From: Acidobacteriota bacterium
Lineage (GTDB): Bacteria; Acidobacteriota; Terriglobia; Terriglobales; Acidobacteriaceae
Direction of reading: 5' to 3'
Length of the DNA: 64,000 bases
Assembly: GCA_003225175.1 (NCBI GenBank)
Contig: QIBA01000066.1
Location: forward strand, 1 to 64,000
Made by a program: the position numbers and the translations under genes
Notes under the pieces: model-generated
Databases searched by the model: none
Told to the model about the DNA's origin: nothing
What the model saw: the letters and a program-made list of their open reading frames with translations, nothing else
In this document: positions 1 to 64,000 of the stretch, one piece after another
How positions within the stretch are numbered: position 1 is the stretch's first letter
How the letters are laid out: each line of letters starts with the position of its first letter

Positions 1-75
1 CAATTCAGAGTTCGATACGAGAACATACTCGTTTTGCGCAATCCAGAAAAATTCATCAGAGGTGATCAGCCAAGA

Positions 76-1413
76 ATGGCGAAAGACAAGAGGGCTGCCG
101 GAGACAAGATCGCTCCGGCAAAGGGCAGGCTGGGCATCATGATTCCCGGAATGGGAGCGGTGGCGACCACATTTGTTGCTGGAGTGGAAGCTGTACGAAA
201 AGGGCATGCAAAACCTATCGGATCGCTGACCCAAATGGGAACTGTTCGCCTGGGAAAACGCACTGAGGGCCGTACTCCCAAGGTCAGTCAGTTTGTTCCG
301 CTTGCAGACTTGGAAAGCCTGGTCTTCACTGGTTGGGACATTTTTGAAGACGACATGTACATCGCGGCCAGCAAGGCCGGCGTGATTGAGAAAGAGCTGC
401 TCGACAAAGTAAAGCCATTCCTTAAGTCAGTAAAGCCTCGCAAAGCGGTCTTTGATCGCCATTATGTCAAAAAGCTGGATGGGCACCACATCAAGTCGGG
501 CAAATCGAAGATGGATCTCGCAGAGCAGCTGCGCGCCGATATCCGCGACTTCAAGAAGAGTTCCGGCGCCGACCGGTTAGTCATGATGTGGTGCGGTTCG
601 ACTGAGATTTTCCTGCAGCAGACCGCAGCGCATACCTCAGTCAAATCTTTCGAGAAGGCGCTCAAGGAGAGTAGTCCTGATATTGCGCCGTCCATGATCT
701 ATGCCTACGCCGCGCTGATGGAAGGAGTGCCATTTGCGAATGGCGCACCGAATCTTACGGTAGACATTCCTGCAATGCATGAGCTGTCCCGCCGGAACAG
801 CGCACCAATTTGCGGCAAGGATTTCAAAACGGGGCAAACCTTGATCAAAACCGTACTCGCGCCGGCGTTTAAGGCTCGCATGTTGGGCGTGAGCGGGTGG
901 TATTCCACCAACATCCTTGGTAATCGCGATGGCGAAGTGCTGGACGATCCGGAGTCCTTCAAGACGAAAGAGGAATCGAAGCTCGGAGTGCTCGAGCACA
1001 TTCTGCAGCCTGAGCTCTATCCGGAGCTCTACGGGAACATCTTCCACAAGGTTCGGATTAACTACTATCCTCCCCGCGGCGATAACAAGGAGGGGTGGGA
1101 CAACATCGACATCTTCGGGTGGCTCAACTATCCGATGCAGATCAAGGTGGATTTCCTGTGCCGGGATTCGATCCTCGCTGCCCCCATCGTCCTCGACCTG
1201 GTTCTCTTTCTGGATCTTGCCCAGCGCACCCCTGGGCTGCAGGGCCTAGGCATTCAGGAGTGGCTGAGCTTCTACTTCAAGTCGCCGATGACCGCGCTTG
1301 GGCTGTATCCGGAGCACGATCTCTTCATTCAGTCCATGAAGCTGAAGAACACACTGCGGCACCTTCGCGGGCAGGAGATGATCACGCACTTGGGGTTGGA
1401 ATACTACGACTAG
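76..1413 (+). CDS. ino1: Inositol-3-phosphate synthase
   Basis: It converts glucose 6-phosphate to 1D-myo-inositol 3-phosphate with bound NAD, the first step of inositol lipid or inositol-thiol synthesis. The 445-residue product carries an N-terminal Rossmann loop, GMGAVATT, at about residues 24-31, and the family-typical stretch SPMTALGLYPEHDLF near the C terminus. I chose the ATG at 76 because a purine-rich ribosome site (gaggtga) lies about 10 bases upstream; an in-frame TTG at 34 would add 14 residues with no better signal. The gene stands alone, followed by a repeat-like spacer. The family assignment is firm; which inositol product this cell makes cannot be read here. Confidence 0.9.
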   Translation: MAKDKRAAGDKIAPAKGRLGIMIPGMGAVATTFVAGVEAVRKGHAKPIGSLTQMGTVRLGKRTEGRTPKVSQFVPLADLESLVFTGWDIFEDDMYIAASKAGVIEKELLDKVKPFLKSVKPRKAVFDRHYVKKLDGHHIKSGKSKMDLAEQLRADIRDFKKSSGADRLVMMWCGSTEIFLQQTAAHTSVKSFEKALKESSPDIAPSMIYAYAALMEGVPFANGAPNLTVDIPAMHELSRRNSAPICGKDFKTGQTLIKTVLAPAFKARMLGVSGWYSTNILGNRDGEVLDDPESFKTKEESKLGVLEHILQPELYPELYGNIFHKVRINYYPPRGDNKEGWDNIDIFGWLNYPMQIKVDFLCRDSILAAPIVLDLVLFLDLAQRTPGLQGLGIQEWLSFYFKSPMTALGLYPEHDLFIQSMKLKNTLRHLRGQEMITHLGLEYYD

Positions 1414-1448
1414 TCGCGCTGCGAAGCTCTGCATTCCAAGTAGAGTGC

Positions 1449-1652
1449 GTGCCAAAGGCGCGACATTCTTGTAGCCTACGTGCGGCAGCCGTGGGTTGTG
1501 AGATTGCCAAACGTCCTGAGCCCGCAGGGCGGCATTCTTTCTAGTTCTGTCGGATGTGGCCTGACTTGATTGAAAATGTTTCGAGAGCTTTCTTCTGAGC
1601 GTTTCCATGGCTCAGCCGCACATGGGTTGCAAGAATGACGCGCCTTCGGCGT
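1449..1652. repeat. MITE-like element with imperfect terminal inverted repeats
   Basis: The left arm (1449-1494) and right arm (1605-1652) are inverted copies of each other at roughly 80 percent identity. Both share GGCGCG, CATTCTTG and GTGCGGC blocks in the same order. The centre, about 110 bases, contains another partial copy of the CATTCTT motif. There is no credible gene inside. It fills most of the 330-base gap between the inositol synthase and the next gene, and resembles the short dispersed intergenic elements common in acidobacterial genomes. Confidence 0.55.
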
Positions 1653-1744
1653 TAAGAACTGCTGTCTCGGCATTGCGGGCGTTTCTCATCGCCCGGCACG
1701 ATCCTTCGTCATCTTCTCTCGTAAGATGTGCATCTCAACCGGAG

Positions 1745-2134
1745 ATGCGCGGCCACTTCGATTGCCGGACTCGGCGCAAAGGCCAATTTCTTGGCGTTGT
1801 CCTCTGCTTCTCCTTTTTAATCAGCTTACCGGTCTTTTCCATCACAGGTACTTTTCAGGGCCGGGTTGTAGAGGGTACGAAGCGGGAAGCAGGCAAGTAC
1901 ATTTACGTAGCTGGCCGAGGTGGCTTGATGCGGCGGGTTAACATCCAGAAATGCCGCGTGCGTTTTGGCGCCGATGTGCCGCCTTCCCAGCGAGTTGCGA
2001 GCGCTTCCGAGTCCCTCAAGGACAGCGCCGAAGTACGAGTGACGGCCGAGCAGGACAATGAGGGCGAGTGGATGGCTTCTGAGATTGTGATCCTTAAATT
2101 GCCCGAGATCGACAGAGCACGGCTGCGGATTTAA
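1745..2134 (+). CDS. Small exported protein of unknown function
   Basis: I do not recognise a named domain. The product from the ATG at 1745 is 129 residues. It has a positively charged N terminus and a hydrophobic segment (about residues 13-30) that looks like a signal peptide, then a compact beta-rich region containing FQGRVVEG, YIYVAGRGGLMRRV and a C-terminal part ending in EIVILKL. The pattern (a short export signal followed by one small beta domain) fits an envelope protein. The open frame extends back to 1607, but that stretch lies in the inverted-repeat element and adds no plausible domain, so the later start is preferred. It was judged a gene by codon pattern and export signal only. 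Confidence 0.55.
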   Translation: MRGHFDCRTRRKGQFLGVVLCFSFLISLPVFSITGTFQGRVVEGTKREAGKYIYVAGRGGLMRRVNIQKCRVRFGADVPPSQRVASASESLKDSAEVRVTAEQDNEGEWMASEIVILKLPEIDRARLRI

Positions 2135-2331
2135 GGACCCGATAGTCCCGCCGGAAGTGCATGTACCTTGAGTCCGCGGCTTGCCACTGGGCGTACACTT
2201 GATGTGGAGGCGTCAGGATCGGTCTTGCGGAATTTATCTGATTTCCTACCGAAACTAAGCTTTAGAAAAGGCGTCTAACAGGGTAGGGCTTTGTGTCTCA
2301 AATCGCCTCACCTAAACGGAGTAAAGGACTT

Positions 2332-3396
2332 ATGAAACACCTGGCAAAGTGGATGCTGGCTGGAGTTCTCGCATGCACGTTATCGGTTCTGCCGGCTAGC
2401 GCTCGGTCAAACGACCACCCTAAAGACGACCCAAAGGACCCGCAAACCCAACCTGTTCCTACCATCGATAACGTAAAGAAGGGCAGTCTCGACGATGTGA
2501 ATGCGATTGGCAATCGCGACATCGGCAATAAAGGCTTGGGGAATTGGTACTCGATCGAAAAGGAAGTCTCCATGGGCAAGCAGTACGCCCAGCAGGTGGA
2601 GCAGAGCGCCAAACTGGTGACCGATCCGGTGGTGAACGAATACGTAAATCGCATCGGGCAGAACCTGGTGCGCCACTCCGATGCGAAGGTGCCGTTCACA
2701 ATTAAAGTCATCGATGACGATCAAATCAACGCCTTCGCACTTCCCGGTGGCTTCTTCTATGTAAACACTGGAACAATTCTGGCCGCCGATGACGAGTCGG
2801 AGCTGGCTGGCGTTATGGCGCATGAGATCGCCCACGTTTGCGCCCGCCACGCCATGCGCCAGATGACGCGCGCTAATTGGGCGAACTTTGCCACCATCCC
2901 GCTGATCTTTATCGGCGGTGGAATCGGTTATGCGGCGTACGAAGCTGCCGGTATCGGCATTCCGCTCACCTTCATGAAATTCTCGCGTGGATTCGAGGCG
3001 CAAGCCGACTATCTGGGAACCCAGTATCTCTATGCCAGCGGCTACGATCCGCAGGCGATGGTCGACTTCTTCGAAAAGATCGAGGCTACGGAAAAGAAAA
3101 AGCCTGGCGCGTTGGCGAAGGCCTTTGCTTCGCATCCTGCGACTCCGGATCGCGTTGAGCATACGCAGCAGGAGATCGCCAGAATTCTGCCGCAGAAGGA
3201 TGAATACGTAGTTACCACTTCGGAATTCGATCAGGTGAAGGCGCGACTGGCGGCTCTGGAGAATCGTCGCAAAGTCATCGACGACAAGGACACGAGCAAG
3301 CCTTCTCTGCGTCGTGCGTCGAACAAGACGGATAAAGATGGCAAGACGACCGACGATGATCGTCCTACGTTGCATCGTCGTGATAACAACGACTAA
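2332..3396 (+). CDS. Exported M48-family metalloprotease
   Basis: A zinc metallopeptidase of the M48 (BepA/YfgC/LoiP-like) type, 354 residues. Members degrade or help assemble misfolded outer-membrane proteins in the periplasm. There is a signal peptide at residues 1-24, the zinc motif HEIAH at 164-168, and a third ligand candidate Glu222 in FEAQAD. The C-terminal tail is charged and repeat-like (SLRR ... TLHRR). The ATG at 2332 has AAAGGA just upstream; a GTG at 2293 is a weaker alternative. A strong terminator follows. A paralogue sharing the same core and tail lies at 19293-20591. Confidence 0.88.
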   Translation: MKHLAKWMLAGVLACTLSVLPASARSNDHPKDDPKDPQTQPVPTIDNVKKGSLDDVNAIGNRDIGNKGLGNWYSIEKEVSMGKQYAQQVEQSAKLVTDPVVNEYVNRIGQNLVRHSDAKVPFTIKVIDDDQINAFALPGGFFYVNTGTILAADDESELAGVMAHEIAHVCARHAMRQMTRANWANFATIPLIFIGGGIGYAAYEAAGIGIPLTFMKFSRGFEAQADYLGTQYLYASGYDPQAMVDFFEKIEATEKKKPGALAKAFASHPATPDRVEHTQQEIARILPQKDEYVVTTSEFDQVKARLAALENRRKVIDDKDTSKPSLRRASNKTDKDGKTTDDDRPTLHRRDNND

Positions 3397-3412
3397 TTTC
3401 CGTTTTCGGTAG

Positions 3413-3449
3413 TAAAAAAGGGCGGTCCATTTTGGACCGCCCTTTTTTG
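3413..3449. terminator. Rho-independent terminator, bidirectional
   Basis: A stem GGCGGTCC / GGACCGCC with loop ATTTT is flanked by A-rich sequence on the left and a run of T on the right, so it can end transcription from either side. It lies 17 bases after the M48 protease stop codon. Confidence 0.9.
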
Positions 3450-3454
3450 TTTTC

Positions 3455-3482
3455 GTAGAGGCGCAGCATGCTACGTCTCTAC
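3455..3482. repeat. Dispersed 28-bp palindromic repeat, copy 1
   Basis: This copy of a palindrome with half-site GTAGAGACGCAGCA has two changes from consensus (GTAGAGGCG on the left, GCTACGTC on the right). It sits between the terminator and the CBS gene. Other copies are at 10009, 23087, 32586, 43949, 50637 and 51164. Confidence 0.75.
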
Positions 3483-3504
3483 CTTCTGCTATCATGCCCA
3501 TCCT

Positions 3505-3975
3505 ATGGGCGACCAAAGTGGGCAGCAGACTATCGTGAAAACGAAGTTTCGCGTGCGCGATTACATGACGAGCACGGTGACTTCCCTGACGGTCGATGCA
3601 CGCCTTCTGGATGCTGCAGTGCTGATTCGCCGCACCGGAAAACGCCATGTGCCGGTGGTCTCGGCTGACGGGAAGGCAGTTGGCATCATCAGCGACCGCG
3701 ATGTTTCGCGGCTTGCTCCCTCAGTCCTCTCAAAACTCAGCGCGGACGAATACAACAAAATCTTCGAGGGCACATCGGTGACGCAGGCAATGACCAGAGA
3801 CCCGATCACAATTCATCCCGACGCGCCTGTGCAGCAAGCGGTTCACATCATGATCACAAAAAAGTTTTCGTCCGTGTTGGTCGCGGAGTCTGATGGAAAA
3901 TTGGTGGGAATCATCACCGTCACCGATCTTCTTTCCTTGCTCGATCGAGTGCTAGTCACAGCTGATCAAGTCTGA
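3505..3975 (+). CDS. Tandem CBS-domain protein
   Basis: A 156-residue cytosolic protein made only of two CBS domains, about residues 15-72 and 93-150. CBS pairs bind adenine nucleotides and act as energy or ligand sensors, usually on a partner protein. The signatures visible are VRDYMTSTVTSL, HVPVVSADGKAVGIISDRD, VTQAMTRDPITI and SSVLVAESDGKLVGIITVTD. No enzyme domain is attached, so any target must be a separate protein. It starts at ATG 3505 and is downstream of a terminator, so it probably has its own promoter. Family call firm; ligand and partner unknown. Confidence 0.85.
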   Translation: MGDQSGQQTIVKTKFRVRDYMTSTVTSLTVDARLLDAAVLIRRTGKRHVPVVSADGKAVGIISDRDVSRLAPSVLSKLSADEYNKIFEGTSVTQAMTRDPITIHPDAPVQQAVHIMITKKFSSVLVAESDGKLVGIITVTDLLSLLDRVLVTADQV

Positions 3976-4137
3976 GCTTACTGCGGCCGTAGAGCACAGA
4001 GGAGTGCCGGGTTTGTGCGGCACGTGTGGCATATCCGAGTTCCGCGGTCCTTGCGGGACGGCTGAATTCTGAAACCAGATACCCCGACAGCAGACTCAAT
4101 ATCCTTCGGGCTTTTTTGGCGAACTGAATGAAATGCA

Positions 4138-4167
4138 AAAAGATGGACCGGAATCCGGTCCATCTTT
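4138..4167 (-). terminator. Terminator for the minus-strand gene at 4188-4430
   Basis: A 13-base stem AAAGATGGACCGG / CCGGTCCATCTTT closes a three-base loop. On the minus strand the hairpin is followed by TTTTTGCA, fitting a Rho-independent terminator about 20 bases beyond the small gene's stop codon. Confidence 0.8.
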
Positions 4168-4187
4168 GATGAGAAAAATGTCGACGA

Positions 4188-4430
4188 TCAGGCGGTCTTT
4201 GCCAGCGACGTCACTGGCTCAGAAATCGTTGTCACCGTCGAAGTTTTCGGCGCAGAGGTGAGAATTTTCATCTCCTGCCAGTCATAAGCGAATTCTTTGC
4301 CACAATCGAGGCACACTACGTATGTCCCAGTTTGGGCCGCGGCCCCGGATCGACGCGCGCCCTTAGCCGTTCTCGGGAAACTGTAATTCTTGTGCCAACA
4401 ACCGAAGAACAGATCGACCAGACTCATCAC
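4188..4430 (-). CDS. Small conserved-looking protein with a single CxxC
   Basis: An 80-residue protein of no named family that I recognise. The central segment GTYVVCLDCGKEFAYDWQEMK contains one CxxC knuckle (Cys-Leu-Asp-Cys), as in the half-zinc ribbons of small regulatory or structural proteins. The N terminus (MMSLVDLFFGCWHKNYSFP) is aromatic with one more Cys and His. The C-terminal 25 residues are Ser/Thr/Ala-rich and probably disordered. The gene has its own strong terminator, which supports it being real. A metal-binding role is an inference from the CxxC alone. Confidence 0.6.
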   Translation of the reverse strand: MMSLVDLFFGCWHKNYSFPRTAKGARRSGAAAQTGTYVVCLDCGKEFAYDWQEMKILTSAPKTSTVTTISEPVTSLAKTA

Positions 4431-4720
4431 AACACCCCTTGGCAGATAACACCCAGAAAGAAGCCCTTTATAATCCAGCTTCTCTCCTTGTCAAGACGTT
4501 AGATTCAGAAGAGCTGAATTTGGTTCCTTAACGTTTCGCTACTTTCTTTAAGTTGCAACTTTTTGCTTCAATGGGGTAAACCCCGAATCTCGCCCAGAGG
4601 TGCTGTGGAATTCATAATTCATTGATGCTGCTGGACTTAGAGCATCCGTCTCAACGCTCAACCCGGATGAGACTATCAAGACTGTTCCGAAACGGGTGTT
4701 AAAGCAATTGAGACGCCAAC

Positions 4721-5968
4721 TCACGTCAGCTCGGTTCCAAGAGTTTCGGGGATAAAAATTGCAATCAGAGCAGAAAGAAGAAATGCGACGGCGCAAACAT
4801 AAAAAGCGGAATTGAGTCCGTGCTGCTGACCGATTCTTCCGATGGTGAACGGCGCAACGGAGCTCATCGCGCGTGCTCCATTGTAGGTAAAGCCTAGCGC
4901 ACGTGCGCGAACGTCGGTCGGAAATAGTTCGCTCCCGATAATTCCCGATCCGGAAAAGAAGCCAGTGCCAAAAAATGCCACGATCGCACCGAGCACGAGT
5001 AATACGGCTGGCTCTCGCGCGGCTGCATAAAGCGGAACGAACGCGGCAGCCATGACTGTGTAAAGAATTACCGATGGACGTCGTCCCAGGCGATCCGCTA
5101 CCCAGCCGAATGTAGAGTAGCCGGGCGCCATCCCTATTAGATTGAGAAAGACCAATAATCCCGTCGTATTGAGCGCACTAAATCCACGACCGCCTTGCTC
5201 GACAGGCAGTGAGAGATAAGGCGGGATCCAGGTAAACAAGCCCCACCAGCCGAACATTCCGAACATGTTCATCAGAAGCAGCGTCACCGTCTTCCTTCGG
5301 TATCGCTTGCCGAACAGGTCGACGAAACGAACTTGCTCGCTCGCGGTCGTTGGCGGAGCGCCGGTTCGCCGCTCTTTCCAAAGTTCCGATTCGGGAACAC
5401 CCTGCTGTATCCACAGCGTAACAAGCGCCGGCAATACCCCGACAAAAAAGACGAATCGCCACGTTGTTCTTTGCAGCATCACACCCGCGACCACGGCAGC
5501 TAATGCATAACCGATTGCCCAGGAGCTCTGCACGACGGCAAGGGCTCGGGCGCGAAACTGAGTTGGCCAGCTCTCCGCGACGAGCGTTGCCCCAGTGTTC
5601 CACTCGCCTCCCATGCCTAATCCAAGAAGAAAGCGCACGCAAGCCAGCACGACCACTGAAGTTGCCAGCCCACTGGCAAAGGAGCAAACCGAATAAGTGA
5701 GGATGCTCAGCATGAGGGCTCGTGTGCGACCGATGCGGTCGGCGATGAAGCCGAACAGCACGCCTCCGATACCGGATGCAAGCAGGGTGAGGGTGTTCAG
5801 CAGACCTGCCGTCTGCTTACTCATGTGCAGGTCCCGGATAATGTAGGCGACGACCAGCGAATAGAGCATTACGTCGAATGCGTCGAGCATCCATCCGAGC
5901 GCGGCGGCTAGGAGAGTTCGACGCTGTGCTGGAGTCGCTTCCGCAATGAATGCGAAGGGATTAGCCAT
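4721..5968 (-). CDS. MFS transporter, metabolite:H+ symporter type
   Basis: A 415-residue inner-membrane carrier with 12 predicted helices. The family loop motif [13 protein letters not shown] lies between helices 2 and 3 and recurs as [13 protein letters not shown] in the second half. The start region, ending in [15 protein letters not shown], and the [12 protein letters not shown] segment match the sugar/sialate and aromatic-acid:proton symporter branches of the superfamily. The substrate cannot be named. The ATG at 5968 is directly supported by the open frame. It stands divergent from rpsO, with about 130 bases shared for both promoters. Confidence 0.83.
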
Positions 5969-6096
5969 TTAACGAGGGCAAGAGCTTAGCAGGTGTTCTT
6001 TTGTCGGGGCCGCGTTTGTGCAAAAAACTCGTCCATGTTACTCTGCTAGAGAGACTTAAAGGACTCGAACAAATAATAGGAGTGTCACCAGCTTCA

Positions 6097-6363
6097 GTGT
6101 TAGCTAGAGAGCGTAAACAAGACGTCATTACCCGGTTCCGCACCCACGATAACGATACCGGCAGCCCCGAGGTACAGATCGCGGTGCTCAGTGAACGCAT
6201 CGGTGAATTGACGGAACACTTCAAGTCGCACCAAAAGGATCACGCCTCCCGCCGCGGTCTCCTGATGATGGTCAGTAAGCGTCGCCGCCTGCTCGACTAC
6301 CTCAAGAACTACGATTCCGAGCGTTATAAGGACGTAATCCAGAAACTCGGCATTCGCAAGTAA
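6097..6363 (+). CDS. rpsO: 30S ribosomal protein S15
   Basis: An 88-residue primary 16S rRNA-binding protein of the small subunit. The whole S15 signature is present: [35 protein letters not shown] and [12 protein letters not shown]. The start is set at GTG 6097 because S15 proteins begin a few residues before the RKQDVI segment and are 88-89 residues long; the frame is open further upstream to 6001 but that part has no S15 similarity. An AGGAG lies 14 bases before the GTG, a slightly long spacing. It is followed by pnp, the classical rpsO-pnp order. Confidence 0.93.
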
Positions 6364-6544
6364 CAGGACCAGGGGCGGCCATTCTCCGCGATTTTGGCCG
6401 CATTTCGAGCGAACTCGAATTGGCCAAAGTGTAAGCGCCCCGCGAAGACCGGCCTGCTTCCTCCCGAGCGTGCATGATGCCGACCTTCGGTCGAGACCAG
6501 CTTTGCTGTCTGCCCTACACCGTTCGTCTCGAACCTTCACTAGT

Positions 6545-6565
6545 GGAAGGTACAGGTACCTTTCC
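6545..6565 (+). promoter_or_regulatory. Hairpin in the pnp leader
   Basis: GGAAGGTAC and GTACCTTTCC pair with a two-base loop and one bulge, about 57 bases before the pnp start. In enterobacteria the pnp leader carries a hairpin cut by RNase III for autoregulation; whether this one does the same is inference from position only. Confidence 0.35.
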
Positions 6566-6622
6566 GCTTGCTCACCCCTCCAAGCTGCCCGCTGGCAGCC
6601 CTCCAAATGAAATGAGGAATTC

Positions 6623-9016
6623 ATGAAGCAAGACGCATCCGTTGAACTCACAGGCGGTAAGCGACTCGAATTTGAAACTGGCCGTTTAGCCAAACAGGCT
6701 CCCGGTGCTGCTGTAGTCAGAATCGGTGACAACGTAGTACTCGCTACGGCCGTAGCGGCTCCTGAGCCTCGGGAAGGACAAGACTTCTTCCCATTAACCG
6801 TCGATTACCGCGAGTACACCTATGCTGGTGGACGCATTCCTGGCGGATTTATCAAGCGAGAGGGCCGTCCTAGCGAACGCGAAATTCTTACCGCGCGGCA
6901 GATTGATCGTCCCATCCGGCCGCTGTTCCCGGAAAACTTCAAGAACGAAACCCAGGTGATTGCGCTCGTGCTTTCGGCTGATACCGAGAATGATCCTGAC
7001 GTGGCCGCGATTAACGCGGCGTCCTGTGCGATTACCTTGTCTGACGTTCCATTTGCCGGACCGGTAGGCGCAGTTCGCGTCGGAATCGTGAATGGCGAGA
7101 TGGTGATCAACCCTAGTTATGCGGAACGGCGCGAGAGCCTGCTCAACATCATGGTGGTCGGCACAAAAGACGGCATTGTGATGATTGAGTCGGGAGCAAA
7201 CGAAGTCACCGAAGACAAAGTAGTAGATGCGATCGAGTTTGCCCATACCGAAATCAAGAAGATCGTTTCGGCGATCACGGATTTGGCCTCGCGAGCAGGC
7301 AAGCCGAAACGTCAGATCGCTCCGCCGGAGTTCGACGAGAAGTACTTCCGCGAGCTCAAGTCGAAAATTGGCGACCGCCTGAGTGACGCACTCGATACCA
7401 AGAAGTATCCGAAGATCGAGAGCTATACGAAAGTCGCGGAGATCGAGAAGGAACTCAAGTCGAAGCTGCCGGAGGGTGATGAAGCTGCCGCGGAAAAGCT
7501 TGAGCACTATTACGAAGTTCTGCGCGAGCGCCTGTTCCGCGAGCAGGTGACTAAGGGTCGCATGCGTCCCGATCGCCGCAAGTTCGATGAGATTCGCAAC
7601 ATCACCATTGAAACCAGTGTACTTCCGAGAACCCACGGTTCGGCGATCTTTACCCGCGGTGAAACACAAGCGTTGGTCACGACCACTTTGGGAACCTCTG
7701 ACGACGTGCAGCGGCTGGAGAATTTTGAGGGCGAGAAGAAGAAGAACTTCATGCTGCACTACAACTTCCCACCGTTCTCGGTGGGCGAGACTGGCCGAAT
7801 GACCGGTGTGGGACGTCGAGAAATTGGACATGGCGCACTGGCAGAGCGCGCGATTACTGCCGTGCTGCCAGACGCTGACACCTGGCCGTACACGATGCGC
7901 ATCGTCTCCGACATTCTCGAATCGAACGGTTCCTCCTCAATGGCATCGGTCTGTGGCGCCGCCTTGTCGCTTATGGATGCTGGAGTGCCGATCAAGGCCC
8001 CGGTTGCCGGAGTAGCGATGGGCTTGGTGAAAGAGGGTGACGATTACTCCATCCTGACTGACATTGCCGGTGCAGAAGATCACTACGGCGACATGGACTT
8101 CAAAGTTGCTGGAACCAGGCAGGGAATCACGGCTCTGCAGATGGATATCAAGATCGCCGGTATCACCGGACAGATCATGCGTGAAGCGCTCGAACAGGCG
8201 CGTCAAGGACGCTTATTCATCCTCGACAAGATGCAGGAAGCGCTGCCAGAGACGCGCAGCGCGGTGTCGAAGTTTGCTCCGCGCATCCATACGCTGCAGA
8301 TTCCAGTAGACAAGATTCGCGACCTGATCGGTCCCGGAGGCAAGGTGATCCGTGGAATCGTCGAGCAAACTGGCGTAAAGATCGATGTTGAGGATTCCGG
8401 CAAGGTGAATGTAGCTTCCAGTGATGCAGCAATGATGAGCAAGGCACTGCAGATCATCGGCGACATCACGGCTTCGCCCGAAGTGGGAAAGACGTATCTT
8501 GGGAAAGTCGTTCGTCTCGCCGATTTCGGAGCATTCGTCGAAATCTTCCCCGGAACCGACGGCTTGCTGCACATCAGCGAAATTGCAGAACACCGCATCA
8601 AGGACGTACGTGATGAGCTTCACGAGGGCGACCAAATTCTGGTGAAAGTCTTGGCCATTGAAGGCAATCGCATCAAGCTCTCTCGGAAGGCGATCTTGCG
8701 GGAGCAGCGTGCCAAAATGGGAGCTCAAGCCGGAACACCCGGTTCAGAGGGAGACGGGGCCGGGGAGCGTCATGAGGCAGTGAGTCCCAATGGAGGCGAA
8801 AGCATCACCATCGAAGGCGGTGCTGACTTCGCCGAGGATCAAAACGAGCCTAACTTCAATCGCGCCGAAGGCGAGCCTGCGCATGCTGGAGCAGGGGGAG
8901 AGCGCCAGGGAGCACGTCGTGAAGGTGGCCGTCCAGCTGGCCGTGGGCGACGTCATCATGGACGTGGGCGCGGAGGTGATCGTAACCGTGGTGGTGGCGG
9001 CGGGGGAAGGCACTGA
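6623..9016 (+). CDS. pnp: Polyribonucleotide nucleotidyltransferase (PNPase)
   Basis: A 3'-to-5' phosphorolytic exoribonuclease, a trimeric core component of RNA decay. The 797 residues hold, in order, RNase PH domain 1 (about 10-150), an alpha-helical linker, RNase PH domain 2 (about 310-550), a KH domain with IGPGGKVIRGI (about 570) and an S1 domain (about 630-700, GKVVRLADFGAFVEIFPG). Beyond the S1 domain is an unusual tail of about 100 residues that turns into arginine/glycine repeats (GRPAGRGRRHHGRGRGG) and seven glycines in a row. GAGGAA sits before the ATG. A hairpin follows the stop. Confidence 0.96.
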   Translation: MKQDASVELTGGKRLEFETGRLAKQAPGAAVVRIGDNVVLATAVAAPEPREGQDFFPLTVDYREYTYAGGRIPGGFIKREGRPSEREILTARQIDRPIRPLFPENFKNETQVIALVLSADTENDPDVAAINAASCAITLSDVPFAGPVGAVRVGIVNGEMVINPSYAERRESLLNIMVVGTKDGIVMIESGANEVTEDKVVDAIEFAHTEIKKIVSAITDLASRAGKPKRQIAPPEFDEKYFRELKSKIGDRLSDALDTKKYPKIESYTKVAEIEKELKSKLPEGDEAAAEKLEHYYEVLRERLFREQVTKGRMRPDRRKFDEIRNITIETSVLPRTHGSAIFTRGETQALVTTTLGTSDDVQRLENFEGEKKKNFMLHYNFPPFSVGETGRMTGVGRREIGHGALAERAITAVLPDADTWPYTMRIVSDILESNGSSSMASVCGAALSLMDAGVPIKAPVAGVAMGLVKEGDDYSILTDIAGAEDHYGDMDFKVAGTRQGITALQMDIKIAGITGQIMREALEQARQGRLFILDKMQEALPETRSAVSKFAPRIHTLQIPVDKIRDLIGPGGKVIRGIVEQTGVKIDVEDSGKVNVASSDAAMMSKALQIIGDITASPEVGKTYLGKVVRLADFGAFVEIFPGTDGLLHISEIAEHRIKDVRDELHEGDQILVKVLAIEGNRIKLSRKAILREQRAKMGAQAGTPGSEGDGAGERHEAVSPNGGESITIEGGADFAEDQNEPNFNRAEGEPAHAGAGGERQGARREGGRPAGRGRRHHGRGRGGDRNRGGGGGGRH

Positions 9017-9036
9017 GAGCTTCAAACTGAAGTGCT

Positions 9037-9060
9037 AAGAGGAGACGCGAGTCTCCTCTT
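9037..9060 (+). terminator. Hairpin after pnp
   Basis: A perfect 10-base stem AAGAGGAGAC / GTCTCCTCTT with loop GCGA begins 20 bases after the pnp stop. There is only a short T-rich stretch behind it (TTATGCTTTATA), so it may be a decay barrier rather than a full terminator. Confidence 0.6.
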
Positions 9061-9097
9061 ATGCTTTATAGTCCCGTTTCGAACCGAGCCGGCTGCT

Positions 9098-10012
9098 ATG
9101 GCCAAACTGACGCGCAAGCACTATCTCTCCTACGCCCTGATTTGTCTTATATGGGGCAGCACCTGGGGCGCAATCCGTTTGCTTGTGCGCGATGTACCAC
9201 CGTTGCGCGCAGCCGCAATTCGATTCTTTCTCGCGGCAATCATCCTGCTAATAGCCGCAATCACGCGAGCCAGAGTATTTCGCATGAGCCTACGGGAATG
9301 GCGGGCTCTCGTCATTCTCGGGATCACAATGATGGGGCTGCCTTATGGACTGCTGTTTTGGGCAGAGTACCGCATTAGCTCCTCAATGACGGCTGTCATC
9401 TTTTCTACCTGTCCTCTGTTCGTTGCGCTGTTTACGCCAGTAATGACGCGCACGCGTGTTCCTCGCGGCGCGGTGTTTGCCATGCTGCTGGGGTTAGGTG
9501 GAATGGCAACGTTGTTCTACACAGAGCTTTCCGTCTCGAAATATCTCCTGCTGGGAGGAGGCGCGGTAATTGCGGCGGTGATTAGCAGTTCGTGGGCCGC
9601 GGTCTTCGCGAAGCGCGAGATTGGCGAAGTGAGTCCTCTTTTGGGAACCGCAGTTCAATTCTGCGTAGGTGCCGGCATATTGTGTATTGCTAGTCTCCTG
9701 ACGGAAACCAGGCGGGAATCGGACTGGAATTCGACCAGCGTTCTCGCCCTGGCCTTCCTGACGATTTTTGGCTCGGTGATTACGTTCTCTCTCTATTACT
9801 GGCTGTTGCGCAAAATGCAGGCCTATCAGCTTTCGACGATCAATCTGGTCGTGCCCATGGTTGCGATGGCGGAAGGAGCACTGTTCCTGCGAGAAAGCCT
9901 GCCAATCTTGATGATTGCCGCGGCCAGTCTGGTTTTGGTATCGGTTGCGACAGTACTGCGAGCGGAAGACGAGGCTGAAATGAGGCTGCAGGTTGAAGCT
10001 GATGCCAGGTAA
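9098..10012 (+). CDS. EamA/DMT-family transporter
   Basis: A 304-residue inner-membrane protein with two EamA repeats and about ten hydrophobic helices. The family opening CLIWGSTWGAIRLLVRD follows an N-terminal positive patch, and LLRKMQAYQLSTINLVVPM with EGALFLRE marks the second repeat's end. Members export amino acids or other small metabolites; the substrate is unknown. The ATG at 9098 is chosen over an upstream in-frame codon at 9032, which would run through the hairpin after pnp. The stop codon TAA lies inside a copy of the dispersed palindrome. Confidence 0.86.
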   Translation: MAKLTRKHYLSYALICLIWGSTWGAIRLLVRDVPPLRAAAIRFFLAAIILLIAAITRARVFRMSLREWRALVILGITMMGLPYGLLFWAEYRISSSMTAVIFSTCPLFVALFTPVMTRTRVPRGAVFAMLLGLGGMATLFYTELSVSKYLLLGGGAVIAAVISSSWAAVFAKREIGEVSPLLGTAVQFCVGAGILCIASLLTETRRESDWNSTSVLALAFLTIFGSVITFSLYYWLLRKMQAYQLSTINLVVPMVAMAEGALFLRESLPILMIAAASLVLVSVATVLRAEDEAEMRLQVEADAR

Positions 10013-10036
10013 AGACGCAGCATGCTGCGTTTGTAT
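10009..10036. repeat. Dispersed palindromic repeat, copy 2
   Basis: GTAAAGACGCAGCA is followed by the partly degenerate inverse TGCTGCGTTTGTAT. The element begins in the last codons of the EamA gene and supplies its TAA (10010-10012). Its far end touches the stop codon of murA (10036-10038), so it fills the whole space between two convergent genes. Confidence 0.75.
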
Positions 10037-11346
10037 TACGCTGTCGCGCCGGTGAGCTGGCCGCTCTTCTTGTTGGGTAGCATTTCGCCGATGCGTTTCA
10101 TCTGAGCGCCTACGCCGCGCAATTTTTCTTCAATACGCTCGTATCCACGGTCAATGTGGTAAACGCGGTCGATGATCGTTTCTCCGTCGGCTACCAGCGC
10201 TGCGAGTACCAGAGAGGCGGATGCGCGGAGATCGGAGGCGAGCACTGCGGCTGCGCTTAGCGGAGTCTTACCGCGAACGATCGCGCGGCGTCCTTCGATC
10301 TTGATATTTGCGCCCATGCGCACCAGTTCCTGCGCGTGCATGAAGCGATTCTCGAAGATGTTCTCGGTCACAATCGAAGTACCTTCCGCTTGTGTTGCCA
10401 GAGCCATGTATTGCGCCTGCATGTCTGTGGGAAAACCGGGATGTTCTTCAGTCACAATGTCAGCGCCACGAAGATCGCCATCGGCTTGCACGCGAACAGA
10501 GTCTTCGCCGGTTCGGATTTTTACTCCACATTCCTGAAGCTTCGATAGCAGCGCACTCATGTGGGCGGGCTCGCAGCCCGCGACTATGAGATCACCGCCG
10601 GTAATCGCACCGGCTACAACGAATGTTCCCGCCTCGATGCGGTCCGGAATAATGCGGTGCTTTGCGCCGCCCAGCTTGTCCACGCCTTTCACGCGAATCG
10701 TAGAGCTTCCAGCGCCTTCAATGTTTGCACCCATCTTATTTAGGAGCGCGGCGAGATCTGCGACCTCAGGTTCACGGGCGCAATTCTCCATGATCGTTTC
10801 GCCGTCGGCAAGAGTAGCTGCCATCAGTAGATCCTCAGTGCCGGTGACAGTGATCTTTTCGAAAACGATGTGCGCGCCTTTCAAGCGATCAGTCTTCGCT
10901 TCGATGTAGCCATGCTCCTGCGTGATCTGCGCACCCATCTTCTCAAGGCCTTTGATGTGAAGATCGATCGGACGTGCGCCGATAGCGCAGCCACCGGGCA
11001 GAGATACGCGGGCAACTCCCATCCGGGCGACGAGCGGACCCAACACGAGAGTCGAGGCACGCATAGTTTTTACCAGCTCGTATTTGGCTTCCGGACTGCT
11101 CAGATTGCGGCAGCAGATGCTGGTGCGATGATGCGCCCGACCGTATCCCAACTCGACTTCAGCGCCCATTGATTCGAGCAGCTTGCGTTCGGTTTGAATA
11201 TCGCGAACGTCCGGGATGGCCTCCAGAATGACTGGTTCTTCTGTAAGAATTGCAGCGGCCATTGCCGGCAATGCGGCGTTCTTTGCGCCGCTGACACGAA
11301 CCGTTCCGACTAGGGGATTGCCGCCTCGAATGACAAATTTATCCAT
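10036..11346 (-). CDS. murA: UDP-N-acetylglucosamine 1-carboxyvinyltransferase
   Basis: The first committed enzyme of peptidoglycan synthesis, transferring enolpyruvate from phosphoenolpyruvate to UDP-GlcNAc in the cytosol. The 436-residue product keeps the catalytic cysteine at residue 120 (LPGGCAIGARPIDLH) and the N-terminal substrate segment SGAKNAALP. Cys rather than Asp at this site predicts fosfomycin sensitivity of the target. The ATG at 11346 gives the family start MDKFVIRGG; an earlier ATG at 11403 adds 19 poorly conserved residues. It is downstream of murQ on the same strand, 197 bases away, so it may have its own promoter. Confidence 0.94.
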   Translation of the reverse strand: MDKFVIRGGNPLVGTVRVSGAKNAALPAMAAAILTEEPVILEAIPDVRDIQTERKLLESMGAEVELGYGRAHHRTSICCRNLSSPEAKYELVKTMRASTLVLGPLVARMGVARVSLPGGCAIGARPIDLHIKGLEKMGAQITQEHGYIEAKTDRLKGAHIVFEKITVTGTEDLLMAATLADGETIMENCAREPEVADLAALLNKMGANIEGAGSSTIRVKGVDKLGGAKHRIIPDRIEAGTFVVAGAITGGDLIVAGCEPAHMSALLSKLQECGVKIRTGEDSVRVQADGDLRGADIVTEEHPGFPTDMQAQYMALATQAEGTSIVTENIFENRFMHAQELVRMGANIKIEGRRAIVRGKTPLSAAAVLASDLRASASLVLAALVADGETIIDRVYHIDRGYERIEEKLRGVGAQMKRIGEMLPNKKSGQLTGATA

Positions 11347-11543
11347 TTTGGTTGAATACCTGGGGACTTCGGAGACTACGTCCTTGCGTCGTGGTTCCTG
11401 CATATAGGGGAATCATCAGGACCCGTTTATTTGCGTTTAAATGGCCGCAATCCGCTCGCAAGGAGCAGCGCGAAGAATGTTGGTGTTTAGATTCTAACCG
11501 CAGAGGACTGGTCGCACATCCGAGGTTAACCTGATTCGAATGA

Positions 11544-12488
11544 TTATCTCGTGCCGGAAGGCTTAGCACTTCCGGAGGATTCGATTGCTCGTCTCACATT
11601 GCCGCCATTGGTCTTCAGCATGCCCTTCGCTTTCGCTAGACTTGCTCCACTTTTCAGCATAATCAATGCCACAGGGACGCTCTTGCCTGCTTTGAGCAAA
11701 GCCTCCTTTGCGCGCTCGCGGTCTGTATCAGCCGCCTTGCTGAGAATCGTGATAGCCCGCTCGACGAGTTTTTCGTTCTTCGGAGAGACGTTCACCATCA
11801 AGTTCCCATAAACATAACCGAGCCTCGTCATTGCGCCTGTGGTGATCATATTGAGCACCATCTTCTGGGCTGTTCCAGCTTTCATCCGCGTAGAACCGGA
11901 AATGACCTCAGGTCCAACTTCGGCTGCGATCGCGATGTCGGCAACTTGAGAAAGTGGGGAGCCGGCATTGCAAGAAACACCAACCGTTTTCGCACCCTTC
12001 TTCTTTGCGTACTCTACAGCTGCGACGGTATAAGGCGTGCGCCCGCTTGCGGCGATTCCCACCACTACGTCTTTCTTGGATGGTTTCAATTTCGCAATGT
12101 CGTGCTGCCCCAGGCTTGTTGAGTCTTCATTGGCTTCCACCGCTCGTCCGAGTGCTTTCTCCCCTCCAGCAATTACGAACTGGACCTGCTTGGGATCGGT
12201 GCTGAACGTTGGCGGACACTCAGCGGCATCGAGAGCCGCAATTCGGCCGCTAGTTCCTGCGCCGACGTAAATCAATCGCCCTCCGCGAGCCAAAGCGTCC
12301 GCAACCGCATCAATCGCCTGGGCGATTTGGGGTAGGGCTTTGCCTACCGCTCCCGCAACCTTTGAGTCCTCGTTGTTGATGGTGGTTGCAATCTCGAGCG
12401 CTGATTTGCTGTCAAGCGCCTGGGATGCCGTGTTTTGCTGCTCCGTGATCATTGATTGAAGCGCGGATTCAGTTGTTAATGCGGGCAT
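11544..12488 (-). CDS. murQ: N-acetylmuramic acid 6-phosphate etherase
   Basis: It cleaves the D-lactyl ether of MurNAc 6-phosphate, giving GlcNAc 6-phosphate, so cell-wall sugar can be reused. The 314 residues carry a SIS sugar-phosphate isomerase fold with the signature GRLIYVGAGTSGRIAALDAAECPPTF (about residues 69-94) and GSTRMKAGTAQK further on. No MurNAc phosphotransferase system lies nearby, so the substrate probably comes from an anhydroMurNAc or MurNAc kinase elsewhere. The gene follows a serine hydrolase that resembles the AmiE protein of Bacillus murQ operons. Start is ATG 12488. Confidence 0.93.
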   Translation of the reverse strand: MPALTTESALQSMITEQQNTASQALDSKSALEIATTINNEDSKVAGAVGKALPQIAQAIDAVADALARGGRLIYVGAGTSGRIAALDAAECPPTFSTDPKQVQFVIAGGEKALGRAVEANEDSTSLGQHDIAKLKPSKKDVVVGIAASGRTPYTVAAVEYAKKKGAKTVGVSCNAGSPLSQVADIAIAAEVGPEVISGSTRMKAGTAQKMVLNMITTGAMTRLGYVYGNLMVNVSPKNEKLVERAITILSKAADTDRERAKEALLKAGKSVPVALIMLKSGASLAKAKGMLKTNGGNVRRAIESSGSAKPSGTR

Positions 12489-12593
12489 GAGCTGTAGCTA
12501 GAGTGTAAGGCAAGTGGCGCGGCGCTGATTCTGCGATTGAGTGATTTTGCGATTTCGCGATTGAAGATTCTGCAAATCACAAAAGGGGATAAA

Positions 12594-13739
12594 TCACGAA
12601 ATCTTCAGAACTTCCTCCATGACCGCGTCGTGAAACGCCGGCCGAATCATCTTGATGAGTTGAGACTCGTTGTCCGGCCAAGTGCGATTGGTCAGCAAAG
12701 CGATGGCGAGATTGCGTTCAGCATCGATCCAAAGCGATGTTCCTGTATAGCCGAGATGTCCGAAGGAACGCGGAGAAAAATATTTGCCGGATTGCGATGG
12801 ATTGGATGGAGTGTCCCAGCCTAGTGCGCGCGACGTTCCGGCAGGTAGAGTTTGCCGTCGAGTAAACAGCTCGATTGTTGCGGGACGAAATAATTGTGTT
12901 CCAAATCCCAACATGCTGGCCGAGAAGAGCATTAGATCGGTGGTGTTCGAGAACAACCCAGCATGACCGGAAACGCCGCCCATGACGCTTGCGTTCTCGT
13001 CATGAACCTCGCCTTGAATAACGCGATGCCGGAAATCCTGATCGTTGCGCGTCGGTGGAATGGCGCTTCGTAGTTCTGGCTTCGGGCCAAAGACGGTTGA
13101 ACGCATTTTTAGGGGAACGAATATCTCCCGTGCGCAGAAAGAATCCAAGCCTTCGCCGGTAACTCGTTCCAGCAACTCGCTGAGAAGTATGAATCCTATG
13201 TCGCTGTAGTCGGCGCGAGTTCCTGGATCTCGTTCCAACGGAACCTGAAACGCCAACCGCAACAAGGAAGCACGATCTCTTGCCTGCTGAAACAGCTTTA
13301 TGTAGGCGGGTAATCCAGAAGAATGCGCAAGCAACATCTCGAGCGTCACAAGCTTGCGCCGCGAATCTTTCTGTTCGAATTCCGGAAGGATGTCGATCAC
13401 TGGCTGCTGCAAAGTGAGCTGGCGGCGTTCACAGAGCAGCATAGCCATCGAGCTGGTGGCGACGGCTTTAGTAACAGAGGCGATGTCAAAGATTGTCGAA
13501 AGCGTCACATCCTCAGAGCTCCCGTCGTACGTAAACCCTCCGACCGCTCCCTGAAGGATTGTATTGCCGTTCCGAGCGACTGCGAATGCCGAGCCGGGAA
13601 AAGCCCTCTCTTCGCAACCATGACTGAGGATGGCCACCGCGCGCTGCCCAGAATAGCCCTGTGCGCGCCGAACCACACAAGGCGCAGCGTGGCCTATCAC
13701 TTCGAAACCATGCGCCCGCGGTAGATCTGTCACTCCCAC
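12594..13739 (-). CDS. Serine hydrolase, beta-lactamase class C/S12 fold
   Basis: A 381-residue member of the class C beta-lactamase-like family, which includes D-Ala peptidases, esterases and muropeptide hydrolases. It has the nucleophile motif Ser88-Val-Thr-Lys91, a Tyr178-Ser-Asp second motif and HLGYTGT as the third. I see no clear signal peptide, so it may work in the cytosol. It lies 105 bases upstream of murQ on the same strand, as the related amiE (ybbE) gene does in Bacillus subtilis, so a role in trimming recovered muropeptides is a fair inference. The only start that covers the whole domain is GTG 13739; its ribosome site is distant. A drug-resistance role is not indicated. Confidence 0.8.
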   Translation of the reverse strand: MGVTDLPRAHGFEVIGHAAPCVVRRAQGYSGQRAVAILSHGCEERAFPGSAFAVARNGNTILQGAVGGFTYDGSSEDVTLSTIFDIASVTKAVATSSMAMLLCERRQLTLQQPVIDILPEFEQKDSRRKLVTLEMLLAHSSGLPAYIKLFQQARDRASLLRLAFQVPLERDPGTRADYSDIGFILLSELLERVTGEGLDSFCAREIFVPLKMRSTVFGPKPELRSAIPPTRNDQDFRHRVIQGEVHDENASVMGGVSGHAGLFSNTTDLMLFSASMLGFGTQLFRPATIELFTRRQTLPAGTSRALGWDTPSNPSQSGKYFSPRSFGHLGYTGTSLWIDAERNLAIALLTNRTWPDNESQLIKMIRPAFHDAVMEEVLKIS

Positions 13740-13814
13740 AGTGTAAGGGAAGCTCCTGCAAGCGGGTGATCGTCAACCGTTCTAAGATTGAGTCCCGATC
13801 AAGAGGAGGCCGTT

Positions 13815-14519
13815 TTGAAATTTGCGATAGTCCTCGTGTTGCTTGTGAGCTTTGCTGCTCTTGCCCAGGAACCCCGGGGATTCCTCCCGAATTCGATTTC
13901 AGTCGGTGCGGATGGCGAATTCGAGTCTGCTCCGGATACTGCCGTGATCGCCTGCTCGCTCTCAGCCCAGGAGAACACATCACAAGCGGCGTTTAATAGC
14001 GCCAGCCGCCTGGCCGACGAAATGCGCCAAGCACTGCGCGGCGCTGGTGTTGATCCCAAAACTGTAGAGCTCTCCCGCTACAGCCTGTATCCCGTGTTTG
14101 ACTACAAAAATCCGAAGCAGAAGGTGATCGCATATCGGGTTGGCACGAACGTGACGATCAAGCTGAAGGACTTCAGCAAGATTGGTCCTGTCACCGAAGC
14201 ATTGGCCGGTCTTGGTGGAATCACCGGGCAGAATATGAGTTACGACCTCGAGGAGATCGATGCGGCCAAGCAGAAAGCTATTGATAAAGCCTATGCGCGT
14301 GCGAGGACCTATGCTGACACTCTGGCTAAAGCGAGCGGAAAGCAATTAGGTGTCTTGCTGTCGGGATCGGTGGATACTCAACAGGCTATTCCGGTTGTGC
14401 CCTATGCTCGGATGGCAATGACAACAATGGAGGCGAAGGCGCCGGCTCCAACGGAGGACTTTCAGGCGAGCAAGATCAAGGTGACTGCTCACGTAAACGC
14501 GCTCTTCGGAATGCAATGA
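13815..14519 (+). CDS. Exported SIMPL-domain (DUF541) protein
   Basis: A 234-residue periplasmic or envelope protein whose body is one SIMPL domain (about 30-230), seen in ISVGADGEFESAPDTAVI near the start and AIDKAYARARTYADTLAKASG in the middle. Bacterial relatives such as BP26 and YggE form oligomeric envelope proteins linked to oxidative stress, without a settled biochemical role. A signal peptide (MKFAIVLVLLVSFAALAQ) starts at TTG 13815, which has AGAGGAGG six bases upstream, a clear case where the ribosome site decides a non-ATG start. It is transcribed away from the serine hydrolase gene. Confidence 0.85.
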   Translation: MKFAIVLVLLVSFAALAQEPRGFLPNSISVGADGEFESAPDTAVIACSLSAQENTSQAAFNSASRLADEMRQALRGAGVDPKTVELSRYSLYPVFDYKNPKQKVIAYRVGTNVTIKLKDFSKIGPVTEALAGLGGITGQNMSYDLEEIDAAKQKAIDKAYARARTYADTLAKASGKQLGVLLSGSVDTQQAIPVVPYARMAMTTMEAKAPAPTEDFQASKIKVTAHVNALFGMQ

Positions 14520-14553
14520 TCGTCGCGTCAGACGCGAAGTCATTTTCCGCAGA

Positions 14554-15288
14554 TTAGCGAGGAGATGGCTCTGGTGTTAGCCGAGGCTTCTCCAACCTGG
14601 TGGGACCCGGCCTCGGAAGCATCTCAGATCTGGCCTCAGTGATACGTTGCTGATCGAGCGTGATAGGACGCTGCAAAATCATCTCAACCGCAGTGCCTGC
14701 CGGATAATTGATCTCATTGCCGCGAGTAAACAGAACCTCGGCTAGTCCTACCGCCCCACCGATGCCGCTGCCGATGAGCGCTCCCTTTCCCCCTCGCGCC
14801 AGTGCCCCGATGATGGCACCCTCAGCCGTAGGCCCGGCTATTGTGCCGGTATCTTTGCCCTTAGTTCCGTCAGCCTGTACGCTGCCTTCCTTGTTGATAA
14901 CTCGGCCGTTGTCAGCGCCAGGAACGTCGTTTACCGATCCGGGAACCGAGACTGTGTAGCCGCTGGGGAAAATCAAAGTAGTGAAGTGAAAGAGAACCTC
15001 GGCGCGTCCCTTAATGCGGCCTGAGCGCTTTACGTTGTCGATTACACCTTGGACGTACGTACCCGCGGGTATTGCCATTGTGTTGTCGATGCTGACCGGG
15101 AAGCTGGTTTCCATATACACGCCATCGCCGGGCTTCGCAGTCTTGGTGTTTATGCCGCTCTTGAGCTGCATTAGCAGCTTCTGTCCTGCGGGAACTGTGA
15201 GTGTCTTTTGAGCAGCAGTTTCATTCGCCGAAGTTTGGGAAAATGCCAAGGACGTGCACAGCAGAAGGGAAGGAATCAGACCGCGCAT
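14554..15288 (-). CDS. Exported glycine-zipper protein, function unknown
   Basis: A 244-residue product with a signal peptide (MRGLIPSLLLCTSLAFSQ), a beta-rich middle in which a segment of the type PAGTYVQGVIDNVKRSGRIKG occurs, and a glycine/alanine-rich stretch GALARGGKGALIGSGIGGAVG at about residues 165-185, like glycine-zipper membrane segments. The C terminus is proline-rich. A second protein of the same plan lies at 56556-57233. I do not recognise a named function; envelope or surface location is inferred. The ATG at 15288 has AGGTGG in front, preferred over the GTG at 15297. Confidence 0.65.
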   Translation of the reverse strand: MRGLIPSLLLCTSLAFSQTSANETAAQKTLTVPAGQKLLMQLKSGINTKTAKPGDGVYMETSFPVSIDNTMAIPAGTYVQGVIDNVKRSGRIKGRAEVLFHFTTLIFPSGYTVSVPGSVNDVPGADNGRVINKEGSVQADGTKGKDTGTIAGPTAEGAIIGALARGGKGALIGSGIGGAVGLAEVLFTRGNEINYPAGTAVEMILQRPITLDQQRITEARSEMLPRPGPTRLEKPRLTPEPSPR

Positions 15289-15386
15289 GGAAGCCACCTT
15301 TGGATGAAGACCAACTGCTTATCCGGCACATGATACGACGTTTTGAACCTTGCCGCACACGCCAGCCTCGTGCTGACTTAACCCAC

Positions 15387-16322
15387 TTAAGGAGCTGAAG
15401 TTGCGGGCGGAATCTCTTTTGCGAGCCCCAGCGGCGACCATGTCTCCAAGATCAGCTTGGCGATGTGAGCTATCAGCAGTTCCGCAGCATTCTCGTTATT
15501 CCAGCTCTTGTCCTGATTGTCATAGGTAAAAGCCGAGATAAGAATCGGCCCATTTTTGGAATAAACTACGGCCACGTCGTTGCGAACTTCATCGAGCGAT
15601 CCGGTTTTGTTGGCGATTAGCGACAGGCCTTCCGACGTATCCGACGTCTCAATGTAATGCGGCACTAGATTGCGATATTGCTGGTTGCGGAGCATGTAAA
15701 GCATGTCGTCACAGAGCTCCTGGTCCTTCAAGTCGCAGCGCACGATGCTCTCCATCACTTTAGCCATTTCTTTCGCCGTCGTCTTGCCTAGGCCAAACCT
15801 TTTTTGGTCCGCCGGCATTGGACCAACCGTGGGCTTGAAGACTTTCTTGTACAGATACGTATCTTTCAGCCCCATGGAGGCGATGCGGTCGTTCACATTC
15901 TTCATGCCGATCTGATCCATCACCAGATTCGTGGCTGTGTTGTCGCTCTCGACGATCATGAACGTGAGCGCGTCCTTCAGCGTGATGACTAACGGAATGT
16001 CGAAGAATTGCAGGATTCCGGAGCCTTGAACGATATCGTCCTTCTGTAAGGTGATCTTCTCCGAAAGCCTGCGTTTCCCGGCCTTCACCTGCCCCATCGC
16101 CTCAACCAAAATGGGAAGCTTAATTACGGATGCTGTTGCAACAGGCTTATCGGACTCAATTGCGACTGTGGCGCCTGTCTTCAAATTCGAGGCATAAAGC
16201 GTCAGTTTTCCATGATGCTGAGCCGCCAAAGCTTCGATCTTCGCTTGAAGAGCCGTGTCCACCGCGGCGAAGGTGTAATGTGAAGACAGAACCAGGGCAA
16301 GAAACGCGAAGAGTGTTCTCAT
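15387..16322 (-). CDS. Exported class A beta-lactamase-fold serine hydrolase
   Basis: A 311-residue protein with a signal peptide (1-19) and three class A motifs: Ser65-Val-Ile-Lys68, Ser126-Asp-Asn128 and Lys239-Thr-Gly241. The omega-loop glutamate (Glu166 in standard numbering) that activates the deacylating water is not visible: the stretch after the SDN motif reads DTYLYKKVFKPTVGPMPADQ, with no ExxLN. It may therefore be a penicillin-binding or peptidase-like protein, or a lactamase with other chemistry. It lies between an envelope protein and YvcK on the minus strand. Family firm, resistance role doubtful. Confidence 0.85.
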   Translation of the reverse strand: MRTLFAFLALVLSSHYTFAAVDTALQAKIEALAAQHHGKLTLYASNLKTGATVAIESDKPVATASVIKLPILVEAMGQVKAGKRRLSEKITLQKDDIVQGSGILQFFDIPLVITLKDALTFMIVESDNTATNLVMDQIGMKNVNDRIASMGLKDTYLYKKVFKPTVGPMPADQKRFGLGKTTAKEMAKVMESIVRCDLKDQELCDDMLYMLRNQQYRNLVPHYIETSDTSEGLSLIANKTGSLDEVRNDVAVVYSKNGPILISAFTYDNQDKSWNNENAAELLIAHIAKLILETWSPLGLAKEIPPATSAP

Positions 16323-16340
16323 CTGAATTTGCGTTGAAGT

Positions 16341-17447
16341 TTACGCAGTCTGTGCATTTGACGCCAGAGCCAGCAACTCTACCGCAACTCTGTCGGTAGC
16401 GTGCCGTACAACGTCGCCCTCATCGACAAGGTTACCCTCAATGCACTGCACGCCAAGCCCCTCAATTCTTTCTTGATCTACCACGATCCGGCTTGCGCCT
16501 TCCAAGGCATACTTGGCTTGCAAAGACTCACTGATGGGGGCCGTATTCACAACTGCGTAGTCGAAGATCGGGGCTCCGGCGTGCTCATAGAGCTTGCGAA
16601 TGTGATCGGCGGCGGTCAAACCGAGGCTCTCATTCGCCTGGGTCATGAGGTTGCACACATAAACCTTGATTGCTCGCGAAGCTGCGATGGCTTCTGGTAT
16701 TCCATGCACCAGCAGGTTTGGTACGAGGCTGGTGAACAATGAGCCCGGCCCAATTGTGATCATGTCGGCCTTGGCGATCGCTTCCAGCGTCTCTGGCAGC
16801 GGCTTTGCGTCTTCCGGGACCATACGCAGACGAACGATGCGTAAACGGCTCGCTGTGATCTTGGTCTCACCGAATACCGTCGAACCGTCATTCATCAGCG
16901 CCTCGAGCTGCACATTCGATACGGTTGAGGGAAAGATCGTGCCTCTTGTGGCAAGGATCTTCGATGACTCCCGCACGGCTTCGGCAAAGTCCCCCGTCAC
17001 TGCGGTGAGAGCGGTAACGAAGAGATTCCCAAAGTTATGGCCTTCAAGTCCACCTCCGGTTTCAAATCGGTACTGAAATATCCGCGAGAGCAGCGCTTCA
17101 TCTTCGGATAACGCTACCAGACAATTGCGAATGTCTCCTGGCGGAAGAATGTTGAACTCTTTGCGCAGCCGGCCGCTGGAGCCGCCGTCGTCTGTCACCG
17201 TCACTACTGCGGTAAGGTCTCCGATTGCGGGTGCAGGGTCAGCTGTTGCTGACCGCGGAACATCCATAAGGCTTGAATGCGGAGCATACTTCTTGAGTCC
17301 TCTCAAGAGCGTAGAAAGTCCGGTTCCCCCACCGATTGCGACGACACGCAGCGGTCGCACCCCGGCCTGCATCCTGCCCTTGTTTCGGTCCGGGGCAGAG
17401 ATGGCTTCCGTAGAAGATCCGCGCTTGCTGATGCTCGAGGGCGCCAC
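16341..17447 (-). CDS. yvcK: Gluconeogenesis factor YvcK / CofD-like protein
   Basis: A 368-residue protein of the CofD/YvcK family. In Bacillus and mycobacteria YvcK binds UDP-sugars and is needed for cell-wall metabolism and growth on gluconeogenic carbon. The family marks are VVAIGGGTGLSTLLRGLKKY, TVTDDGGSSGRLRKEF, LPPGDIRNCLVALS and GLEGHNFGNLFVTAL. About 30 residues precede the domain, and the start is GTG 17447 with AGGA close by; the exact start is uncertain. The gene sits 18 bases upstream of the beta-lactamase-fold gene, consistent with a cell-wall theme. Confidence 0.9.
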   Translation of the reverse strand: MAPSSISKRGSSTEAISAPDRNKGRMQAGVRPLRVVAIGGGTGLSTLLRGLKKYAPHSSLMDVPRSATADPAPAIGDLTAVVTVTDDGGSSGRLRKEFNILPPGDIRNCLVALSEDEALLSRIFQYRFETGGGLEGHNFGNLFVTALTAVTGDFAEAVRESSKILATRGTIFPSTVSNVQLEALMNDGSTVFGETKITASRLRIVRLRMVPEDAKPLPETLEAIAKADMITIGPGSLFTSLVPNLLVHGIPEAIAASRAIKVYVCNLMTQANESLGLTAADHIRKLYEHAGAPIFDYAVVNTAPISESLQAKYALEGASRIVVDQERIEGLGVQCIEGNLVDEGDVVRHATDRVAVELLALASNAQTA

Positions 17448-17519
17448 TCCTCAATCCTAATTCAAGCCCCAAGGTGCGGGTCTGGGAAGGATTACCAGTC
17501 GAGAACTAAGCTGGGCAAA

Positions 17520-18152
17520 TCAGCGTCCCGGCTCTGGCGGAACTTCCGGATAAAGAAGCTCGGTAAAGCGAGGATCGTCTGCCATATTTTTGAAATCCGG
17601 ATCGTTCCGTGCTTGAAAGCGGTTGGAACTGTTCAGCTTGATGGCATCGTTGAGGTTACGAAGGCAATCCTCAGAGCGGTTGGTCAAGCAGTCCAGCAAA
17701 GCCAAGCCGTAGTACGCGAAGTCCGCTTTGGGGTTTTGCTTGAGAATCTTTTCCATGTGATCTCGCGCTTGGTCGAATTGTCCACCATTGATGAGGGAGA
17801 CGGCGTAATCATAGTGTTCCCCCAAAGTTTTGAACGACGTAGCCCCTCGCGAGAGTTGCTGGTTACAGGTATTGAGATGGACGCGGGCACGGTCGGCAAG
17901 CTCCCGGCTGGAACCGGCGAGCACCTTCTCCAGCAGACCCTTCGCCTTATCAAACTTGTGCTCCTGCATCGCCTTCAGCCCGGCTTCATAGTTTTGCACA
18001 GCCTGTGTATATTTTGGATCGGGAGGCGGCGGAGTTTTACTGGTGGAAGCCTTCTGCATTTGAATAACGTGGCCAGATTGGCGTCCAACTGGCTTTTCTG
18101 TCTTAGATTTAGGTCCGGAATTCTTAGATTTTTCTGTCACCCTGTTGTCCAT
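17520..18152 (-). CDS. TPR-repeat protein
   Basis: A 210-residue soluble protein. After a basic, proline-containing N-terminal part (TPPPPDPKYTQ) come several tetratricopeptide-like helical pairs, including YEAGLKAMQEHKFDKAKGLLEKVL, YDYAVSLINGGQFDQARDHMEKIL and FAYYGLALLDCLTNRSEDCLRNLNDAI. TPR domains mediate protein contacts; the partner is unknown. The C terminus ends in a proline-rich tail. The ATG at 18152 is my choice; an ATG at 18179 is also open, and neither has a strong ribosome site. It lies directly upstream of yvcK in the same direction. Confidence 0.7.
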   Translation of the reverse strand: MDNRVTEKSKNSGPKSKTEKPVGRQSGHVIQMQKASTSKTPPPPDPKYTQAVQNYEAGLKAMQEHKFDKAKGLLEKVLAGSSRELADRARVHLNTCNQQLSRGATSFKTLGEHYDYAVSLINGGQFDQARDHMEKILKQNPKADFAYYGLALLDCLTNRSEDCLRNLNDAIKLNSSNRFQARNDPDFKNMADDPRFTELLYPEVPPEPGR

Positions 18153-18303
18153 CCGACGGCATAACTTCTCGGCCAGCATTTATGCACTGAGAGTGTCGGC
18201 TGTGGAAATCGACCCATCTGTGAACACGGCAGCGCATGCCAAACAGGACTGTTCGGCACAAGCTTGTTCTTATACGCGGAGTTCTCGACCTACGTCAAAT
18301 TTC

Positions 18304-18750
18304 CTAGGCTAGAGGCCCGCTCATCGTACGCAAGTCGATGGTCTTGTAATCGCCGCGCATGATGCCTTCCCGAATCTCCTTCGCTGTCTTCCCCTTTTTC
18401 GTCATCTGGTAGGCGTAAAACGCTTCCTGCATGCACGTGGAGCAATGGGAACCGTGATCACCTTCAAAGCAAGTGTGCAGGCTCGTGTGCCCGGCGGACC
18501 GGTCGCAGAAGCAATAGCAGGGAAGCTGATGAAGAACACGAGGCACCTTGGCCGCTGCTTCATAGGCACGACGCTGGAAGTCGTATTCAAGGTTCATTTG
18601 ATCCAACTGCGCGCCGGACGCAATCGGAGTCAGCTTTTCGCCCTTTGCCGGTGGCAAAGGATGATAGGCAGGGACCTCTTTGTCCAGGAACTGCGCGGAG
18701 GTCGTGATGGCCAGCAAAATTATAGAGAGAAGCGGGAAGATGCGTTTCAT
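18304..18750 (-). CDS. Exported PCYCGC-motif-like cysteine-rich protein
   Basis: A 148-residue exported protein with a signal peptide (MKRIFPLLSIILLAITTSAQ) and a cysteine cluster PCYCFC followed by HTCFEGDHGSHCSTC. This resembles the family of unknown function named for a PCYCGC motif; here the second Gly is Phe. Seven cysteines and several histidines suggest a metal or haem site, or disulfides, but no ligand is established. The ATG at 18750 is clear. The next gene upstream (18776-19156) also encodes a small exported protein, and the two may be co-transcribed. Confidence 0.7.
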   Translation of the reverse strand: MKRIFPLLSIILLAITTSAQFLDKEVPAYHPLPPAKGEKLTPIASGAQLDQMNLEYDFQRRAYEAAAKVPRVLHQLPCYCFCDRSAGHTSLHTCFEGDHGSHCSTCMQEAFYAYQMTKKGKTAKEIREGIMRGDYKTIDLRTMSGPLA

Positions 18751-18775
18751 TTTGGTCAGTGTTAAAAATGAATAT

Positions 18776-19156
18776 CTATTTGTAAATACTGTACTGCTCT
18801 TGCGGCCGATTCATCTTGATCGTGATCTGGTGCTCCGGCTGATTGATCTGGATGTCATCACCATAGGTCTGCAATCCAGGGGCTATCGCTTGAATGCGCA
18901 TTTTCCCGTAAGGGACGTAATTCAGCGTGGCTTTCCCGTCGCTGTCGGTCTTCAATTCCGTCCCTGTTTTGGATTGTTTTCCTTCTTTATTGACAGGATG
19001 CACAACTACGCTTGCGTTGCGCACAGGCTTTCCGTTATAGCTGCGTACGACCAGGAATTCGACGTGTGAAATCTTGTCTTCGGTGAAGGCACTCGTCGAG
19101 AGAAGTGCGAAAGTAACTGCGAATACCGCAACAAATTTGCGGCCGGGATGAACCAT
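18776..19156 (-). CDS. Exported single-domain protein, carboxypeptidase regulatory-like fold
   Basis: A 126-residue exported protein with a signal peptide (about 1-26) and one small beta-sandwich. The pattern VEFLVVRSYNGKPVRNASVVVH, then GTELKTDSDGKATLNYVPYGKMRIQ, matches carboxypeptidase regulatory-like or transthyretin-like domains seen in many envelope and TonB-dependent proteins. It binds no obvious cofactor. The ATG at 19156 follows AAGGA by eight bases and is preferred over the upstream frame at 19222. It precedes the PCYCGC-like gene by 25 bases. Confidence 0.68.
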   Translation of the reverse strand: MVHPGRKFVAVFAVTFALLSTSAFTEDKISHVEFLVVRSYNGKPVRNASVVVHPVNKEGKQSKTGTELKTDSDGKATLNYVPYGKMRIQAIAPGLQTYGDDIQINQPEHQITIKMNRPQEQYSIYK

Positions 19157-19292
19157 TCTTAGATCCTTCTTGACTCTGCATACATTGTAAGCGGGAAAGG
19201 CTCTGCCGTCAGGTTTGCTCATGAGCAGCGCGCTAACCTACTCTGACACCAATGCCCGGTCCAGAGAACATCCTGCCAGGCAAGGGATTGGG

Positions 19293-20591
19293 TTATCTGC
19301 GCAGGATTGGCGGATGCTCATCCTCGACTGTGTGCTTGCGCAGCGTGGGCTGCCCTGATTTTCCAGTATCAAGCGCTCGGCCGTGATTCAGCGTAATGAG
19401 CCGGGACTTCACCCGCTCGAACTCGCTGGTGGTGACAATGTAATCATCGCGCGCAGGAAGCATGTCAAGTTCCTCTTCCGCGCGGCGGATGCGGTCATCG
19501 TTCATCGGATGCGTCGAGAAAGCCCGGACAATGAATCCCGACTTCCGCTTCTGCTGTGCCTCGAGCTTCTCGAAAAAATCCACGAAAGCCGTTGGATCGT
19601 AGCCGGCCGCGTACTCATATTCCAAACCAAGGAAGTCGGCTTCGCGCTCAGAGTCCCGGCTGAATTTGAGAAACGACATTGGCACCATAAAACCCGATGC
19701 TTGCCGAATCGCAGCTCCTACCGGGCCGCCCACGAAAATCAAGGGGATGGAAGCAATATTCCAGATGTACTGCTTGGTCGCGTTGCGCGTAGTATGACGT
19801 GCAGCCACGTGGGCGATCTCGTGAGCCATCACACCTGCTAGTTCGGCTTCGGTGTCGGCGGCAAGCAGGACTCCGGTGTTTACGTAAAAGAACCCGCCGG
19901 GAAGAGCGAAGGCGTTTACCTGCTCATCGTCAACAACTTTGATCGTGAAAGGCACCTTCGCGTCAGAATGACGAACCAGAGTTTGGCCTATGCGGTTGAC
20001 ATATTCTGTGATTACCGAATCAGTCAGGAGCTTGGCTTGATGTTCAACTTGTTGCGCCAGTTCTCTCCCCAGCGCTTCTTCCTTTTCGATTGAATAGAAA
20101 TTGAGTTTCTTCCCAACTCCACGGTCGCCGATACGATTGATGTCGTATTTGGCTTCCTTCGCTTTAGCATCGGCTTTGCGCGTATCGAATGCGGACGGTG
20201 GCAATGAGGCTAGTCGTTGTGCCGTGTCGACATGGGAAGCCTGCGGATCGGGCGTTTGAGCTTCGTCGCGGGGTGCACTTTCGTGTAGATCGAAATTGAA
20301 TGGATCCGGCTCCAACGTGTACTTGGTCTTCGGCAGTGGCTCACTGACTTTCGTGGCTGCGGCCGAACCCCTGATGTCGACTTGCGGCTGCTCAGCCTGC
20401 CTAAGTAACCAGGGCGTTGCGAATGGACTGGAAGTGCGAAGCTGCTGATCGGCAGCGCTACTGCTTCTGGTGTCAGCTGATAGCTGCGCGAATCCCTGTC
20501 CGAGCAAAAGCAGGCAAACTACGCCTCCAAGTGGAAGAGAGCGGTGGAATGAAGCGTTGAGGGGGCCCGTTTTCCCTTGGACTTTGCCCAT
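19293..20591 (-). CDS. Exported M48-family metalloprotease, paralogue with long N terminus
   Basis: A 432-residue zinc metallopeptidase. Residues 1-36 contain a signal-like hydrophobic segment (VVCLLLLGQGFAQL), then about 120 polar, low-complexity residues, then the catalytic domain with HEIAH and EREADFLG. The core and tail match the protein at 2332-3396 closely: LVRHSDAKVPFTIKV and VTTSEF are shared, as is an ending with TLRK ... ILRR. M48 members of this type act on outer-membrane protein quality. The long insert near the N terminus is the main difference. The ATG at 20591 is the only good start. Confidence 0.87.
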   Translation of the reverse strand: MGKVQGKTGPLNASFHRSLPLGGVVCLLLLGQGFAQLSADTRSSSAADQQLRTSSPFATPWLLRQAEQPQVDIRGSAAATKVSEPLPKTKYTLEPDPFNFDLHESAPRDEAQTPDPQASHVDTAQRLASLPPSAFDTRKADAKAKEAKYDINRIGDRGVGKKLNFYSIEKEEALGRELAQQVEHQAKLLTDSVITEYVNRIGQTLVRHSDAKVPFTIKVVDDEQVNAFALPGGFFYVNTGVLLAADTEAELAGVMAHEIAHVAARHTTRNATKQYIWNIASIPLIFVGGPVGAAIRQASGFMVPMSFLKFSRDSEREADFLGLEYEYAAGYDPTAFVDFFEKLEAQQKRKSGFIVRAFSTHPMNDDRIRRAEEELDMLPARDDYIVTTSEFERVKSRLITLNHGRALDTGKSGQPTLRKHTVEDEHPPILRR

Positions 20592-20704
20592 GAGTACACC
20601 TGAAGCGCCTTCCTGCTCAACGATTCGTACTCTGTGGGATAGCAGGCGGTGATGCTGCTGTTGCCTGAATAGCGAATTCAGAGCAGCAGATAATTTCGCA
20701 AGAC

Positions 20705-22012
20705 TTAGGCTCCCACTGACGAAGTAATGTTACGAGCCAACATTCTGTCGTAAACCCATAACAATAAGGCAGTCAGAACGCCGACTCCGGTGACTGCCCA
20801 CCAGATTCCTTGGGGCTGATGGGTGACTTCGCCGAAGTAATGTATGAACTTTCCTCCAAATACGCCGGCTGCAAAAGAGCCAATCCCGATGGGGAGGAAG
20901 GCGAAACCCATGTATGTGCCTTGCTGTCCTGGCGGAGCGAGCCGGGAGATGTATTCGTAGTAGCGCGGCGACTGCGTGATTTCGCCCAAAGCAACAACAA
21001 CGAGCGTGAAATACGCGCCGGGAACAGAGGGGAAGAATACGAGCACGATCCAGGCGACTCCGGATATGAGAGTTCCAAGGATGATCGCCTGGAAAGCAGG
21101 AATCTTTTGCGTGAGGATACTTACCACCATGGTGAAAGCGATTACTACGAGCGGCCCCGTGATTAACATCAATTCCGTGTCGGTTCTTGGATTGATGTAA
21201 TCGTGAACATAGAGCGGCAGAATGATGAACTCTTGCCAGTAGACGATCCAGTAACCGGAAAAGATAAGCAGAAAAAGCATGAAGCGCCGGTTGGATACGA
21301 CAGTCCCAAAATTTTTCAGCGCTTCCCCCAGACTGGCAGTCTGAACCTCGCCGGTTCGCCGGGGTTCGCGGAAGAAGATCAATACTGCGAAGAACATCAG
21401 GAAAACGCTCAGCGCCGCAACCCGAAAGACGTTCTCGACGCTTACGCGCTGATGGACCCAGGACGCTACGTATGGTCCTGCGGCACCGCCAATGTTCACT
21501 AAAGTGTAGTAAATCGAGTATCCAATCGAGCGTACGTTCTCTTTCGAAGCTCGCGCAGTCGTGCCTACTACCGAGGGCTTGACCAGAGCGATGCCCAATG
21601 CGGGAAGCATGAGTACGAACGTCACGAGACCCACGAGAGGGATGTGTTCCCGGAGGGGCGCAATCCAAGAAGCTCCGAGTGACCCAAGCAGGAAATACGA
21701 GCAGCTCAAAATGAGATAAGCCACGGAGAGCGCGCGACGAAATCCCAGCCGATCTGCGACCGCGCCACCAAAGGCAGCCAAAAACCAGACCAATCCGCCG
21801 AACAGTCCAGTCAGGCTGCTGGCTTGTTGCACCGGGAACCTGAGAGTTTCGTGCAGGTAGCGAGCCAGCGAAGCGAATGCGGCGTAGTAGGAAAGCCGCT
21901 CAAACAGCTCCGTGATGTTCGCCACCCAAAATGGTCGTTCGAAGCCAGCCTTGATGTCTCTTAACCGCTGAGCCATCGGGTAATCGGATGATGAAGTTGT
22001 GGGCGAGATCAA
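20705..22012 (-). CDS. POT/PTR-like MFS transporter
   Basis: A 435-residue carrier with about 12 helices. The first helix holds ELFERLSYYAAFA, which matches the ExxER[FS]xYY motif of proton-dependent oligopeptide transporters, where the ExxER residues couple protons to peptide. The motif GGAVADRLGFRRAL follows in loop 2-3. Peptide uptake is therefore likely, though specificity is not shown. The start TTG 22012 has AGAGGA about 10 bases upstream; an ATG at 21976 would shorten it by 12 residues. It follows yggU by 15 bases and appears to share its transcript. Confidence 0.8.
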   Translation of the reverse strand: MISPTTSSSDYPMAQRLRDIKAGFERPFWVANITELFERLSYYAAFASLARYLHETLRFPVQQASSLTGLFGGLVWFLAAFGGAVADRLGFRRALSVAYLILSCSYFLLGSLGASWIAPLREHIPLVGLVTFVLMLPALGIALVKPSVVGTTARASKENVRSIGYSIYYTLVNIGGAAGPYVASWVHQRVSVENVFRVAALSVFLMFFAVLIFFREPRRTGEVQTASLGEALKNFGTVVSNRRFMLFLLIFSGYWIVYWQEFIILPLYVHDYINPRTDTELMLITGPLVVIAFTMVVSILTQKIPAFQAIILGTLISGVAWIVLVFFPSVPGAYFTLVVVALGEITQSPRYYEYISRLAPPGQQGTYMGFAFLPIGIGSFAAGVFGGKFIHYFGEVTHQPQGIWWAVTGVGVLTALLLWVYDRMLARNITSSVGA

Positions 22013-22027
22013 ACGGCGCGGTTCCTC

Positions 22028-22339
22028 TCAGTGTGCCTTCTGTGCTTCGAGTGCAATTGCGAACGCCCGTTCGATGGCGGACGTCTTGACTCCGGTAATG
22101 CGAATGACTTTGTTGCGACTGCTGAGGCCGGCGGCAATGGTAACGGAGGAGCGCGGCATTTTAAGAAAATTCGAAAAAAAGTTGATGCAGGCATCGTTTG
22201 CTTTGCCTTCGACGGGAGGAGCAGAAATTTCGAGTTTGAGCGCATCCCCGAGCACGCCGGAGATTCGATCTTGTTTTGCCCTCGGGTGAACTTTCACCGC
22301 GAAGGTGACCGATTCTCCCGATTGCTGGATTCTGACCAT
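22028..22339 (-). CDS. DUF167/YggU family protein
   Basis: A 103-residue protein of the YggU (DUF167) family, whose function is unknown. The family signature VHPRAKQDRISGVLGDALKLEISAPPVEGKAN is present almost complete, as is SSRNKVIRITG near the end. It begins six bases after the stop of yggS, and yggS-yggU neighbourhood is common in bacteria. The short spacing suggests translational coupling. Confidence 0.88.
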   Translation of the reverse strand: MVRIQQSGESVTFAVKVHPRAKQDRISGVLGDALKLEISAPPVEGKANDACINFFSNFLKMPRSSVTIAAGLSSRNKVIRITGVKTSAIERAFAIALEAQKAH

Positions 22340-22345
22340 CTGCGT

Positions 22346-23056
22346 TCAGTTCCGCTCGCCGAAGATCGCCGTGCCAATGCGGACGCATGTGGAACCCTCT
22401 TCAATGGCGACTTCGAAATCGTGAGACATACCTATGGAAAGCAGGTCCATTTTGATTGCGGGCAATTTCCGTTTCGCGATGTCGTCGCGCAATTCGCGCA
22501 ATTGTCGAAAGTATGGACGGGCTCTTTGGGGATCCTCGCTGAGGGGAGGAATAGTCATCAGGCCTTGGATGCTTATACCCGGCAGTCGCTGCGCTGCACG
22601 CAATAGTTCTTCTAACTCGGGAGAGTCTGGAGTTAATCCCGCTTTGGCGGGATCTCCGGAGTTGATCTCAATCGCGATCGGCATTGGTGCGCGGCTGGAG
22701 GCGACTACAAGTGTGCTAATTCGCTCGGCTAGCCGCAAAGAGTCAACGGAGTGTATTACTGAGAAGAGATCAATAGCCTTACCCGCCTTATTGGATTGAA
22801 GCCGTCCCACAAGCGCGAATTCCGCATCCTTTAGTTCTCCCAACTGCTCACTCTTCGACGCAAACTCCTGTACTCGGTTTTCGCCAAAGCTGCGAATGCC
22901 GGCCTCATAAGCCGCGAAGATGCTTTCGACCGGCTGAGTCTTCGTAACCGCCATTAAGATTATTTCGGCACTCCTACGCCCGGAACGGCGTGCTGTTACT
23001 ACGATTCGTTCTTGAACGGAGGCGACATTTTCAGCGATGGCGGTTAATGGCTTCAT
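22346..23056 (-). CDS. yggS: PLP homeostasis protein, YggS/PROSC family
   Basis: A 236-residue single-domain fold III pyridoxal phosphate-binding protein that buffers PLP and affects amino-acid balance; it has no known enzyme activity. The PLP lysine is in MAVTKTQPV, and the family stretch IRSFGENRVQEF is present along with SIGMSHDFEVAIEEGSTCVRIGTAIFG at the C terminus. The ATG at 23056 gives the standard start MKPL; an ORF-extending codon at 23101 falls in the dispersed repeat. It leads an apparent unit with yggU and the POT carrier. Confidence 0.92.
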   Translation of the reverse strand: MKPLTAIAENVASVQERIVVTARRSGRRSAEIILMAVTKTQPVESIFAAYEAGIRSFGENRVQEFASKSEQLGELKDAEFALVGRLQSNKAGKAIDLFSVIHSVDSLRLAERISTLVVASSRAPMPIAIEINSGDPAKAGLTPDSPELEELLRAAQRLPGISIQGLMTIPPLSEDPQRARPYFRQLRELRDDIAKRKLPAIKMDLLSIGMSHDFEVAIEEGSTCVRIGTAIFGERN

Positions 23057-23086
23057 GTGGACAATCACCGAGTTGCCCACGGCGTG

Positions 23087-23114
23087 GTAAAAACGCAGCA
23101 TGCTGCGTGTCTAC
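23087..23114. repeat. Dispersed palindromic repeat, copy 3
   Basis: GTAAAAACGCAGCA and its near-inverse TGCTGCGTGTCTAC form this copy, upstream of yggS and downstream of the glutaredoxin-like gene's stop codon by about 20 bases. Confidence 0.78.
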
Positions 23115-23135
23115 GATGTTGCATCGGCTGGAGTT

Positions 23136-23390
23136 TCACTCCTGGACGCCTAGCAGAGCGCTCATTTCTTCGTAAAGGAAACCTTCTCCAGGTCGGTAGG
23201 GCTGTACCCATTTGCCATTGATGACGAACTGCGGTATCGCACGTTTGCCTACGTTCCGTATAAGTTCGTCCACTGCGCCCGGCGTGCACTCGATGTCGAC
23301 TTCATTAAAGGGAATATTGTGTTTCTTGAGAAAGTTCTTGGCCTCACGACAGTCCCGACACCAGAACGCCGTGTAAACGGTTAAGTCCAT
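23136..23390 (-). CDS. Glutaredoxin-like protein
   Basis: An 84-residue thioredoxin-fold protein with the redox pair Cys11-Arg-Asp-Cys14 after the first strand (VYTAFWCRDCREAKNFL). The cis-proline segment RAIPQFVINGKWV follows. CRDC is not the classic CPYC of glutaredoxin, so the redox potential or partner is likely different. It resembles the Uxx/NrdH-like single-domain family. ATG 23390 is the start. It lies upstream of yggS on the same strand with a palindromic repeat between them. Confidence 0.87.
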   Translation of the reverse strand: MDLTVYTAFWCRDCREAKNFLKKHNIPFNEVDIECTPGAVDELIRNVGKRAIPQFVINGKWVQPYRPGEGFLYEEMSALLGVQE

Positions 23391-23553
23391 ATTTCTATCG
23401 TAGCAAGACGGGAACTCAAGAGAGCTTCTGCGCTTCTAAGTTGCTGGGCTTAAAGGCCGAGCCTGCGGACGCAATTTCCCGCTCTGCGCTGATACTGATG
23501 AAATAATTGCGACCCTAACCGTAACCTTTCTGCCGTTTGTACGGATTACTCCA

Positions 23554-24120
23554 ATGAAGACACAGTCCCCTAGGGAGACGCCAGTGAGGGCTCTGGAGTT
23601 TGAAACCGACGAACGGCTTTTGATTGAGGCCGCGCAACGCGATCCGCTCCGCTTTGCTGAGCTCTATGAGAGCAATTTCGAACGCGTATATGCCTTTGTC
23701 GCTTACCGCGTTCGTGATCGCGAAGAAGCGCAGGACCTGACGGCTGAAATCTTTCATCAGGCGCTTGCCAGTATTCAGCGGTTCGAGTGGCAGGGTAAAC
23801 CCTTCGCTGCCTGGTTGCTTGGCATCGCAGCGAGAGTTTTGGCAGATCGTTGGGAGCGGCTGGGTAAACGGCTAGAAGTTCCTGGCGACGAAGTAGAAGA
23901 GGCTGCAATTGCAGCTGTCGTCGAGCAGCGTGCGATGTTGTTCCAGCTTGTCGAGGCTTTGCCGGCAGATCAACGGCAGGTCATCATCCGCCGCTTCGTC
24001 GATCAGCGCAGCATACGCGAGATCGCGCAGGAACTTGGACGAAGCGAAGGGGCCGTCAAGCAACTTCAGTTCCGCGCATTGCAGACTTTGCGCAGTCATA
24101 TGAGGGGTAGATATGTTTAG
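23554..24120 (+). CDS. ECF RNA polymerase sigma factor
   Basis: A 188-residue sigma-70 family protein of the extracytoplasmic-function type. Region 2 spans about residues 36-100 (FAELYESNFERVYAFVAYRVRD then AQDLTAEIFHQAL) and region 4 about 128-180 (LVEALPADQRQVIIRRFVDQRSIREIAQEL). It directs polymerase to a small set of envelope or stress promoters. Its last eight bases overlap the start of the TonB-like gene, implying translational coupling; no separate anti-sigma gene is adjacent. Start ATG 23554. Confidence 0.92.
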   Translation: MKTQSPRETPVRALEFETDERLLIEAAQRDPLRFAELYESNFERVYAFVAYRVRDREEAQDLTAEIFHQALASIQRFEWQGKPFAAWLLGIAARVLADRWERLGKRLEVPGDEVEEAAIAAVVEQRAMLFQLVEALPADQRQVIIRRFVDQRSIREIAQELGRSEGAVKQLQFRALQTLRSHMRGRYV

Positions 24121-25234
24121 TCCGGCACTTATCCAACAGCTTGATTTCGGGATCGATGTTCTGTTCGCCGAGCCTGATGCCGCGATTTCCAACGTCGATG
24201 CAACGGTGGCTGAACTCTTGGGCGTAGCAGCGGATTTGCGTACTCTGCCACGGCCCGATTTTCGGTCGCAACTAAGAGTCAGATTGATGGAGAGCGCTCT
24301 CGCAAGCTCACCGTTGAGCGGGCGTGAGGTGATGGCCTCGGCGGTCATTGCCGGTCGATCGTTCCCGCAGCCGCCAGCCAATTCCGCTAAAGAACGCATA
24401 TTTCCAACACTTTTCGCAGAAGATGCAAGCAGCTATGCCCTGCACCGATCGAATTTTGCACTCTCCGTACTGGCACACGCAGTAGCGTTGACCCTGATTA
24501 TTACTTCGGGCTTTTGGGTCGATCAGCATCATGAGCGGAGAGTGCAGACTCTCACGCTTATAGAACCTCCCGTTTCGGACTATTTGGCTCTCGATAATGC
24601 GACCAAGTCCGCGGGAGGAGGGGGTGGTGGTGGCGATCATGACAAACTGCAAGCGTCGCAAGGACACCTTCCGAAGAAATCTCTGGAGCAATTTGCCCCA
24701 GCCGAGGTTGTGATTCGGAATGATCATGCGAAATTGATTGCTGAGGCTACTGTGGTCGTACCTCTGCAAGTAAATTCTCCCGATAAGCGGTTGCCCAATT
24801 TGGGAAATCCGAGATCTGCGGTTGCGGGACCTCCATCGAATGGGATTGGATACGGTGCATCGATTGGTGGGGGTGCTGGTCTCGGCATCGGCAGCGGAAT
24901 CGGGGGAGGGCTTGGGGCAGGCTGGGGTGCAGGCTACGGTGGCGGAGTATATACAGTGGGAGGTGGAGTAAGCGCTCCCCGGGCGATCTACAAGCCCGAT
25001 CCTGAGTACTCGCCCGAGGCTCGCGAGGCAAAGTATCAGGGCACGGTGGTGCTGTCGCTGGTCGTGGCACCGGACGGCAGGGCTCACGAGCTGCGCGTTG
25101 TGCGCTCGTTAGGCATGGGTCTCGATGAAAAAGCCATCGAAGCAGTAAAGCAGTGGCGCTTCGAACCGGCTCGCAAAGAGGGTAAGCCGGTGGCAGTTGC
25201 CATCGATGTTGAAGTGAATTTCCGGCTCTTCTGA
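24113..25234 (+). CDS. TonB-like protein with a cytosolic N-terminal domain
   Basis: A 373-residue protein. Residues 1-115 are cytosolic, rich in Leu/Ala/Arg, and could bind the adjacent sigma factor; one transmembrane helix (NFALSVLAHAVALTLIITSGFWV) follows. The middle is glycine-rich: seven glycines at about 165, then GIGYGASIGGGAGLGIGSG and related repeats. The C-terminal 90 residues are a TonB domain (YSPEAREAKYQGTVVLSLVV, then AIEAVKQWRFEPARKEGKPV). It overlaps the sigma gene by eight bases. The anti-sigma role is inference; the TonB domain is clear. Confidence 0.82.
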   Translation: MFSPALIQQLDFGIDVLFAEPDAAISNVDATVAELLGVAADLRTLPRPDFRSQLRVRLMESALASSPLSGREVMASAVIAGRSFPQPPANSAKERIFPTLFAEDASSYALHRSNFALSVLAHAVALTLIITSGFWVDQHHERRVQTLTLIEPPVSDYLALDNATKSAGGGGGGGDHDKLQASQGHLPKKSLEQFAPAEVVIRNDHAKLIAEATVVVPLQVNSPDKRLPNLGNPRSAVAGPPSNGIGYGASIGGGAGLGIGSGIGGGLGAGWGAGYGGGVYTVGGGVSAPRAIYKPDPEYSPEAREAKYQGTVVLSLVVAPDGRAHELRVVRSLGMGLDEKAIEAVKQWRFEPARKEGKPVAVAIDVEVNFRLF

Positions 25235-25242
25235 TTCGGGTT

Positions 25243-26442
25243 CTATGTCGTCGGAGCGAATAACTCCAAGCGCACGCGCCACGTGGTCGACTCTCCCGGC
25301 TTGAGAACGACCATGCTCGTCAGTTTGTTCTTCCACTCGCTGCCATAGGGATCCGGAAGATTGAACTGCGGCTCGACGGCAACGAAGCTCTTGTCCGGTG
25401 GCGAGTAAACCTGGATTGACTTTATCTCTCGCGACAACGCCCGAATGCGAATTCCATACTTCGAAGCAGGATCAATGACCGCCGTTGTCGCACTGCCGGT
25501 TGCATCGCGCTTCAAATCCTGGAAATTGTCGTCCAGGTAGATGTCATCGAGCGGCTTGCCTTCCGGCGCCGTGAAGTTGTATTTGCCGTTTCCCATCGTG
25601 ACCGGATGAACTTCGCCAGTGGGGAAGACGTCATCGTAGTTATTCATTCCCGCGACTTTCTCTGCAGGCAAATGTAGACGTGCTTGCTTGCGGTCCCCGC
25701 CGGGAATCGCGAAGTATGGATGCCATCCGATTCCCATCGGCAGCGGCTCCTTTCCGACGTTCTTGGCCGTGATCGTCAATTCGGCTGCTTGATTAGTGAG
25801 CGCGACTTTTACGGTTACATCTGTGCTGGATGGCCAATGCCCACTCCAATCACCAGCATGAAAGGTTCCCGAAACGGTCGAAGCGTCGGGAGCGCTGTGC
25901 TGGCCAACATTTTCAAATTTCGAGGTAAGCATCAGTCCATGCATCGAATGCTTCTCGGCTCCGGGGTTTTTGCCGCTCCAGTTCGCCGGCAAGTGCACTG
26001 TCTGACCAGCAACCGTGGTGGTGATCTCGTTTCCGTCGGATGAAACCTTGCCGCGAATCCGATTGGCATAGGGCACAAGGAAGGCGCCGCCAATAGTGAA
26101 AATCTTATTGCCAAACTTGTCGTCGTGGTTGTCGAGCAGATCCTTGGCATCGCCGAGCGAGGGCGCGGCGAGGACTTCAACTTCGCCCTTTCCGGGCACG
26201 TAGGCTGTGATTTGCAGCACCGCCATTCCTCGTCCGGGAAGCACAGTGGCTGTCAGGAACTGCGGCTTGCTTTGATCAGTGCTCTGGGGACGCTTTAATA
26301 CGACAACTGGTTCTCCGCCAATAGAGACTGAGCTTGGGGCCGGAACAACTTTTGTTCCCTTTTGCGCTGTGTTGGTTTTTTGTGCGAGCGATTGCGTAAA
26401 AAACGTGAGCAAAAGCAGGAAAAACAACCGGCGATTTTTCAT
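25243..26442 (-). CDS. Exported aldose 1-epimerase
   Basis: A 399-residue enzyme that interconverts alpha and beta forms of aldoses such as galactose. It has a signal peptide (1-20), suggesting a periplasmic location, and the mutarotase landmarks PYANRIRGKV, SMHGLML with the conserved histidine, and GIGWHPYFAIPGG with a second one. Cytosolic homologues are usually shorter at about 340 residues, so the extra N-terminal part is mainly the export signal and a linker. It is convergent with the TonB-like gene, with only eight bases between stop codons. Confidence 0.88.
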   Translation of the reverse strand: MKNRRLFFLLLLTFFTQSLAQKTNTAQKGTKVVPAPSSVSIGGEPVVVLKRPQSTDQSKPQFLTATVLPGRGMAVLQITAYVPGKGEVEVLAAPSLGDAKDLLDNHDDKFGNKIFTIGGAFLVPYANRIRGKVSSDGNEITTTVAGQTVHLPANWSGKNPGAEKHSMHGLMLTSKFENVGQHSAPDASTVSGTFHAGDWSGHWPSSTDVTVKVALTNQAAELTITAKNVGKEPLPMGIGWHPYFAIPGGDRKQARLHLPAEKVAGMNNYDDVFPTGEVHPVTMGNGKYNFTAPEGKPLDDIYLDDNFQDLKRDATGSATTAVIDPASKYGIRIRALSREIKSIQVYSPPDKSFVAVEPQFNLPDPYGSEWKNKLTSMVVLKPGESTTWRVRLELFAPTT

Positions 26443-26619
26443 TGGCGTCGCCCTCAGAGGGGTTTTATATGGCCGTCTATGATACGCGAGCGCTCAAAGC
26501 ATCGGTCGCATGATCTAAACGGAGGAATTGCGCGCCAAGGTTAGCGAGCAGGTCCACGACGATGGCACCACAGAGGCATTCACGAGGACCAAAGCGGTTC
26601 GGAAAGAAGAGTTGTGTAG

Positions 26620-28137
26620 CTACTTCAATTTGAACTGAAGCTTTACAACTTCGGTGCTGACGACTGGTTTATCGCCCAACGTAGCTGGCTGATACTTCCA
26701 ACGCTTTACTGCATCGAGCGCCGCCGAGCGAAGAATGGGCGGTCCCGAAACAGCCCGCGCTGCCGAAACGTTGCCTGACGTGTCCACGTCGAGGGTGATT
26801 ATCACTTCGCCTTCAGCGCGGACTTGACGTGCCATTGAGGGATATTGTGCGGGAGCCGAGTACACCAATCTCGCTGGCACTGCTTTTCGCACTGGCTGAG
26901 GCGCCAGCAAAGCTGCCTTCATCGGGGTTTGTGCGACTACCGCATTTAGAACGTCCGGTTTCGTTGCATTCGAACTGTTGTCCACTGTCAAAGGAAGCGC
27001 CAGGGGCTCCTCGTCCACGTCTTCGACTGGTTTTGGTAAAGATGCCGACGCCGTTTGATGTCGGACGGCTACCTGCGCTTCTGCAGGGTTTGTCTCTGCG
27101 CGTGTCGGTGGCGGTGCCGACTCGAGGGCTGGCGACGATGGAGTCGAGCGCGCGACCTCAGCCGTGTTCGGAGTCGCCTTTTGCGTTGTGCCGTCCGCCT
27201 CCGCCTCATCATGGCTCGTCGTGGAACTTGGTTTTTCTGCGCTTTTCGTCTTCGGCAAAACTTGCGATATCGAGGATAGTCTTACCTGAGGGAGACTGAC
27301 TCTCGGAATACTCACTTGGGGAAGACTGACTTGGGCAATCTCTGATCGATGCTGCATCCAATATCGCACTCCGATTGCAGCGACCGCCAAGGCCGCTATC
27401 GACAAAGCCGAATAAAAGGCTTTCCTTCGTTGCTCTCGGCGATGTGCAGCGCGATTGGCTGCGCGGAATTGTGCTACCGAATCAATAGGTGCCGATCTGG
27501 AAGTAAATTTTTCCGGCGCGTTGAAAGAAGTACTTGTAGAAGTGCTGGTGGGAGCGCTTGAAAAGGCTTCTCCTGCAATCGAATCGGCGAGGCTCACAAT
27601 CTCGTTGGCGCCTCTAATCGGAGGCTGGGATACTTGATGCTTCGATGAGTCGCCGAGTCCAGACGATTGCGTGCCGAACGATGGCGAGGCCTGCGTTTTG
27701 AATCTGTAAGAGCCCGAATCGGTTTTCAAATCTTCCTGCGGAAACTGAACGGGCCAGAAGTCCTGTTGCTCGCGAGTAAACTCAACCTCCACCGAATTCC
27801 CGTCCTTGACCACGGGTTCAATGCCGACGACGTGGCATTCCGCCGCGTTTCCAGTCTTTGCGATCTGGAGAGTCAACTTATGTCCCACGCGAAGGATGGA
27901 GTTCGTGGCGATTATGGCTCCGCGAACGGTCACAAACTGCGTGCGCGTTTCTTCGCGTCCGCCAAACTGGTCGCGGACCACCACCGGCAGCGAGATTGCG
28001 ATGCGCGTATAACGTCGGGAGCGTGCCGGACGATTGGATGTCAATCCGCCGCTATCGATTGATGTGTTCTTGCCAGACGTCGCTTCGAAAACATCGGCTG
28101 CCCGGGGATCGGCCGTGATGTCGTTTCGTGGCGTCAT
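26620..28137 (-). CDS. PilZ-domain and TonB-domain fusion protein
   Basis: A 505-residue protein with three parts. Residues 38-135 look like a PilZ domain of the acidobacterial type: RRYTR supplies the R-x3-R motif, but the usual DxSxxG is replaced (VTVRGAII), so cyclic-di-GMP binding is doubtful. Then one transmembrane helix at about 245-262, a five-residue repeat region (VSLPQ, VSIPR, VSLPQ), and a long polar linker. The C terminus (about 420-505) is a TonB domain: YPSMARQVRAEGEVIITLDV ... ALDAVKRWKYQPATLGDKPV. The N terminus is cytosolic and the TonB part is periplasmic. Confidence 0.8.
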   Translation of the reverse strand: MTPRNDITADPRAADVFEATSGKNTSIDSGGLTSNRPARSRRYTRIAISLPVVVRDQFGGREETRTQFVTVRGAIIATNSILRVGHKLTLQIAKTGNAAECHVVGIEPVVKDGNSVEVEFTREQQDFWPVQFPQEDLKTDSGSYRFKTQASPSFGTQSSGLGDSSKHQVSQPPIRGANEIVSLADSIAGEAFSSAPTSTSTSTSFNAPEKFTSRSAPIDSVAQFRAANRAAHRREQRRKAFYSALSIAALAVAAIGVRYWMQHRSEIAQVSLPQVSIPRVSLPQVRLSSISQVLPKTKSAEKPSSTTSHDEAEADGTTQKATPNTAEVARSTPSSPALESAPPPTRAETNPAEAQVAVRHQTASASLPKPVEDVDEEPLALPLTVDNSSNATKPDVLNAVVAQTPMKAALLAPQPVRKAVPARLVYSAPAQYPSMARQVRAEGEVIITLDVDTSGNVSAARAVSGPPILRSAALDAVKRWKYQPATLGDKPVVSTEVVKLQFKLK

Positions 28138-28508
28138 TTTGTTCGGTGTCTCAAGAAATTTCGAGTCAATCTCCGCCCGAATTACACACCTTATTTACTG
28201 TCATGGGTCAGATAACGAAGGTAGTGGGCCTCACGGCAGTTCATTTCGAGTACTTTTGTTCAAGATGATTGCTGATGCCAGTGGCGCAAAGAAGTGGGCG
28301 AAGCCAGCCTAGTGACGATGCGCCAAGCTATTGAGAGGATTGACCGGAATCGCCAGCCGGAATATTTGGAACTGCAGTCGGAAAATGCGCGCGCGCACAA
28401 GGGTTTACCGAAGCCGTTGCCTCGCCTGTAAGGCCATTACCTTTCGTACTTGATGGCTGGATAAGGCAATGCAAATGCACACGATGAATATTAAACCAGG
28501 AGCGTACT
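28138..28508. other. 370-base intergenic region, divergent promoters
   Basis: This lies between the PilZ-TonB gene (minus) and the SYLF gene (plus), so both promoters must be here. I see no recognisable RNA or repeat. A 37-codon open frame near 28323-28433 has no ribosome site or domain and is not called. A ribosome site CAGGAG ends at 28501 for the SYLF gene. Confidence 0.4.
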
Positions 28509-29210
28509 TTGAAAAGACAGCTAATCTCCCTCACTTCTCTTTTGATCCTTCTTACAACGTGCAGCTTTGCGGAAGGAGACCGGGAAAAGCTCCGAGAGCG
28601 GCTCGACAAGGCAGGCACCATCCTCGATGAGATCACTTCAGCTCCCGACAGGGGAGTGCCCCAGCAGATCCTTGCGCACGCCCAATGTGTCGGTGTGATT
28701 CCGACCATGATGAAGGCTGGCTTCGGCATCGGCGGCGAGTACGGGCAAGGTGTGGTTACCTGCCGTACCGGTAAAGGATGGAGCGCGCCCGCGTTCTATC
28801 GCCTGGGAGGGGGAACCTTTGGTCTGCAAATTGGCGGTCAAGCTGTTGATGTAGTCATGCTGTTCATGAATGACCGCGGCCTCGAGTCGCTGATGGCCCA
28901 CAAGATAAAACTGGGAGTCGATGCCTCTGCATCCGCTGGGCCGGTCGGTCGCACTGCTGCAGCCGATACGAACATCGCGATGCATTCTGAGATACTCACC
29001 TACTCCCGCTCCCGCGGATTGTTTGCGGGCGTGTCGCTGAAAGGCAGCTGGTTCGAGCAGAATGGCGGGGACACACGCACGTTCTACGGCCGCGACATCG
29101 ATTTCCGGAACATTTTGAGCGGATCGGTGCGTCCGCCATCGGGCTCGGAACAATTCATTTCAGCCGTTCGCAAAGACTTTGGCGAAGCCAAAGCTGCTGT
29201 GCAGGATTAA
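28509..29210 (+). CDS. SYLF/Ysc84-domain lipid-binding protein, exported
   Basis: A 233-residue protein with a signal peptide (MKRQLISLTSLLILLTTCSFA) and one SYLF domain covering the rest: VIPTMMKAGFGIGGEYGQGVV, FGLQIGGQAVDVVMLFMND, and LFAGVSLKGSWFEQN. In eukaryotes this domain binds phosphoinositides; exported bacterial forms have no settled role. The TTG at 28509 has CAGGAG seven bases upstream and no ATG is available nearby, so it is taken as the start. It is a single-gene unit, followed by a 289-base spacer. Confidence 0.85.
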   Translation: MKRQLISLTSLLILLTTCSFAEGDREKLRERLDKAGTILDEITSAPDRGVPQQILAHAQCVGVIPTMMKAGFGIGGEYGQGVVTCRTGKGWSAPAFYRLGGGTFGLQIGGQAVDVVMLFMNDRGLESLMAHKIKLGVDASASAGPVGRTAAADTNIAMHSEILTYSRSRGLFAGVSLKGSWFEQNGGDTRTFYGRDIDFRNILSGSVRPPSGSEQFISAVRKDFGEAKAAVQD

Positions 29211-29451
29211 TCTAAGTGCTTTTTGGGCGGATCCCATGATCGAAAGGACTTAGATTACGAGATCCGATCGAGATCCCACCCGAGGCATGGGATTGGAATG
29301 GGATGATCCCATCCGTCCAGCTGTTCGCTTCCGAACAGGAATCATCTTCTGTGAACAGTCGGGCTGCTCGGCCTGCCAATTTCTGATTCGTTAAGTCTCG
29401 CAAAATCAATCTAGCTCCCAATCGGTGAAGAACATGCTAACCGGATAGGAA

Positions 29452-29480
29452 GTAGACCGTCTACAACCAGCATGTAGACG
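29452..29480. promoter_or_regulatory. Candidate PadR operator
   Basis: GTAGAC-C-GTCTAC is a perfect 13-base palindrome at 29452-29464, and a third GTAGAC follows at 29474, giving CGTCTAC and GTAGACG arms 9 bases apart. The block lies 20-48 bases before the PadR start codon, where a repressor could block transcription of its own gene and the permease. PadR proteins bind such inverted repeats; binding here is inferred. Confidence 0.5.
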
Positions 29481-29499
29481 TACTGCATCCCGGAGCTGA

Positions 29500-29850
29500 A
29501 TGAATCCTCATTATCAAAATCGCATTGAACTCTTGCAGGGGACCCTCGATCTGCTGATTCTCCAGACCTTGATTTGGGGTGAGCAACATGGGTATGGGAT
29601 CAGTCAGGTGATCCGAGTGCAATCCGGAGATGTTCTTCAGGTTGATACAGGATCGCTCTATCCCGCGCTCCATCGTCTTGAACGTCAGAAGTGGATCAAA
29701 TCGGCATGGAAGCTTACAGAAAACAATCAACGCGCGAAGTTTTATCAGCTAACCGCTGCGGGCCGCAGACAACTTGCTGAAGAGCGTTCGCGCTGGACTC
29801 AGATGTCAGATGCCATTGCGGCAGTGCTGAAACCCGTACGCTCGGAATAA
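29500..29850 (+). CDS. PadR-family transcriptional regulator, acidobacterial type
   Basis: A 116-residue winged-helix repressor: LLQGTLDLLILQTLIWGEQHGYGI, DTGSLYPALHRLERQKWI and KFYQLTAAGRRQL cover the DNA-binding domain and the wing. The C terminus is too short for a full PadR dimerisation arm. The gene is 41 bases ahead of an ADOP permease; this regulator-permease pair is a hallmark of Acidobacteria. The ATG 29500 has GGAG nearby. A palindrome lies just upstream, consistent with self-repression. Confidence 0.9.
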   Translation: MNPHYQNRIELLQGTLDLLILQTLIWGEQHGYGISQVIRVQSGDVLQVDTGSLYPALHRLERQKWIKSAWKLTENNQRAKFYQLTAAGRRQLAEERSRWTQMSDAIAAVLKPVRSE

Positions 29851-29891
29851 GAGTCTTCGCTTATTGAGCTCGGCTTAGAACGGAGAATCGG

Positions 29892-32567
29892 ATGTCGTTA
29901 TTCAACAGACAAGAGAAGGATTCTGATCTCAACGACGAAATTCAATCGCATTTGAACATGGCGATCAAAGATCGGACTCAAAATGGGCAGACGGTACGCG
30001 ACGCACGTAATTCTGCTCTCAAAGACTTCGGCAACGTTCTCCTGGTTAAGCAAGCTACTCGGGAAATGTGGTCGGGAGCTTCTCTTGAAGCCTTTTGGCA
30101 GGATTTGCGTTACGGAGCACGCATGCTGGCCAAGTCCCCGGGTTTCGCCCTGATTGCCATCTTGACTCTCGCGCTGGGAATTGGCGCGAACACAGCAATC
30201 TTTTCTGTTGTGAACGGAGTGTTGCTCAATCCGCTACCATATCCACATCCCGAGCAGATCGTTTCTTTGTTCACCGAAATGCCGAATTTCAAAAACGGGT
30301 CGATTTCATATCCAAACTTTGAAGACTGGCGCCGGATGAATCGCAGTTTCAGCTCCATCGCTGCGTATCGCTCCACTGGATTCAACCTCTCGGGGCATGG
30401 CGAACCCGAGCATCTGCATGGAGAGATGATCTCGGCAGGTTTCTTTGAGATTCTCGGGATAAATCCTCTTTTGGGACGCAGCTTCTCCGCCGACGAAGAC
30501 CGGCTGGGCGCCAACCCGACTGTGATGATTACTGAAGGATTGTGGAAGCGGAAATACGGATCCGACCCCACGATTATTGGCCAACGCATGGTGCTGAATG
30601 ATGTGGGCCGCACCATCATTGGGGTGGTTCCATCCACGTTTCATCTGCATATCCAGAATTTCCAGCGCGGGGGACCAGCAAACGAGGTCTATGCCGCGGT
30701 TGGGGAATTCAACGAGCCGCAGTTTCACAATAATCGCGCTGCAGGGTGGGGTTTAGACGGAATCGGTCGCCTGAAACCCGGGGTCACCTTCGAACAGGCT
30801 CGTGCAGACATGGATCGCGTTTCGCGAGATCTGGCCGCTGCTTATCCCGACGTCAACGGGAGTAAGAAGGCTTATCTGCTGCCGCTCAAAGATGAGATGG
30901 TCGGCGACATGCGTCCTGTGCTTCTTGTCATCCTCGGTGCTGTGATGTTCGTGCTGCTCATTGCCTGTGTGAATGTCGCGAACCTTCTGCTGGCCCGGGC
31001 TACCGGCCGGAGTCGTGAATTCGCCATTCGCATAGCACTCGGGGCAGGCGAGATGCGGATTATCCGCCAACTCCTCACTGAGAGTGTATTACTCGCGTTC
31101 GTAGGTGGCGCGCTGGGACTCGTTCTGGCGAAGTTCGGGACGGCAGCCGCCATCGCTGCCATGCCTGTGACGATGCCGCGGGCGGAGGATATTGGACTCG
31201 ATCAGCGCGTCCTGTTGTTCACGTTGGTTGTCTCCATCCTTTCAGGCATCGCCTTCGGACTTGCTCCTGCCTGGAAGACCTCACGTTCGGATGTTGGTTC
31301 GACGCTGAAGGAAAGCGGCCGCACTTTGGCCGGCGGTCGCAGTCGTGCGCAAGGCATTTTCGTCATCTCCGAAATGGCACTGGCAGTCGTACTGTTGATC
31401 GGCGCTGGTCTCATGATCCGAACCTTGATCGTGCTTTGGGGACTCGATGCCGGCTTTAGTCCGCATAACGTGATGACATTTTCCTTTTCAGGACCGGCGT
31501 CGTACAAGAACAAGTCACCCGACCTTGTTCGCGCTACTCAGCGGCAGCTTCATGACAAGCTGGCTTCCCTTCCAGGTGTCGAGGCAGTTTCCTTCAGTTG
31601 GGGCGCTACTCTGATGCAAAGCGACAACGAGGATTACTTCTGGATAGTTGGCAGGCCCATGCCTCGACTCAGCCAGTTGCCTATGACGCTCCGCTACTTA
31701 GTCGAACCCGAATACCTCAAGGCCATGCAGATACAGCTCAAACGTGGACGATTCTTTACCGCCGCCGACAACGAGCATGCTCCAAGAGTGGCAGTCATCG
31801 ACGAGAGTTTCGCGGAAAAGTATTTTCCTGGCGAGGACCCGATCGGACATTTCATCAACACAAACACTGATCCGGATGATCCTGACAAAGCTCCAAATCC
31901 GCAGATCGTCGGAGTCGTCGCCCATGTGAATCAGTGGGGGCTGGATTCCGATTCGAAAAGTCCACTGCACGCGCAGATGTACGAGCCCATCATGCAGGTA
32001 CCTGACAGCGCCCTCAAGCGCGGTGGATTGGCATCCGATGTTTACCTGCGCACAACGCTGCCCGGCGTGCCGTCGTTTGAAGAGATGCGAGAACGCCTAT
32101 CGGAGGTCAATGGTGAACTCGTTGTGTTCTCTCCGGAACCGCTCGAGGAAATCGTTGCGCATTCGATTGGACAAAAGCGTTTCGCGATGACATTGCTCGC
32201 TGTATTCGCCGGCATTGCCCTGTTGCTTGCCAGCGTAGGAATTTACGGCGTGCTCTCATACCTGGTCGGGCAGCGAACGCAGGAGATCGGAGTCCGAATG
32301 GCTCTGGGCGCACAGCGCTTCCACGTGTTGCAGCTCGTTATGAATGACGGAGCGCGGATGACGCTGGTTGGCCTGGCAATTGGAGTCATCGCTGCGCTGG
32401 GACTCACAAGACTCCTCTCCCATATGTTGTTTGGGGTTAAGCCGACCGATCCGCTCACGTTTTTGGCTGTAGCTACGCTTTTGTGCACGATCGCGCTTCT
32501 TGCCTGCTATGTTCCCGCACATCGCGCCATGAGGGTCGACCCGACGGTGGCTCTAAGGTACGAGTAG
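29892..32567 (+). CDS. ADOP-type ABC permease (acidobacterial duplicated orphan permease)
   Basis: An 891-residue membrane protein made of two MacB/FtsX permease units in one chain: a cytosolic N-terminal segment of about 70 residues, a first transmembrane helix (FALIAILTLALGIGANTAIFSVV), a periplasmic MacB-like domain, three more helices, then the pattern repeated to a C-terminal helix group ending in VDPTVALRYE. No ATPase gene is adjacent, hence orphan. Related permeases work with a MacB-type ATPase in export of peptides or drugs; the substrate here is unknown. Its transcription is probably set by the PadR just upstream. Confidence 0.9.
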   Translation: MSLFNRQEKDSDLNDEIQSHLNMAIKDRTQNGQTVRDARNSALKDFGNVLLVKQATREMWSGASLEAFWQDLRYGARMLAKSPGFALIAILTLALGIGANTAIFSVVNGVLLNPLPYPHPEQIVSLFTEMPNFKNGSISYPNFEDWRRMNRSFSSIAAYRSTGFNLSGHGEPEHLHGEMISAGFFEILGINPLLGRSFSADEDRLGANPTVMITEGLWKRKYGSDPTIIGQRMVLNDVGRTIIGVVPSTFHLHIQNFQRGGPANEVYAAVGEFNEPQFHNNRAAGWGLDGIGRLKPGVTFEQARADMDRVSRDLAAAYPDVNGSKKAYLLPLKDEMVGDMRPVLLVILGAVMFVLLIACVNVANLLLARATGRSREFAIRIALGAGEMRIIRQLLTESVLLAFVGGALGLVLAKFGTAAAIAAMPVTMPRAEDIGLDQRVLLFTLVVSILSGIAFGLAPAWKTSRSDVGSTLKESGRTLAGGRSRAQGIFVISEMALAVVLLIGAGLMIRTLIVLWGLDAGFSPHNVMTFSFSGPASYKNKSPDLVRATQRQLHDKLASLPGVEAVSFSWGATLMQSDNEDYFWIVGRPMPRLSQLPMTLRYLVEPEYLKAMQIQLKRGRFFTAADNEHAPRVAVIDESFAEKYFPGEDPIGHFINTNTDPDDPDKAPNPQIVGVVAHVNQWGLDSDSKSPLHAQMYEPIMQVPDSALKRGGLASDVYLRTTLPGVPSFEEMRERLSEVNGELVVFSPEPLEEIVAHSIGQKRFAMTLLAVFAGIALLLASVGIYGVLSYLVGQRTQEIGVRMALGAQRFHVLQLVMNDGARMTLVGLAIGVIAALGLTRLLSHMLFGVKPTDPLTFLAVATLLCTIALLACYVPAHRAMRVDPTVALRYE

Positions 32568-32585
32568 CCCTAGTCGCCGCGCATG

Positions 32586-32613
32586 GTAGAGACGCACAAT
32601 GCTGCGTCTCCAC
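32586..32613. repeat. Dispersed palindromic repeat, copy 4
   Basis: GTAGAGACGCACAATGCTGC and then GTCTCCAC: the central GCATGC is changed to ACAATG, so this copy is less symmetric. It begins 18 bases after the permease stop codon. Confidence 0.72.
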
Positions 32614-32703
32614 TCTGTGGCGCGTGTTGAGGCCGACGGCCGGACAGCCGAAGAAGCCACGCTTTAGCCTGCACCCCGCCTTTGCTAGAATCGCGAATCC
32701 CCC

Positions 32704-33408
32704 ATGCATCCGCTGCAACACATGTCCGAACCCCAGTGGAAGAACATGATGTTCCTCTCCTCGAGCGTCGCGCGCCTGCTGCTCGCGGGATTACTGGGTG
32801 GATTGATTGGCTTGGAACGGACGGTTCACCACAAGAGCGCGGGCATCCGTACTAATATGTTCATCTGCATCGGTGCGGCGATGTTCACGATTCTTTCGGA
32901 CATCATTCCGGATCCAAGCCTTGCCGATCGAACGCGAATCGCTTCGAACATAGTTCAGGGTGTGGGATTTCTTGGGGCGGGAGCGATTATTCACGGAAAA
33001 GGCGGCGTTTCAGGACTCACGACTGCCGCCACGATTTGGGTGGTCGCCTCCATAGGAATTGCAGCAGGCGCCGGCCATTACCTGCTCGCTACGTTCGCGA
33101 CCGGAATCATTCTGCTTGCGCTTTTTCTACTCGGATCGATTGAAGCCAAGCTTGGGCTGAAACGCATGGCCATGAGCTACGAGATCAAAGGCGAAAGCGC
33201 TCCCAAGATTCTCGATGAAGTTAACGAGCTGATCGAAGATCACCATCTCTCACTGCAGGGGCTGCAGGTCGGCCGCTCGCAAAATCTCTCTCGCGTCATG
33301 TTCAAGGTGACGTGCACGCTACCTGAGCACGAAAAGCTGCGCGCGGACCTCAAAATGGCTCCAGCATTCGAGAGCGTCGCCACATTCAACGCGGTTTCTG
33401 AGGAATGA
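32704..33408 (+). CDS. MgtC/SapB-family membrane protein
   Basis: A 234-residue protein. Four or five helices form the MgtC domain (LLLAGLLGGLIGLERTVHHKSAGIRT, IVQGVGFLGAGAIIHGKGGVSGLTTAATIW), followed by a cytosolic C-terminal part of about 75 residues with an ACT-like pattern. MgtC proteins act in magnesium stress and acid or virulence adaptation, without a proven transport activity. It is the first gene of an operon whose next gene overlaps it by four bases (ATGA). Starts at 32704, 32722 or 32746 are all possible and the choice is weak. Confidence 0.87.
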   Translation: MHPLQHMSEPQWKNMMFLSSSVARLLLAGLLGGLIGLERTVHHKSAGIRTNMFICIGAAMFTILSDIIPDPSLADRTRIASNIVQGVGFLGAGAIIHGKGGVSGLTTAATIWVVASIGIAAGAGHYLLATFATGIILLALFLLGSIEAKLGLKRMAMSYEIKGESAPKILDEVNELIEDHHLSLQGLQVGRSQNLSRVMFKVTCTLPEHEKLRADLKMAPAFESVATFNAVSEE

Positions 33409-34208
33409 GTTCGAAGCCAATCCTTTTTTGTAAAGCTGAGGCCTGCGGCAATGACTTTCTCATCGTCGAGTCTGCGGGCATGGGTAATGACCCGGCTGAA
33501 CTCTCCCGATGTCTCTGCGATCGCCACCGAGGAGTTGGCGCTGATGGTGTCGAGTGGGTGAGTATTGATGAAAAGGGCCAGGTCGTCGCTCGGCTGTTTA
33601 ACGCTGATGGTTCGGAAGCCGAGATTTCCGGAAATGGAACTCGATGCGTTGCCGCCTGGGCGGTAGAAAGACGGGGTGGATCTGAGGTCCGCATCTTGAC
33701 CGGCGCGGGCGAGAAGGAGTGTATGCTTCTTCGCCGTTCAGAGCACGAATTCGAATTCATGGTCGAGATGGGACGCGCTGCAGTATTGGGAAAAAAGAGG
33801 ATTCCCATTCCCGGAGGAAATGCAAAGGGACTAGAGATCTCGATAGGGAATCCACACTTCGTTGAGTTCGTTGACCGTTTTCCCGAGAGATGGCAGGCTC
33901 GCGCAGAGGTGATCGGGCAAAGCCGCGAATTTCCTCATGGAACGAACGTAGAATTCGTGCGCGTTCTCGGACGTAACAAAATCGAGTTCCGCATCTTTGA
34001 GCGCGGAGCCGGGGAGACCCAATCCTCCGGGACAGGATCGTGCGCCTCAGCAATAGCCGCAATTCACACAGGCCAAGTCTCCTCTCCGGTGGAGGTTTAC
34101 GCGCCCGGAGGCAAGCAGGTGGTTCACTGGGATGGAGCAGATGCCTTGCTTCTCGAAGGTCCGGCACGCCTGGTGTGCCGCGGCGAATTCTTCTATCAAG
34201 ACTATTAA
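33405..34208 (+). CDS. dapF: DapF-fold diaminopimelate epimerase homologue with Ser/Ser active site
   Basis: A 267-residue protein with the two-lobed DapF fold: KAEACGNDFLIV, LFNADGSEAEISGNGTRC, and FERGAGETQSSGTGSC. DapF converts LL- to meso-diaminopimelate using two catalytic cysteines, in AQCGNG and ACGSG in Escherichia coli. Here both positions are serine: Ser75 (codon TCC at 33627) and Ser208 (TCC at 34026). The neighbouring, non-catalytic Cys81 and Cys213 remain. So either it works with a serine pair or does another reaction. It overlaps mgtC by four bases and precedes ldcA and mpl, cell-wall peptide genes. Confidence 0.82.
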   Translation: MSSKPILFCKAEACGNDFLIVESAGMGNDPAELSRCLCDRHRGVGADGVEWVSIDEKGQVVARLFNADGSEAEISGNGTRCVAAWAVERRGGSEVRILTGAGEKECMLLRRSEHEFEFMVEMGRAAVLGKKRIPIPGGNAKGLEISIGNPHFVEFVDRFPERWQARAEVIGQSREFPHGTNVEFVRVLGRNKIEFRIFERGAGETQSSGTGSCASAIAAIHTGQVSSPVEVYAPGGKQVVHWDGADALLLEGPARLVCRGEFFYQDY

Positions 34209-34251
34209 GCTTCCGCTTCGGTTGACTCGTATCAGCTAAGATTGAAAACTT

Positions 34252-35226
34252 GTGACTGCCGAGCGCTCATCTCTGTTTCGCCCCCCAGTTCTGCAAAGAG
34301 GAGACACGGTTGGCATCGTTGCTCCAGCCGGCCCGGTGAATCGGAAAGAGTTTGAAGCAGGTGTTCTGGCATTGCAGCAGATTGGTCTTGTTCCTGTCTT
34401 TTCTGAAAGCATCTTCGAGCGCGAACGTTATTTTGCGGGCGGAATACGGCGTCGCGTCGATGAGCTGCATGAGATGTTTCGCTTGCCGGAAGTGAAGGCG
34501 ATCATCTGCACACGTGGCGGATATGGTTCAAATTATCTGTTGCCTCATCTGGACCTCAGCCTGATCGCCAAAAATCCGAAGATCTTTTGCGGATACAGCG
34601 ATTTGACAACATTGCTGACCTACTTTCACGACGAACTCAGTCTGATCGGCTTTCACGGTCCCATGTTGGCGAAGGACTTCGCTCGGCCTGAAGGCGTGCA
34701 TCTCAAGTCATTCTCCTTCGCCAGCTCTGGGCAGCCGCAGTGGACTATTACCAACTCGGATTCACCTGCGATGGAGGCGATTTGCCCTGGAGAGGCAGAA
34801 GGCAAATTGTACGGTGGGTGCCTTTCACTGCTGGTTGCCTCTCTCGGAACACCTTATGAGATTCGGACAGAAGAGACGATTCTGTTTCTCGAAGATCTGG
34901 GTGAGTGGCCCTATCGAATCGATCGCATGCTGATGCAATTAAGATACGCAGGTAAGCTGGAGAAAGTGCGAGGCATCGTTTTTGGAGAGATGCTCGAGTG
35001 CTCTCCTCCCGCAAGCGCGGGCTACACTCTTCAGGAGGCAATTGCCCACATCCTGGGCGACCTGAATGTCCCGGTAGCATTCGGGTTGCGCTCCGGACAC
35101 GTTTCTGCTGAAAACATCACGCTGCCGATTGGGGTGCGTGCGCGATTGATAGTTGCAGAGAGCGCGACGCTGGAGATTCTGGAAGCTGCAACTACACCAC
35201 GCAGTGAGACCACGAGGGCAGGATAG
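34252..35226 (+). CDS. ldcA: LD-carboxypeptidase (muropeptide), S66 family
   Basis: A 324-residue cytosolic peptidase that removes the terminal D-alanine from murein tetrapeptides during recycling. The family nucleophile is Ser116 in FCGYSDLTTLL, and the acid/base partners fit the LFLEDLGEWPYRIDRML and RSGHV segments. The start is GTG 34252. Its stop at 35226 is two bases from the next start, so it is co-translated with mpl. The pairing ldcA-mpl is direct evidence for reuse of wall peptides. Confidence 0.9.
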   Translation: MTAERSSLFRPPVLQRGDTVGIVAPAGPVNRKEFEAGVLALQQIGLVPVFSESIFERERYFAGGIRRRVDELHEMFRLPEVKAIICTRGGYGSNYLLPHLDLSLIAKNPKIFCGYSDLTTLLTYFHDELSLIGFHGPMLAKDFARPEGVHLKSFSFASSGQPQWTITNSDSPAMEAICPGEAEGKLYGGCLSLLVASLGTPYEIRTEETILFLEDLGEWPYRIDRMLMQLRYAGKLEKVRGIVFGEMLECSPPASAGYTLQEAIAHILGDLNVPVAFGLRSGHVSAENITLPIGVRARLIVAESATLEILEAATTPRSETTRAG

Positions 35227-35228
35227 GA

Positions 35229-36638
35229 TTGAGCGAACGCGAGCACGTACACCTCATCGGGATATGCGGCACAGCAATGGCGTCTCTTGCTGGCTTACTG
35301 AAGCAGCGCGGATTTCACGTGACTGGCTCCGATGCCGCTGCGTATCCGCCGATGTCCGACCTGCTCCGCAGCATGGGCATTCCCCTTGCGGAACCATACT
35401 CCGAGGAGAACCTGAAACGACGTCCCGATCTGGTAATAGTTGGCAATGCGATCTCACGCGGCAACGTTGAATTGGAGCATGTGCTGGACCATCATATTCC
35501 GCTTCGGTCTTTGCCGCAGGTCCTTTACGAAAGCTTTTTGCGGGGACGTGAGTCGATCGTTGTAGCCGGGACGCATGGAAAAACCACGACGACCTCCATG
35601 CTTTCGTGGATCTTCCAGGTCGCAGGAAAGAACCCATCGTTCCTGATCGGAGGCGTCGCAGAAAACTTCGCAACCAGTTTCGCCTTGCGGCAAAGCAAAC
35701 ACTTCATCCTTGAAGGCGACGAATACGATACCGCGTTCTTCGATAAAGGTCCGAAGTTCCTGCACTACTTTCCCGATTCCGTGATTGTCTCGTCTGTCGA
35801 ATTTGATCACGCGGATATCTACAGAGATCTTGATGCAGTGAAGACATCCTTCAAGCGCCTGGTGAACCTTATTCCGCGAAGCGGATATCTCGTGGCATAC
35901 GATAATTCCGTCAACCTCGATGAATGCGTAGCGCGCGCTTTCTGCAAAGTCGAACGTTATGGTCAACGTGAGACATCGGCCTGGCGAGCTGTTGATCTGG
36001 TGTTTGGAAGCGATGAAACATCGTGGAAGATTGAGCGAGAAGGAAAGCCGTGGGCCGATTTGCGAATGTCTCTTGCCGGTGAGTACAACGTGATGAACGC
36101 GACAGCCGCTGCTGCCATGGCCGCGCGCTACGACATTTCCGCCGATTCAGTTGCTGAAGCCCTTGCTTCGTTTAAGAGTGTGAAGCGGCGCCTCGAAGTG
36201 AAGGCGGAAGTTGCGGGCGTAACCATCATTGATGACTTCGCACACCATCCCACTGCGATTGCGGAGACTCTGAAGGCGCTGCGCACTCGCTACAAGAACC
36301 GCCGTCTGTGGGCGATTCTGGAGCCGCGCTCGAACACGCTGCGCCGGAATATCTTCTTTAAAGAACTGGCAGCGAGCCTTGCGAATGCGGATGAGATCGT
36401 TGTGGCCAGCGTCTTCAAGGCTGAAGCGATTCCCGAGGGGGAGCGCCTTTCGAGCACGGAATTAGTGAAGGAACTTAATAAGCGGAAGCATCCTGCGCGC
36501 GAGTGTAAGGATGCCGACGCGATTATCGAGTCCATTACTCCCGAATTGCGCGAAGGAGATGTTGTTGCCATCCTCTCGAATGGCGGCTTCGGCGGAATTT
36601 ACGAGAAGCTGCCTGCGCGTTTGAGCAAGACGGCATGA
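35229..36638 (+). CDS. mpl: UDP-N-acetylmuramate:L-alanyl-gamma-D-glutamyl-meso-diaminopimelate ligase
   Basis: A 469-residue Mur ligase that joins recovered tripeptide directly to UDP-MurNAc using ATP, bypassing MurC-E. It has a Rossmann start (HLIGICGTAMASLAGLL), the ATP loop GTHGKTTTT at 114-122, a middle domain (VEFDHADIYRD) and a C-terminal substrate domain with IIDDFAHHPTAI. The recycling ligase differs from MurC by length and by these motifs. The start is TTG 35229. It follows ldcA by two bases, and its last four bases overlap the next gene. Confidence 0.92.
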   Translation: MSEREHVHLIGICGTAMASLAGLLKQRGFHVTGSDAAAYPPMSDLLRSMGIPLAEPYSEENLKRRPDLVIVGNAISRGNVELEHVLDHHIPLRSLPQVLYESFLRGRESIVVAGTHGKTTTTSMLSWIFQVAGKNPSFLIGGVAENFATSFALRQSKHFILEGDEYDTAFFDKGPKFLHYFPDSVIVSSVEFDHADIYRDLDAVKTSFKRLVNLIPRSGYLVAYDNSVNLDECVARAFCKVERYGQRETSAWRAVDLVFGSDETSWKIEREGKPWADLRMSLAGEYNVMNATAAAAMAARYDISADSVAEALASFKSVKRRLEVKAEVAGVTIIDDFAHHPTAIAETLKALRTRYKNRRLWAILEPRSNTLRRNIFFKELAASLANADEIVVASVFKAEAIPEGERLSSTELVKELNKRKHPARECKDADAIIESITPELREGDVVAILSNGGFGGIYEKLPARLSKTA

Positions 36639-38354
36639 GACTGCGCTCGGTGCGTCTCCTAGCTCCTGTGCTGCTCCTGATTGCGGCCGCTGCGCGGGCG
36701 CAGACGGAATCGAAACTTGATTACACGATCACGCTGGCTGATGCTGCGCATCATCGCGTTCATGTAACCATGACCTACGATGCGGAGAGCGCCGGCAATC
36801 AAGTTCAATTGCCGGTATGGAACGCTCTTTATCAGGTGCGTGACTTCGCCAAGAACGTGATTGGAGTGAAAGCCTTGAGTCAGTCAGGAGAACAACTGCC
36901 TCTAATACAGATAGACAAAACTACCTGGGAATTCAAGCCCAAGCCGGGTTGGGTGACAGTGCAGTACGATCTCATGCTCGATGAGGCGGGTCCCTTTGGG
37001 GCGCAGTTCAATGCGCACCACGCGTTCTTTAACCTGGCTGAGGTCTTGATGTATCCGCCCGCCGGACGAGAATTGCCGATCACCCTGCGTTTTGAACAAG
37101 TGCCTCCGGGCTGGAAATTGGCAACTGCTCTTCCATCATTGGATGTTCACGCCCGGGATGTTCATACCGCCACACCCAGCGAGACTTTGGCTCATGTTCT
37201 CAGGGCGACCAACTACGATCGCCTCGAAGAAGATCACGGCAGCAGAAACTGCCTGGATGGATGATCGGCCGTTCGATACGTACGTCTTCATCTATCACTT
37301 TCCTCACGCGCCGGCAGGCGGTGGTATGGAGCACGCGTACTCGACCGCGATCGATCTTTCTGCGAATGAATTGAAGGACCTGAGAAACTTTCAGTCTGTA
37401 AGCGCTCACGAGTTCTTTCATTTGTGGAATGTGAAGCGCATTCGTCCACAGTCGCTCGAGCCAATCGATTACTCCCGGGAGAACTACACGCGAGCGCTGT
37501 GGTTCAGCGAAGGTGTGACCACGACCGCTGCGGACCTGGCGCTGCTGAAAGCCGGTTTGATGAAGCCAGAAGACTATTTCAAGAAGCTTTCTGCAGCCAT
37601 TACCACGTTGCAATCACGTCCAGCCCACCTGACGCAATCTGCTGAGGAGTCGAGCCTCGATACGTGGCTCGACAAGTACCCGACCTACCGTTCGCCGGAG
37701 CGCAGCATTAACTACTACAACAAAGGTGAACTACTGGGTGTTCTACTCGACTTGAAGATTCGCGAGGATTCCCATGGACGGTACTCAATTCGCGACCTAT
37801 TCCAGAAACTGAATCGCGACTACGCGAAGCAGCGCAAGTTCTTTAACGATTCCGATGATGTTCGTGCAGTTTCGGAAAGTCTTACGGGATCTGATCTGCG
37901 CAACTTCTTCGATCACTATGTTGCGGGAACGCAAGAGCTTCCATACAACGATCTTTTTGCGACAGTCGGGTTAAACCTCTCACAGGAAAATCGGACGATT
38001 GCCGACCCTGGCTTTCGGGCGGCGCGAAATTTCACGCCTCCTCCTGTCATAGAAGAGGTCTATGGCGATCAGGCGCGCAGTGCAGGCTTACGCGTAGGTG
38101 ACGAGATCCTTGCTGTCGATGGGCAGCAGCCTGCGCGTTCGCTTGAGCAACAATTTGCGAATTCCACACCGGGCAGAAGAGTTCGCCTCACAGTGCAATC
38201 GCGCGGTGTCCGGAAAGATATTGAATTGACGCTTGGCGAGCAGTCGCTCACAGCATATGTCTTGCGCGAATCGCAGCAAGCGACTGCAGAGCAGCTTGCC
38301 CATCGCAAGGCCTGGCTCGACTCAGAGGACCAGATTCCGTCGCGCCCTCAATGA
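36635..38354 (+). pseudogene. M61-family aminopeptidase, broken by deletion and frameshift
   Basis: Two frames together make a glycyl aminopeptidase-like (M61) protein with a PDZ domain. Frame one, 36635-37264 (209 residues), has a signal peptide and the N-terminal beta domain, ending with a family-type ATNYDRL. Frame two continues after about 37231 with KKITAAETAWMDDRPFDTY and includes the zinc motif HEFFHLW and WFSEG, then a PDZ domain and C terminus. The segment that normally follows YDRL, about 45-60 residues including an LVDSP-type strand, is missing, so this is a deletion rather than a simple slip. The ATG at 37257 could in principle restart translation. It overlaps mpl by four bases at its start and plsC by four bases at its end. 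Confidence 0.72.
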
Positions 38355-39088
38355 TTTCCGCGTTCAGAACTGCGTTGGCATTGGTCTTCACCATTTTGGC
38401 CACTATTTTAGGAGCACTCGTCGCGTTTCCCTGGACATGGATCAGCGGCAGCGCCGACGTTCTCTATGCGATCGCCATGTCAATTGCCCGAACCGGCCTT
38501 CGCATAGCTGGCGTTCGCATCCAGATCGAGGGAATGGAGCGAATAAATCCTTCGGAGACCTACATTTTTATGTGCAACCACGTCTCCAACCTCGATCCGC
38601 CGATATTAATTCCGGCTCTACCTCGACGCACTTCTGTGCTAGTCAAGAAGGAGCTCTTTCAGGTTCCTATTTTAGGACGTGCCATGCGCATGGGAGATCT
38701 GGTCGCCGTAGACAGGCGCAATCGTGAGGCAGCGGTAAATAGCATGCGCGCAGCCGAAGCGGTGATGTCCAGAGGACTGAACATGACGGTCTTTCCCGAA
38801 GGCACACGCTCCAGGGATGGTCGTCTGCTTCCTTTTAAGAAAGGGCCTTTTTACCTGGCGATGGACAGTGGTATTCCAGTTGTTGCGGTAACAATCTTAG
38901 GTTCGGAATCCCTGATGCCAAAGGGGAGTAGTCTGATCCATCCCGGAACCGTGCGCCTGGTGTTTCACGCGCAGATCTCCCCAAAGCAATTCACCGATAA
39001 CGACGACCTCATTTCGGCGGTCCGCAGCGAGATCGCCTCAGCGCTACCGCCCAGTCTGCGCGAACCGAATCTTAATTCCGCGTCGTGA
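38351..39088 (+). CDS. plsC: 1-acyl-sn-glycerol-3-phosphate acyltransferase
   Basis: A 245-residue membrane-bound enzyme that makes phosphatidic acid from lysophosphatidate and an acyl donor. The HxxxxD motif is His77-Val-Ser-Asn-Leu-Asp82, and the second conserved block is FPEGTRSRDGRLLPFKKG at about 148-165. Two hydrophobic helices (10-30 and 35-55) anchor it. The start ATG overlaps the previous gene by four bases, so it is the last gene of the mgtC-dapF-ldcA-mpl run. Its 3' end overlaps the convergent minus-strand gene by 45 bases. Confidence 0.88.
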   Translation: MISAFRTALALVFTILATILGALVAFPWTWISGSADVLYAIAMSIARTGLRIAGVRIQIEGMERINPSETYIFMCNHVSNLDPPILIPALPRRTSVLVKKELFQVPILGRAMRMGDLVAVDRRNREAAVNSMRAAEAVMSRGLNMTVFPEGTRSRDGRLLPFKKGPFYLAMDSGIPVVAVTILGSESLMPKGSSLIHPGTVRLVFHAQISPKQFTDNDDLISAVRSEIASALPPSLREPNLNSAS

Positions 39089-40252
39089 CATTTCGCGCAA
39101 GAACAAATCTGTGGGCACGTCGAGTTCTTGCTTGATCCCGCCCTGCTTCGCGATCGCACCATTGGCAATCATCTGAAGCACCACTGATGCGGGCCAAGCT
39201 GTCGTGCGCATCATCGAGGTTAAGCCCGTCCTGCGGTCATATTCATCAATCATGGTGTATGAGAGAAGGCGCTTGTTGGCTTGAGCCTCAATACGCATGA
39301 TCGTCACATCGGGCTCCTCGCCTGAGAGTTTCTCCAGAAACAAATACGAGGTGAGCTCACGAGGGCTGACCTCTCCAGATTTAAGCCGCCGCTTCTCGCT
39401 CGAGAAGAATCCGAGATCGTATAGCCCGCGAATCAGCGTGTAATGGTTGGGATAGCGCAAAGTCTTCTCGAAGCACTCTCCAACTTCTGCCTGGAACGTT
39501 TCTGGCATGGTTGAGGTTCCGCCTGAAGTGTGGAATGCAACCATCGGACGAAAGCCGCGAATGCGAAATTCTTCCGGCTCCGTCAGCGGCTCAATTTCCA
39601 CCAGCTTCCCGTTTTTCAGCACGCGCGCAGGTTCCACGTACTCGTTGATGAGACCTTCTACTGAAAAAACGAGCTGGTACTCGAATGGCGGTCGAGGCTT
39701 CTTGGGCAACCCGCCAACATAGAGTCTAAGCGCATCGATTGAACTCTTTTCGCCTTTCTTAGCATGTTTGCCAGCGCGACCGCGGCGCTTGTCACTACGT
39801 AAACGTCGCACTAAGTCGCCGGCTAGAACGCTCGCCATACCCGGGGATAAGCCGCAATCAGGAGCGAGGCCGATTCCATTCTTCTCGGCTTCCGCGCCCA
39901 TCGCGAGGGTCTTTCGGACCACTGTGTTATTGCCGCCGAGATCGGCAAAGTGGCAGCCGGCTCCGATCGCGGCGCGAGCGAGATGCACGTTGAAAAAATA
40001 GGGAACTGCGGAAAGAACGCCGGTGTGTCCGCGCATGAGAGCGGAAGCAGAACCTTCGTCGGCTGCATCCAAGGCAACAGGTTGTACAGATGCTCCCTTC
40101 TTGCCATGACTCTTGGCGATGAATCGGGCAGCATCTTGCGCGCGAGCAATGTCGCAATCCGCCAGCGTAACGGACTCCACTCCGCTCGACCGCGCCATAT
40201 CGAACGCGGCTGCCGATCCCATCATTCCTGCCCCAATGACCAGTAGTTTCAT
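39044..40252 (-). CDS. Saccharopine dehydrogenase-like oxidoreductase
   Basis: A 402-residue NAD(P)-binding protein: MKLLVIGAGMMGSAAAFDMAR opens with a Rossmann loop and a saccharopine reductase/lysine dehydrogenase C-terminal domain follows (GLSPGMASVLAGDLV, GGLPKKPRPPFEYQLVFSVEG, MRTTAWPASVVLQMIANG). The reaction may concern lysine or a related amino acid; substrate is uncertain. The ATG at 40252 follows AAAGGACA, so it is preferred over a start at 40279. It is convergent with plsC and shares its last 45 bases with the 3' end of plsC. Confidence 0.82.
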   Translation of the reverse strand: MKLLVIGAGMMGSAAAFDMARSSGVESVTLADCDIARAQDAARFIAKSHGKKGASVQPVALDAADEGSASALMRGHTGVLSAVPYFFNVHLARAAIGAGCHFADLGGNNTVVRKTLAMGAEAEKNGIGLAPDCGLSPGMASVLAGDLVRRLRSDKRRGRAGKHAKKGEKSSIDALRLYVGGLPKKPRPPFEYQLVFSVEGLINEYVEPARVLKNGKLVEIEPLTEPEEFRIRGFRPMVAFHTSGGTSTMPETFQAEVGECFEKTLRYPNHYTLIRGLYDLGFFSSEKRRLKSGEVSPRELTSYLFLEKLSGEEPDVTIMRIEAQANKRLLSYTMIDEYDRRTGLTSMMRTTAWPASVVLQMIANGAIAKQGGIKQELDVPTDLFLREMSRRGIKIRFAQTGR

Positions 40253-40437
40253 TTGTCCTTTTGCGAAAGTCAGTCTCATCGGTACTGCGCACGCACGCGG
40301 AGTTCAGGTTGCAAACTCAACCCTCACAGAGCGGTCTTGTGATGTGTTTGTAAAGCAGACGGTGGCCAGTAGCGCGATCAACCGAAAAGCCAAAACAGTG
40401 GAGTGTAAATGACGACCACTTCCGTGCAAAATGCAGA

Positions 40438-40602
40438 TCAGCCGATCCCAAGTTCGTCGGCAGACTCAAGAGGCGTTCCACAGCGGCGGCAGATAACGGC
40501 TGAACAATCTCCGCAGGTCAGGGGATCGGTGACCTCACGGGCACAATTCGGACAGTACAGGCTCTCTTTGCCGTTTCCGGATTTTGGCTGGTCGGTTGGC
40601 AC
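40438..40602 (-). CDS. 54-residue zinc-ribbon-like protein
   Basis: This frame is too short for ordinary gene calling. It encodes three CxxC pairs: Cys17/Cys20, Cys30/Cys33 and Cys38/Cys41, spaced as in a zinc ribbon (LYCPNCAREVTDPLTCGDC, ICRRCGTPLE). It begins at GTG 40602 after an in-frame stop four codons upstream, so no earlier start is possible. I see no Shine-Dalgarno site. The dense Cys pattern with no random stop makes a true gene likely; function is unknown, though RNA polymerase- or ribosome-associated ribbons are similar in size. It is transcribed in the same direction as, and upstream of, the saccharopine-dehydrogenase-like gene. Confidence 0.62.
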   Translation of the reverse strand: MPTDQPKSGNGKESLYCPNCAREVTDPLTCGDCSAVICRRCGTPLESADELGIG

Positions 40603-40694
40603 GGATGGAGGTTAGCACAGGTTCTGTGATCGCTTGGTCATGGCGCAACTGATGCGAAGATGGAAGTGTTGAGTTGAACTGATCTTTGTCCTGC

Positions 40695-41549
40695 ATGCCT
40701 GAAAAAGTGGGTGACTATCGTGGTCGACTGGCGCCGTCGCCGACGGGACTACTCCATCTTGGCCATGCTCGAACTTTTTGGATCGCAGCGCAGCGTGCTT
40801 CAGAGTGCGGTGGATCGCTGATCCTCCGCAACGAGAATTTGGATCCGCAACGATGTCGCCCAGAATTCGTCGACGCAATGTGTGAGGACCTTCGCTGGCT
40901 GGGCATCCGATGGTCCGAAGGACCAGACTGCGGTGGACCTTACCCGCCATATTCACAGAGTGAGCGCCGGGACTTTTATCTCGAAGCCTGGCGCAAGCTG
41001 CGCGATGCCGGCGCCGTCTACCCGTGCACTTGCTCGCGCAAAGACGTTGCTGAAGTTGCTGCTGCTCCAAACAATGACACCGACGACGAGCCCATCTATC
41101 CGGGCACTTGCCGTCGTCGCACAGATGCATTTGCTTTCTCCAGTCCTGCGGGTGTTAATTGGCGGTTCCGCGTGCCGGAGGGTGAGCAGATTGTCTTCGA
41201 GGATGTAAATCTTGGTCCGCAACAGTACGTCGCCGGAAAAGACTTCGGTGATTTTCTGGTCTGGCGGCGCGACGATGTTCCTGCATATCAGTTGGCCGTC
41301 GTTGTCGATGATGCCGCGATGAAAGTCACTGAGGTTGTTCGGGGCGCGGATCTACTGAAGTCCACGGCCCGGCAGATGGTGATTTACCGAGCTCTGAGAC
41401 TGCAGCTTCCGCGGCACTACCATTGCGACCTTGCGCGTGACGAGTCTGGTAATCGCCTGGCGAAGCGCCACGACTCCCTAAGCATTCGTCGCCTGCGAGA
41501 GAGCGGATGGACTCCCGAACAGGTGCTTAAGGCGGCCGGCCCGGCATAA
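40695..41549 (+). CDS. gluQ: Glutamyl-Q tRNA(Asp) synthetase
   Basis: A 284-residue truncated glutamyl-tRNA synthetase paralogue that activates glutamate and attaches it to queuosine in tRNA(Asp). It has the HIGH motif variant HLGHARTFW, the lysine-containing KRHDSLS loop (KMSKS position) and a zinc-binding region YPCTCSRKD ... YPGTCRRR, and lacks the anticodon-binding domain. RNENLDPQR replaces the usual charged EDLD segment. The ATG at 40695 gives a good start (MPEKVGDYRGRLAPSPTG). It stands alone, convergent with the DUF302 gene. Confidence 0.9.
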   Translation: MPEKVGDYRGRLAPSPTGLLHLGHARTFWIAAQRASECGGSLILRNENLDPQRCRPEFVDAMCEDLRWLGIRWSEGPDCGGPYPPYSQSERRDFYLEAWRKLRDAGAVYPCTCSRKDVAEVAAAPNNDTDDEPIYPGTCRRRTDAFAFSSPAGVNWRFRVPEGEQIVFEDVNLGPQQYVAGKDFGDFLVWRRDDVPAYQLAVVVDDAAMKVTEVVRGADLLKSTARQMVIYRALRLQLPRHYHCDLARDESGNRLAKRHDSLSIRRLRESGWTPEQVLKAAGPA

Positions 41550-41570
41550 CCATGGAGTCCAAATGGCGGG

Positions 41571-41975
41571 CTAGCCCGCCACGGCATTGGCAATTCCTTC
41601 TATTGCCTTCAGCGCCTCAGCGAGCTCAAGCGATATTGAGTGACGCTTTTCCAGAAAGCTGGGCGAATTGTACGAGAGCCAGGTTTGGTTCCCCGGGTCC
41701 TGGGCAACGAGCAGCTTTAGCGGCAGGTCCAACGCGATCGACGGCGACGCAAGCATCAGCGGAATTCCCGCTTTGGGACTACCGAACATCACCAGCTTCG
41801 TAGGCGGCATCTGGAGTCCCGCCGCGGCCGCTTCTCCGCTGTGATCCACGATGCAGAAGATTTTGAGACCTCTGCTGTCCACGAGTCGTTCAATCCGCTG
41901 CATTGTATCGGGAAAGGAATGCAGGCTGCGAACGCTGACGATTCCGTTGTCTTTCAGACCGACAACCCCCGACAT
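41571..41975 (-). CDS. DUF302 protein
   Basis: A 134-residue protein of the DUF302 family, which folds like a small alpha-beta sandwich and has no established function. Family features include RSLHSFPDTMQRIERLVDSRG and KLVMFGSPKAGIPLMLASPSIALDLPLK. The protein has a small N-terminal extension only. It sits on the minus strand next to the aminotransferase gene, 18 bases away, so the two probably share a transcript. Confidence 0.85.
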   Translation of the reverse strand: MSGVVGLKDNGIVSVRSLHSFPDTMQRIERLVDSRGLKIFCIVDHSGEAAAAGLQMPPTKLVMFGSPKAGIPLMLASPSIALDLPLKLLVAQDPGNQTWLSYNSPSFLEKRHSISLELAEALKAIEGIANAVAG

Positions 41976-41993
41976 AACTTTCCTCCGAACTAA

Positions 41994-43286
41994 CTACGCA
42001 TGGGAGCGTTTAAATTCATCAAAGCTGGCCAGGAAACGATCCATGTCCGCCGGCAGTAGGTAGTAAGGTGTCGAGAGGCGCAGCTTTGACGGCTCACCTC
42101 CACGAATTCTGATCTTCTTTTCCTGCCACATCCAGTGCTCCATCTCCATTCGCTTGAGCGGTGGTACATTCACGGTCACGATTCCGCAACGCATATTCGG
42201 ATCCGGAGAGGTCCAGGACGCGGCTCCACGTTTCGTCATCTCGGCCAGCATTCGATCAGCAAGCTGGCGGTGGCGGCGTTCGATTCGATCCATTCCGATC
42301 TGATTGGCTAGCTCCATAGAAGCGCGGAGCCCCGCCAAGAGCGGAACATTGGATGATCCGATGCGCTGGAATCGCTCAGCTTTCAGCTTGTGATCTTCCC
42401 ATCCTTCCGTGGCGATCGTATTCCAGAGACGATCCTGCACCTCCGGCCGCAGGTACAAGAATCCCGTGCCCTTGGGCGCCTGCAGCCACTTGTGCGGCGA
42501 CGACGTGTACATGTCACAGCCGATGTCGTGCAGATTGAGCGCCATCATGCCAATCACATGCGCGCCGTCGAAGGCGCTCAGGATGCCCTTGCTTCGCGCG
42601 AGTGCCGCAATCTCTTTTACCGGCTGAACAACGCCTGTGACGGTGCTGATGTGGCTCGTAAAAATAATTCGCGTGCGCGGAGTGATCGCGTCATTGATTC
42701 GGTTCAGAATGTCAGCTGGTGACTTCGGCGGGAGTGGAATCTGGTATTTCTTCACTACGATTCCATAACGTTTCTCGCGAAGTAGCCAGGGTTGTTCGCC
42801 TCCCGGATGCTCCTGGTCACTCATGAGGACTTCATCGCCTGCCTGCATCTCGAATCCATTAGCGATGTAGTTGTTGGCTTCCGTCGCGTTGCGAACAATG
42901 GCAATCTCGTCGCGCGTGGCTCCAACAAAGGCGGCGAGAGGATCGCGAAACTCGTTCCACGAGGCATATCCCCAGATCGGATAGTCCTCGGGATCACTTT
43001 GCGCCATCTGCTCGGTCTGATGGAATGACTCGACGATTGCGCGCAGCACTGGACGTGGAGACGAACCCACGGTCCCGTTGTTCAGGTAAACCTCATCACT
43101 GGGAATCAGAAACTGTTTGCGCAGCTCTGCCCAGTAGGCTTCCTGATCACGGTCGTAGAGGTCTTTTGGCGGAAGTGGATGATTGTCGGACTGAGCTGCA
43201 GCTTGAGCTTCGGCTAACGAAAACGGCACGCCTGCAACGGCTGCAACGGCAACTGAGGAAAATAAGAAGCGACGGCGATCGAGCAC
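41994..43286 (-). CDS. Tat-exported aminotransferase class V / isopenicillin N epimerase-like
   Basis: A 430-residue PLP enzyme. The N terminus has a twin-arginine signal (LDRRRFLFSSVAVAAVAG), so folded cofactor-loaded protein is exported. The PLP lysine is in SSPHKWLQAPKGTGFLYL and the acid pocket in ILSAFDGAHVIG. Fold type I enzymes of this branch include isopenicillin N epimerase-like and cysteine desulfurase-like proteins; the substrate is not known. Start is GTG 43286. Export of a class V aminotransferase is uncommon but known. The DUF302 gene lies downstream. Confidence 0.84.
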   Translation of the reverse strand: MLDRRRFLFSSVAVAAVAGVPFSLAEAQAAAQSDNHPLPPKDLYDRDQEAYWAELRKQFLIPSDEVYLNNGTVGSSPRPVLRAIVESFHQTEQMAQSDPEDYPIWGYASWNEFRDPLAAFVGATRDEIAIVRNATEANNYIANGFEMQAGDEVLMSDQEHPGGEQPWLLREKRYGIVVKKYQIPLPPKSPADILNRINDAITPRTRIIFTSHISTVTGVVQPVKEIAALARSKGILSAFDGAHVIGMMALNLHDIGCDMYTSSPHKWLQAPKGTGFLYLRPEVQDRLWNTIATEGWEDHKLKAERFQRIGSSNVPLLAGLRASMELANQIGMDRIERRHRQLADRMLAEMTKRGAASWTSPDPNMRCGIVTVNVPPLKRMEMEHWMWQEKKIRIRGGEPSKLRLSTPYYLLPADMDRFLASFDEFKRSHA

Positions 43287-43370
43287 GAGTAAAGTCTCCG
43301 AGAAAGCGCTAACCGGGGAACATGCTGGACTTCTGCCGTCGCTCTGTCAAGAAAAGTTCGGCGGCGATTT

Positions 43371-43925
43371 TCAGCTTTTCAGACGGCGCCGTTCACAGCT
43401 GATGACTACCGAGCTCGGATCGATGGCATCGCGATCTTTTTGCATCTCGACCACTTTGCCTTCTTTGTCGATTAAATAGGTGACGCGACGTGCGGCCTTG
43501 TAACTCGGGTTGTACACGCCGTATTCCTTGCTTGTGTCGCCGCCAAGATCGCTCAGCAGGGGGAACGTGACTCCAATCTGCGCAGCCCAGGCTTTGTTGG
43601 CGAACGGACTGTCCATGCTTACACCCAGCACCTGGGTGTCTGCGCCTTCCAGCTTCTGCAGCTGATCCTGGAAGGCTTTCATTTCCTTCTCTCAGCCGCC
43701 GGTGAAAGCGAAGACGTAAAACGCAAGGACCACATTCTTCTTGCCGCGAAAGTCAGAGAGCTTCACTTCTTTTCCGGTTTGGTCGCGCAACTTGAAATCC
43801 GGTGCAGTGTCACCAACCTTGATCTTTGGGTCAGGTGGGGAGGCCTGGTCAGCCGCGAAGGCCGGCAATAGGGTCATCAGAAAGATGGCTATAACAACAA
43901 AGCCAAGAATGGGTTTGCGCATCAA
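43371..43925 (-). CDS. Selenocysteine-containing peroxiredoxin, exported (in-frame UGA)
   Basis: One 184-residue AhpC/TSA-family protein is read if the TGA at 43692-43694 codes for selenocysteine. The order is: signal peptide ([24 protein letters not shown]), [24 protein letters not shown], the strand [14 protein letters not shown], then the TGA as residue 78, then [14 protein letters not shown]. In peroxiredoxins this exact place is the peroxidatic cysteine (FTGGC-TKE), so U fits the catalytic residue. The remaining fold ([22 protein letters not shown], then [19 protein letters not shown]) is intact. Selenocysteine peroxiredoxins (PrxU) are known. The alternative is a TGC to TGA nonsense mutation. 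A stem-loop follows the TGA. Confidence 0.8.
43644..43676 (-). promoter_or_regulatory. SECIS-like hairpin after the UGA of the peroxiredoxin
   Basis: In the mRNA, GCCTTCCAG and CTGGAAGGC pair perfectly over nine bases around a 15-base loop, starting 15 bases after the UGA. Bacterial SECIS elements lie immediately after the UGA within about 40 bases. The loop is larger than usual and an alternative pairing exists, so this is suggestive, not proof. Confidence 0.45.
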
Positions 43926-43948
43926 GGGCTCCTAGTGTGGCTGCCAGG

Positions 43949-43966
43949 GTCGCAGCATGCTGCGAC
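43949..43966. repeat. Dispersed palindromic repeat, copy 5 (core)
   Basis: GTCGCAGCATGCTGCGAC is a perfect 18-base palindrome with the common GCAGCATGCTGC core, flanked by GGGTC and TCCATG. It lies between the start of the peroxiredoxin gene and the TetR gene. Confidence 0.72.
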
Positions 43967-44069
43967 TCCATGGCGAGTCAGAGTATCCGCAGTCGACCCA
44001 AAGGGTCAAACGCGCGTTATCTTGCTTATCGCGCAGAAAACCCAGTACAGTGCAGAGTTCTGGGACACA

Positions 44070-44738
44070 ATGGCGCAAAGCAGGCAAGTGGGCAAGTCAA
44101 AATCGGCACAACCGGCAGAAGACCGGGGACGAAGCGCCACCAGAGTCAACGGCAGCCGCCCTGGAGACAAATACCAGCGCATCCTGGATGCCGCCATTGC
44201 CGTGATCGCGGAAAAGGGTTTCCACAACAGTCGGGTTTCGGATATCGCTGATCGCGCCAATGTTGCCGACGGCACTATCTATCTCTACTTCAAGTCGAAA
44301 GAGCAAATCCTCATGACCGCGCTCGACAACGCCTTCGAGGCCTTTCTTAGCCAGGCGAAAGAGGAGATGTCGGGATTCGACGATGCTGCCGCGAAGCTGC
44401 GTGCCTTAGCTCGGCTGCATCTGCGAGAGCTGAACCAAAATAGGAATTTGGCCGTGGTGCTGCAGACGGAGCTCCGACAAAGCGCCAAGTTCCTCGCCGA
44501 GTTCTCTCAGCGCGAGTTGAAGGGGTACTTCAATTTGATTCGGGACGTAATCCGCGAAGGTCAGCAGCGGGGCAGGATACGCGACGATATCTCCGACAAG
44601 ATCGCTGCTGCCTGTCTCTTCGGAGCAATGGACGAACTCGTAACGGCATGGGTGTTGAGCAGCCGGGAATATGATCTCGCAGCCGCAGCCGATCCCGTTG
44701 TTGATCTTCTTCTCCGTGGAATGGAGGTGCGCTCCTGA
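44070..44738 (+). CDS. TetR-family transcriptional regulator
   Basis: A 222-residue DNA-binding repressor. Helix-turn-helix spans about 35-80: YQRILDAAIAVIAEKGFHNSR, VSDIADRANVADGTIYLYFKSK. A helical ligand-binding domain follows. Its neighbour is an acyl-CoA synthetase, and the family includes FadR-like fatty-acid regulators that respond to acyl-CoA, so control of fatty-acid use is a likely role. The ATG at 44070 is chosen over the longer frame from 43935. The 3' end touches the next gene. Confidence 0.88.
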   Translation: MAQSRQVGKSKSAQPAEDRGRSATRVNGSRPGDKYQRILDAAIAVIAEKGFHNSRVSDIADRANVADGTIYLYFKSKEQILMTALDNAFEAFLSQAKEEMSGFDDAAAKLRALARLHLRELNQNRNLAVVLQTELRQSAKFLAEFSQRELKGYFNLIRDVIREGQQRGRIRDDISDKIAAACLFGAMDELVTAWVLSSREYDLAAAADPVVDLLLRGMEVRS

Positions 44739-46519
44739 GCAGCCTGCGCACGCTGAACGAAATTTTCTTTACTGCAGTGGATCGCGACCTGCCGCGAGTA
44801 ATGAGCTTCGATCGGCAGGGAGTCTGGAGCGACATCTCTTCGCACGAGCTCTATTCCCGCGTGTACCACGTCGCAGAGCAGCTCGGAGCGTGGCGGATTC
44901 GCAAGGGCGACCGTGTTGCGCTTATCTCCGAAAACCGGTTTGAGTGGGCAATCACCGATTGGGCATGTCTGCTCCGGGGCGTGGTCGATGTTCCTATCTA
45001 TCCAACGCTCACGGCTGAGCAGACCGCGTTCGTTCTGAAGAACTCCGGCGCCCGGGCGATCTTTGTTTCCACGCGAAAGCAACTCGACAAAGTGCTGAGC
45101 ATTAGACACGAAACTCAGCTTGAGCACATCGTGGCAATGGACGAAGTGGATCATCCAGAGGCCATCCGGATGATCCAGATTATGCGCGCGGGACAGTCCG
45201 TTGCCCGGGCGCCCCGATTTGACACTGCTGCGCGATCCATCCTTCCCGATGATCTAGCGACGATCATTTACACCTCCGGCACCACGGGAGTTCCGAAGGG
45301 CGTGATGCTCACGCACGGCAACCTTGCTTCGAACCTCGAGCAGACTGCACACAGCCTGGGTTGGCAGCCGGGCCAGGTGACTTTGTCGTTCCTTCCGCTT
45401 TCGCACGTCACCGCCCGTCACGTCGACTATCTCTGCTTTCTACGCGGAGTGACGTTGGCGTATTGTCCGAGCTTCGATGAGCTTGCGACCAAGCTTCAGC
45501 AGGTTCGCCCACATCTGTTCGTCGGTGTACCTCGCGTCTACGAAAAAGTTCGGCAAGGAGTTGAGGGCCGCGCAGCAACTGGGCTAAAAAGGCCGGTCTA
45601 TGAATGGGCGTTGCGCGTTGGCGAGGAGCATCGCGCCGAAACCGTACGCGGGCAGCGGCCTTCCGATTGGCAGTGGGAAGTAGCGAATCGTGTTGTCTAC
45701 AAGGCGATACGTCAGTGGTTCGGCGGAAGAGTGGAGATGTACGTCTCCGGCGGAGCGCCGCTCGGCATTGATCTCGCACGCTGGTACGCCGACGTGGGAA
45801 TTCGCATCCTCGAAGGATATGGATTGACTGAGACTTCGCCCGTCATCTCGGTGAACGAACCAGAAGCCAACAAGCTCGGCACCGTCGGCAAACCACTTCG
45901 AAACCTCGAGTGCCACATTGCGGGAGACGGAGAACTGTGGGTGCGCGGCCCATCAGTCTTCAAAGGCTACTGGCAGAATCCCGAGGAGACGGCTAAAGCA
46001 TTCGAAGGTGACTGGTTCAAGACTGGCGACATTGGCAACATCGACGCCGAGGGATTCCTCAGCATCACCGATCGGAAGAAAGATCTCATCAAGACCAGCG
46101 GCGGAAAATTCGTGGCTCCGCAGCCGATTGAGAATAAGCTGAAGATGTCGCCGCTGGTGGCACATCCGGTTGTCATCGGCAATGCGAGAAAGTTCATTAG
46201 CGTAATCATCTGTCCAAACTTTGCAGCCCTGGAGCAATGGGCTTCCGAACAGGGGATCACCCTTACCTCACGGGAAGAGCTGATCCGCAATCCAAGAGTA
46301 ACTGAAGCTTACGACAAGATCGTGGCCGATGCCAATCTGGAACTGGCCCGTTTCGAGACACTCAAGAAAGTCCTTCTCGTTCCCGATGATTTCACAGTCG
46401 ATAAAGGAGAGATGACTCCCAGCCTCAAGCTCAAGCGGCGGGTGATCGAGCAGAAGTACAAGAAGCAGATTGACGCTATATATGAAGCCGCCGAGCTTTC
46501 GCATCCCGCAACGGTTTAG
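44735..46519 (+). CDS. Long-chain acyl-CoA synthetase (AMP-forming)
   Basis: A roughly 594-residue adenylate-forming enzyme, FadD15-like, activating fatty acids with ATP and CoA. It has the P-loop-like YTSGTTGVPKG, the YGLTETSP segment, the SGGAPL motif and the DRKKDLIKTSGGK hinge. A GTG at 44777 starts MDRDLPRV without a ribosome site. The coding similarity extends back through SSLRTLNEIFFTAV, with a CTG at 44735 that has GGAGG eight bases upstream and overlaps the TetR stop as CTGA. A rare CTG start is thus likely. No ATG, GTG or TTG exists between the upstream in-frame stop and 44777. Confidence 0.83.
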   Translation: MSSLRTLNEIFFTAVDRDLPRVMSFDRQGVWSDISSHELYSRVYHVAEQLGAWRIRKGDRVALISENRFEWAITDWACLLRGVVDVPIYPTLTAEQTAFVLKNSGARAIFVSTRKQLDKVLSIRHETQLEHIVAMDEVDHPEAIRMIQIMRAGQSVARAPRFDTAARSILPDDLATIIYTSGTTGVPKGVMLTHGNLASNLEQTAHSLGWQPGQVTLSFLPLSHVTARHVDYLCFLRGVTLAYCPSFDELATKLQQVRPHLFVGVPRVYEKVRQGVEGRAATGLKRPVYEWALRVGEEHRAETVRGQRPSDWQWEVANRVVYKAIRQWFGGRVEMYVSGGAPLGIDLARWYADVGIRILEGYGLTETSPVISVNEPEANKLGTVGKPLRNLECHIAGDGELWVRGPSVFKGYWQNPEETAKAFEGDWFKTGDIGNIDAEGFLSITDRKKDLIKTSGGKFVAPQPIENKLKMSPLVAHPVVIGNARKFISVIICPNFAALEQWASEQGITLTSREELIRNPRVTEAYDKIVADANLELARFETLKKVLLVPDDFTVDKGEMTPSLKLKRRVIEQKYKKQIDAIYEAAELSHPATV

Positions 46520-46588
46520 CGCGATTCCCAAATTGCAACGTGGATCTGGCTGCAAAGGCGCGTAGAATTGAGTAGCTGGAATTGAATT

Positions 46589-47359
46589 ATGGATGAATTG
46601 GTTATTGCCGGGCGAGCCTTTAACTCGCGCCTCATTGTAGGCACCGGCAAATACAAGAATGGAGAGCAGACACGACATGCGATCGCAGCCTCTGGGGCCG
46701 AGATCGTCACCGTGGCTGTTCGCCGCGTGAACCTCGATCGCGGCAAAGACTCCCTCCTCGACTTCATCGATCCGGATCGCTATTTTCTGCTGCCCAATAC
46801 TGCCGGCTGTTACACCGCAGACGAGGCCGTCCGCACGGCGATGCTGGGGCGCGAAGTCGGTCTGTCGGACTGGGTGAAAGTAGAGGTAATCGGCGACCAG
46901 AAGACACTCTTCCCCGACGTGCTGGCGACTATTGAAGCCACACGAACTCTCGTGAAAGAAGGATTCACAGTTCTGCCCTATACCTCTGACGATGTCGTAA
47001 TCGCGAAGCGATTGTTAGACGCTGGCGCCAGCGCCATCATGCCGCTTGGAGCTCCGATCGGTAGCGGCCTAGGTATCCAGAATTCTGCGACGATCCGTAT
47101 CCTACGCGAGATGATCACTGATGTTCCGCTGATCGTGGATGCTGGTGTCGGTACCGCCTCCGACGCAACTGTCGCGATGGAGCTCGGAGCTGATGCTGTG
47201 CTCATGAACACCGCCATCGCGAATGCCGAAAATCCCGTCCTCATGGCCGAAGCTATGCAACACGCTGTACTTGCGGGCCGCAGCGCATATCTTGCCGGCC
47301 GCATGCCGAAAAAGTTATATGCCACTGCCAGCTCACCTCTCGAAGGCGTAGTGCGATGA
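46589..47359 (+). CDS. thiG: Thiazole synthase
   Basis: A 256-residue TIM-barrel enzyme that makes the thiazole phosphate of thiamine from 1-deoxyxylulose 5-phosphate, the ThiS thiocarboxylate and dehydroglycine. Family motifs: the start [21 protein letters not shown], the lysine of [11 protein letters not shown] that forms the imine, and [15 protein letters not shown]. No thiS or thiH is next to it, so the pathway is scattered. The gene after it begins with ATGA overlapping its stop. Confidence 0.93.
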
Positions 47360-47688
47360 ATCCCATGACAGAACCGAAGAAGGATCGATTCTCCTCGTAT
47401 GACGAATTCTTCGCCTTCTACTTGCAGGAGCACTCGCGCACGGGAAACCGCTTGCTTCATGCCTGCGGCACTCTCGTTGGGTTGGCCGTATTCGTATGGG
47501 CCATTGCAACTGGCCACTACATCTGGGCTCTGCTCTGGATTCCCATTGGTTACGGCTTTGCCTGGACTGGTCACTTTCTCATCGAAGGCAATAAGCCGGC
47601 GACGTTCGGACATCCGTGGTGGTCGTTTATCAGCGACTTTCGCATGCTCGGCCTTATGTTCACGGGTAAGTTGAAGAACACTGACTAA
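47356..47688 (+). CDS. DUF962/Mpo1-like protein
   Basis: A 110-residue membrane protein of the DUF962 family, whose yeast member Mpo1 is a dioxygenase in sphingoid-base breakdown. Visible are [37 protein letters not shown] and two hydrophobic helices ([23 protein letters not shown]). The histidines at the two conserved spots are kept. It overlaps thiG by four bases but a functional link to thiamine is not suggested. Confidence 0.84.
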
Positions 47689-47797
47689 CTCGCGCCTTCG
47701 TCCATCCGCATTCGCCCGTCGATTCTGCGACCCTAAGTAACTTTCTGCTGACCTTGGAATGTGCTTTGCTAGGCCGAGGACGCCAAGGGGTATTCTC

Positions 47798-48427
47798 ATG
47801 CGGATTTACAAGATTCTTCGTTGGCCCATTTTGGTCATTTTCTGTTTCATGATCGCTTTGTTCCTGAAGCCGCCCGATCGTGTTGCTCCTCGCCAGCAAT
47901 CGCCGGCAGCAATTGCAAAAAACGCCAACAGATTCCAGAGCAAGCTGGGAGAGTTGCAGGAAGCCCATCAGCGCGGTGAGGCTGGTGCTGAAATTCGACT
48001 TACATCGGAAGAGGTAGCTGCAGCCCTCGTTCTTGCCAATCCGCAGCCAGAAGCTCGACACATTCAGACCGCCAGCTCGCCGAACAATAATGCGAGCACT
48101 CCAGCCGAGGTCACACCGGAGCAGGTGCCGGTGAAAGATCCTCAGGTAGTCTTTGAGGGCGACGAAGTCAAAGGGCAGTTCATGGAGCACGTATATGGGA
48201 AAGATGTCTTCGTTACTCTGAGCGGTCACCTGGGAGCACAGGACGGCTACGCAACCTTTCAGCCAACGAGCTTCCAGATAGGGAGCATGCCTGTGCCGAT
48301 CTCAGTAGTGCAGGCGCGACTGGATAAGAAACTGAACGATCCGGAAACGCGCGAGAGGATGAAGCTGCCGGAGTTCGTGAGCGACTTGAAAATCGAGAAC
48401 GGTCAGTTGGTGATTACGGAAAAGTAG
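47798..48427 (+). CDS. Membrane-anchored protein of unknown function
   Basis: A 209-residue protein with one N-terminal helix (MRIYKILRWPILVIFCFMIALFL), a polar linker of about 85 residues, and a beta-rich C-terminal domain of about 100 residues (QVVFEGDEVKGQFMEHVYGKDVFVTLSG ... DGYATFQPTSFQIGSMPVPI). I do not recognise a named domain. The C-terminal part is most likely periplasmic. The ATG at 47798 follows AAGGGG at a normal distance; an ATG at 47759 is poorer. It stands between DUF962 and sucC without close coupling. Confidence 0.6.
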   Translation: MRIYKILRWPILVIFCFMIALFLKPPDRVAPRQQSPAAIAKNANRFQSKLGELQEAHQRGEAGAEIRLTSEEVAAALVLANPQPEARHIQTASSPNNNASTPAEVTPEQVPVKDPQVVFEGDEVKGQFMEHVYGKDVFVTLSGHLGAQDGYATFQPTSFQIGSMPVPISVVQARLDKKLNDPETRERMKLPEFVSDLKIENGQLVITEK

Positions 48428-48553
48428 GTTCCTCTTATCGTCAGCGCGGCCCAAGCAGTTTGCTCGCTCACCTCGCCCTCCTATAAAATCGTGAGTCTTC
48501 TTCATGTGGTTGGAACTGCTTAGAGTTCCTTCCTCCTCTGAAATCCCCGATAC

Positions 48554-49726
48554 ATGAAAATTCACGAGTATCAAGCCAAAGGCATTCTTGCGAAGTATGG
48601 CGTCGCGATCCCGCGCGGGGAGATGGCCAACACCAAAGAAGAAGCATTTGAGATCGCCAAAAATTTGCTCGCGAATGGGGCGAAGGGCATCGTTGTTAAA
48701 GCGCAAATTCACGCCGGTGGACGCGGTAAGGGCGGCGGCGTGAAGTTGGCTAAGAATGCCGAAGAAGCTGAGCAGCTCGCGGGTAAGATTCTTGGCATGC
48801 AGTTAGTCACGCATCAGACCGGACCACAAGGGCAGAAGGTACAACGACTTCTCGTTGAAGAAACGCTGCCGATTGAGCGGGAACTCTACCTTGGCATCGT
48901 GCTCGATCGCGCAACATCGAAGCTCGTCTTCATGGCATCAGCAGCCGGTGGAATGGAGATCGAGGAAGTCGCTGCTAAAGATCCAAACGCAATCTTGAAA
49001 GAGACGATTGATCCTGCGGTAGGATTTCAAGCTTTTCAGGCACGCAAGCTGGCGTTTGGTCTTGGACTCAAACCTGAGCAGGTGAATCCCGCCGTGCAAT
49101 TGATGCTGGCGCTGTATCGCGCGACTGCCGAAGCGGACGCTTCGCTTTGCGAGATCAATCCGTTCATCACCACGACCGACGGACGAGTCTTTGCGCTGGA
49201 CGCGAAGATGAACTTCGATGACAACGCGCTGTTCCGGCACAAGGACATTAAGGAGCTGCGCGACATCGCCGAAGAAGATCCTCTGGAGGTAGAAGCATCG
49301 AAGTACAGCCTGAACTACATCCGGCTCGATGGAAACATCGCCTGTATGGTGAACGGAGCCGGCTTAGCGATGGCGACAATGGACATCATCCAATACGCAG
49401 GCGGCATGCCCGCGAACTTCCTCGATGTCGGCGGCGGCGCCAATGCCGAGCAAGTCGAACATGCTTTTGACATCCTGCTGAGCGATAAAAACGTGAAAGC
49501 AGTTCTTATCAACATCTTTGGTGGAATCCTACGCGTTGATACGCTCGCGAAGGGAGTTGTGGAAGCTGCGACGAAGACCAAAATCGGGATTCCTGTCGTG
49601 TTGCGACTGGAAGGAACGAACGTTGAACAAGGCCGGGAGATCCTGAAACAGTCAGGTCTGAATTTCATTGTGGCCGACACAATGAAAGATGCAGCCGAAA
49701 AGGTCGTCAGAGCCGCGCAAGCGTAA
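48554..49726 (+). CDS. sucC: Succinate-CoA ligase, beta subunit
   Basis: A 390-residue ATP-grasp subunit that, with SucD, turns succinyl-CoA into succinate while making ATP or GTP in the citric acid cycle. The signatures are [58 protein letters not shown] and [17 protein letters not shown]. The start ATG 48554 is supported by the universal N-terminal sequence. SucD follows after eight bases. Confidence 0.96.
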
Positions 49727-49734
49727 TTAAAAAC

Positions 49735-50622
49735 ATGTCGATACTCGTAGACAAGAATACGCGACTCATTGTCCAGGGCATCACGGGACGCGAAGGCACA
49801 TTCCACGCGAAGGGATCTGCCGAATATGGAACTAAAGTTGTTGGAGGTGTGACTCCAGGCAAAGGTGGAACGACGCATGAGGGCTGGCATGTGTTCAACA
49901 CTGTTGAACAGGCCATGCGTGAGACCGGCGCGAATGCCACGATGATCTTCGTCCCCCCTCCATTTGCAGCTGACGCAATCATGGAAGCCGCCGATGCCGG
50001 CATGCCGCTCATCGTTTGCATTACCGAGGGCATTCCCGTTATGGACATGGTTCGTGCCGGGGAATTTCTGCAGCGTAAACGTTCGCGGTTGATTGGTCCG
50101 AATTGTCCGGGGATCATTTCGCCAGGTAAGTGCAAGATAGGGATTATGCCCGGCCGCATTCATAAGCAGGGAAACATCGGGATTGTGTCCCGATCCGGGA
50201 CTTTGACTTACGAAGCCGTCTACCAGCTTTCGCAGCGCGGCATCGGACAATCGACTGCCATCGGTATTGGCGGCGATCCCATCATCGGTACAACATTCGT
50301 CGATGCGTTAAAGCTCTTCAACGAAGATCCCGAAACGGAAGCCATCATCATGATCGGTGAAATCGGCGGCAATGCCGAGGAGACTGCGGCGGAATACGTG
50401 AAGAAGCAGGTTCGCAAGCCCGTGGTTTCGTTTATTGCAGGGCAAACGGCTCCTCCGGGGCGCCGCATGGGCCATGCTGGCGCCATCATCTCCGGAGGGC
50501 ATGGTACGGCGAGCGAAAAGATCCAAGCGCTCGAAGCCGCTGGAATCCAGGTGGCGAAATCGCCTGCGGTAATTGGTGAAACGCTCGCGCAGGCGATCGG
50601 TCAATCCGCGAGAGCGTCGTAA
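49735..50622 (+). CDS. sucD: Succinate-CoA ligase, alpha subunit
   Basis: A 295-residue subunit with a CoA-binding Rossmann fold and the phospho-histidine site: [24 protein letters not shown] and [16 protein letters not shown], in which the second His of the last motif is the phosphorylated one. It works as a heterodimer or heterotetramer with SucC, eight bases upstream. A palindromic repeat and then ndk lie downstream. A nucleoside diphosphate kinase next to SucCD is biochemically fitting since the ligase may produce GTP. Confidence 0.96.
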
Positions 50623-50636
50623 ATTCAAGCAGCATC

Positions 50637-50664
50637 GTAGAAACGCAGCATGCTGCGTCTCTGC
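50637..50664. repeat. Dispersed palindromic repeat, copy 6
   Basis: GTAGAAACGCAGCA followed by TGCTGCGTCTCTGC, 14 bases after the sucD stop and ahead of ndk. The hairpin could sit within a sucCD-ndk message and affect its decay. Confidence 0.78.
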
Positions 50665-50726
50665 TGTTCGCCCGCTCGAAGAATCAATATTTCAAACAGA
50701 AATTCTGAAGCAAGGACTCATAAACA

Positions 50727-51152
50727 GTGAAAACTTTGGAACGAACATTCAGCATTATCAAACCTGATGCGGTGGCAAAGAATGCGACTGGCGACATTCT
50801 CGGCATGATTCAACATGCCGGCTTCAACATTCTGGCCATGAAGATGCTTTCCATTACGAAGAAGCAAGCGGAGGGTTTTTATGCCGTGCATGCGGCGCGT
50901 CCGTTCTTTGAATCACTGACAAAGTTCATGTCTTCAGGACCGATCGTGGTGCTTGCGCTAGAGAAGGAAAACGCAATCGCGAATCTGCGAAAGCTCATGG
51001 GTGCCACCGACCCTGCAAAAGCTGAAGCGGGAACAATTCGGAAGAAACACGCGTCGAGCATCGAGGCGAATTCGATTCACGGTTCAGATGCAGAGGACAC
51101 TGCGCGCTTCGAGCTGAGTTACTTCTTCGCGGGATACGAGCTCACGAAGTAG
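50727..51152 (+). CDS. ndk: Nucleoside diphosphate kinase
   Basis: A 141-residue enzyme that transfers phosphate from ATP to other nucleoside diphosphates through a phospho-histidine, His118, in the motif NSIHGSD. The opening [21 protein letters not shown] and the RPFFESL segment are standard. Start is GTG 50727. Located just after sucCD, from which it is separated by a palindromic repeat; another copy follows its stop codon. Confidence 0.96.
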
Positions 51153-51163
51153 CGAGCTGCATC

Positions 51164-51191
51164 GTGGAGACGCAGCATGCTGCGTCTCTAC
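51164..51191. repeat. Dispersed palindromic repeat, copy 7
   Basis: GTGGAGACGCAGCA then TGCTGCGTCTCTAC: this is the best-preserved copy with a single change. It lies between ndk (11 bases after its stop) and the tautomerase gene. Confidence 0.8.
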
Positions 51192-51203
51192 TTGGTATAG
51201 ATC

Positions 51204-51392
51204 ATGCCAGTAATTCAAATCACTCTTTTGAAAGGCCGTACGCTGGAACAGAAGCGTAAGGTTGCGGCGCGCATGACGGACGCGCTGGTGGAAGAAGCGG
51301 GCGCGAATCGCGCGGCTGTGACGGTGACCTTCGTCGAAGTTACCAAGGAGGACTACGCGAGCGGTGGAGTCCTCCTTGCCGATAAACAATAG
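51204..51392 (+). CDS. 4-oxalocrotonate tautomerase-family protein
   Basis: A 62-residue subunit of a small tautomerase; the catalytic proline is residue 2, exposed after removal of the start Met (MPVIQITLLKGRTLEQKRKV). The segment ALVEEAGANRAAVTVTFVEVTKEDYASGG fits the family, including the conserved region around the expected arginine. Such enzymes act in catechol or other degradation and in isomerisation of enol acids. The role here is unknown. It follows ndk with only a palindromic repeat between. Confidence 0.85.
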   Translation: MPVIQITLLKGRTLEQKRKVAARMTDALVEEAGANRAAVTVTFVEVTKEDYASGGVLLADKQ

Positions 51393-51409
51393 TCGGTTGA
51401 GGCTAAGAA

Positions 51410-51772
51410 TCAGGCATACGCAGGTTCGAGCAAAGCTGATAAAGCCTCGAGCAGCACGCGCTCACCATCGCGAGAGTCGATGGCGGCATCCACTTCGTGG
51501 TGTTTGCCACTGGCGTGGATTACCAGAACGCGCGTTAGAGAGTTGGCTTTCTTCGCCATGTACGGAAGGTGGTGGCGGTCATCTCGAGTGAGTGTGTGTC
51601 CGAGCACTACGATTTCATATTTGTCTTGCCGCACCGCCTCTTCAATCGCTTTTCGTCCGATGGCCGTCTTCACCGAATAGCCGGCCCTTTCCAGGATGTT
51701 AAGGTGCAGCTCCAAGGATTGCGCGTCGCCCTCACCATACAAAATCTTTGCCTTGACCGAAGTCTTGCCCAT
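51410..51772 (-). CDS. Receiver-like (CheY-fold) protein lacking the phospho-acceptor
   Basis: A 120-residue single domain resembling a response-regulator receiver: KAKILYGEGDAQSLELHLNILERAGYSVKTA has the acidic pair (Glu14, Asp16) and EEAVRQDKYEIVVLGHTL holds the third strand. At the phosphorylation site the usual Asp is Gly58 (VVLGHT), so phosphorylation is unlikely. No output domain exists, nor is a histidine kinase gene adjacent. It may act as a binding adaptor. The start is ATG 51772. It sits between the tautomerase and a membrane protein gene. Confidence 0.65.
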   Translation of the reverse strand: MGKTSVKAKILYGEGDAQSLELHLNILERAGYSVKTAIGRKAIEEAVRQDKYEIVVLGHTLTRDDRHHLPYMAKKANSLTRVLVIHASGKHHEVDAAIDSRDGERVLLEALSALLEPAYA

Positions 51773-51944
51773 CTACCACCTCCGCGATGGGCAGAGTAGC
51801 AGCAGGAGCGCGGCTTCTGAAGATCACGAAAGATTGCGGCCCAGTAATGCGATAAGTTTCTTGCTGGAAACTAACTAAAGTAACCTTCGAAAAACTCTGC
51901 TTCCGGCCAAACTGCGCGTTCCGAGCTGCATCTAGTTTTCGACG

Positions 51945-52619
51945 ATGGCAGATTCGGACACTTCCGACTCTGTGTATGGGATTGGCCGGCAAGCGCTTCG
52001 CTTTTCTCTCCATGAAGCGGCGGTATATGTAATCGCCAGTTTCTGTATCGGGATCCTCGGAGGATGGGTCTGGTCAGTTCTGCCATTCTTCAACTTTCCG
52101 CGTTCGGGAAGTAGTCTCCAGTTTCTCTACAATCATTTATTTGTTCTCAGTGTTGTTCCGGCATTCCTAACTGGGCTGTTGAATGCGAGATTTCGACACA
52201 GCGTCGCTCAATTTGTCTGGGTGTTGCCGGCCATTCTTCTTGCCTACAGGTTAATTACATTTCCCGAGAAGGCGAGCGTCTTAGCACCCGGAGCGTGGCC
52301 AGCATTTCACTACTACTTCGGTGGAGGGTTTCTGATCGGGGAGTACCACAGCTGGCGCGAATTTTACGAGATTATTTTCTCGTCTAATCCTGATATCAGC
52401 AGAGCGTTCGCACAGCAGCGTCTCACTGCGCCGTTCTATGCCGGGATTGCGTACAGTTTCTCAATCTGGTGGGGCTTGCGAAGGGGGCGCATAGCTAGCA
52501 TTCTGCAAGCAGTTCGAGATCGGGAAATTCGAGGGTTCGAGCTTGAGGAACCGGCTTCGAGTGAGGCGACGATCCCTAGCGAACAGCCACCGGCGCAACA
52601 GCGTGCACCTGTTCAATGA
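51945..52619 (+). CDS. Membrane protein of unknown function
   Basis: A 224-residue protein with four or five hydrophobic segments (VYVIASFCIGILGGWVWSV, FLYNHLFVLSVVPAFLTGLL, FVWVLPAILLAYRLITF). There are no recognised domain marks; the C-terminal 30 residues are polar, with Glu and Pro. A conserved-looking middle is APGAWPAFHYYFGGGFLIGEYHSWREF. It starts at ATG 51945. Its last 44 bases overlap the convergent transketolase gene, which may limit free evolution of the C-terminal part. Confidence 0.58.
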   Translation: MADSDTSDSVYGIGRQALRFSLHEAAVYVIASFCIGILGGWVWSVLPFFNFPRSGSSLQFLYNHLFVLSVVPAFLTGLLNARFRHSVAQFVWVLPAILLAYRLITFPEKASVLAPGAWPAFHYYFGGGFLIGEYHSWREFYEIIFSSNPDISRAFAQQRLTAPFYAGIAYSFSIWWGLRRGRIASILQAVRDREIRGFELEEPASSEATIPSEQPPAQQRAPVQ

Positions 52620-54441
52620 TCGCGTGCGCGTCGATCTTATACTTCGCGAGCAACTCTTCGGCCTTGCCGCTGTGTGGTACCTCGCGAACTGCGAGACGGC
52701 AAACTCTTACGCCCTCCGGCCCAACCGCTTCGGCGACAGCATCGCCGATACCGCCAGCAGCGTAATGATCCTCAACGGTGATGATTGTGTTGTTCGTAGC
52801 AGCCGCTGCTTTTAGCAGCGTCGTAGTGTCGACAGGTCGCACGCTGAAGATATCGATCACCCGAATTGCGATTCCTTGTTTCTTCAACTGGTCGTATGCT
52901 TTGAGAGCCTCGGTAAGCGTGACGCCTCCGCCGACAAGAGTTACAACATCCTCATTGCTCTGGCGCAGCACTTTTGCTTTCCCAATTTCGAACTTCTCAT
53001 CATTTCTATAAATGACCGGTTGCTTCGGACGTCCGGCGCGGATGTACGCAATCCCATGATGGGAAGCAGCAAGATCGACCGCATACCACGCACTCACGGC
53101 ATCGCTGGGATAGAGCACAATCGAATCCGCCATGGCGCGGAAGAGACTTAAATCTTCCAAGCCCATCTGCGAGGAGCCGTCTTCACCGATCGATACACCA
53201 ACGTGGGTGCCGATGAACTTCGCGTTCAGGTGCGCGAGTCCCGCGAGACGAATGAAATCGGCGGCGCGAGTGAAGAAGCAGGCGAAGGTCGATGTGAATG
53301 CGATTTTGCCGGTGGCGGCGAAGCCCATGGTCACTCCAACCATGTTCTGTTCGGCGATGTACATCTCGAAGAAACGATTCGGCGCGACTTTCTGGAAGAA
53401 CTCGGTGTGCGTGGAGTTCTCGACGTCGCCGTCAGTACAAACAACGTTCTCATTCGTTTTGCCAATTTCCGCAAGCGCTAGACCCGCAGCTTCGCGTGTG
53501 GCGACCTCCTTACCAAATTCGTATTGCGGACTTGGAATGTGTTTGTACTGCCCGTACTGTTTCGCTCTCCCTGAGGGCTTGCTCGGGGTCGGCTTTGCAG
53601 CGTTCGTCTTCACAAACTGCTTTTCCAGTTCAGCAATCGCCTTTTCTGCTTCATCCTTCTTTAGCGCTTTGCCGTGCCAGCCATTCTTATCTTCGATGAA
53701 AGAAACACCTTTGCCCTTCAGCGTTCGCGCGAGAATGACAGTTGGTTTTTCTTTTGTCTGCTTGGCATTGTCAAACGCGCCGAGCAGCTCGCGGACGTTG
53801 TGTCCATCGATGACCAGCGCGTTCCATCCGAACGCCGACCAGCGCTGCTTGTAGACATCCATGTGATGCTCAAGCATCGTGGGCTGGCTCTGGCCGAGGC
53901 GATTCACATCAACGATGGCGCAGAGGTTGTCTACTTTGTGGTGGACAGCAACTTCAGCTGCTTCCCAAACTGAACCTTCGGCGTTCTCACCATCCCCTAA
54001 CAGGGCATACGAGCGGGAGTTTGAGGTATCCACGCGAGCATCGAGAGCCATACCAAGCGCCACGCAGATTCCCTGGCCTAGCGAGCCGGTCGGAACAGAG
54101 ACGAATTTCAGGACAGGCGTGGGATGTCCTTCGAGATCGGAGTCGATTCTGCGCAGAGTGAGCAAATGCTCGCGATTGATGTAGCCAAGCTCCGCCCAGG
54201 TGGAGTAGAGCACCGGCGCCGCGTGTCCTTTGGAGAGCACGAACTTGTCGTTGGCCGGATTCGCAGGATCTTTCGAGTCGAAGTTCATCACCGAGAAGAA
54301 GAGACACGCCATGATCTCGGCTGCGGACATGCAACTCGTCGGATGTCCGCTACTTGCCGCGGTGGTCGCGCGAATGGAATCGATTCTGAGCTGAGTGGCG
54401 ATATTGTGTAGCGAATCGAGCAGATCTTGTGAGTAAGGCAC
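52576..54441 (-). CDS. tkt: Transketolase
   Basis: A 621-residue thiamine diphosphate enzyme of the pentose phosphate pathway. It has the TPP region GDGENAEGSVWEAAEVAVHHKVDNLCAIVDVNRLGQS, the start SGHPTSCMSAAEIMACLFF and the pyrimidine domain (YIAEQNMVGVTMGFAATGK). It is shorter than the about 665-residue E. coli form and resembles the single-chain type common in this phylum and in animals. Ends convergent with the upstream membrane-protein gene. Start is ATG 54441. Confidence 0.93.
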   Translation of the reverse strand: MPYSQDLLDSLHNIATQLRIDSIRATTAASSGHPTSCMSAAEIMACLFFSVMNFDSKDPANPANDKFVLSKGHAAPVLYSTWAELGYINREHLLTLRRIDSDLEGHPTPVLKFVSVPTGSLGQGICVALGMALDARVDTSNSRSYALLGDGENAEGSVWEAAEVAVHHKVDNLCAIVDVNRLGQSQPTMLEHHMDVYKQRWSAFGWNALVIDGHNVRELLGAFDNAKQTKEKPTVILARTLKGKGVSFIEDKNGWHGKALKKDEAEKAIAELEKQFVKTNAAKPTPSKPSGRAKQYGQYKHIPSPQYEFGKEVATREAAGLALAEIGKTNENVVCTDGDVENSTHTEFFQKVAPNRFFEMYIAEQNMVGVTMGFAATGKIAFTSTFACFFTRAADFIRLAGLAHLNAKFIGTHVGVSIGEDGSSQMGLEDLSLFRAMADSIVLYPSDAVSAWYAVDLAASHHGIAYIRAGRPKQPVIYRNDEKFEIGKAKVLRQSNEDVVTLVGGGVTLTEALKAYDQLKKQGIAIRVIDIFSVRPVDTTTLLKAAAATNNTIITVEDHYAAGGIGDAVAEAVGPEGVRVCRLAVREVPHSGKAEELLAKYKIDAHAIIEQVHAVAPVAVR

Positions 54442-54522
54442 TGGGGGCTCCCGAAGAGAAGTGCGAAACCTTTCAGTCTATTTTTACCAAGCGTGTTGGT
54501 CAATGCGGATGAGACGAGCAGT

Positions 54523-54642
54523 CAGCCGTCAGCACTCAGCCAAGAAGCTCTGTTGAAGTTTTCTCTATCTCAACTAATCTGCCGAGACTCTAGTCGGTTT
54601 GCCGCACAGGTGAATCGACTGAATGCTGAGTGCTGACCGCTG
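54523..54642. repeat. Inverted-repeat element between transketolase and phosphatase genes
   Basis: CAGCCGTCAGCACTCAGC at 54523-54540 is the inverse of GCTGAGTGCTGACCGCTG at 54625-54642 with one difference. The arms are separated by 84 bases. Related TGCTGAGTGCTGA units recur near the right arm. It is a likely remnant of a dispersed element rather than a terminator. Confidence 0.5.
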
Positions 54643-54652
54643 AGTGCTCTTC

Positions 54653-55924
54653 TCAACGCGCAGAGATCAAGACAACCGTTGCATCATCGAATGCAGGTTG
54701 ACCAGCGCTGAAGGTGCGAATGTCGTCCAGGATCTCCTGCGTCGAGATTTTTGAGTTCTGCATTAGACATTCCAGGCGAGCAGTCCCGTACTCGCGCTGT
54801 TGCTCGTCGAGCGCTTCCGAAATTCCATCGCTGTAGAAAAGTAGCTTACCGCTGCCGCTCAGAGTCACAGTCGATTCGGAGAAGGTGGTTTCAGCGATCC
54901 CAAGAGGTAGTCCCGAATCGGTCTCAACCAGAGTCGTGCAAGTGCCACGAGCCAGCACCGGCCACGGGTGTCCAGCATTTGCAAACGTAAGAGTGCGCTG
55001 CGCAGGATCGAGGACGCCATAGATCATGGTCACGAACCTGCCTGCAGGAAAGTCGCGCAAGAGCTTGCGGTTCAGTCTCGTCAGCACTTCACCGGGACTC
55101 GCCGCGCTCTCTGCGATCGAGCGGAATATGCTGCGTGTTGCCGACATCAGCAATGCGGCGGCTATGCCTTTGCCTGAAACATCCGCGAGCACTAAGCCCC
55201 ATTTCCCATCAGGGAGCTCAACGTAATCGTACCAATCTCCGCCCACTGCGCCTGCCGGCAAGGTTGTGCCGGTGATGGCAAACTCGGGCAGCAGGATGGA
55301 GGAATTCGGCAGCAACTGCTGCTGAATCAGGCGGGCCTCTTCCGCCTCTTTACTCAGCCGCTCATTTACCTCGCGCTCGCGCTGGAACAGGCGCGCATTT
55401 TCGACTGCGATGGCAATGTGGTCGGCGAGAGCGCACAGTACCTTTAACTGTTCCGGCGCGAAGCCGTCAAGCTCAAGATGAACCGCGTGGAAGACGCCGA
55501 TCACACGATCGCCGATCTTCAACGGAATCGCGACTGCCGACTTTACATTGTCAGCGCACGGCAAATAGTACGGATCTCGGCTTACGTCAGGCGCATAGTG
55601 CATCTTGCCGCTGAAAGCGACGTGACCTACCATGCCCTGCTCGCCGATCTTTAGCGTATGCCCCTTCCCGTGGGTGGAGCAGCAGTGCATTGTCGCGGCC
55701 ACCATTTCGTTTCGCGTTTCATGCCGCAGGAAGATATCAACTTCCAGGCAGCCGAACGAGCAAGCAATCTCGTTGACGATGCTGTCTACCAGCAGTCCAA
55801 GGTCGAGAATCGATGTGATCTTTTTCGTCGCGGTCTGGAGCTTGAGAAGGTTCTCGATCAGCTCCTCCTGGCCAAGAGGTGCCGGAGGAAAGCGATGAAT
55901 CGACGTTCTCGGAGCGGTAGCCAT
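54653..55924 (-). CDS. GAF-PP2C (SpoIIE-like) serine phosphatase
   Basis: A 423-residue signalling protein. A GAF sensor domain (about 25-180: TATKKITSILDLGLLVDSIVNEIACSFG ... AVAIPLKIGDRVIGVFHAVH) is followed by a short helical linker and a PP2C-type SpoIIE phosphatase (about 215-420) with AGAVGGDWYDYVEL, GLVLADVSGKGIAAALLMSA, FANAGHP and FYSDGISEAL. These metal-dependent phosphatases often control sigma factor regulators (RsbU-type). The partner gene is not nearby. The start ATG 55924 is my choice; an upstream frame from 56047 adds about 41 poorly conserved residues. Confidence 0.88.
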   Translation of the reverse strand: MATAPRTSIHRFPPAPLGQEELIENLLKLQTATKKITSILDLGLLVDSIVNEIACSFGCLEVDIFLRHETRNEMVAATMHCCSTHGKGHTLKIGEQGMVGHVAFSGKMHYAPDVSRDPYYLPCADNVKSAVAIPLKIGDRVIGVFHAVHLELDGFAPEQLKVLCALADHIAIAVENARLFQREREVNERLSKEAEEARLIQQQLLPNSSILLPEFAITGTTLPAGAVGGDWYDYVELPDGKWGLVLADVSGKGIAAALLMSATRSIFRSIAESAASPGEVLTRLNRKLLRDFPAGRFVTMIYGVLDPAQRTLTFANAGHPWPVLARGTCTTLVETDSGLPLGIAETTFSESTVTLSGSGKLLFYSDGISEALDEQQREYGTARLECLMQNSKISTQEILDDIRTFSAGQPAFDDATVVLISAR

Positions 55925-56078
55925 GGTGGACACTCTGGAGGCACCTCGCGATAGCGCAGGGGACGGGTAACCGCTTGTGTTGATGCTCTGGGACTTAAAA
56001 TGATGCTTTTTGTTGCACCCTGGGGGCAGTTCATGCGGGGCGAGCAACGGATGCGTGCAACTTCAAAAACTCCCAGGA

Positions 56079-56128
56079 GATCCCTCCAGATCCCATGAGA
56101 TCCCTAGGGATATCCCTGCCTGATCCCT
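56079..56128. repeat. Helically phased GATCCC array in a 630-base gene-free spacer
   Basis: Five [G/T]ATCCC[T/A] units start at 56079, 56089, 56099, 56111 and 56122, i.e. 10, 10, 12 and 11 bases apart, so they face one side of the helix. They lie 150-200 bases upstream of the phosphatase start. The spacer 55925-56505 otherwise shows no credible gene. This could be a protein-binding array or a decayed simple repeat. Confidence 0.45.
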
Positions 56129-56505
56129 AGGCATCGAGCAGAAATGCCTTGAGACTTGGCGGGGATTTGCAAAGACCATGGCATCGATCGCTTAGGAAGA
56201 GCAATCGGAGAAACCACTCGGATCCCTTCTGATTTACCTTTTCGCTCTCGGCGCGTATTTTCCGCAATGCTTCCAGCTCTCATCGGACAACTCCAGTTCC
56301 ATTTTGATACAACGCATGACTTTCAGTGATACCGCATTGGGGATGAAGAAATCAATGTTCATCCGTTGCTCTACGATTTTTTCGACGCAGGCGAATCAGA
56401 CACTTGCGAGCATTGGAAAAAATATTTTCGCAATCCGTTGCTCTATGAGAATCCACAGGTTCGGTTTCGGGAAGAGCAGCGAGTTCAGCCGTCATTGAAG
56501 AAAGC

Positions 56506-56537
56506 AAAAGGGCGACCCATTTGGGTCGCCCTTTTTT
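56506..56537. terminator. Rho-independent terminator, bidirectional
   Basis: The stem AAAAGGGCGACCC / GGGTCGCCCTTTT with loop ATTT is flanked by T on the right and A on the left. It ends the minus-strand gene at 56556-57233, whose stop codon is 19 bases away. Confidence 0.85.
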
Positions 56538-56555
56538 CATCGCCTGCAAAATTGC

Positions 56556-57233
56556 TTATCCGCGTGGCAGGAAGATATCCCGATCGAGTCGCAGGTCGAG
56601 TGCCTGTCCCTTGTTCAGTCGGATGTTGCGCCCGGTTAGCAGGCCGACTCCGGCGCCGAGTCCGCCGCCGGCGGCCGCGCCGATGGCTGCGCCTTTACCG
56701 CCACCTGCCGCCACGCCAGCGATTGCGCCGATCGCAGCTCCTGCCGCGGCTGATTCAATTTCGCGCCGGCTGTCCACCTTGGCGTGCTTAATCTCGCCTT
56801 CCGGTCCAGTCTCTGATTGGACGCCATGCTCGCCGGGAACCCCGGCAACGGTGGCAGCGAGGGGAACCCAGCCATGCTTAGTCTTAATTTCGTCAAAGCT
56901 GAGCAGCAGGCGCGAATGCAACCCGCTCTCCACGTCGCTCACGTGGCCTTTGACTTCTGAACCCATGGGGATCCTCGTCCCGTCGGGAGCAACCAGATCC
57001 TGCGCCAGCTTAGCTTTGAATTTTTTGCCGGGCGAGTCTTTGGCGGTGTCGAGAGTGTCCTTCAGTTGGATTTCAAACTGCGTGTCTGCGGGGATCACAT
57101 TCGGTGCGCTTGGCCCCTGGTTGCGCTGATTGAGCACCGGTCCCTGGCTCATGTCAATCTGTCCCAATGCTCCTAGCGCTGGCGATATGCTCATCCCCAG
57201 TGCAATGGTTGCGGTAGCCCATAGCTTCTTCAT
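56556..57233 (-). CDS. Exported glycine-zipper protein, paralogue of 14554-15288
   Basis: A 225-residue product with a signal peptide (MKKLWATATIALGMSISPALG), a beta-rich part (APNVIPADTQFEIQLKDTLDTA, then AKLAQDLVAPDGTRIPMGSEVKGHVSDV), and a glycine/alanine-rich stretch (AAAGAAIGAIAGVAAGGGKGAA, then AAGGGLGAGVGLLTG) followed by a short beta end. The layout matches the protein at 14554-15288, suggesting a family of envelope proteins. Function is unknown. It is followed by a strong terminator. Confidence 0.65.
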   Translation of the reverse strand: MKKLWATATIALGMSISPALGALGQIDMSQGPVLNQRNQGPSAPNVIPADTQFEIQLKDTLDTAKDSPGKKFKAKLAQDLVAPDGTRIPMGSEVKGHVSDVESGLHSRLLLSFDEIKTKHGWVPLAATVAGVPGEHGVQSETGPEGEIKHAKVDSRREIESAAAGAAIGAIAGVAAGGGKGAAIGAAAGGGLGAGVGLLTGRNIRLNKGQALDLRLDRDIFLPRG

Positions 57234-57509
57234 GCAGTTCTCCTCTACTACTCCGACGAAATACGCGCTCGGTTAGACGAACGATTAAACCCCAGCGTGG
57301 CCAGAAAGTAGTGTTTGAATAGGCGAAACGGTGGCCTTTTATTTCGAACCATTTATCGAACCATTGGCTGTCTGCCAGTAACCATTCACTCGCGTTCGTA
57401 ACCCATCCAGCTACTTTCCTCTCGCCTTTACGGGAACGCCTGCATCATATTCTGCAGCAGAGCTGCTTCAGGGTGATGGCAGCGGGGAGTGGGGGTCATG
57501 ACCGGGGGA

Positions 57510-57743
57510 ATGGACAAGAACAGGCAACTTACATATGGCCTCGGTGGCCTGGGAGTGCTTCTGGGTGGGTTAGGAGTATTTCTCGTCACGGAAAAGGGTC
57601 GCGAGATTGTGGGCAGTTTGAGCCGCCATCTGGAACGCGCGCCAGAGAGCATCGAACAGATCGCGACCGCAACCCAGGCTGAGCTGGATCGAATTCAACA
57701 AACACTCAATCAGATCGCTGAGCGCTTAGAAGCGATGGGCTAA
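57510..57743 (+). CDS. Small membrane-anchored protein of unknown function
   Basis: A 77-residue protein with one hydrophobic segment (YGLGGLGVLLGGLGVFLVT) and a helical amphipathic C terminus (ERAPESIEQIATATQAELDRIQQTLNQIAERLEAMG), which is likely a coiled coil. The shape (an N-terminal anchor and a soluble helix) fits a small scaffold or stress-type protein such as YtxH-like proteins. The ATG at 57510 follows GGGGGA; an upstream GTG at 57489 adds seven residues. The neighbours give no functional clue. Confidence 0.6.
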   Translation: MDKNRQLTYGLGGLGVLLGGLGVFLVTEKGREIVGSLSRHLERAPESIEQIATATQAELDRIQQTLNQIAERLEAMG

Positions 57744-57790
57744 CTTCAAAGCCTTTCAACACCGGAGCACGGAGAAGACCCTCCCTTCTT

Positions 57791-57981
57791 GTCATTCCGA
57801 GCCGCGCGGCTGTTGGCGGTAAGGAATCCCCAGAGACCTTGATATGCTTCATTTGATCTAGAATCACAGCGCTTTTCCCTCAACAGAAACTTATCCTCGA
57901 AAAAACCCATCGTAATTTTTCAGCCCAGTAGCAGTCTGTAGCGATTCCTCATCGCCAAAAACCGGCGCTTCGGAATGACAA
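57791..57981. repeat. MITE-like element with TTGTCATTCCGA terminal inverted repeats
   Basis: The left end reads TTGTCATTCCGAGCCGCGC and continues through GGAATCC; the right end (57943-57981) is its imperfect inverse, finishing CGGAATGACAA. Blocks TTGGCG, AGGAATC and CATTCCGA are matched between arms about 40 bases long. The inside has no gene. It occupies most of the space between the small protein and the HAD gene. Confidence 0.6.
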
Positions 57982-58013
57982 TGGGGCAGAAAGATGTTTA
58001 ATAGTCTCTCGAT

Positions 58014-58688
58014 ATGTTGACCTGCAGTGCGGTGCTGTTCGATTTGGATGGTGTTCTGGTTGATTCCACGCCGGCAGTCGAGCGGGTCTGGCGGGGCTGG
58101 GCTGACGAGCATGGGCTCGATCCTGATTTTGTTATGCAGTGGGCGCACGGCCGCCGCTCTATTGAAACGATTCTTCGTGTTGCTCCGTCGCTGGATGCTC
58201 CTAACGAAAATCTCAAGGTAGAACGTCGTGAAATCGAAGACCTCGAAGGTGTGCGCGCGATTGACGGCGCAGCCGAATTACTCGCAGCAATGCCGCCGGG
58301 CCACTGGACGGTCGTGACTTCAGCTACCCGCGAGTTGGCTGAGGCACGCATGCACTACGTAAATCTTCCGCTTCCAAAAGAGGCAATCACCGCAGAGCTG
58401 GTCGAACGCGGGAAACCTCATCCTGAACCATACTTGAAGGGGGCAGCACTACTCGGATTTCCTGCGAACGAATGTCTGGTGATCGAAGACACCGCCGCGG
58501 GCATCGCATCGGCAAAAACCGCCGGTATGCAGGTGATTGGCTTGACCACGACCTACCCCGCTCATGAATTGCGAGAGGCCGATGTGATCGTTCGCAGCTG
58601 CGCAGACATTCACGTCGAAGTTCGGGCAGGGGACGAAGACAGCCTCAAGCTCCAGTTCTATTTCGAATACTCACCTGCGGAAATCTAG
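58014..58688 (+). CDS. HAD-superfamily sugar phosphatase/phosphoglucomutase-like protein
   Basis: A 224-residue HAD hydrolase of subfamily IA. The nucleophile is Asp10 in LFDLDGVLVDST; motif II is VVTSATRELAEARM, motif III the lysine in ELVERGKPHPEPYLKGAALLG, and motif IV the acidic pair in VIEDTAAGIASAKTAGM. It is most like the 2-deoxyglucose-6-phosphatase or beta-phosphoglucomutase branch; substrate unknown. The ATG at 58014 follows a MITE-like element by 32 bases, so its promoter probably lies in or after it. Confidence 0.88.
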   Translation: MLTCSAVLFDLDGVLVDSTPAVERVWRGWADEHGLDPDFVMQWAHGRRSIETILRVAPSLDAPNENLKVERREIEDLEGVRAIDGAAELLAAMPPGHWTVVTSATRELAEARMHYVNLPLPKEAITAELVERGKPHPEPYLKGAALLGFPANECLVIEDTAAGIASAKTAGMQVIGLTTTYPAHELREADVIVRSCADIHVEVRAGDEDSLKLQFYFEYSPAEI

Positions 58689-58697
58689 GCCGCTTTC

Positions 58698-58741
58698 TCG
58701 GACGATTCCGGCATAGAATTCGGACAATTCCGGCTTAGAAT
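58698..58741. repeat. Two 22-bp direct repeats upstream of the E1 gene
   Basis: Units at 58698-58719 and 58720-58741 are identical except for two bases (GACGATT/GACAATT and GCATAG/GCTTAG). Twenty-two bases is two helical turns. The block lies 45-88 bases upstream of the start codon of the E1 dehydrogenase gene, and the second unit is followed by a short stem GTGCT / AGCAC and an AAGGAG ribosome site. Confidence 0.55.
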
Positions 58742-58785
58742 AAAGAGTGCTCCTCTAGCACACTCATTTCCTCCAAGGAGTCAGC

Positions 58786-60972
58786 ATGGCCCTGAGCCGG
58801 ACGGAGCATAAGAAGACTGCGGTTGCCGAACGACCCCAAGAAAAGAATTATCAAGGGCTCACTCCAGAACAATTAATCCAGATGTACCGGCTGATGTTCA
58901 TGTCGCGCCGGTTGGACGACCGCGAGATTTTGCTCAAGCGGCAACAGAAAATCTTCTTCCAAATCTCAGGCGCCGGACATGAGGCTCTGCTGGTTGCTGC
59001 GGCGATGGTCCTCAAGCCGGGATATGACTGGTTCTATCCCTATTATCGTGACCGCGGGCTCGTGCTTGCTCTCGGTGTGACTCCGGAAGAACAATTGCTG
59101 CAGGCTGTCGGGGCCGCTGACGATCCGGCATCGGGCGGACGCCAGATGCCGTCGCACTGGGGACACAAGAAATTCAACATTGTCACACAGTCGTCGCCGA
59201 CCGGAACTCAGCTTCTGCAGGCGGTCGGATGCGCCGAAGCTGGACGATATTTCGCGCAGAATCCTAAAGCCGCCGACCGTCATGATCCGAAAGACTACTC
59301 CGGCTACAAGGACGTCGTATTCCATGGCGACGAAGTTGTGTACGTTTCCTGTGGCGATGGCACGACGAGTCAGGGCGAATTCTGGGAGGCAATAAACGGC
59401 GCCTCTAATATAAGGCTGCCCGTGCTCTTTCTCGTCGAGGACAACGAGTATGCGATCTCTGTTCCGGTTGAGGTGAACACTGCCGGCGGAAATATCTCGA
59501 AACTGGTTGCGAATTTCCCAAATTTCTATTTTGCCGAGTGTGATGGCACCGATCCCGTGGCGTCTTATGCAGTATTGCGTAAAGCGGTCGAACATTGCCG
59601 CTCCGGCAAGGGCCCGGCGTTTGTTCATGGGCATGTGATACGTCCGTATTCTCATTCGCTTTCGGACGACGAAAGACTTTACCGTCCGGAATCGGAGCGC
59701 TCACGCGATGCGCAGCGTGATCCCATTACGCGCATGCAACTGTTCCTGATTCGGGAGAATATTCTCGATGAGGCGGAGATCAATCGCCTGGAGAAGGAGG
59801 TTGATGAAGAAGTCCACCGGGCCACAGATCGGGTGCTGGCTGCGCGGCTTCCGGAAGCGGGGTCGATTACCCGGTTCGTTTATTCGGCCAACATCGATCC
59901 AGCGTCTTCCTCCTTTGCGACGGAACCGAGCCGCAATGGAGCTGACAAAACCATGGCCGATCTCATCAATGCGTGCCTTCGCGATGAGATGAAGCGCGAC
60001 TGCCGCATTGTGATGTTCGGCGAAGACATTGCCGATTGCAGCCGCGAACAATATTTGTCCGAAAAGCTTGTGAAAGGGAAGGGCGGAGTATTCAAACTCA
60101 CGTCAGGTCTTCAGTGCGATTTTGGCTCACAGCGCGTGTACAACTCGCCGCTCGCTGAGGCCACCATCGTTGGACGCGCGATCGGAGTTGCGACGCGAGG
60201 AATGAAACCTGTCGTCGAAGTTCAGTTCTTCGATTACATTTGGCCGGCATTCCATCAGCTGCGAAACGAGTTGCCGGTGATTCGATGGAGATCGAATGGA
60301 AACTTCTCCTGTCCCGCGGTGATTCGAGTTGCCGTCGGCGGATACCTGACTGGAGGCGCAATCTACCACTCTCAATGCGGAGAGAGCTTGTTCACGCACA
60401 CTCCGGGAATGCGCGTGGTGTTTCCCTCTAACGCTCTCGATGCCAACGGGCTGCTGCGCACCGCAATACGCTGCGACGATCCCGTGCTATTCCTCGAACA
60501 CAAACGTTTGTATCGCGAGACTTACGGCCGCGCTCCGTACCCAGGCCCTGACTACATGATTCCCTTCGGCAAGGCGCGCATCGTCCGCGAGGGTGTGGAC
60601 ATGACGCTGGTCACGTATGGCGCGACAGTGCCGCGTGCTCTGCAGGCGGCGCAACGCATCGCGCGCGAGCACGACATCAGCGTGGAATTGATCGATTTGC
60701 GTACCCTCAACCCATATGACTGGGAGGCGATCGCCAACTCGGTGCGGAAGACAAATCGTGTGATCGTCGCGCATGAAGACACGCTGAGCTGGGGCTACGG
60801 TGCTGAGATTGCCGCGCGTATTGCCAGTGAGCTCTTTGAGCATCTGGATGCCCCAGTGCGCCGCGTTGCTGCGATGGACACGTTTGTTGCCTATCAGCCG
60901 CTGCTCGAAGACGAGATTCTGCCGCAAGCCGACGACTTCTACAAAGCAATGCAGGAACTGGGAGAGTACTAG
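58786..60972 (+). CDS. Fused E1 alpha/beta of a 2-oxoacid dehydrogenase complex
   Basis: A 728-residue protein combining both halves of an E1 thiamine diphosphate enzyme of the pyruvate or branched-chain 2-oxoacid dehydrogenase type. The alpha part (about 25-365) has the TPP motif ([19 protein letters not shown]) and the phosphoserine-like [10 protein letters not shown] loop; the beta part (about 385-725) has [29 protein letters not shown] and [15 protein letters not shown]. Fusion holds the subunits at 1:1. Which acid it uses is not clear. E2 and E3 genes are not next to it. An AAGGAG precedes the ATG at 58786. Confidence 0.92.
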
Positions 60973-60976
60973 CCCT

Positions 60977-61050
60977 TTTCCCACGGAGACACAGAGTCAC
61001 GGAGAAAGCAAGAGCTAACCACAAAGGATACTAAGGAACACCAAGGATCA
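60977..61050. repeat. Degenerate purine-rich repeat spacer
   Basis: CCACGGAGACACAGAGTCACGGAGAAAGC and ACCACAAAGGATACTAAGGAACACCAAGG-like units recur here with a few changes. They resemble short intergenic repeats frequent in environmental bacterial genomes and a part recurs at 57765. No coding or RNA function is seen. Confidence 0.4.
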
Positions 61051-61103
61051 AGCCGACCGAATCCGTCGTGATTTCTCCGGTTTCTGTAGGATCCGATAAC
61101 GCC

Positions 61104-61727
61104 ATGGCATTCTCTGGAATTTTCTCCGGCGACGAACGCAAGCGCAAAGAGCAGGAGATGCGCAGTGAAGGACGTCTTCCTCCCGGCCAGTCACTCACGC
61201 TGAAGTGGCCGGTCCTGCACTATGGATCGGTTCCGCGATTCAACGAATCAAAATGGGATTTCCGCGTTGCAGGAATCGTCGAGCATCCGCTGCACCTCAC
61301 CTGGAAAGAATTCACTCAACTGCCGCGCGTGGACCGAACGAGCGACTTTCACTGCGTGACGCGCTGGAGCCGATTCGACAACCGCTGGACCGGGGTTGCC
61401 ATGCGCGAGATCCTCTCTCGCGCTAAGCCGAAGCCGGAAGCCAAATACGTGCTCATACATGCGGAGCAGGGATATACCGCAAATGTTCCTTTAGCTGACC
61501 TCGATCGCGATGACGTTTTGCTCGCGACCCATCACGATGGCGAGCCTCTCACGCCAGATCACGGATACCCCTTGCGGCTCATCGTGCCGCATCTCTACGC
61601 GTGGAAGTCAGTGAAGTGGGTGCGCGGGTTTGACTTTCTGAGCGAGGATCAAGCGGGATTTTGGGAACAGAACGGTTATCACATGCGTGGGGATCCGTTC
61701 ACAGAGCAACGGTTCGATACGGACTAG
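61104..61727 (+). CDS. Molybdopterin-dependent oxidoreductase, sulfite oxidase-like
   Basis: A 207-residue protein with a sulfite oxidase-type molybdopterin domain and no export signal or haem part. The metal-ligating cysteine is in TSDFHCVTRWSRF; LHLTWKEFTQLPRV precedes it, and HYPLRL-type text near PDHGYPLRLIVPHLYAWKSVKWV closes the site. It resembles the YuiH type of small soluble relatives, whose substrate is unknown. The ATG at 61104 is my start; a longer frame runs to 61068. The next gene starts seven bases after its stop. Confidence 0.85.
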   Translation: MAFSGIFSGDERKRKEQEMRSEGRLPPGQSLTLKWPVLHYGSVPRFNESKWDFRVAGIVEHPLHLTWKEFTQLPRVDRTSDFHCVTRWSRFDNRWTGVAMREILSRAKPKPEAKYVLIHAEQGYTANVPLADLDRDDVLLATHHDGEPLTPDHGYPLRLIVPHLYAWKSVKWVRGFDFLSEDQAGFWEQNGYHMRGDPFTEQRFDTD

Positions 61728-61733
61728 CGCTCC

Positions 61734-62759
61734 ATGAAGATCCTTCTCATCGGCGGCACTGGATTCATCGGCCGCTTTGTCGTCGAGCAGCTCGTTAACT
61801 CCGGACACGACGTGACTGTTCTTCATCGCGGCAAGAGTAATGTCCAGCTTCCGGACGGTGCGCGACGTGTTCTTGGTGACAGCAATGGCCTGGCTGAGCT
61901 TCGTCCAGAACTGCGCAAGCTCTCATTGGATGTAGTCATCAATTTCATTCTGAGCTCTGGTCGACAAGCACAACAAGTGCTGGAGGCGCTTCGCGGCATT
62001 GCAGGGCGCGTAGTCGCGCTTAGCAGCATGGATGTCTATCGTGCTTGCGGAGTGCTGCACGAAACTGAATCCGGCGGGCTCCAACCGGTGCCGCTGACCG
62101 AAGAATCTGAGTTGCGAACGAAACCTGCATATACTCCGCAGCAGATGGAAATGGGCAAAAGGATTTTCTCCTGGATGAATGACGAGTACGACAAGATCGC
62201 TGTGGAAGGCGCCATACTGTCGAATCCAGAGCTTCCCGGAACGGTCCTGCGGTTGCCGATGGTTTACGGACCGGGCGATCCGCTGCATAGGTTTCTCCCC
62301 ATCATCAAACGCATTCGCGACGGTCGGCGAAAGATCTTGTTCGAGCAAGATATTGCGTGTTGGCGCGGAACGATGGGCTTCGTGGAGAACGTCGCAACTG
62401 CGATCAAGCTGGCAGCCACGCGTTCGGAGGCGAGCGGTCGCACTTACAATATTGCGGAGGAAGATCCGCTCACTGAGGTCGAATGGGCACGGCTAATCGC
62501 AAAGGAAATGGCATGGGACTGTGAATTTGTCGTGCTGCCAAAAGAGCGTGTTCCGCAGCATTTGCTGCATCCCGGAAATTTCAAGCAGCACTGGGTAGCA
62601 AGTTCAAAACGGATTCGGCAGGAACTCGGTTATCGCGAAGCGATTTCTCACGATGAGGCTGTCCGTCGAACAATACGCTGGGAGCTCGAAAATCCGCCTG
62701 CGCAGATTCCTGAAATATTGTTCAACTACGCAGCCGAGGATGACGCGGCTCTACCTTGA
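61734..62759 (+). CDS. NAD-dependent epimerase/dehydratase-like protein
   Basis: A 341-residue short-chain dehydrogenase of the extended type. The Rossmann loop GGTGFIGRFV (residues 7-16) is clear, and a YDKIAVE segment corresponds to the usual YxxxK pair with the spacing of atypical members. LRLPMVYGPGDPLHRFLPII and NIAEEDPLTEVEWARL follow. Substrate is likely a nucleotide sugar or related, but not shown. Its stop overlaps the convergent PilT-like gene by nine bases. Confidence 0.82.
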   Translation: MKILLIGGTGFIGRFVVEQLVNSGHDVTVLHRGKSNVQLPDGARRVLGDSNGLAELRPELRKLSLDVVINFILSSGRQAQQVLEALRGIAGRVVALSSMDVYRACGVLHETESGGLQPVPLTEESELRTKPAYTPQQMEMGKRIFSWMNDEYDKIAVEGAILSNPELPGTVLRLPMVYGPGDPLHRFLPIIKRIRDGRRKILFEQDIACWRGTMGFVENVATAIKLAATRSEASGRTYNIAEEDPLTEVEWARLIAKEMAWDCEFVVLPKERVPQHLLHPGNFKQHWVASSKRIRQELGYREAISHDEAVRRTIRWELENPPAQIPEILFNYAAEDDAALP

Positions 62760-63920
62760 AGCCTCAGTCTCTTCGTAATCGGAAAGCGACAGGTTCAAAT
62801 TGCCGGCATTGGTTGCGTATCCAATCGCCGTGGCTTTGGTGATGACCCCGTCCCGGACCATTTTCTCCAGCACGGCGTCAAAGTGCTGCATGCCTTCCAG
62901 TTCGCCATCCTTCATCGCGTCATGCAGCGACTGACCACTGCGCTCGCCGTTCATAACGTAGTCTCGCGTGCGCATCGTGGATTTAAGGATTTCAATGGCA
63001 GCCATGCGTCCATGACCATCTTTGCGCGGCAATAAGCGTTGGGAGACGATGTAGCGGAATGATTGCGCAAGGCGGTTGCGGATCGCCGTTTGCTCACTAA
63101 CTGGAAATTCTCCGATGATGCGTTCGACGGTCTTTGGCGCATCGATTGTATGCAGTGTAGAGAATACGAGGTGACCGGTTTCGGAAGCCGTCATCGCGAT
63201 CTCGATGGTCTCGCGATCGCGCATCTCGCCCACCAGAATCACTTTCGGAGCCTGGCGTAATGCAGCTCGCAAGGCGAGAGCGAAGGTCGGCGTATCGCTG
63301 TGCAACTCGCGCTGATGAATCGTCGATTTGCCGTGCGGGTGCATGAACTCGATCGGATCTTCGATGGTGACGATGTGGTACGCCTTCGTCTCGTTGATGA
63401 GACGGATGATGGCAGCGAGTGTCGAAGACTTTCCCGAGCCCGTCGGGCCTGTCACCAGAACGATGCCATTCTTCAGCCCCGCAATATCTTTCAATTGCGG
63501 CGGCAGCTTGAGATCTTCAAAAGAGGGGATCACCATCGGGATAGTGCGCATAACGATGGCGTACGTTCCTCTTTGCCGAAAGACGTTTACGCGAAATCGT
63601 GCTAAATCGGGAATACTGTAAGAAGTGTCGCAGGCGCCGTCGTTCTTCAGGAAGTCAGCAGCGCGCTTATTGGCGCCGATCAGATCAGCGGCGAGTCTCG
63701 CCGTGTCCTGCGCCGAGAGCACAGGCAGTCCTGGCACCACAACCAGTTGGCCTCCCAATTCGACCTGTGGAGGACGATACGGCGAGATGATCAGGTCGCT
63801 GACTCTGGCATTGAACTTGACCATTGTAGTAATCAGTGCAGGAGTCGAAATCGCCGCGGCGGGCGTGGCAGGAGCTGCGGGTTGCGAAGCGGCTGGAGCA
63901 GTCGTCGGCGTGGTCGCCAT
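62751..63920 (-). CDS. pilT: PilT-like twitching motility ATPase
   Basis: A 389-residue hexameric ATPase that retracts type IV pili. After a 35-residue low-complexity Ala/Pro/Thr N terminus come the PAS-like N domain and the RecA-like core with Walker A GPTGSGKSSTL, the Asp box IEDPIEFMH, Walker B ILVGEMRDRETIEIAM and the His box GHLVFSTLHT. The AIRNRLAQSF segment fits PilT rather than PilB. Start is ATG 63920. The low-complexity start is unusual; typical PilT begins directly with its N domain. Confidence 0.92.
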   Translation of the reverse strand: MATTPTTAPAASQPAAPATPAAAISTPALITTMVKFNARVSDLIISPYRPPQVELGGQLVVVPGLPVLSAQDTARLAADLIGANKRAADFLKNDGACDTSYSIPDLARFRVNVFRQRGTYAIVMRTIPMVIPSFEDLKLPPQLKDIAGLKNGIVLVTGPTGSGKSSTLAAIIRLINETKAYHIVTIEDPIEFMHPHGKSTIHQRELHSDTPTFALALRAALRQAPKVILVGEMRDRETIEIAMTASETGHLVFSTLHTIDAPKTVERIIGEFPVSEQTAIRNRLAQSFRYIVSQRLLPRKDGHGRMAAIEILKSTMRTRDYVMNGERSGQSLHDAMKDGELEGMQHFDAVLEKMVRDGVITKATAIGYATNAGNLNLSLSDYEETEASR

Positions 63921-63959
63921 GCGATGTACCTTTTTGGGAAAACCTTAATTTTGTACCGA

Positions 63960-64000
63960 TTACTTCTTAACGATTGCGTTGTATCCGTCGCCCGCGAGTT
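63960..64000 (-). CDS. C-terminal end of a gene continuing outside the window
   Basis: On the minus strand an open frame of 12 codons runs in from the window edge and stops at TAA (63960-63962), ending LAGDGYNAIVKK. It lies 39 bases upstream of the PilT gene and on the same strand, so it may be a neighbour in the same unit. Too short to identify; a chance open frame is possible. Confidence 0.3.
   Translation of the reverse strand, partial: LAGDGYNAIVKK

Follow-up and report, generated by a model that had tools for sequence, protein, structure and literature searches.

An apparently exported selenocysteine peroxiredoxin of Acidobacteriota and a putative SECIS hairpin 60 nucleotides from its UGA

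A 64,000-nucleotide stretch of DNA (the window) from the genome of a soil Acidobacterium (Acidobacteriota; 98.9% complete, 268 contigs) carries a gene for an AhpE-type peroxiredoxin in which an in-frame TGA, at 43694-43692, almost certainly encodes selenocysteine. Two hairpins follow the UGA in the mRNA. We propose that the protein would be exported, that SelB would bind the distal hairpin, H2, and that the proximal hairpin, H1, would act as a spacer. From the sequence comparisons described below, we put the probability of this explanation as a whole at roughly two in three. The features are as follows.

43371-43922, minus strand: gene for an AhpE-type selenocysteine peroxiredoxin, apparently exported, 183 aa including U77 (ATG with AGGAG, PF00578, 85 orthologs)
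43854-43922, minus strand: apparent signal peptide, about residues 1-23 (by eye; similar N-termini in named relatives)
43692-43694, minus strand: UGA, predicted selenocysteine, residue 77, at the peroxidatic position (85/85 orthologs, 80/80 named loci among the best 80 of 137 relatives, alignment with the AhpE Cys)
43644-43676, minus strand: H1, 9-bp hairpin with a 15-nt loop, +16 to +48 after the UGA; proposed spacer (pair counts, codon shuffle)
43621-43639, minus strand: H2, 8-bp hairpin ACACCCAG-GUG-CUGGGUGU, +53 to +71 after the UGA; proposed SelB-binding SECIS (frozen codons, pairing, shuffle, loop consensus)
43395-43397, minus strand: Cys176, at U+99 in the C-terminal helix; proposed resolving residue (conservation; helix 170-182 in the model)

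The frame runs from 43922 to 43371 with the TGA as its sole interruption, just as an earlier examination of the letters without database searches (the sequence-only reading) had described it. The likeliest start codon is the ATG at 43922-43920, preceded at a distance of 6 nt by AGGAG (43933-43929); a TTG one codon upstream is less likely. The gene ends at the next in-frame TGA, 43373-43371. The read-through product matches the AhpC/TSA domain PF00578 over residues 37-160 with 135 bits (cut-off 26). The UGA stands in the context AFTGG-U-EKEM, that is, in a TxxU motif (T-G-G-U), and the codon lines up with the peroxidatic residue, a Cys, of M. tuberculosis AhpE, which bears out the catalytic position first assigned to it. 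AhpE, a 1-Cys peroxiredoxin (PDB 4x0x, 1xxu), is the closest solved relative both by sequence (E about 1e-28) and by fold. The best match of an AlphaFold2 model made from a 40-row alignment (pLDDT 86.7) is 4x0x, with Z 25.2 and rmsd 1.4 over 149 residues at 38% identity. The window protein differs from AhpE in having Sec in place of Cys at the peroxidatic site and in its first 30 residues, which have no counterpart in the matched AhpE chains. A 1-Cys peroxiredoxin has no resolving Cys in its chain, a role that the conserved Cys at U+99 of the window protein may have. This Cys is the only one after U in the named loci, lying at U+99 in 79 and at U+105 in the other one of the best 80 of 137 relatives, and the model has a helix at residues 170-182. 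A signal peptide is recognizable by eye in the window protein and in related proteins, in agreement with the export assumed in the sequence-only reading; the product is an AhpE-type peroxiredoxin of Terriglobia and is apparently exported. Established knowledge of the peroxiredoxin family, together with the structure model, points to peroxide reduction in the periplasm as the likely function: U77 would attack the peroxide, and Cys176 would probably resolve the selenenic acid of U77.

All four components that the sequence-only reading had proposed to look for, selA, selB, selD and tRNA-Sec (selC), are found in the source genome, and the refutation named there, absence of selB and tRNA-Sec, is thereby excluded. 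SelA scores 554 bits (curated cut-off 268), SelB 377 bits (cut-off 242) and SelD 371 bits (cut-off 125), selD carrying an in-frame TGA of its own. The tRNA-Sec reaches 64.4 bits with the Rfam model (cut-off 47) and is reported by ARAGORN as tRNA-SeC with anticodon tca. In 14 control genomes the same searches exceed their cut-offs in one (selA), two (selB), two (selD) and five (tRNA-Sec) genomes; with five of 14 over its cut-off, the tRNA-Sec search is the least specific of the four.

Orthologs are present in 85 of 200 genomes of the same family, one in each, at E 6.1e-38 or better. Each of the 85 has one in-frame TGA, at the same codon (84 AFTGGU, one AFTPGU), and to the question whether homologues have Cys or U at this position the family thus replies with U throughout. 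A search of 396 genomes of the phylum gave 61 matches (E 1e-30 or better), spread over 59 genomes; 60 of the matches have one TGA. The single match without it, L247, is a Cys AhpE-like protein that joins the cytosolic AhpE-like Cys proteins in the tree. A scan that covered 84,980 species, each with one genome, gave 137 relatives, of which the best 80 are all Acidobacteriota by title; all 80 of these named loci, which overlap with the loci of the family and phylum genome sets, have U at the site. No Cys ortholog of the exported selenoperoxiredoxin was found in the searches made (whole genomes within Acidobacteriota and the 84,980-species scan). Exported Cys proteins of relatives were considered as such orthologs and rejected: thirteen of the 20 Cys loci (L261-L263, L266-L270 and L272-L276) we take, by eye, to be PrxQ/BCP-like, and the three of these thirteen that were placed in the tree fall outside the family clade. 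SelA exceeds its cut-off in 81 of the 85 genomes that have the gene and in 36 of the 115 that lack it; these genomes are related, so that a Fisher value for the counts is no real probability. In the other four of the 85, one of which (G120) is rated 100% complete, no selA exceeds the cut-off. The near-certainty that we attach to selenocysteine comes from the Sec machinery, the TGA in 85/85 orthologs and the codon-frozen hairpins, which the TGA genes have and which are absent from all 21 Cys homologs.

The bacterial SECIS model, as given in review PMC13188914, has a loop 16-37 nt from the UGA, 3-9 nt long, with G in its first two positions and the form N1 G[G/U] N N2, on a stem of 4-16 bp. The stem of H1 is perfect in the window gene, GCCUUCCAG (43676-43668) pairing with CUGGAAGGC (43652-43644), and it is the 9-bp stem that the sequence-only reading saw 15 nt after the UGA, in the range that it expected of a bacterial SECIS. 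The stem stands above chance, given the TGA kept in 85/85 orthologs and a stability beyond that of codon shuffles; it is probably not the hairpin bound by SelB, for which H2, at 60 nt, is the likelier candidate. Among the family rows, 86.9% of the H1 cells are paired, C-G stands instead of U-A in seven, and synonymous sites are frozen (Gln CAG in 81/82, Leu CTG in 80/82). Only the inner 7 pairs are general across the family: of 83 distinct rows, 66 have the second-outermost pair broken and 20 the outermost. Paralogs and other families have hairpins at the H1 place that differ in sequence and register.

H2 (43639-43621) had not been mentioned before, and the range then suggested for folding, 43640-43695, stops just short of it. 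RNAalifold, given 84 aligned family genes, returns H2 plus six pairs of H1. In the arms of H2 the synonymous sites are frozen, with Thr ACC in 81, Gln CAG in 80 and Gly GGT in 81 of 82 genes, and in the same codon table the Val of the loop is free, using four codons. (L091 and L097, one codon shorter, were excluded from this table.) H2 pairing holds in 98.6% of the cells of the family rows and in 94.7% in 40 diverse genes; when the family pair count is slid along the alignment as a control, 92.5% paired drops to at most 44.4%. At pair 57-73, 23 of the 40 diverse genes have C-G and 14 have U-A; at pair 58-72, A-U and G-C occur in 19 genes each; the closing pair 63-67 is unpaired in 15. This count beats column shuffles on three of five measures, the two exceptions being the number of varying pairs and of pair types. 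The double changes largely split the family from the paralog, so that few events may lie behind them. Two alignments of 40 rows were used in this work, one of 40 of the 110 far genes defined below and one of the window gene with 39 of the 78 usable named loci.

Set against the loop and stem values of the model, H2 has a loop GUN or GGUNN, of which the GU is invariant, and a stem with a median of 8 bp and a minimum of 5. Its distance from the UGA falls outside 16-37 nt, being 60 nt in 107 and 57 nt in three of the 110 genes. H2 is thus like the bacterial SECIS consensus of review PMC13188914 in its 8-bp stem, its short loop with G then U, its N1-N2 closing pair and its stability, and unlike it in the 60 nt that separate its loop from the UGA and that contain another conserved hairpin. 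The Ser just after H2 (codon 25 after the UGA) is AGC in 75 of 82 family genes, and Ser codons vary more elsewhere; no partner strand for this codon was found in the family genes.

The TGA genes fall into two types by a rule that was written after seeing the genes: at least 4 bp at +24 (near) or at +61/+58 (far). Among 151 TGA genes, from which L247 (Cys) is excluded, 110 are far, with H1 and H2, and 39 are near, with a hairpin at +24 and without H2; none is both and two are neither, namely L243, with a 7-bp stem and its loop at +18, and L244, by eye a near type with a mismatch. The far genes comprise all 84 family genes L021-L104, all 16 cytosolic paralogs among the matches listed in the family search, and 10 others. 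The near type also occurs in the same family, in the distant member L105. In orthologs of other Acidobacteriota families the near element reads UAUCA-GGC-UGAUA, UACCA-GGC-UGGUA or UAUCA-GUC-UGAUA, with the loop at +24, an ordinary spacing.

Codon shuffling that leaves the protein unchanged (100 shuffles for each gene) gives the same division. In the family far genes the mean z is -1.99 for H1 (79 of 84 genes below -1), -2.06 for H2 (83 of 84) and -0.16 for the +24 site. The corresponding values are -1.77, -2.13 and -0.18 in the cytosolic paralogs and -3.07, -2.04 and -0.44 in the other far genes. In the 39 near genes the +24 site has -2.82, the H2 site +0.53 and the H1 stretch, which contains the +24 hairpin, -1.23. 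Two downstream control stretches have mean z from -0.24 to +0.63, except for about -1 in the cytosolic paralogs, in both stretches. The protein sequence itself favours H2, since the observed stem length is reached by 5% (family), 10% (cytosolic) and 9% (other) of the codon shuffles; that of the +24 stem is reached by 0.7%. None of the 21 Cys homologs, 13 of them more distant with another peptide at the site and eight AhpE-like, including L271, has more than 3 bp at +24 or at the H2 site.

The codon before the UGA (43697-43695 and orthologs) is GGT in 77 of 82 family genes, as against 91 of the 797 GGN codons in the rest of these genes; the context of the stop codon may be the cause. The window gene is among the five with GGC, and the near-type genes mostly have GGC (29/39).

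A covariance model whose structure was limited to the H2 pairs, since the register of H1 differs between paralogs, gives two strong matches per genome, all with E at most 2.7e-24, in six of six genomes of the genus, with the next best match at E 0.0017 (150 of about 2400-3200 candidates were scored per genome). In the source genome the two are the window gene and a cytosolic Sec-peroxiredoxin on contig C63. This second Sec-peroxiredoxin (L107:2161-2238, minus strand; G000:C63:17859-18275) has the motif DWTPTU, no signal peptide seen and the same two-hairpin arrangement, and shares its contig with selA. Besides the peroxiredoxins, selD (L018) and a formate dehydrogenase-like molybdopterin gene (L204) of this genome are Sec genes. 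The fdhA-like gene has, by eye, GGUGCCCA-GUU-UGGGUACC after its UGA (L204, 1609-1611), with the loop at +20, and selD has a GGC SECIS loop at +21. Both loops have an ordinary spacing, unlike that of H2, and it follows that one SelB would serve both distances. The apex of the fdhA SECIS, CCCAGUUUGGG, is close to that of H2, CCCAGGUNCUGGG, and H2 therefore looks like the usual target of this SelB, unusually placed.

We infer, then, the following mechanism. The SelA, SelB, SelD and tRNA-Sec of this genome would insert selenocysteine at UGA codon 77. SelB would bind H2, with its loop beginning at +61, and H1, between the UGA and H2, would when folded shorten the path by 33 nt and leave an effective distance of about 27 nt from the UGA to the SelB loop, inside the canonical 16-37. 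It is plausible that H1 folds away the extra distance in this manner. The effective spacing calculated without the H1 fold is 27 nt in the window gene and 17-31 nt in 110 of 110 genes (median 25). Since the codon shuffles give 16-37 nt as well, in 2111 of 2200 cases, this spacing is only consistent with the spacer idea, and it was dropped as evidence after that control. Only the stability of the intervening fold differs, with a mean of -15.4 kcal/mol as against -8.9 in the shuffles. With slightly less assurance than for the window gene itself, we favour the more general statement that a SelB-type SECIS about 60 nt from the UGA works if an intermediate hairpin shortens the path, and that the SECIS moved between +24 and +61 within one family, probably more than once, while the UGA stayed fixed and one SelB served both spacings.

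The alternative that survives best accepts Sec insertion and makes H1 the true SECIS, of a non-consensus class bound by SelB, with H2 as an accessory that slows the ribosome or stabilizes the region. H1 begins at a usual distance (+16) and has, in the window gene, a perfect 9-bp stem and a loop beginning with G, and codon constraint acts on its region; furthermore, distinct bacterial SECIS classes exist according to review PMC13188914, and reviews, this one among them, mention some bSECIS elements outside the model. We nevertheless consider this reading unlikely, at somewhat less than one part in four of our belief. The loop of H1 has 15 nt, as against 3-9 in the model, and the family does not keep its G, and register and sequence of H1 vary between lineages, in contrast with the invariant GU of the H2 loop. 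It is also H2 that resembles the fdhA SECIS of the same genome, and the existence of genes with a canonical +24 hairpin and without H2 suits H2 as the replacement of that hairpin.

More doubtful still is that H1 and H2 stack coaxially or meet in a junction, as one larger element to be read in its entirety by SelB or the ribosome. The stems are only 4 nt apart in the window gene, and both are absent from the near-type genes (compare the positive z at their H2 site), as would suit a single unit. RNAalifold, applied from the UGA to +90, finds no enclosing helix in any of four groups, and longer stretches gave helices that differ between the groups; that is, no outer helix around H1 and H2 is conserved. 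(L091, L097 and L248 were excluded from this fold.)

That the TGA arose by a nonsense mutation, or that a short gene ends there, is very improbable. Nothing was found in favour of it beyond the stop itself, and it is contradicted by the TGA kept in every family ortholog and named locus, by the frame and C-terminal Cys conserved beyond it and by the Sec machinery; the sequence-only reading had judged likewise that a nonsense mutation was improbable. General recoding of UGA to another amino acid, with which an open frame would agree under any code that reads TGA as a residue, is ruled out for practical purposes, since a TGA also terminates this very gene, the site is that of the catalytic Cys in homologs, and tRNA-Sec and SelB are present.

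The relationship of near and far genes was considered in a tree with 95 rows, made up of L105 and 17 of the 84 family genes L021-L104, 51 phylum rows including L247, 16 cytosolic genes and 10 of the 20 Cys loci. (Of the 61 phylum matches, six were already in the set, and those of G314, G281, G322 and G353, of the same genus as others taken, were left out.) Support is 100/100 for the far exported clade (families f1 and f26), which is nested among genes of the near type; five changes are needed to account for the far label, and strong branches force at least four of them. In a tree made without the 26 SECIS-bearing columns, the clade again has 100/100, the support for its nesting is 62/73, and the far label needs five changes, two of them forced. 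A repeated origin of the far type is likely, given five changes in both trees with four and two forced by strong branches, and the direction for the exported gene was likely from near to far. The ancestral state would probably be one ordinary hairpin with its loop at +24, as still found in other Acidobacteriota families, and H1 and H2 would stand instead of it in the window lineage, some other families and the cytosolic paralog. The peptide (T/A)QV(L/V)G, present also in AhpE-like Cys homologs, spells CAG-GUN-CUG. Since it already spells most of the H2 hairpin, H2 may arise easily and the far site may have been reached repeatedly for this reason. L271 (genome G125), a Cys protein that lacks H2 and falls within the cytosolic Sec clade in the tree, is probably a natural Sec-to-Cys reversion.

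The enzyme belongs to an already known kind. TxxU selenocysteine peroxiredoxins are listed in review PMC13188914, which cites the Eubacterium acidaminophilum enzyme. The window protein is like these in its AhpC/TSA domain with Sec at the peroxidatic site in TxxU, and unlike them in being apparently exported and AhpE-like, with one conserved Cys at U+99 and a distal two-hairpin SECIS. The name PrxU, given to it in the sequence-only reading, is apt for a TxxU peroxiredoxin and does not extend to the NCBIfam PrxU equivalog NF040737, against which the protein scores 79.4 bits, far below the cut-off of 270. What is new is a member of the kind, and the two-hairpin, 60-nt arrangement as a bacterial SECIS variant. 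A bacterial SECIS with two hairpins, or one at 60 nt, was not found in a literature search that covered, in the parts accessible, PMC13188914, PMC1794560, PMC12013277, PMC5029168 and PMC1914089 among others, and no exported selenoperoxiredoxin of Acidobacteriota was found in the same search, which also took in PMC8659212, PMC9312934, PMC4513850 and PMC1088965; supplements, most subscription papers and the original bSECISearch paper lay outside its scope.

Bacterial SECIS elements are commonly taken to sit right behind the UGA, as in PMC13188914, and a distal SECIS with a spacer hairpin could account for part of the misses by the published model. It would also allow a clear test of the way in which SelB gauges distance on the ribosome. 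Near and far genes within one genome offer a natural comparison: in G549 an exported gene of the near type (L225, +24) and a cytosolic gene of the far type (L252, +61) occur together. To this is added an apparently exported selenoenzyme.

The neighbour genes of the peroxiredoxin in the window encode an aminotransferase class V protein, a TetR regulator and an AMP-binding ligase, none of which points to a partner. The aminotransferase class V protein (PF00266; 41994-43286, minus strand) adjoins the peroxiredoxin gene and has, by eye, a twin-arginine-like start. Further along, at 40686-41549 on the plus strand, lies a short class I tRNA synthetase catalytic domain (PF00749), presumably a glutamyl-Q-type synthetase.
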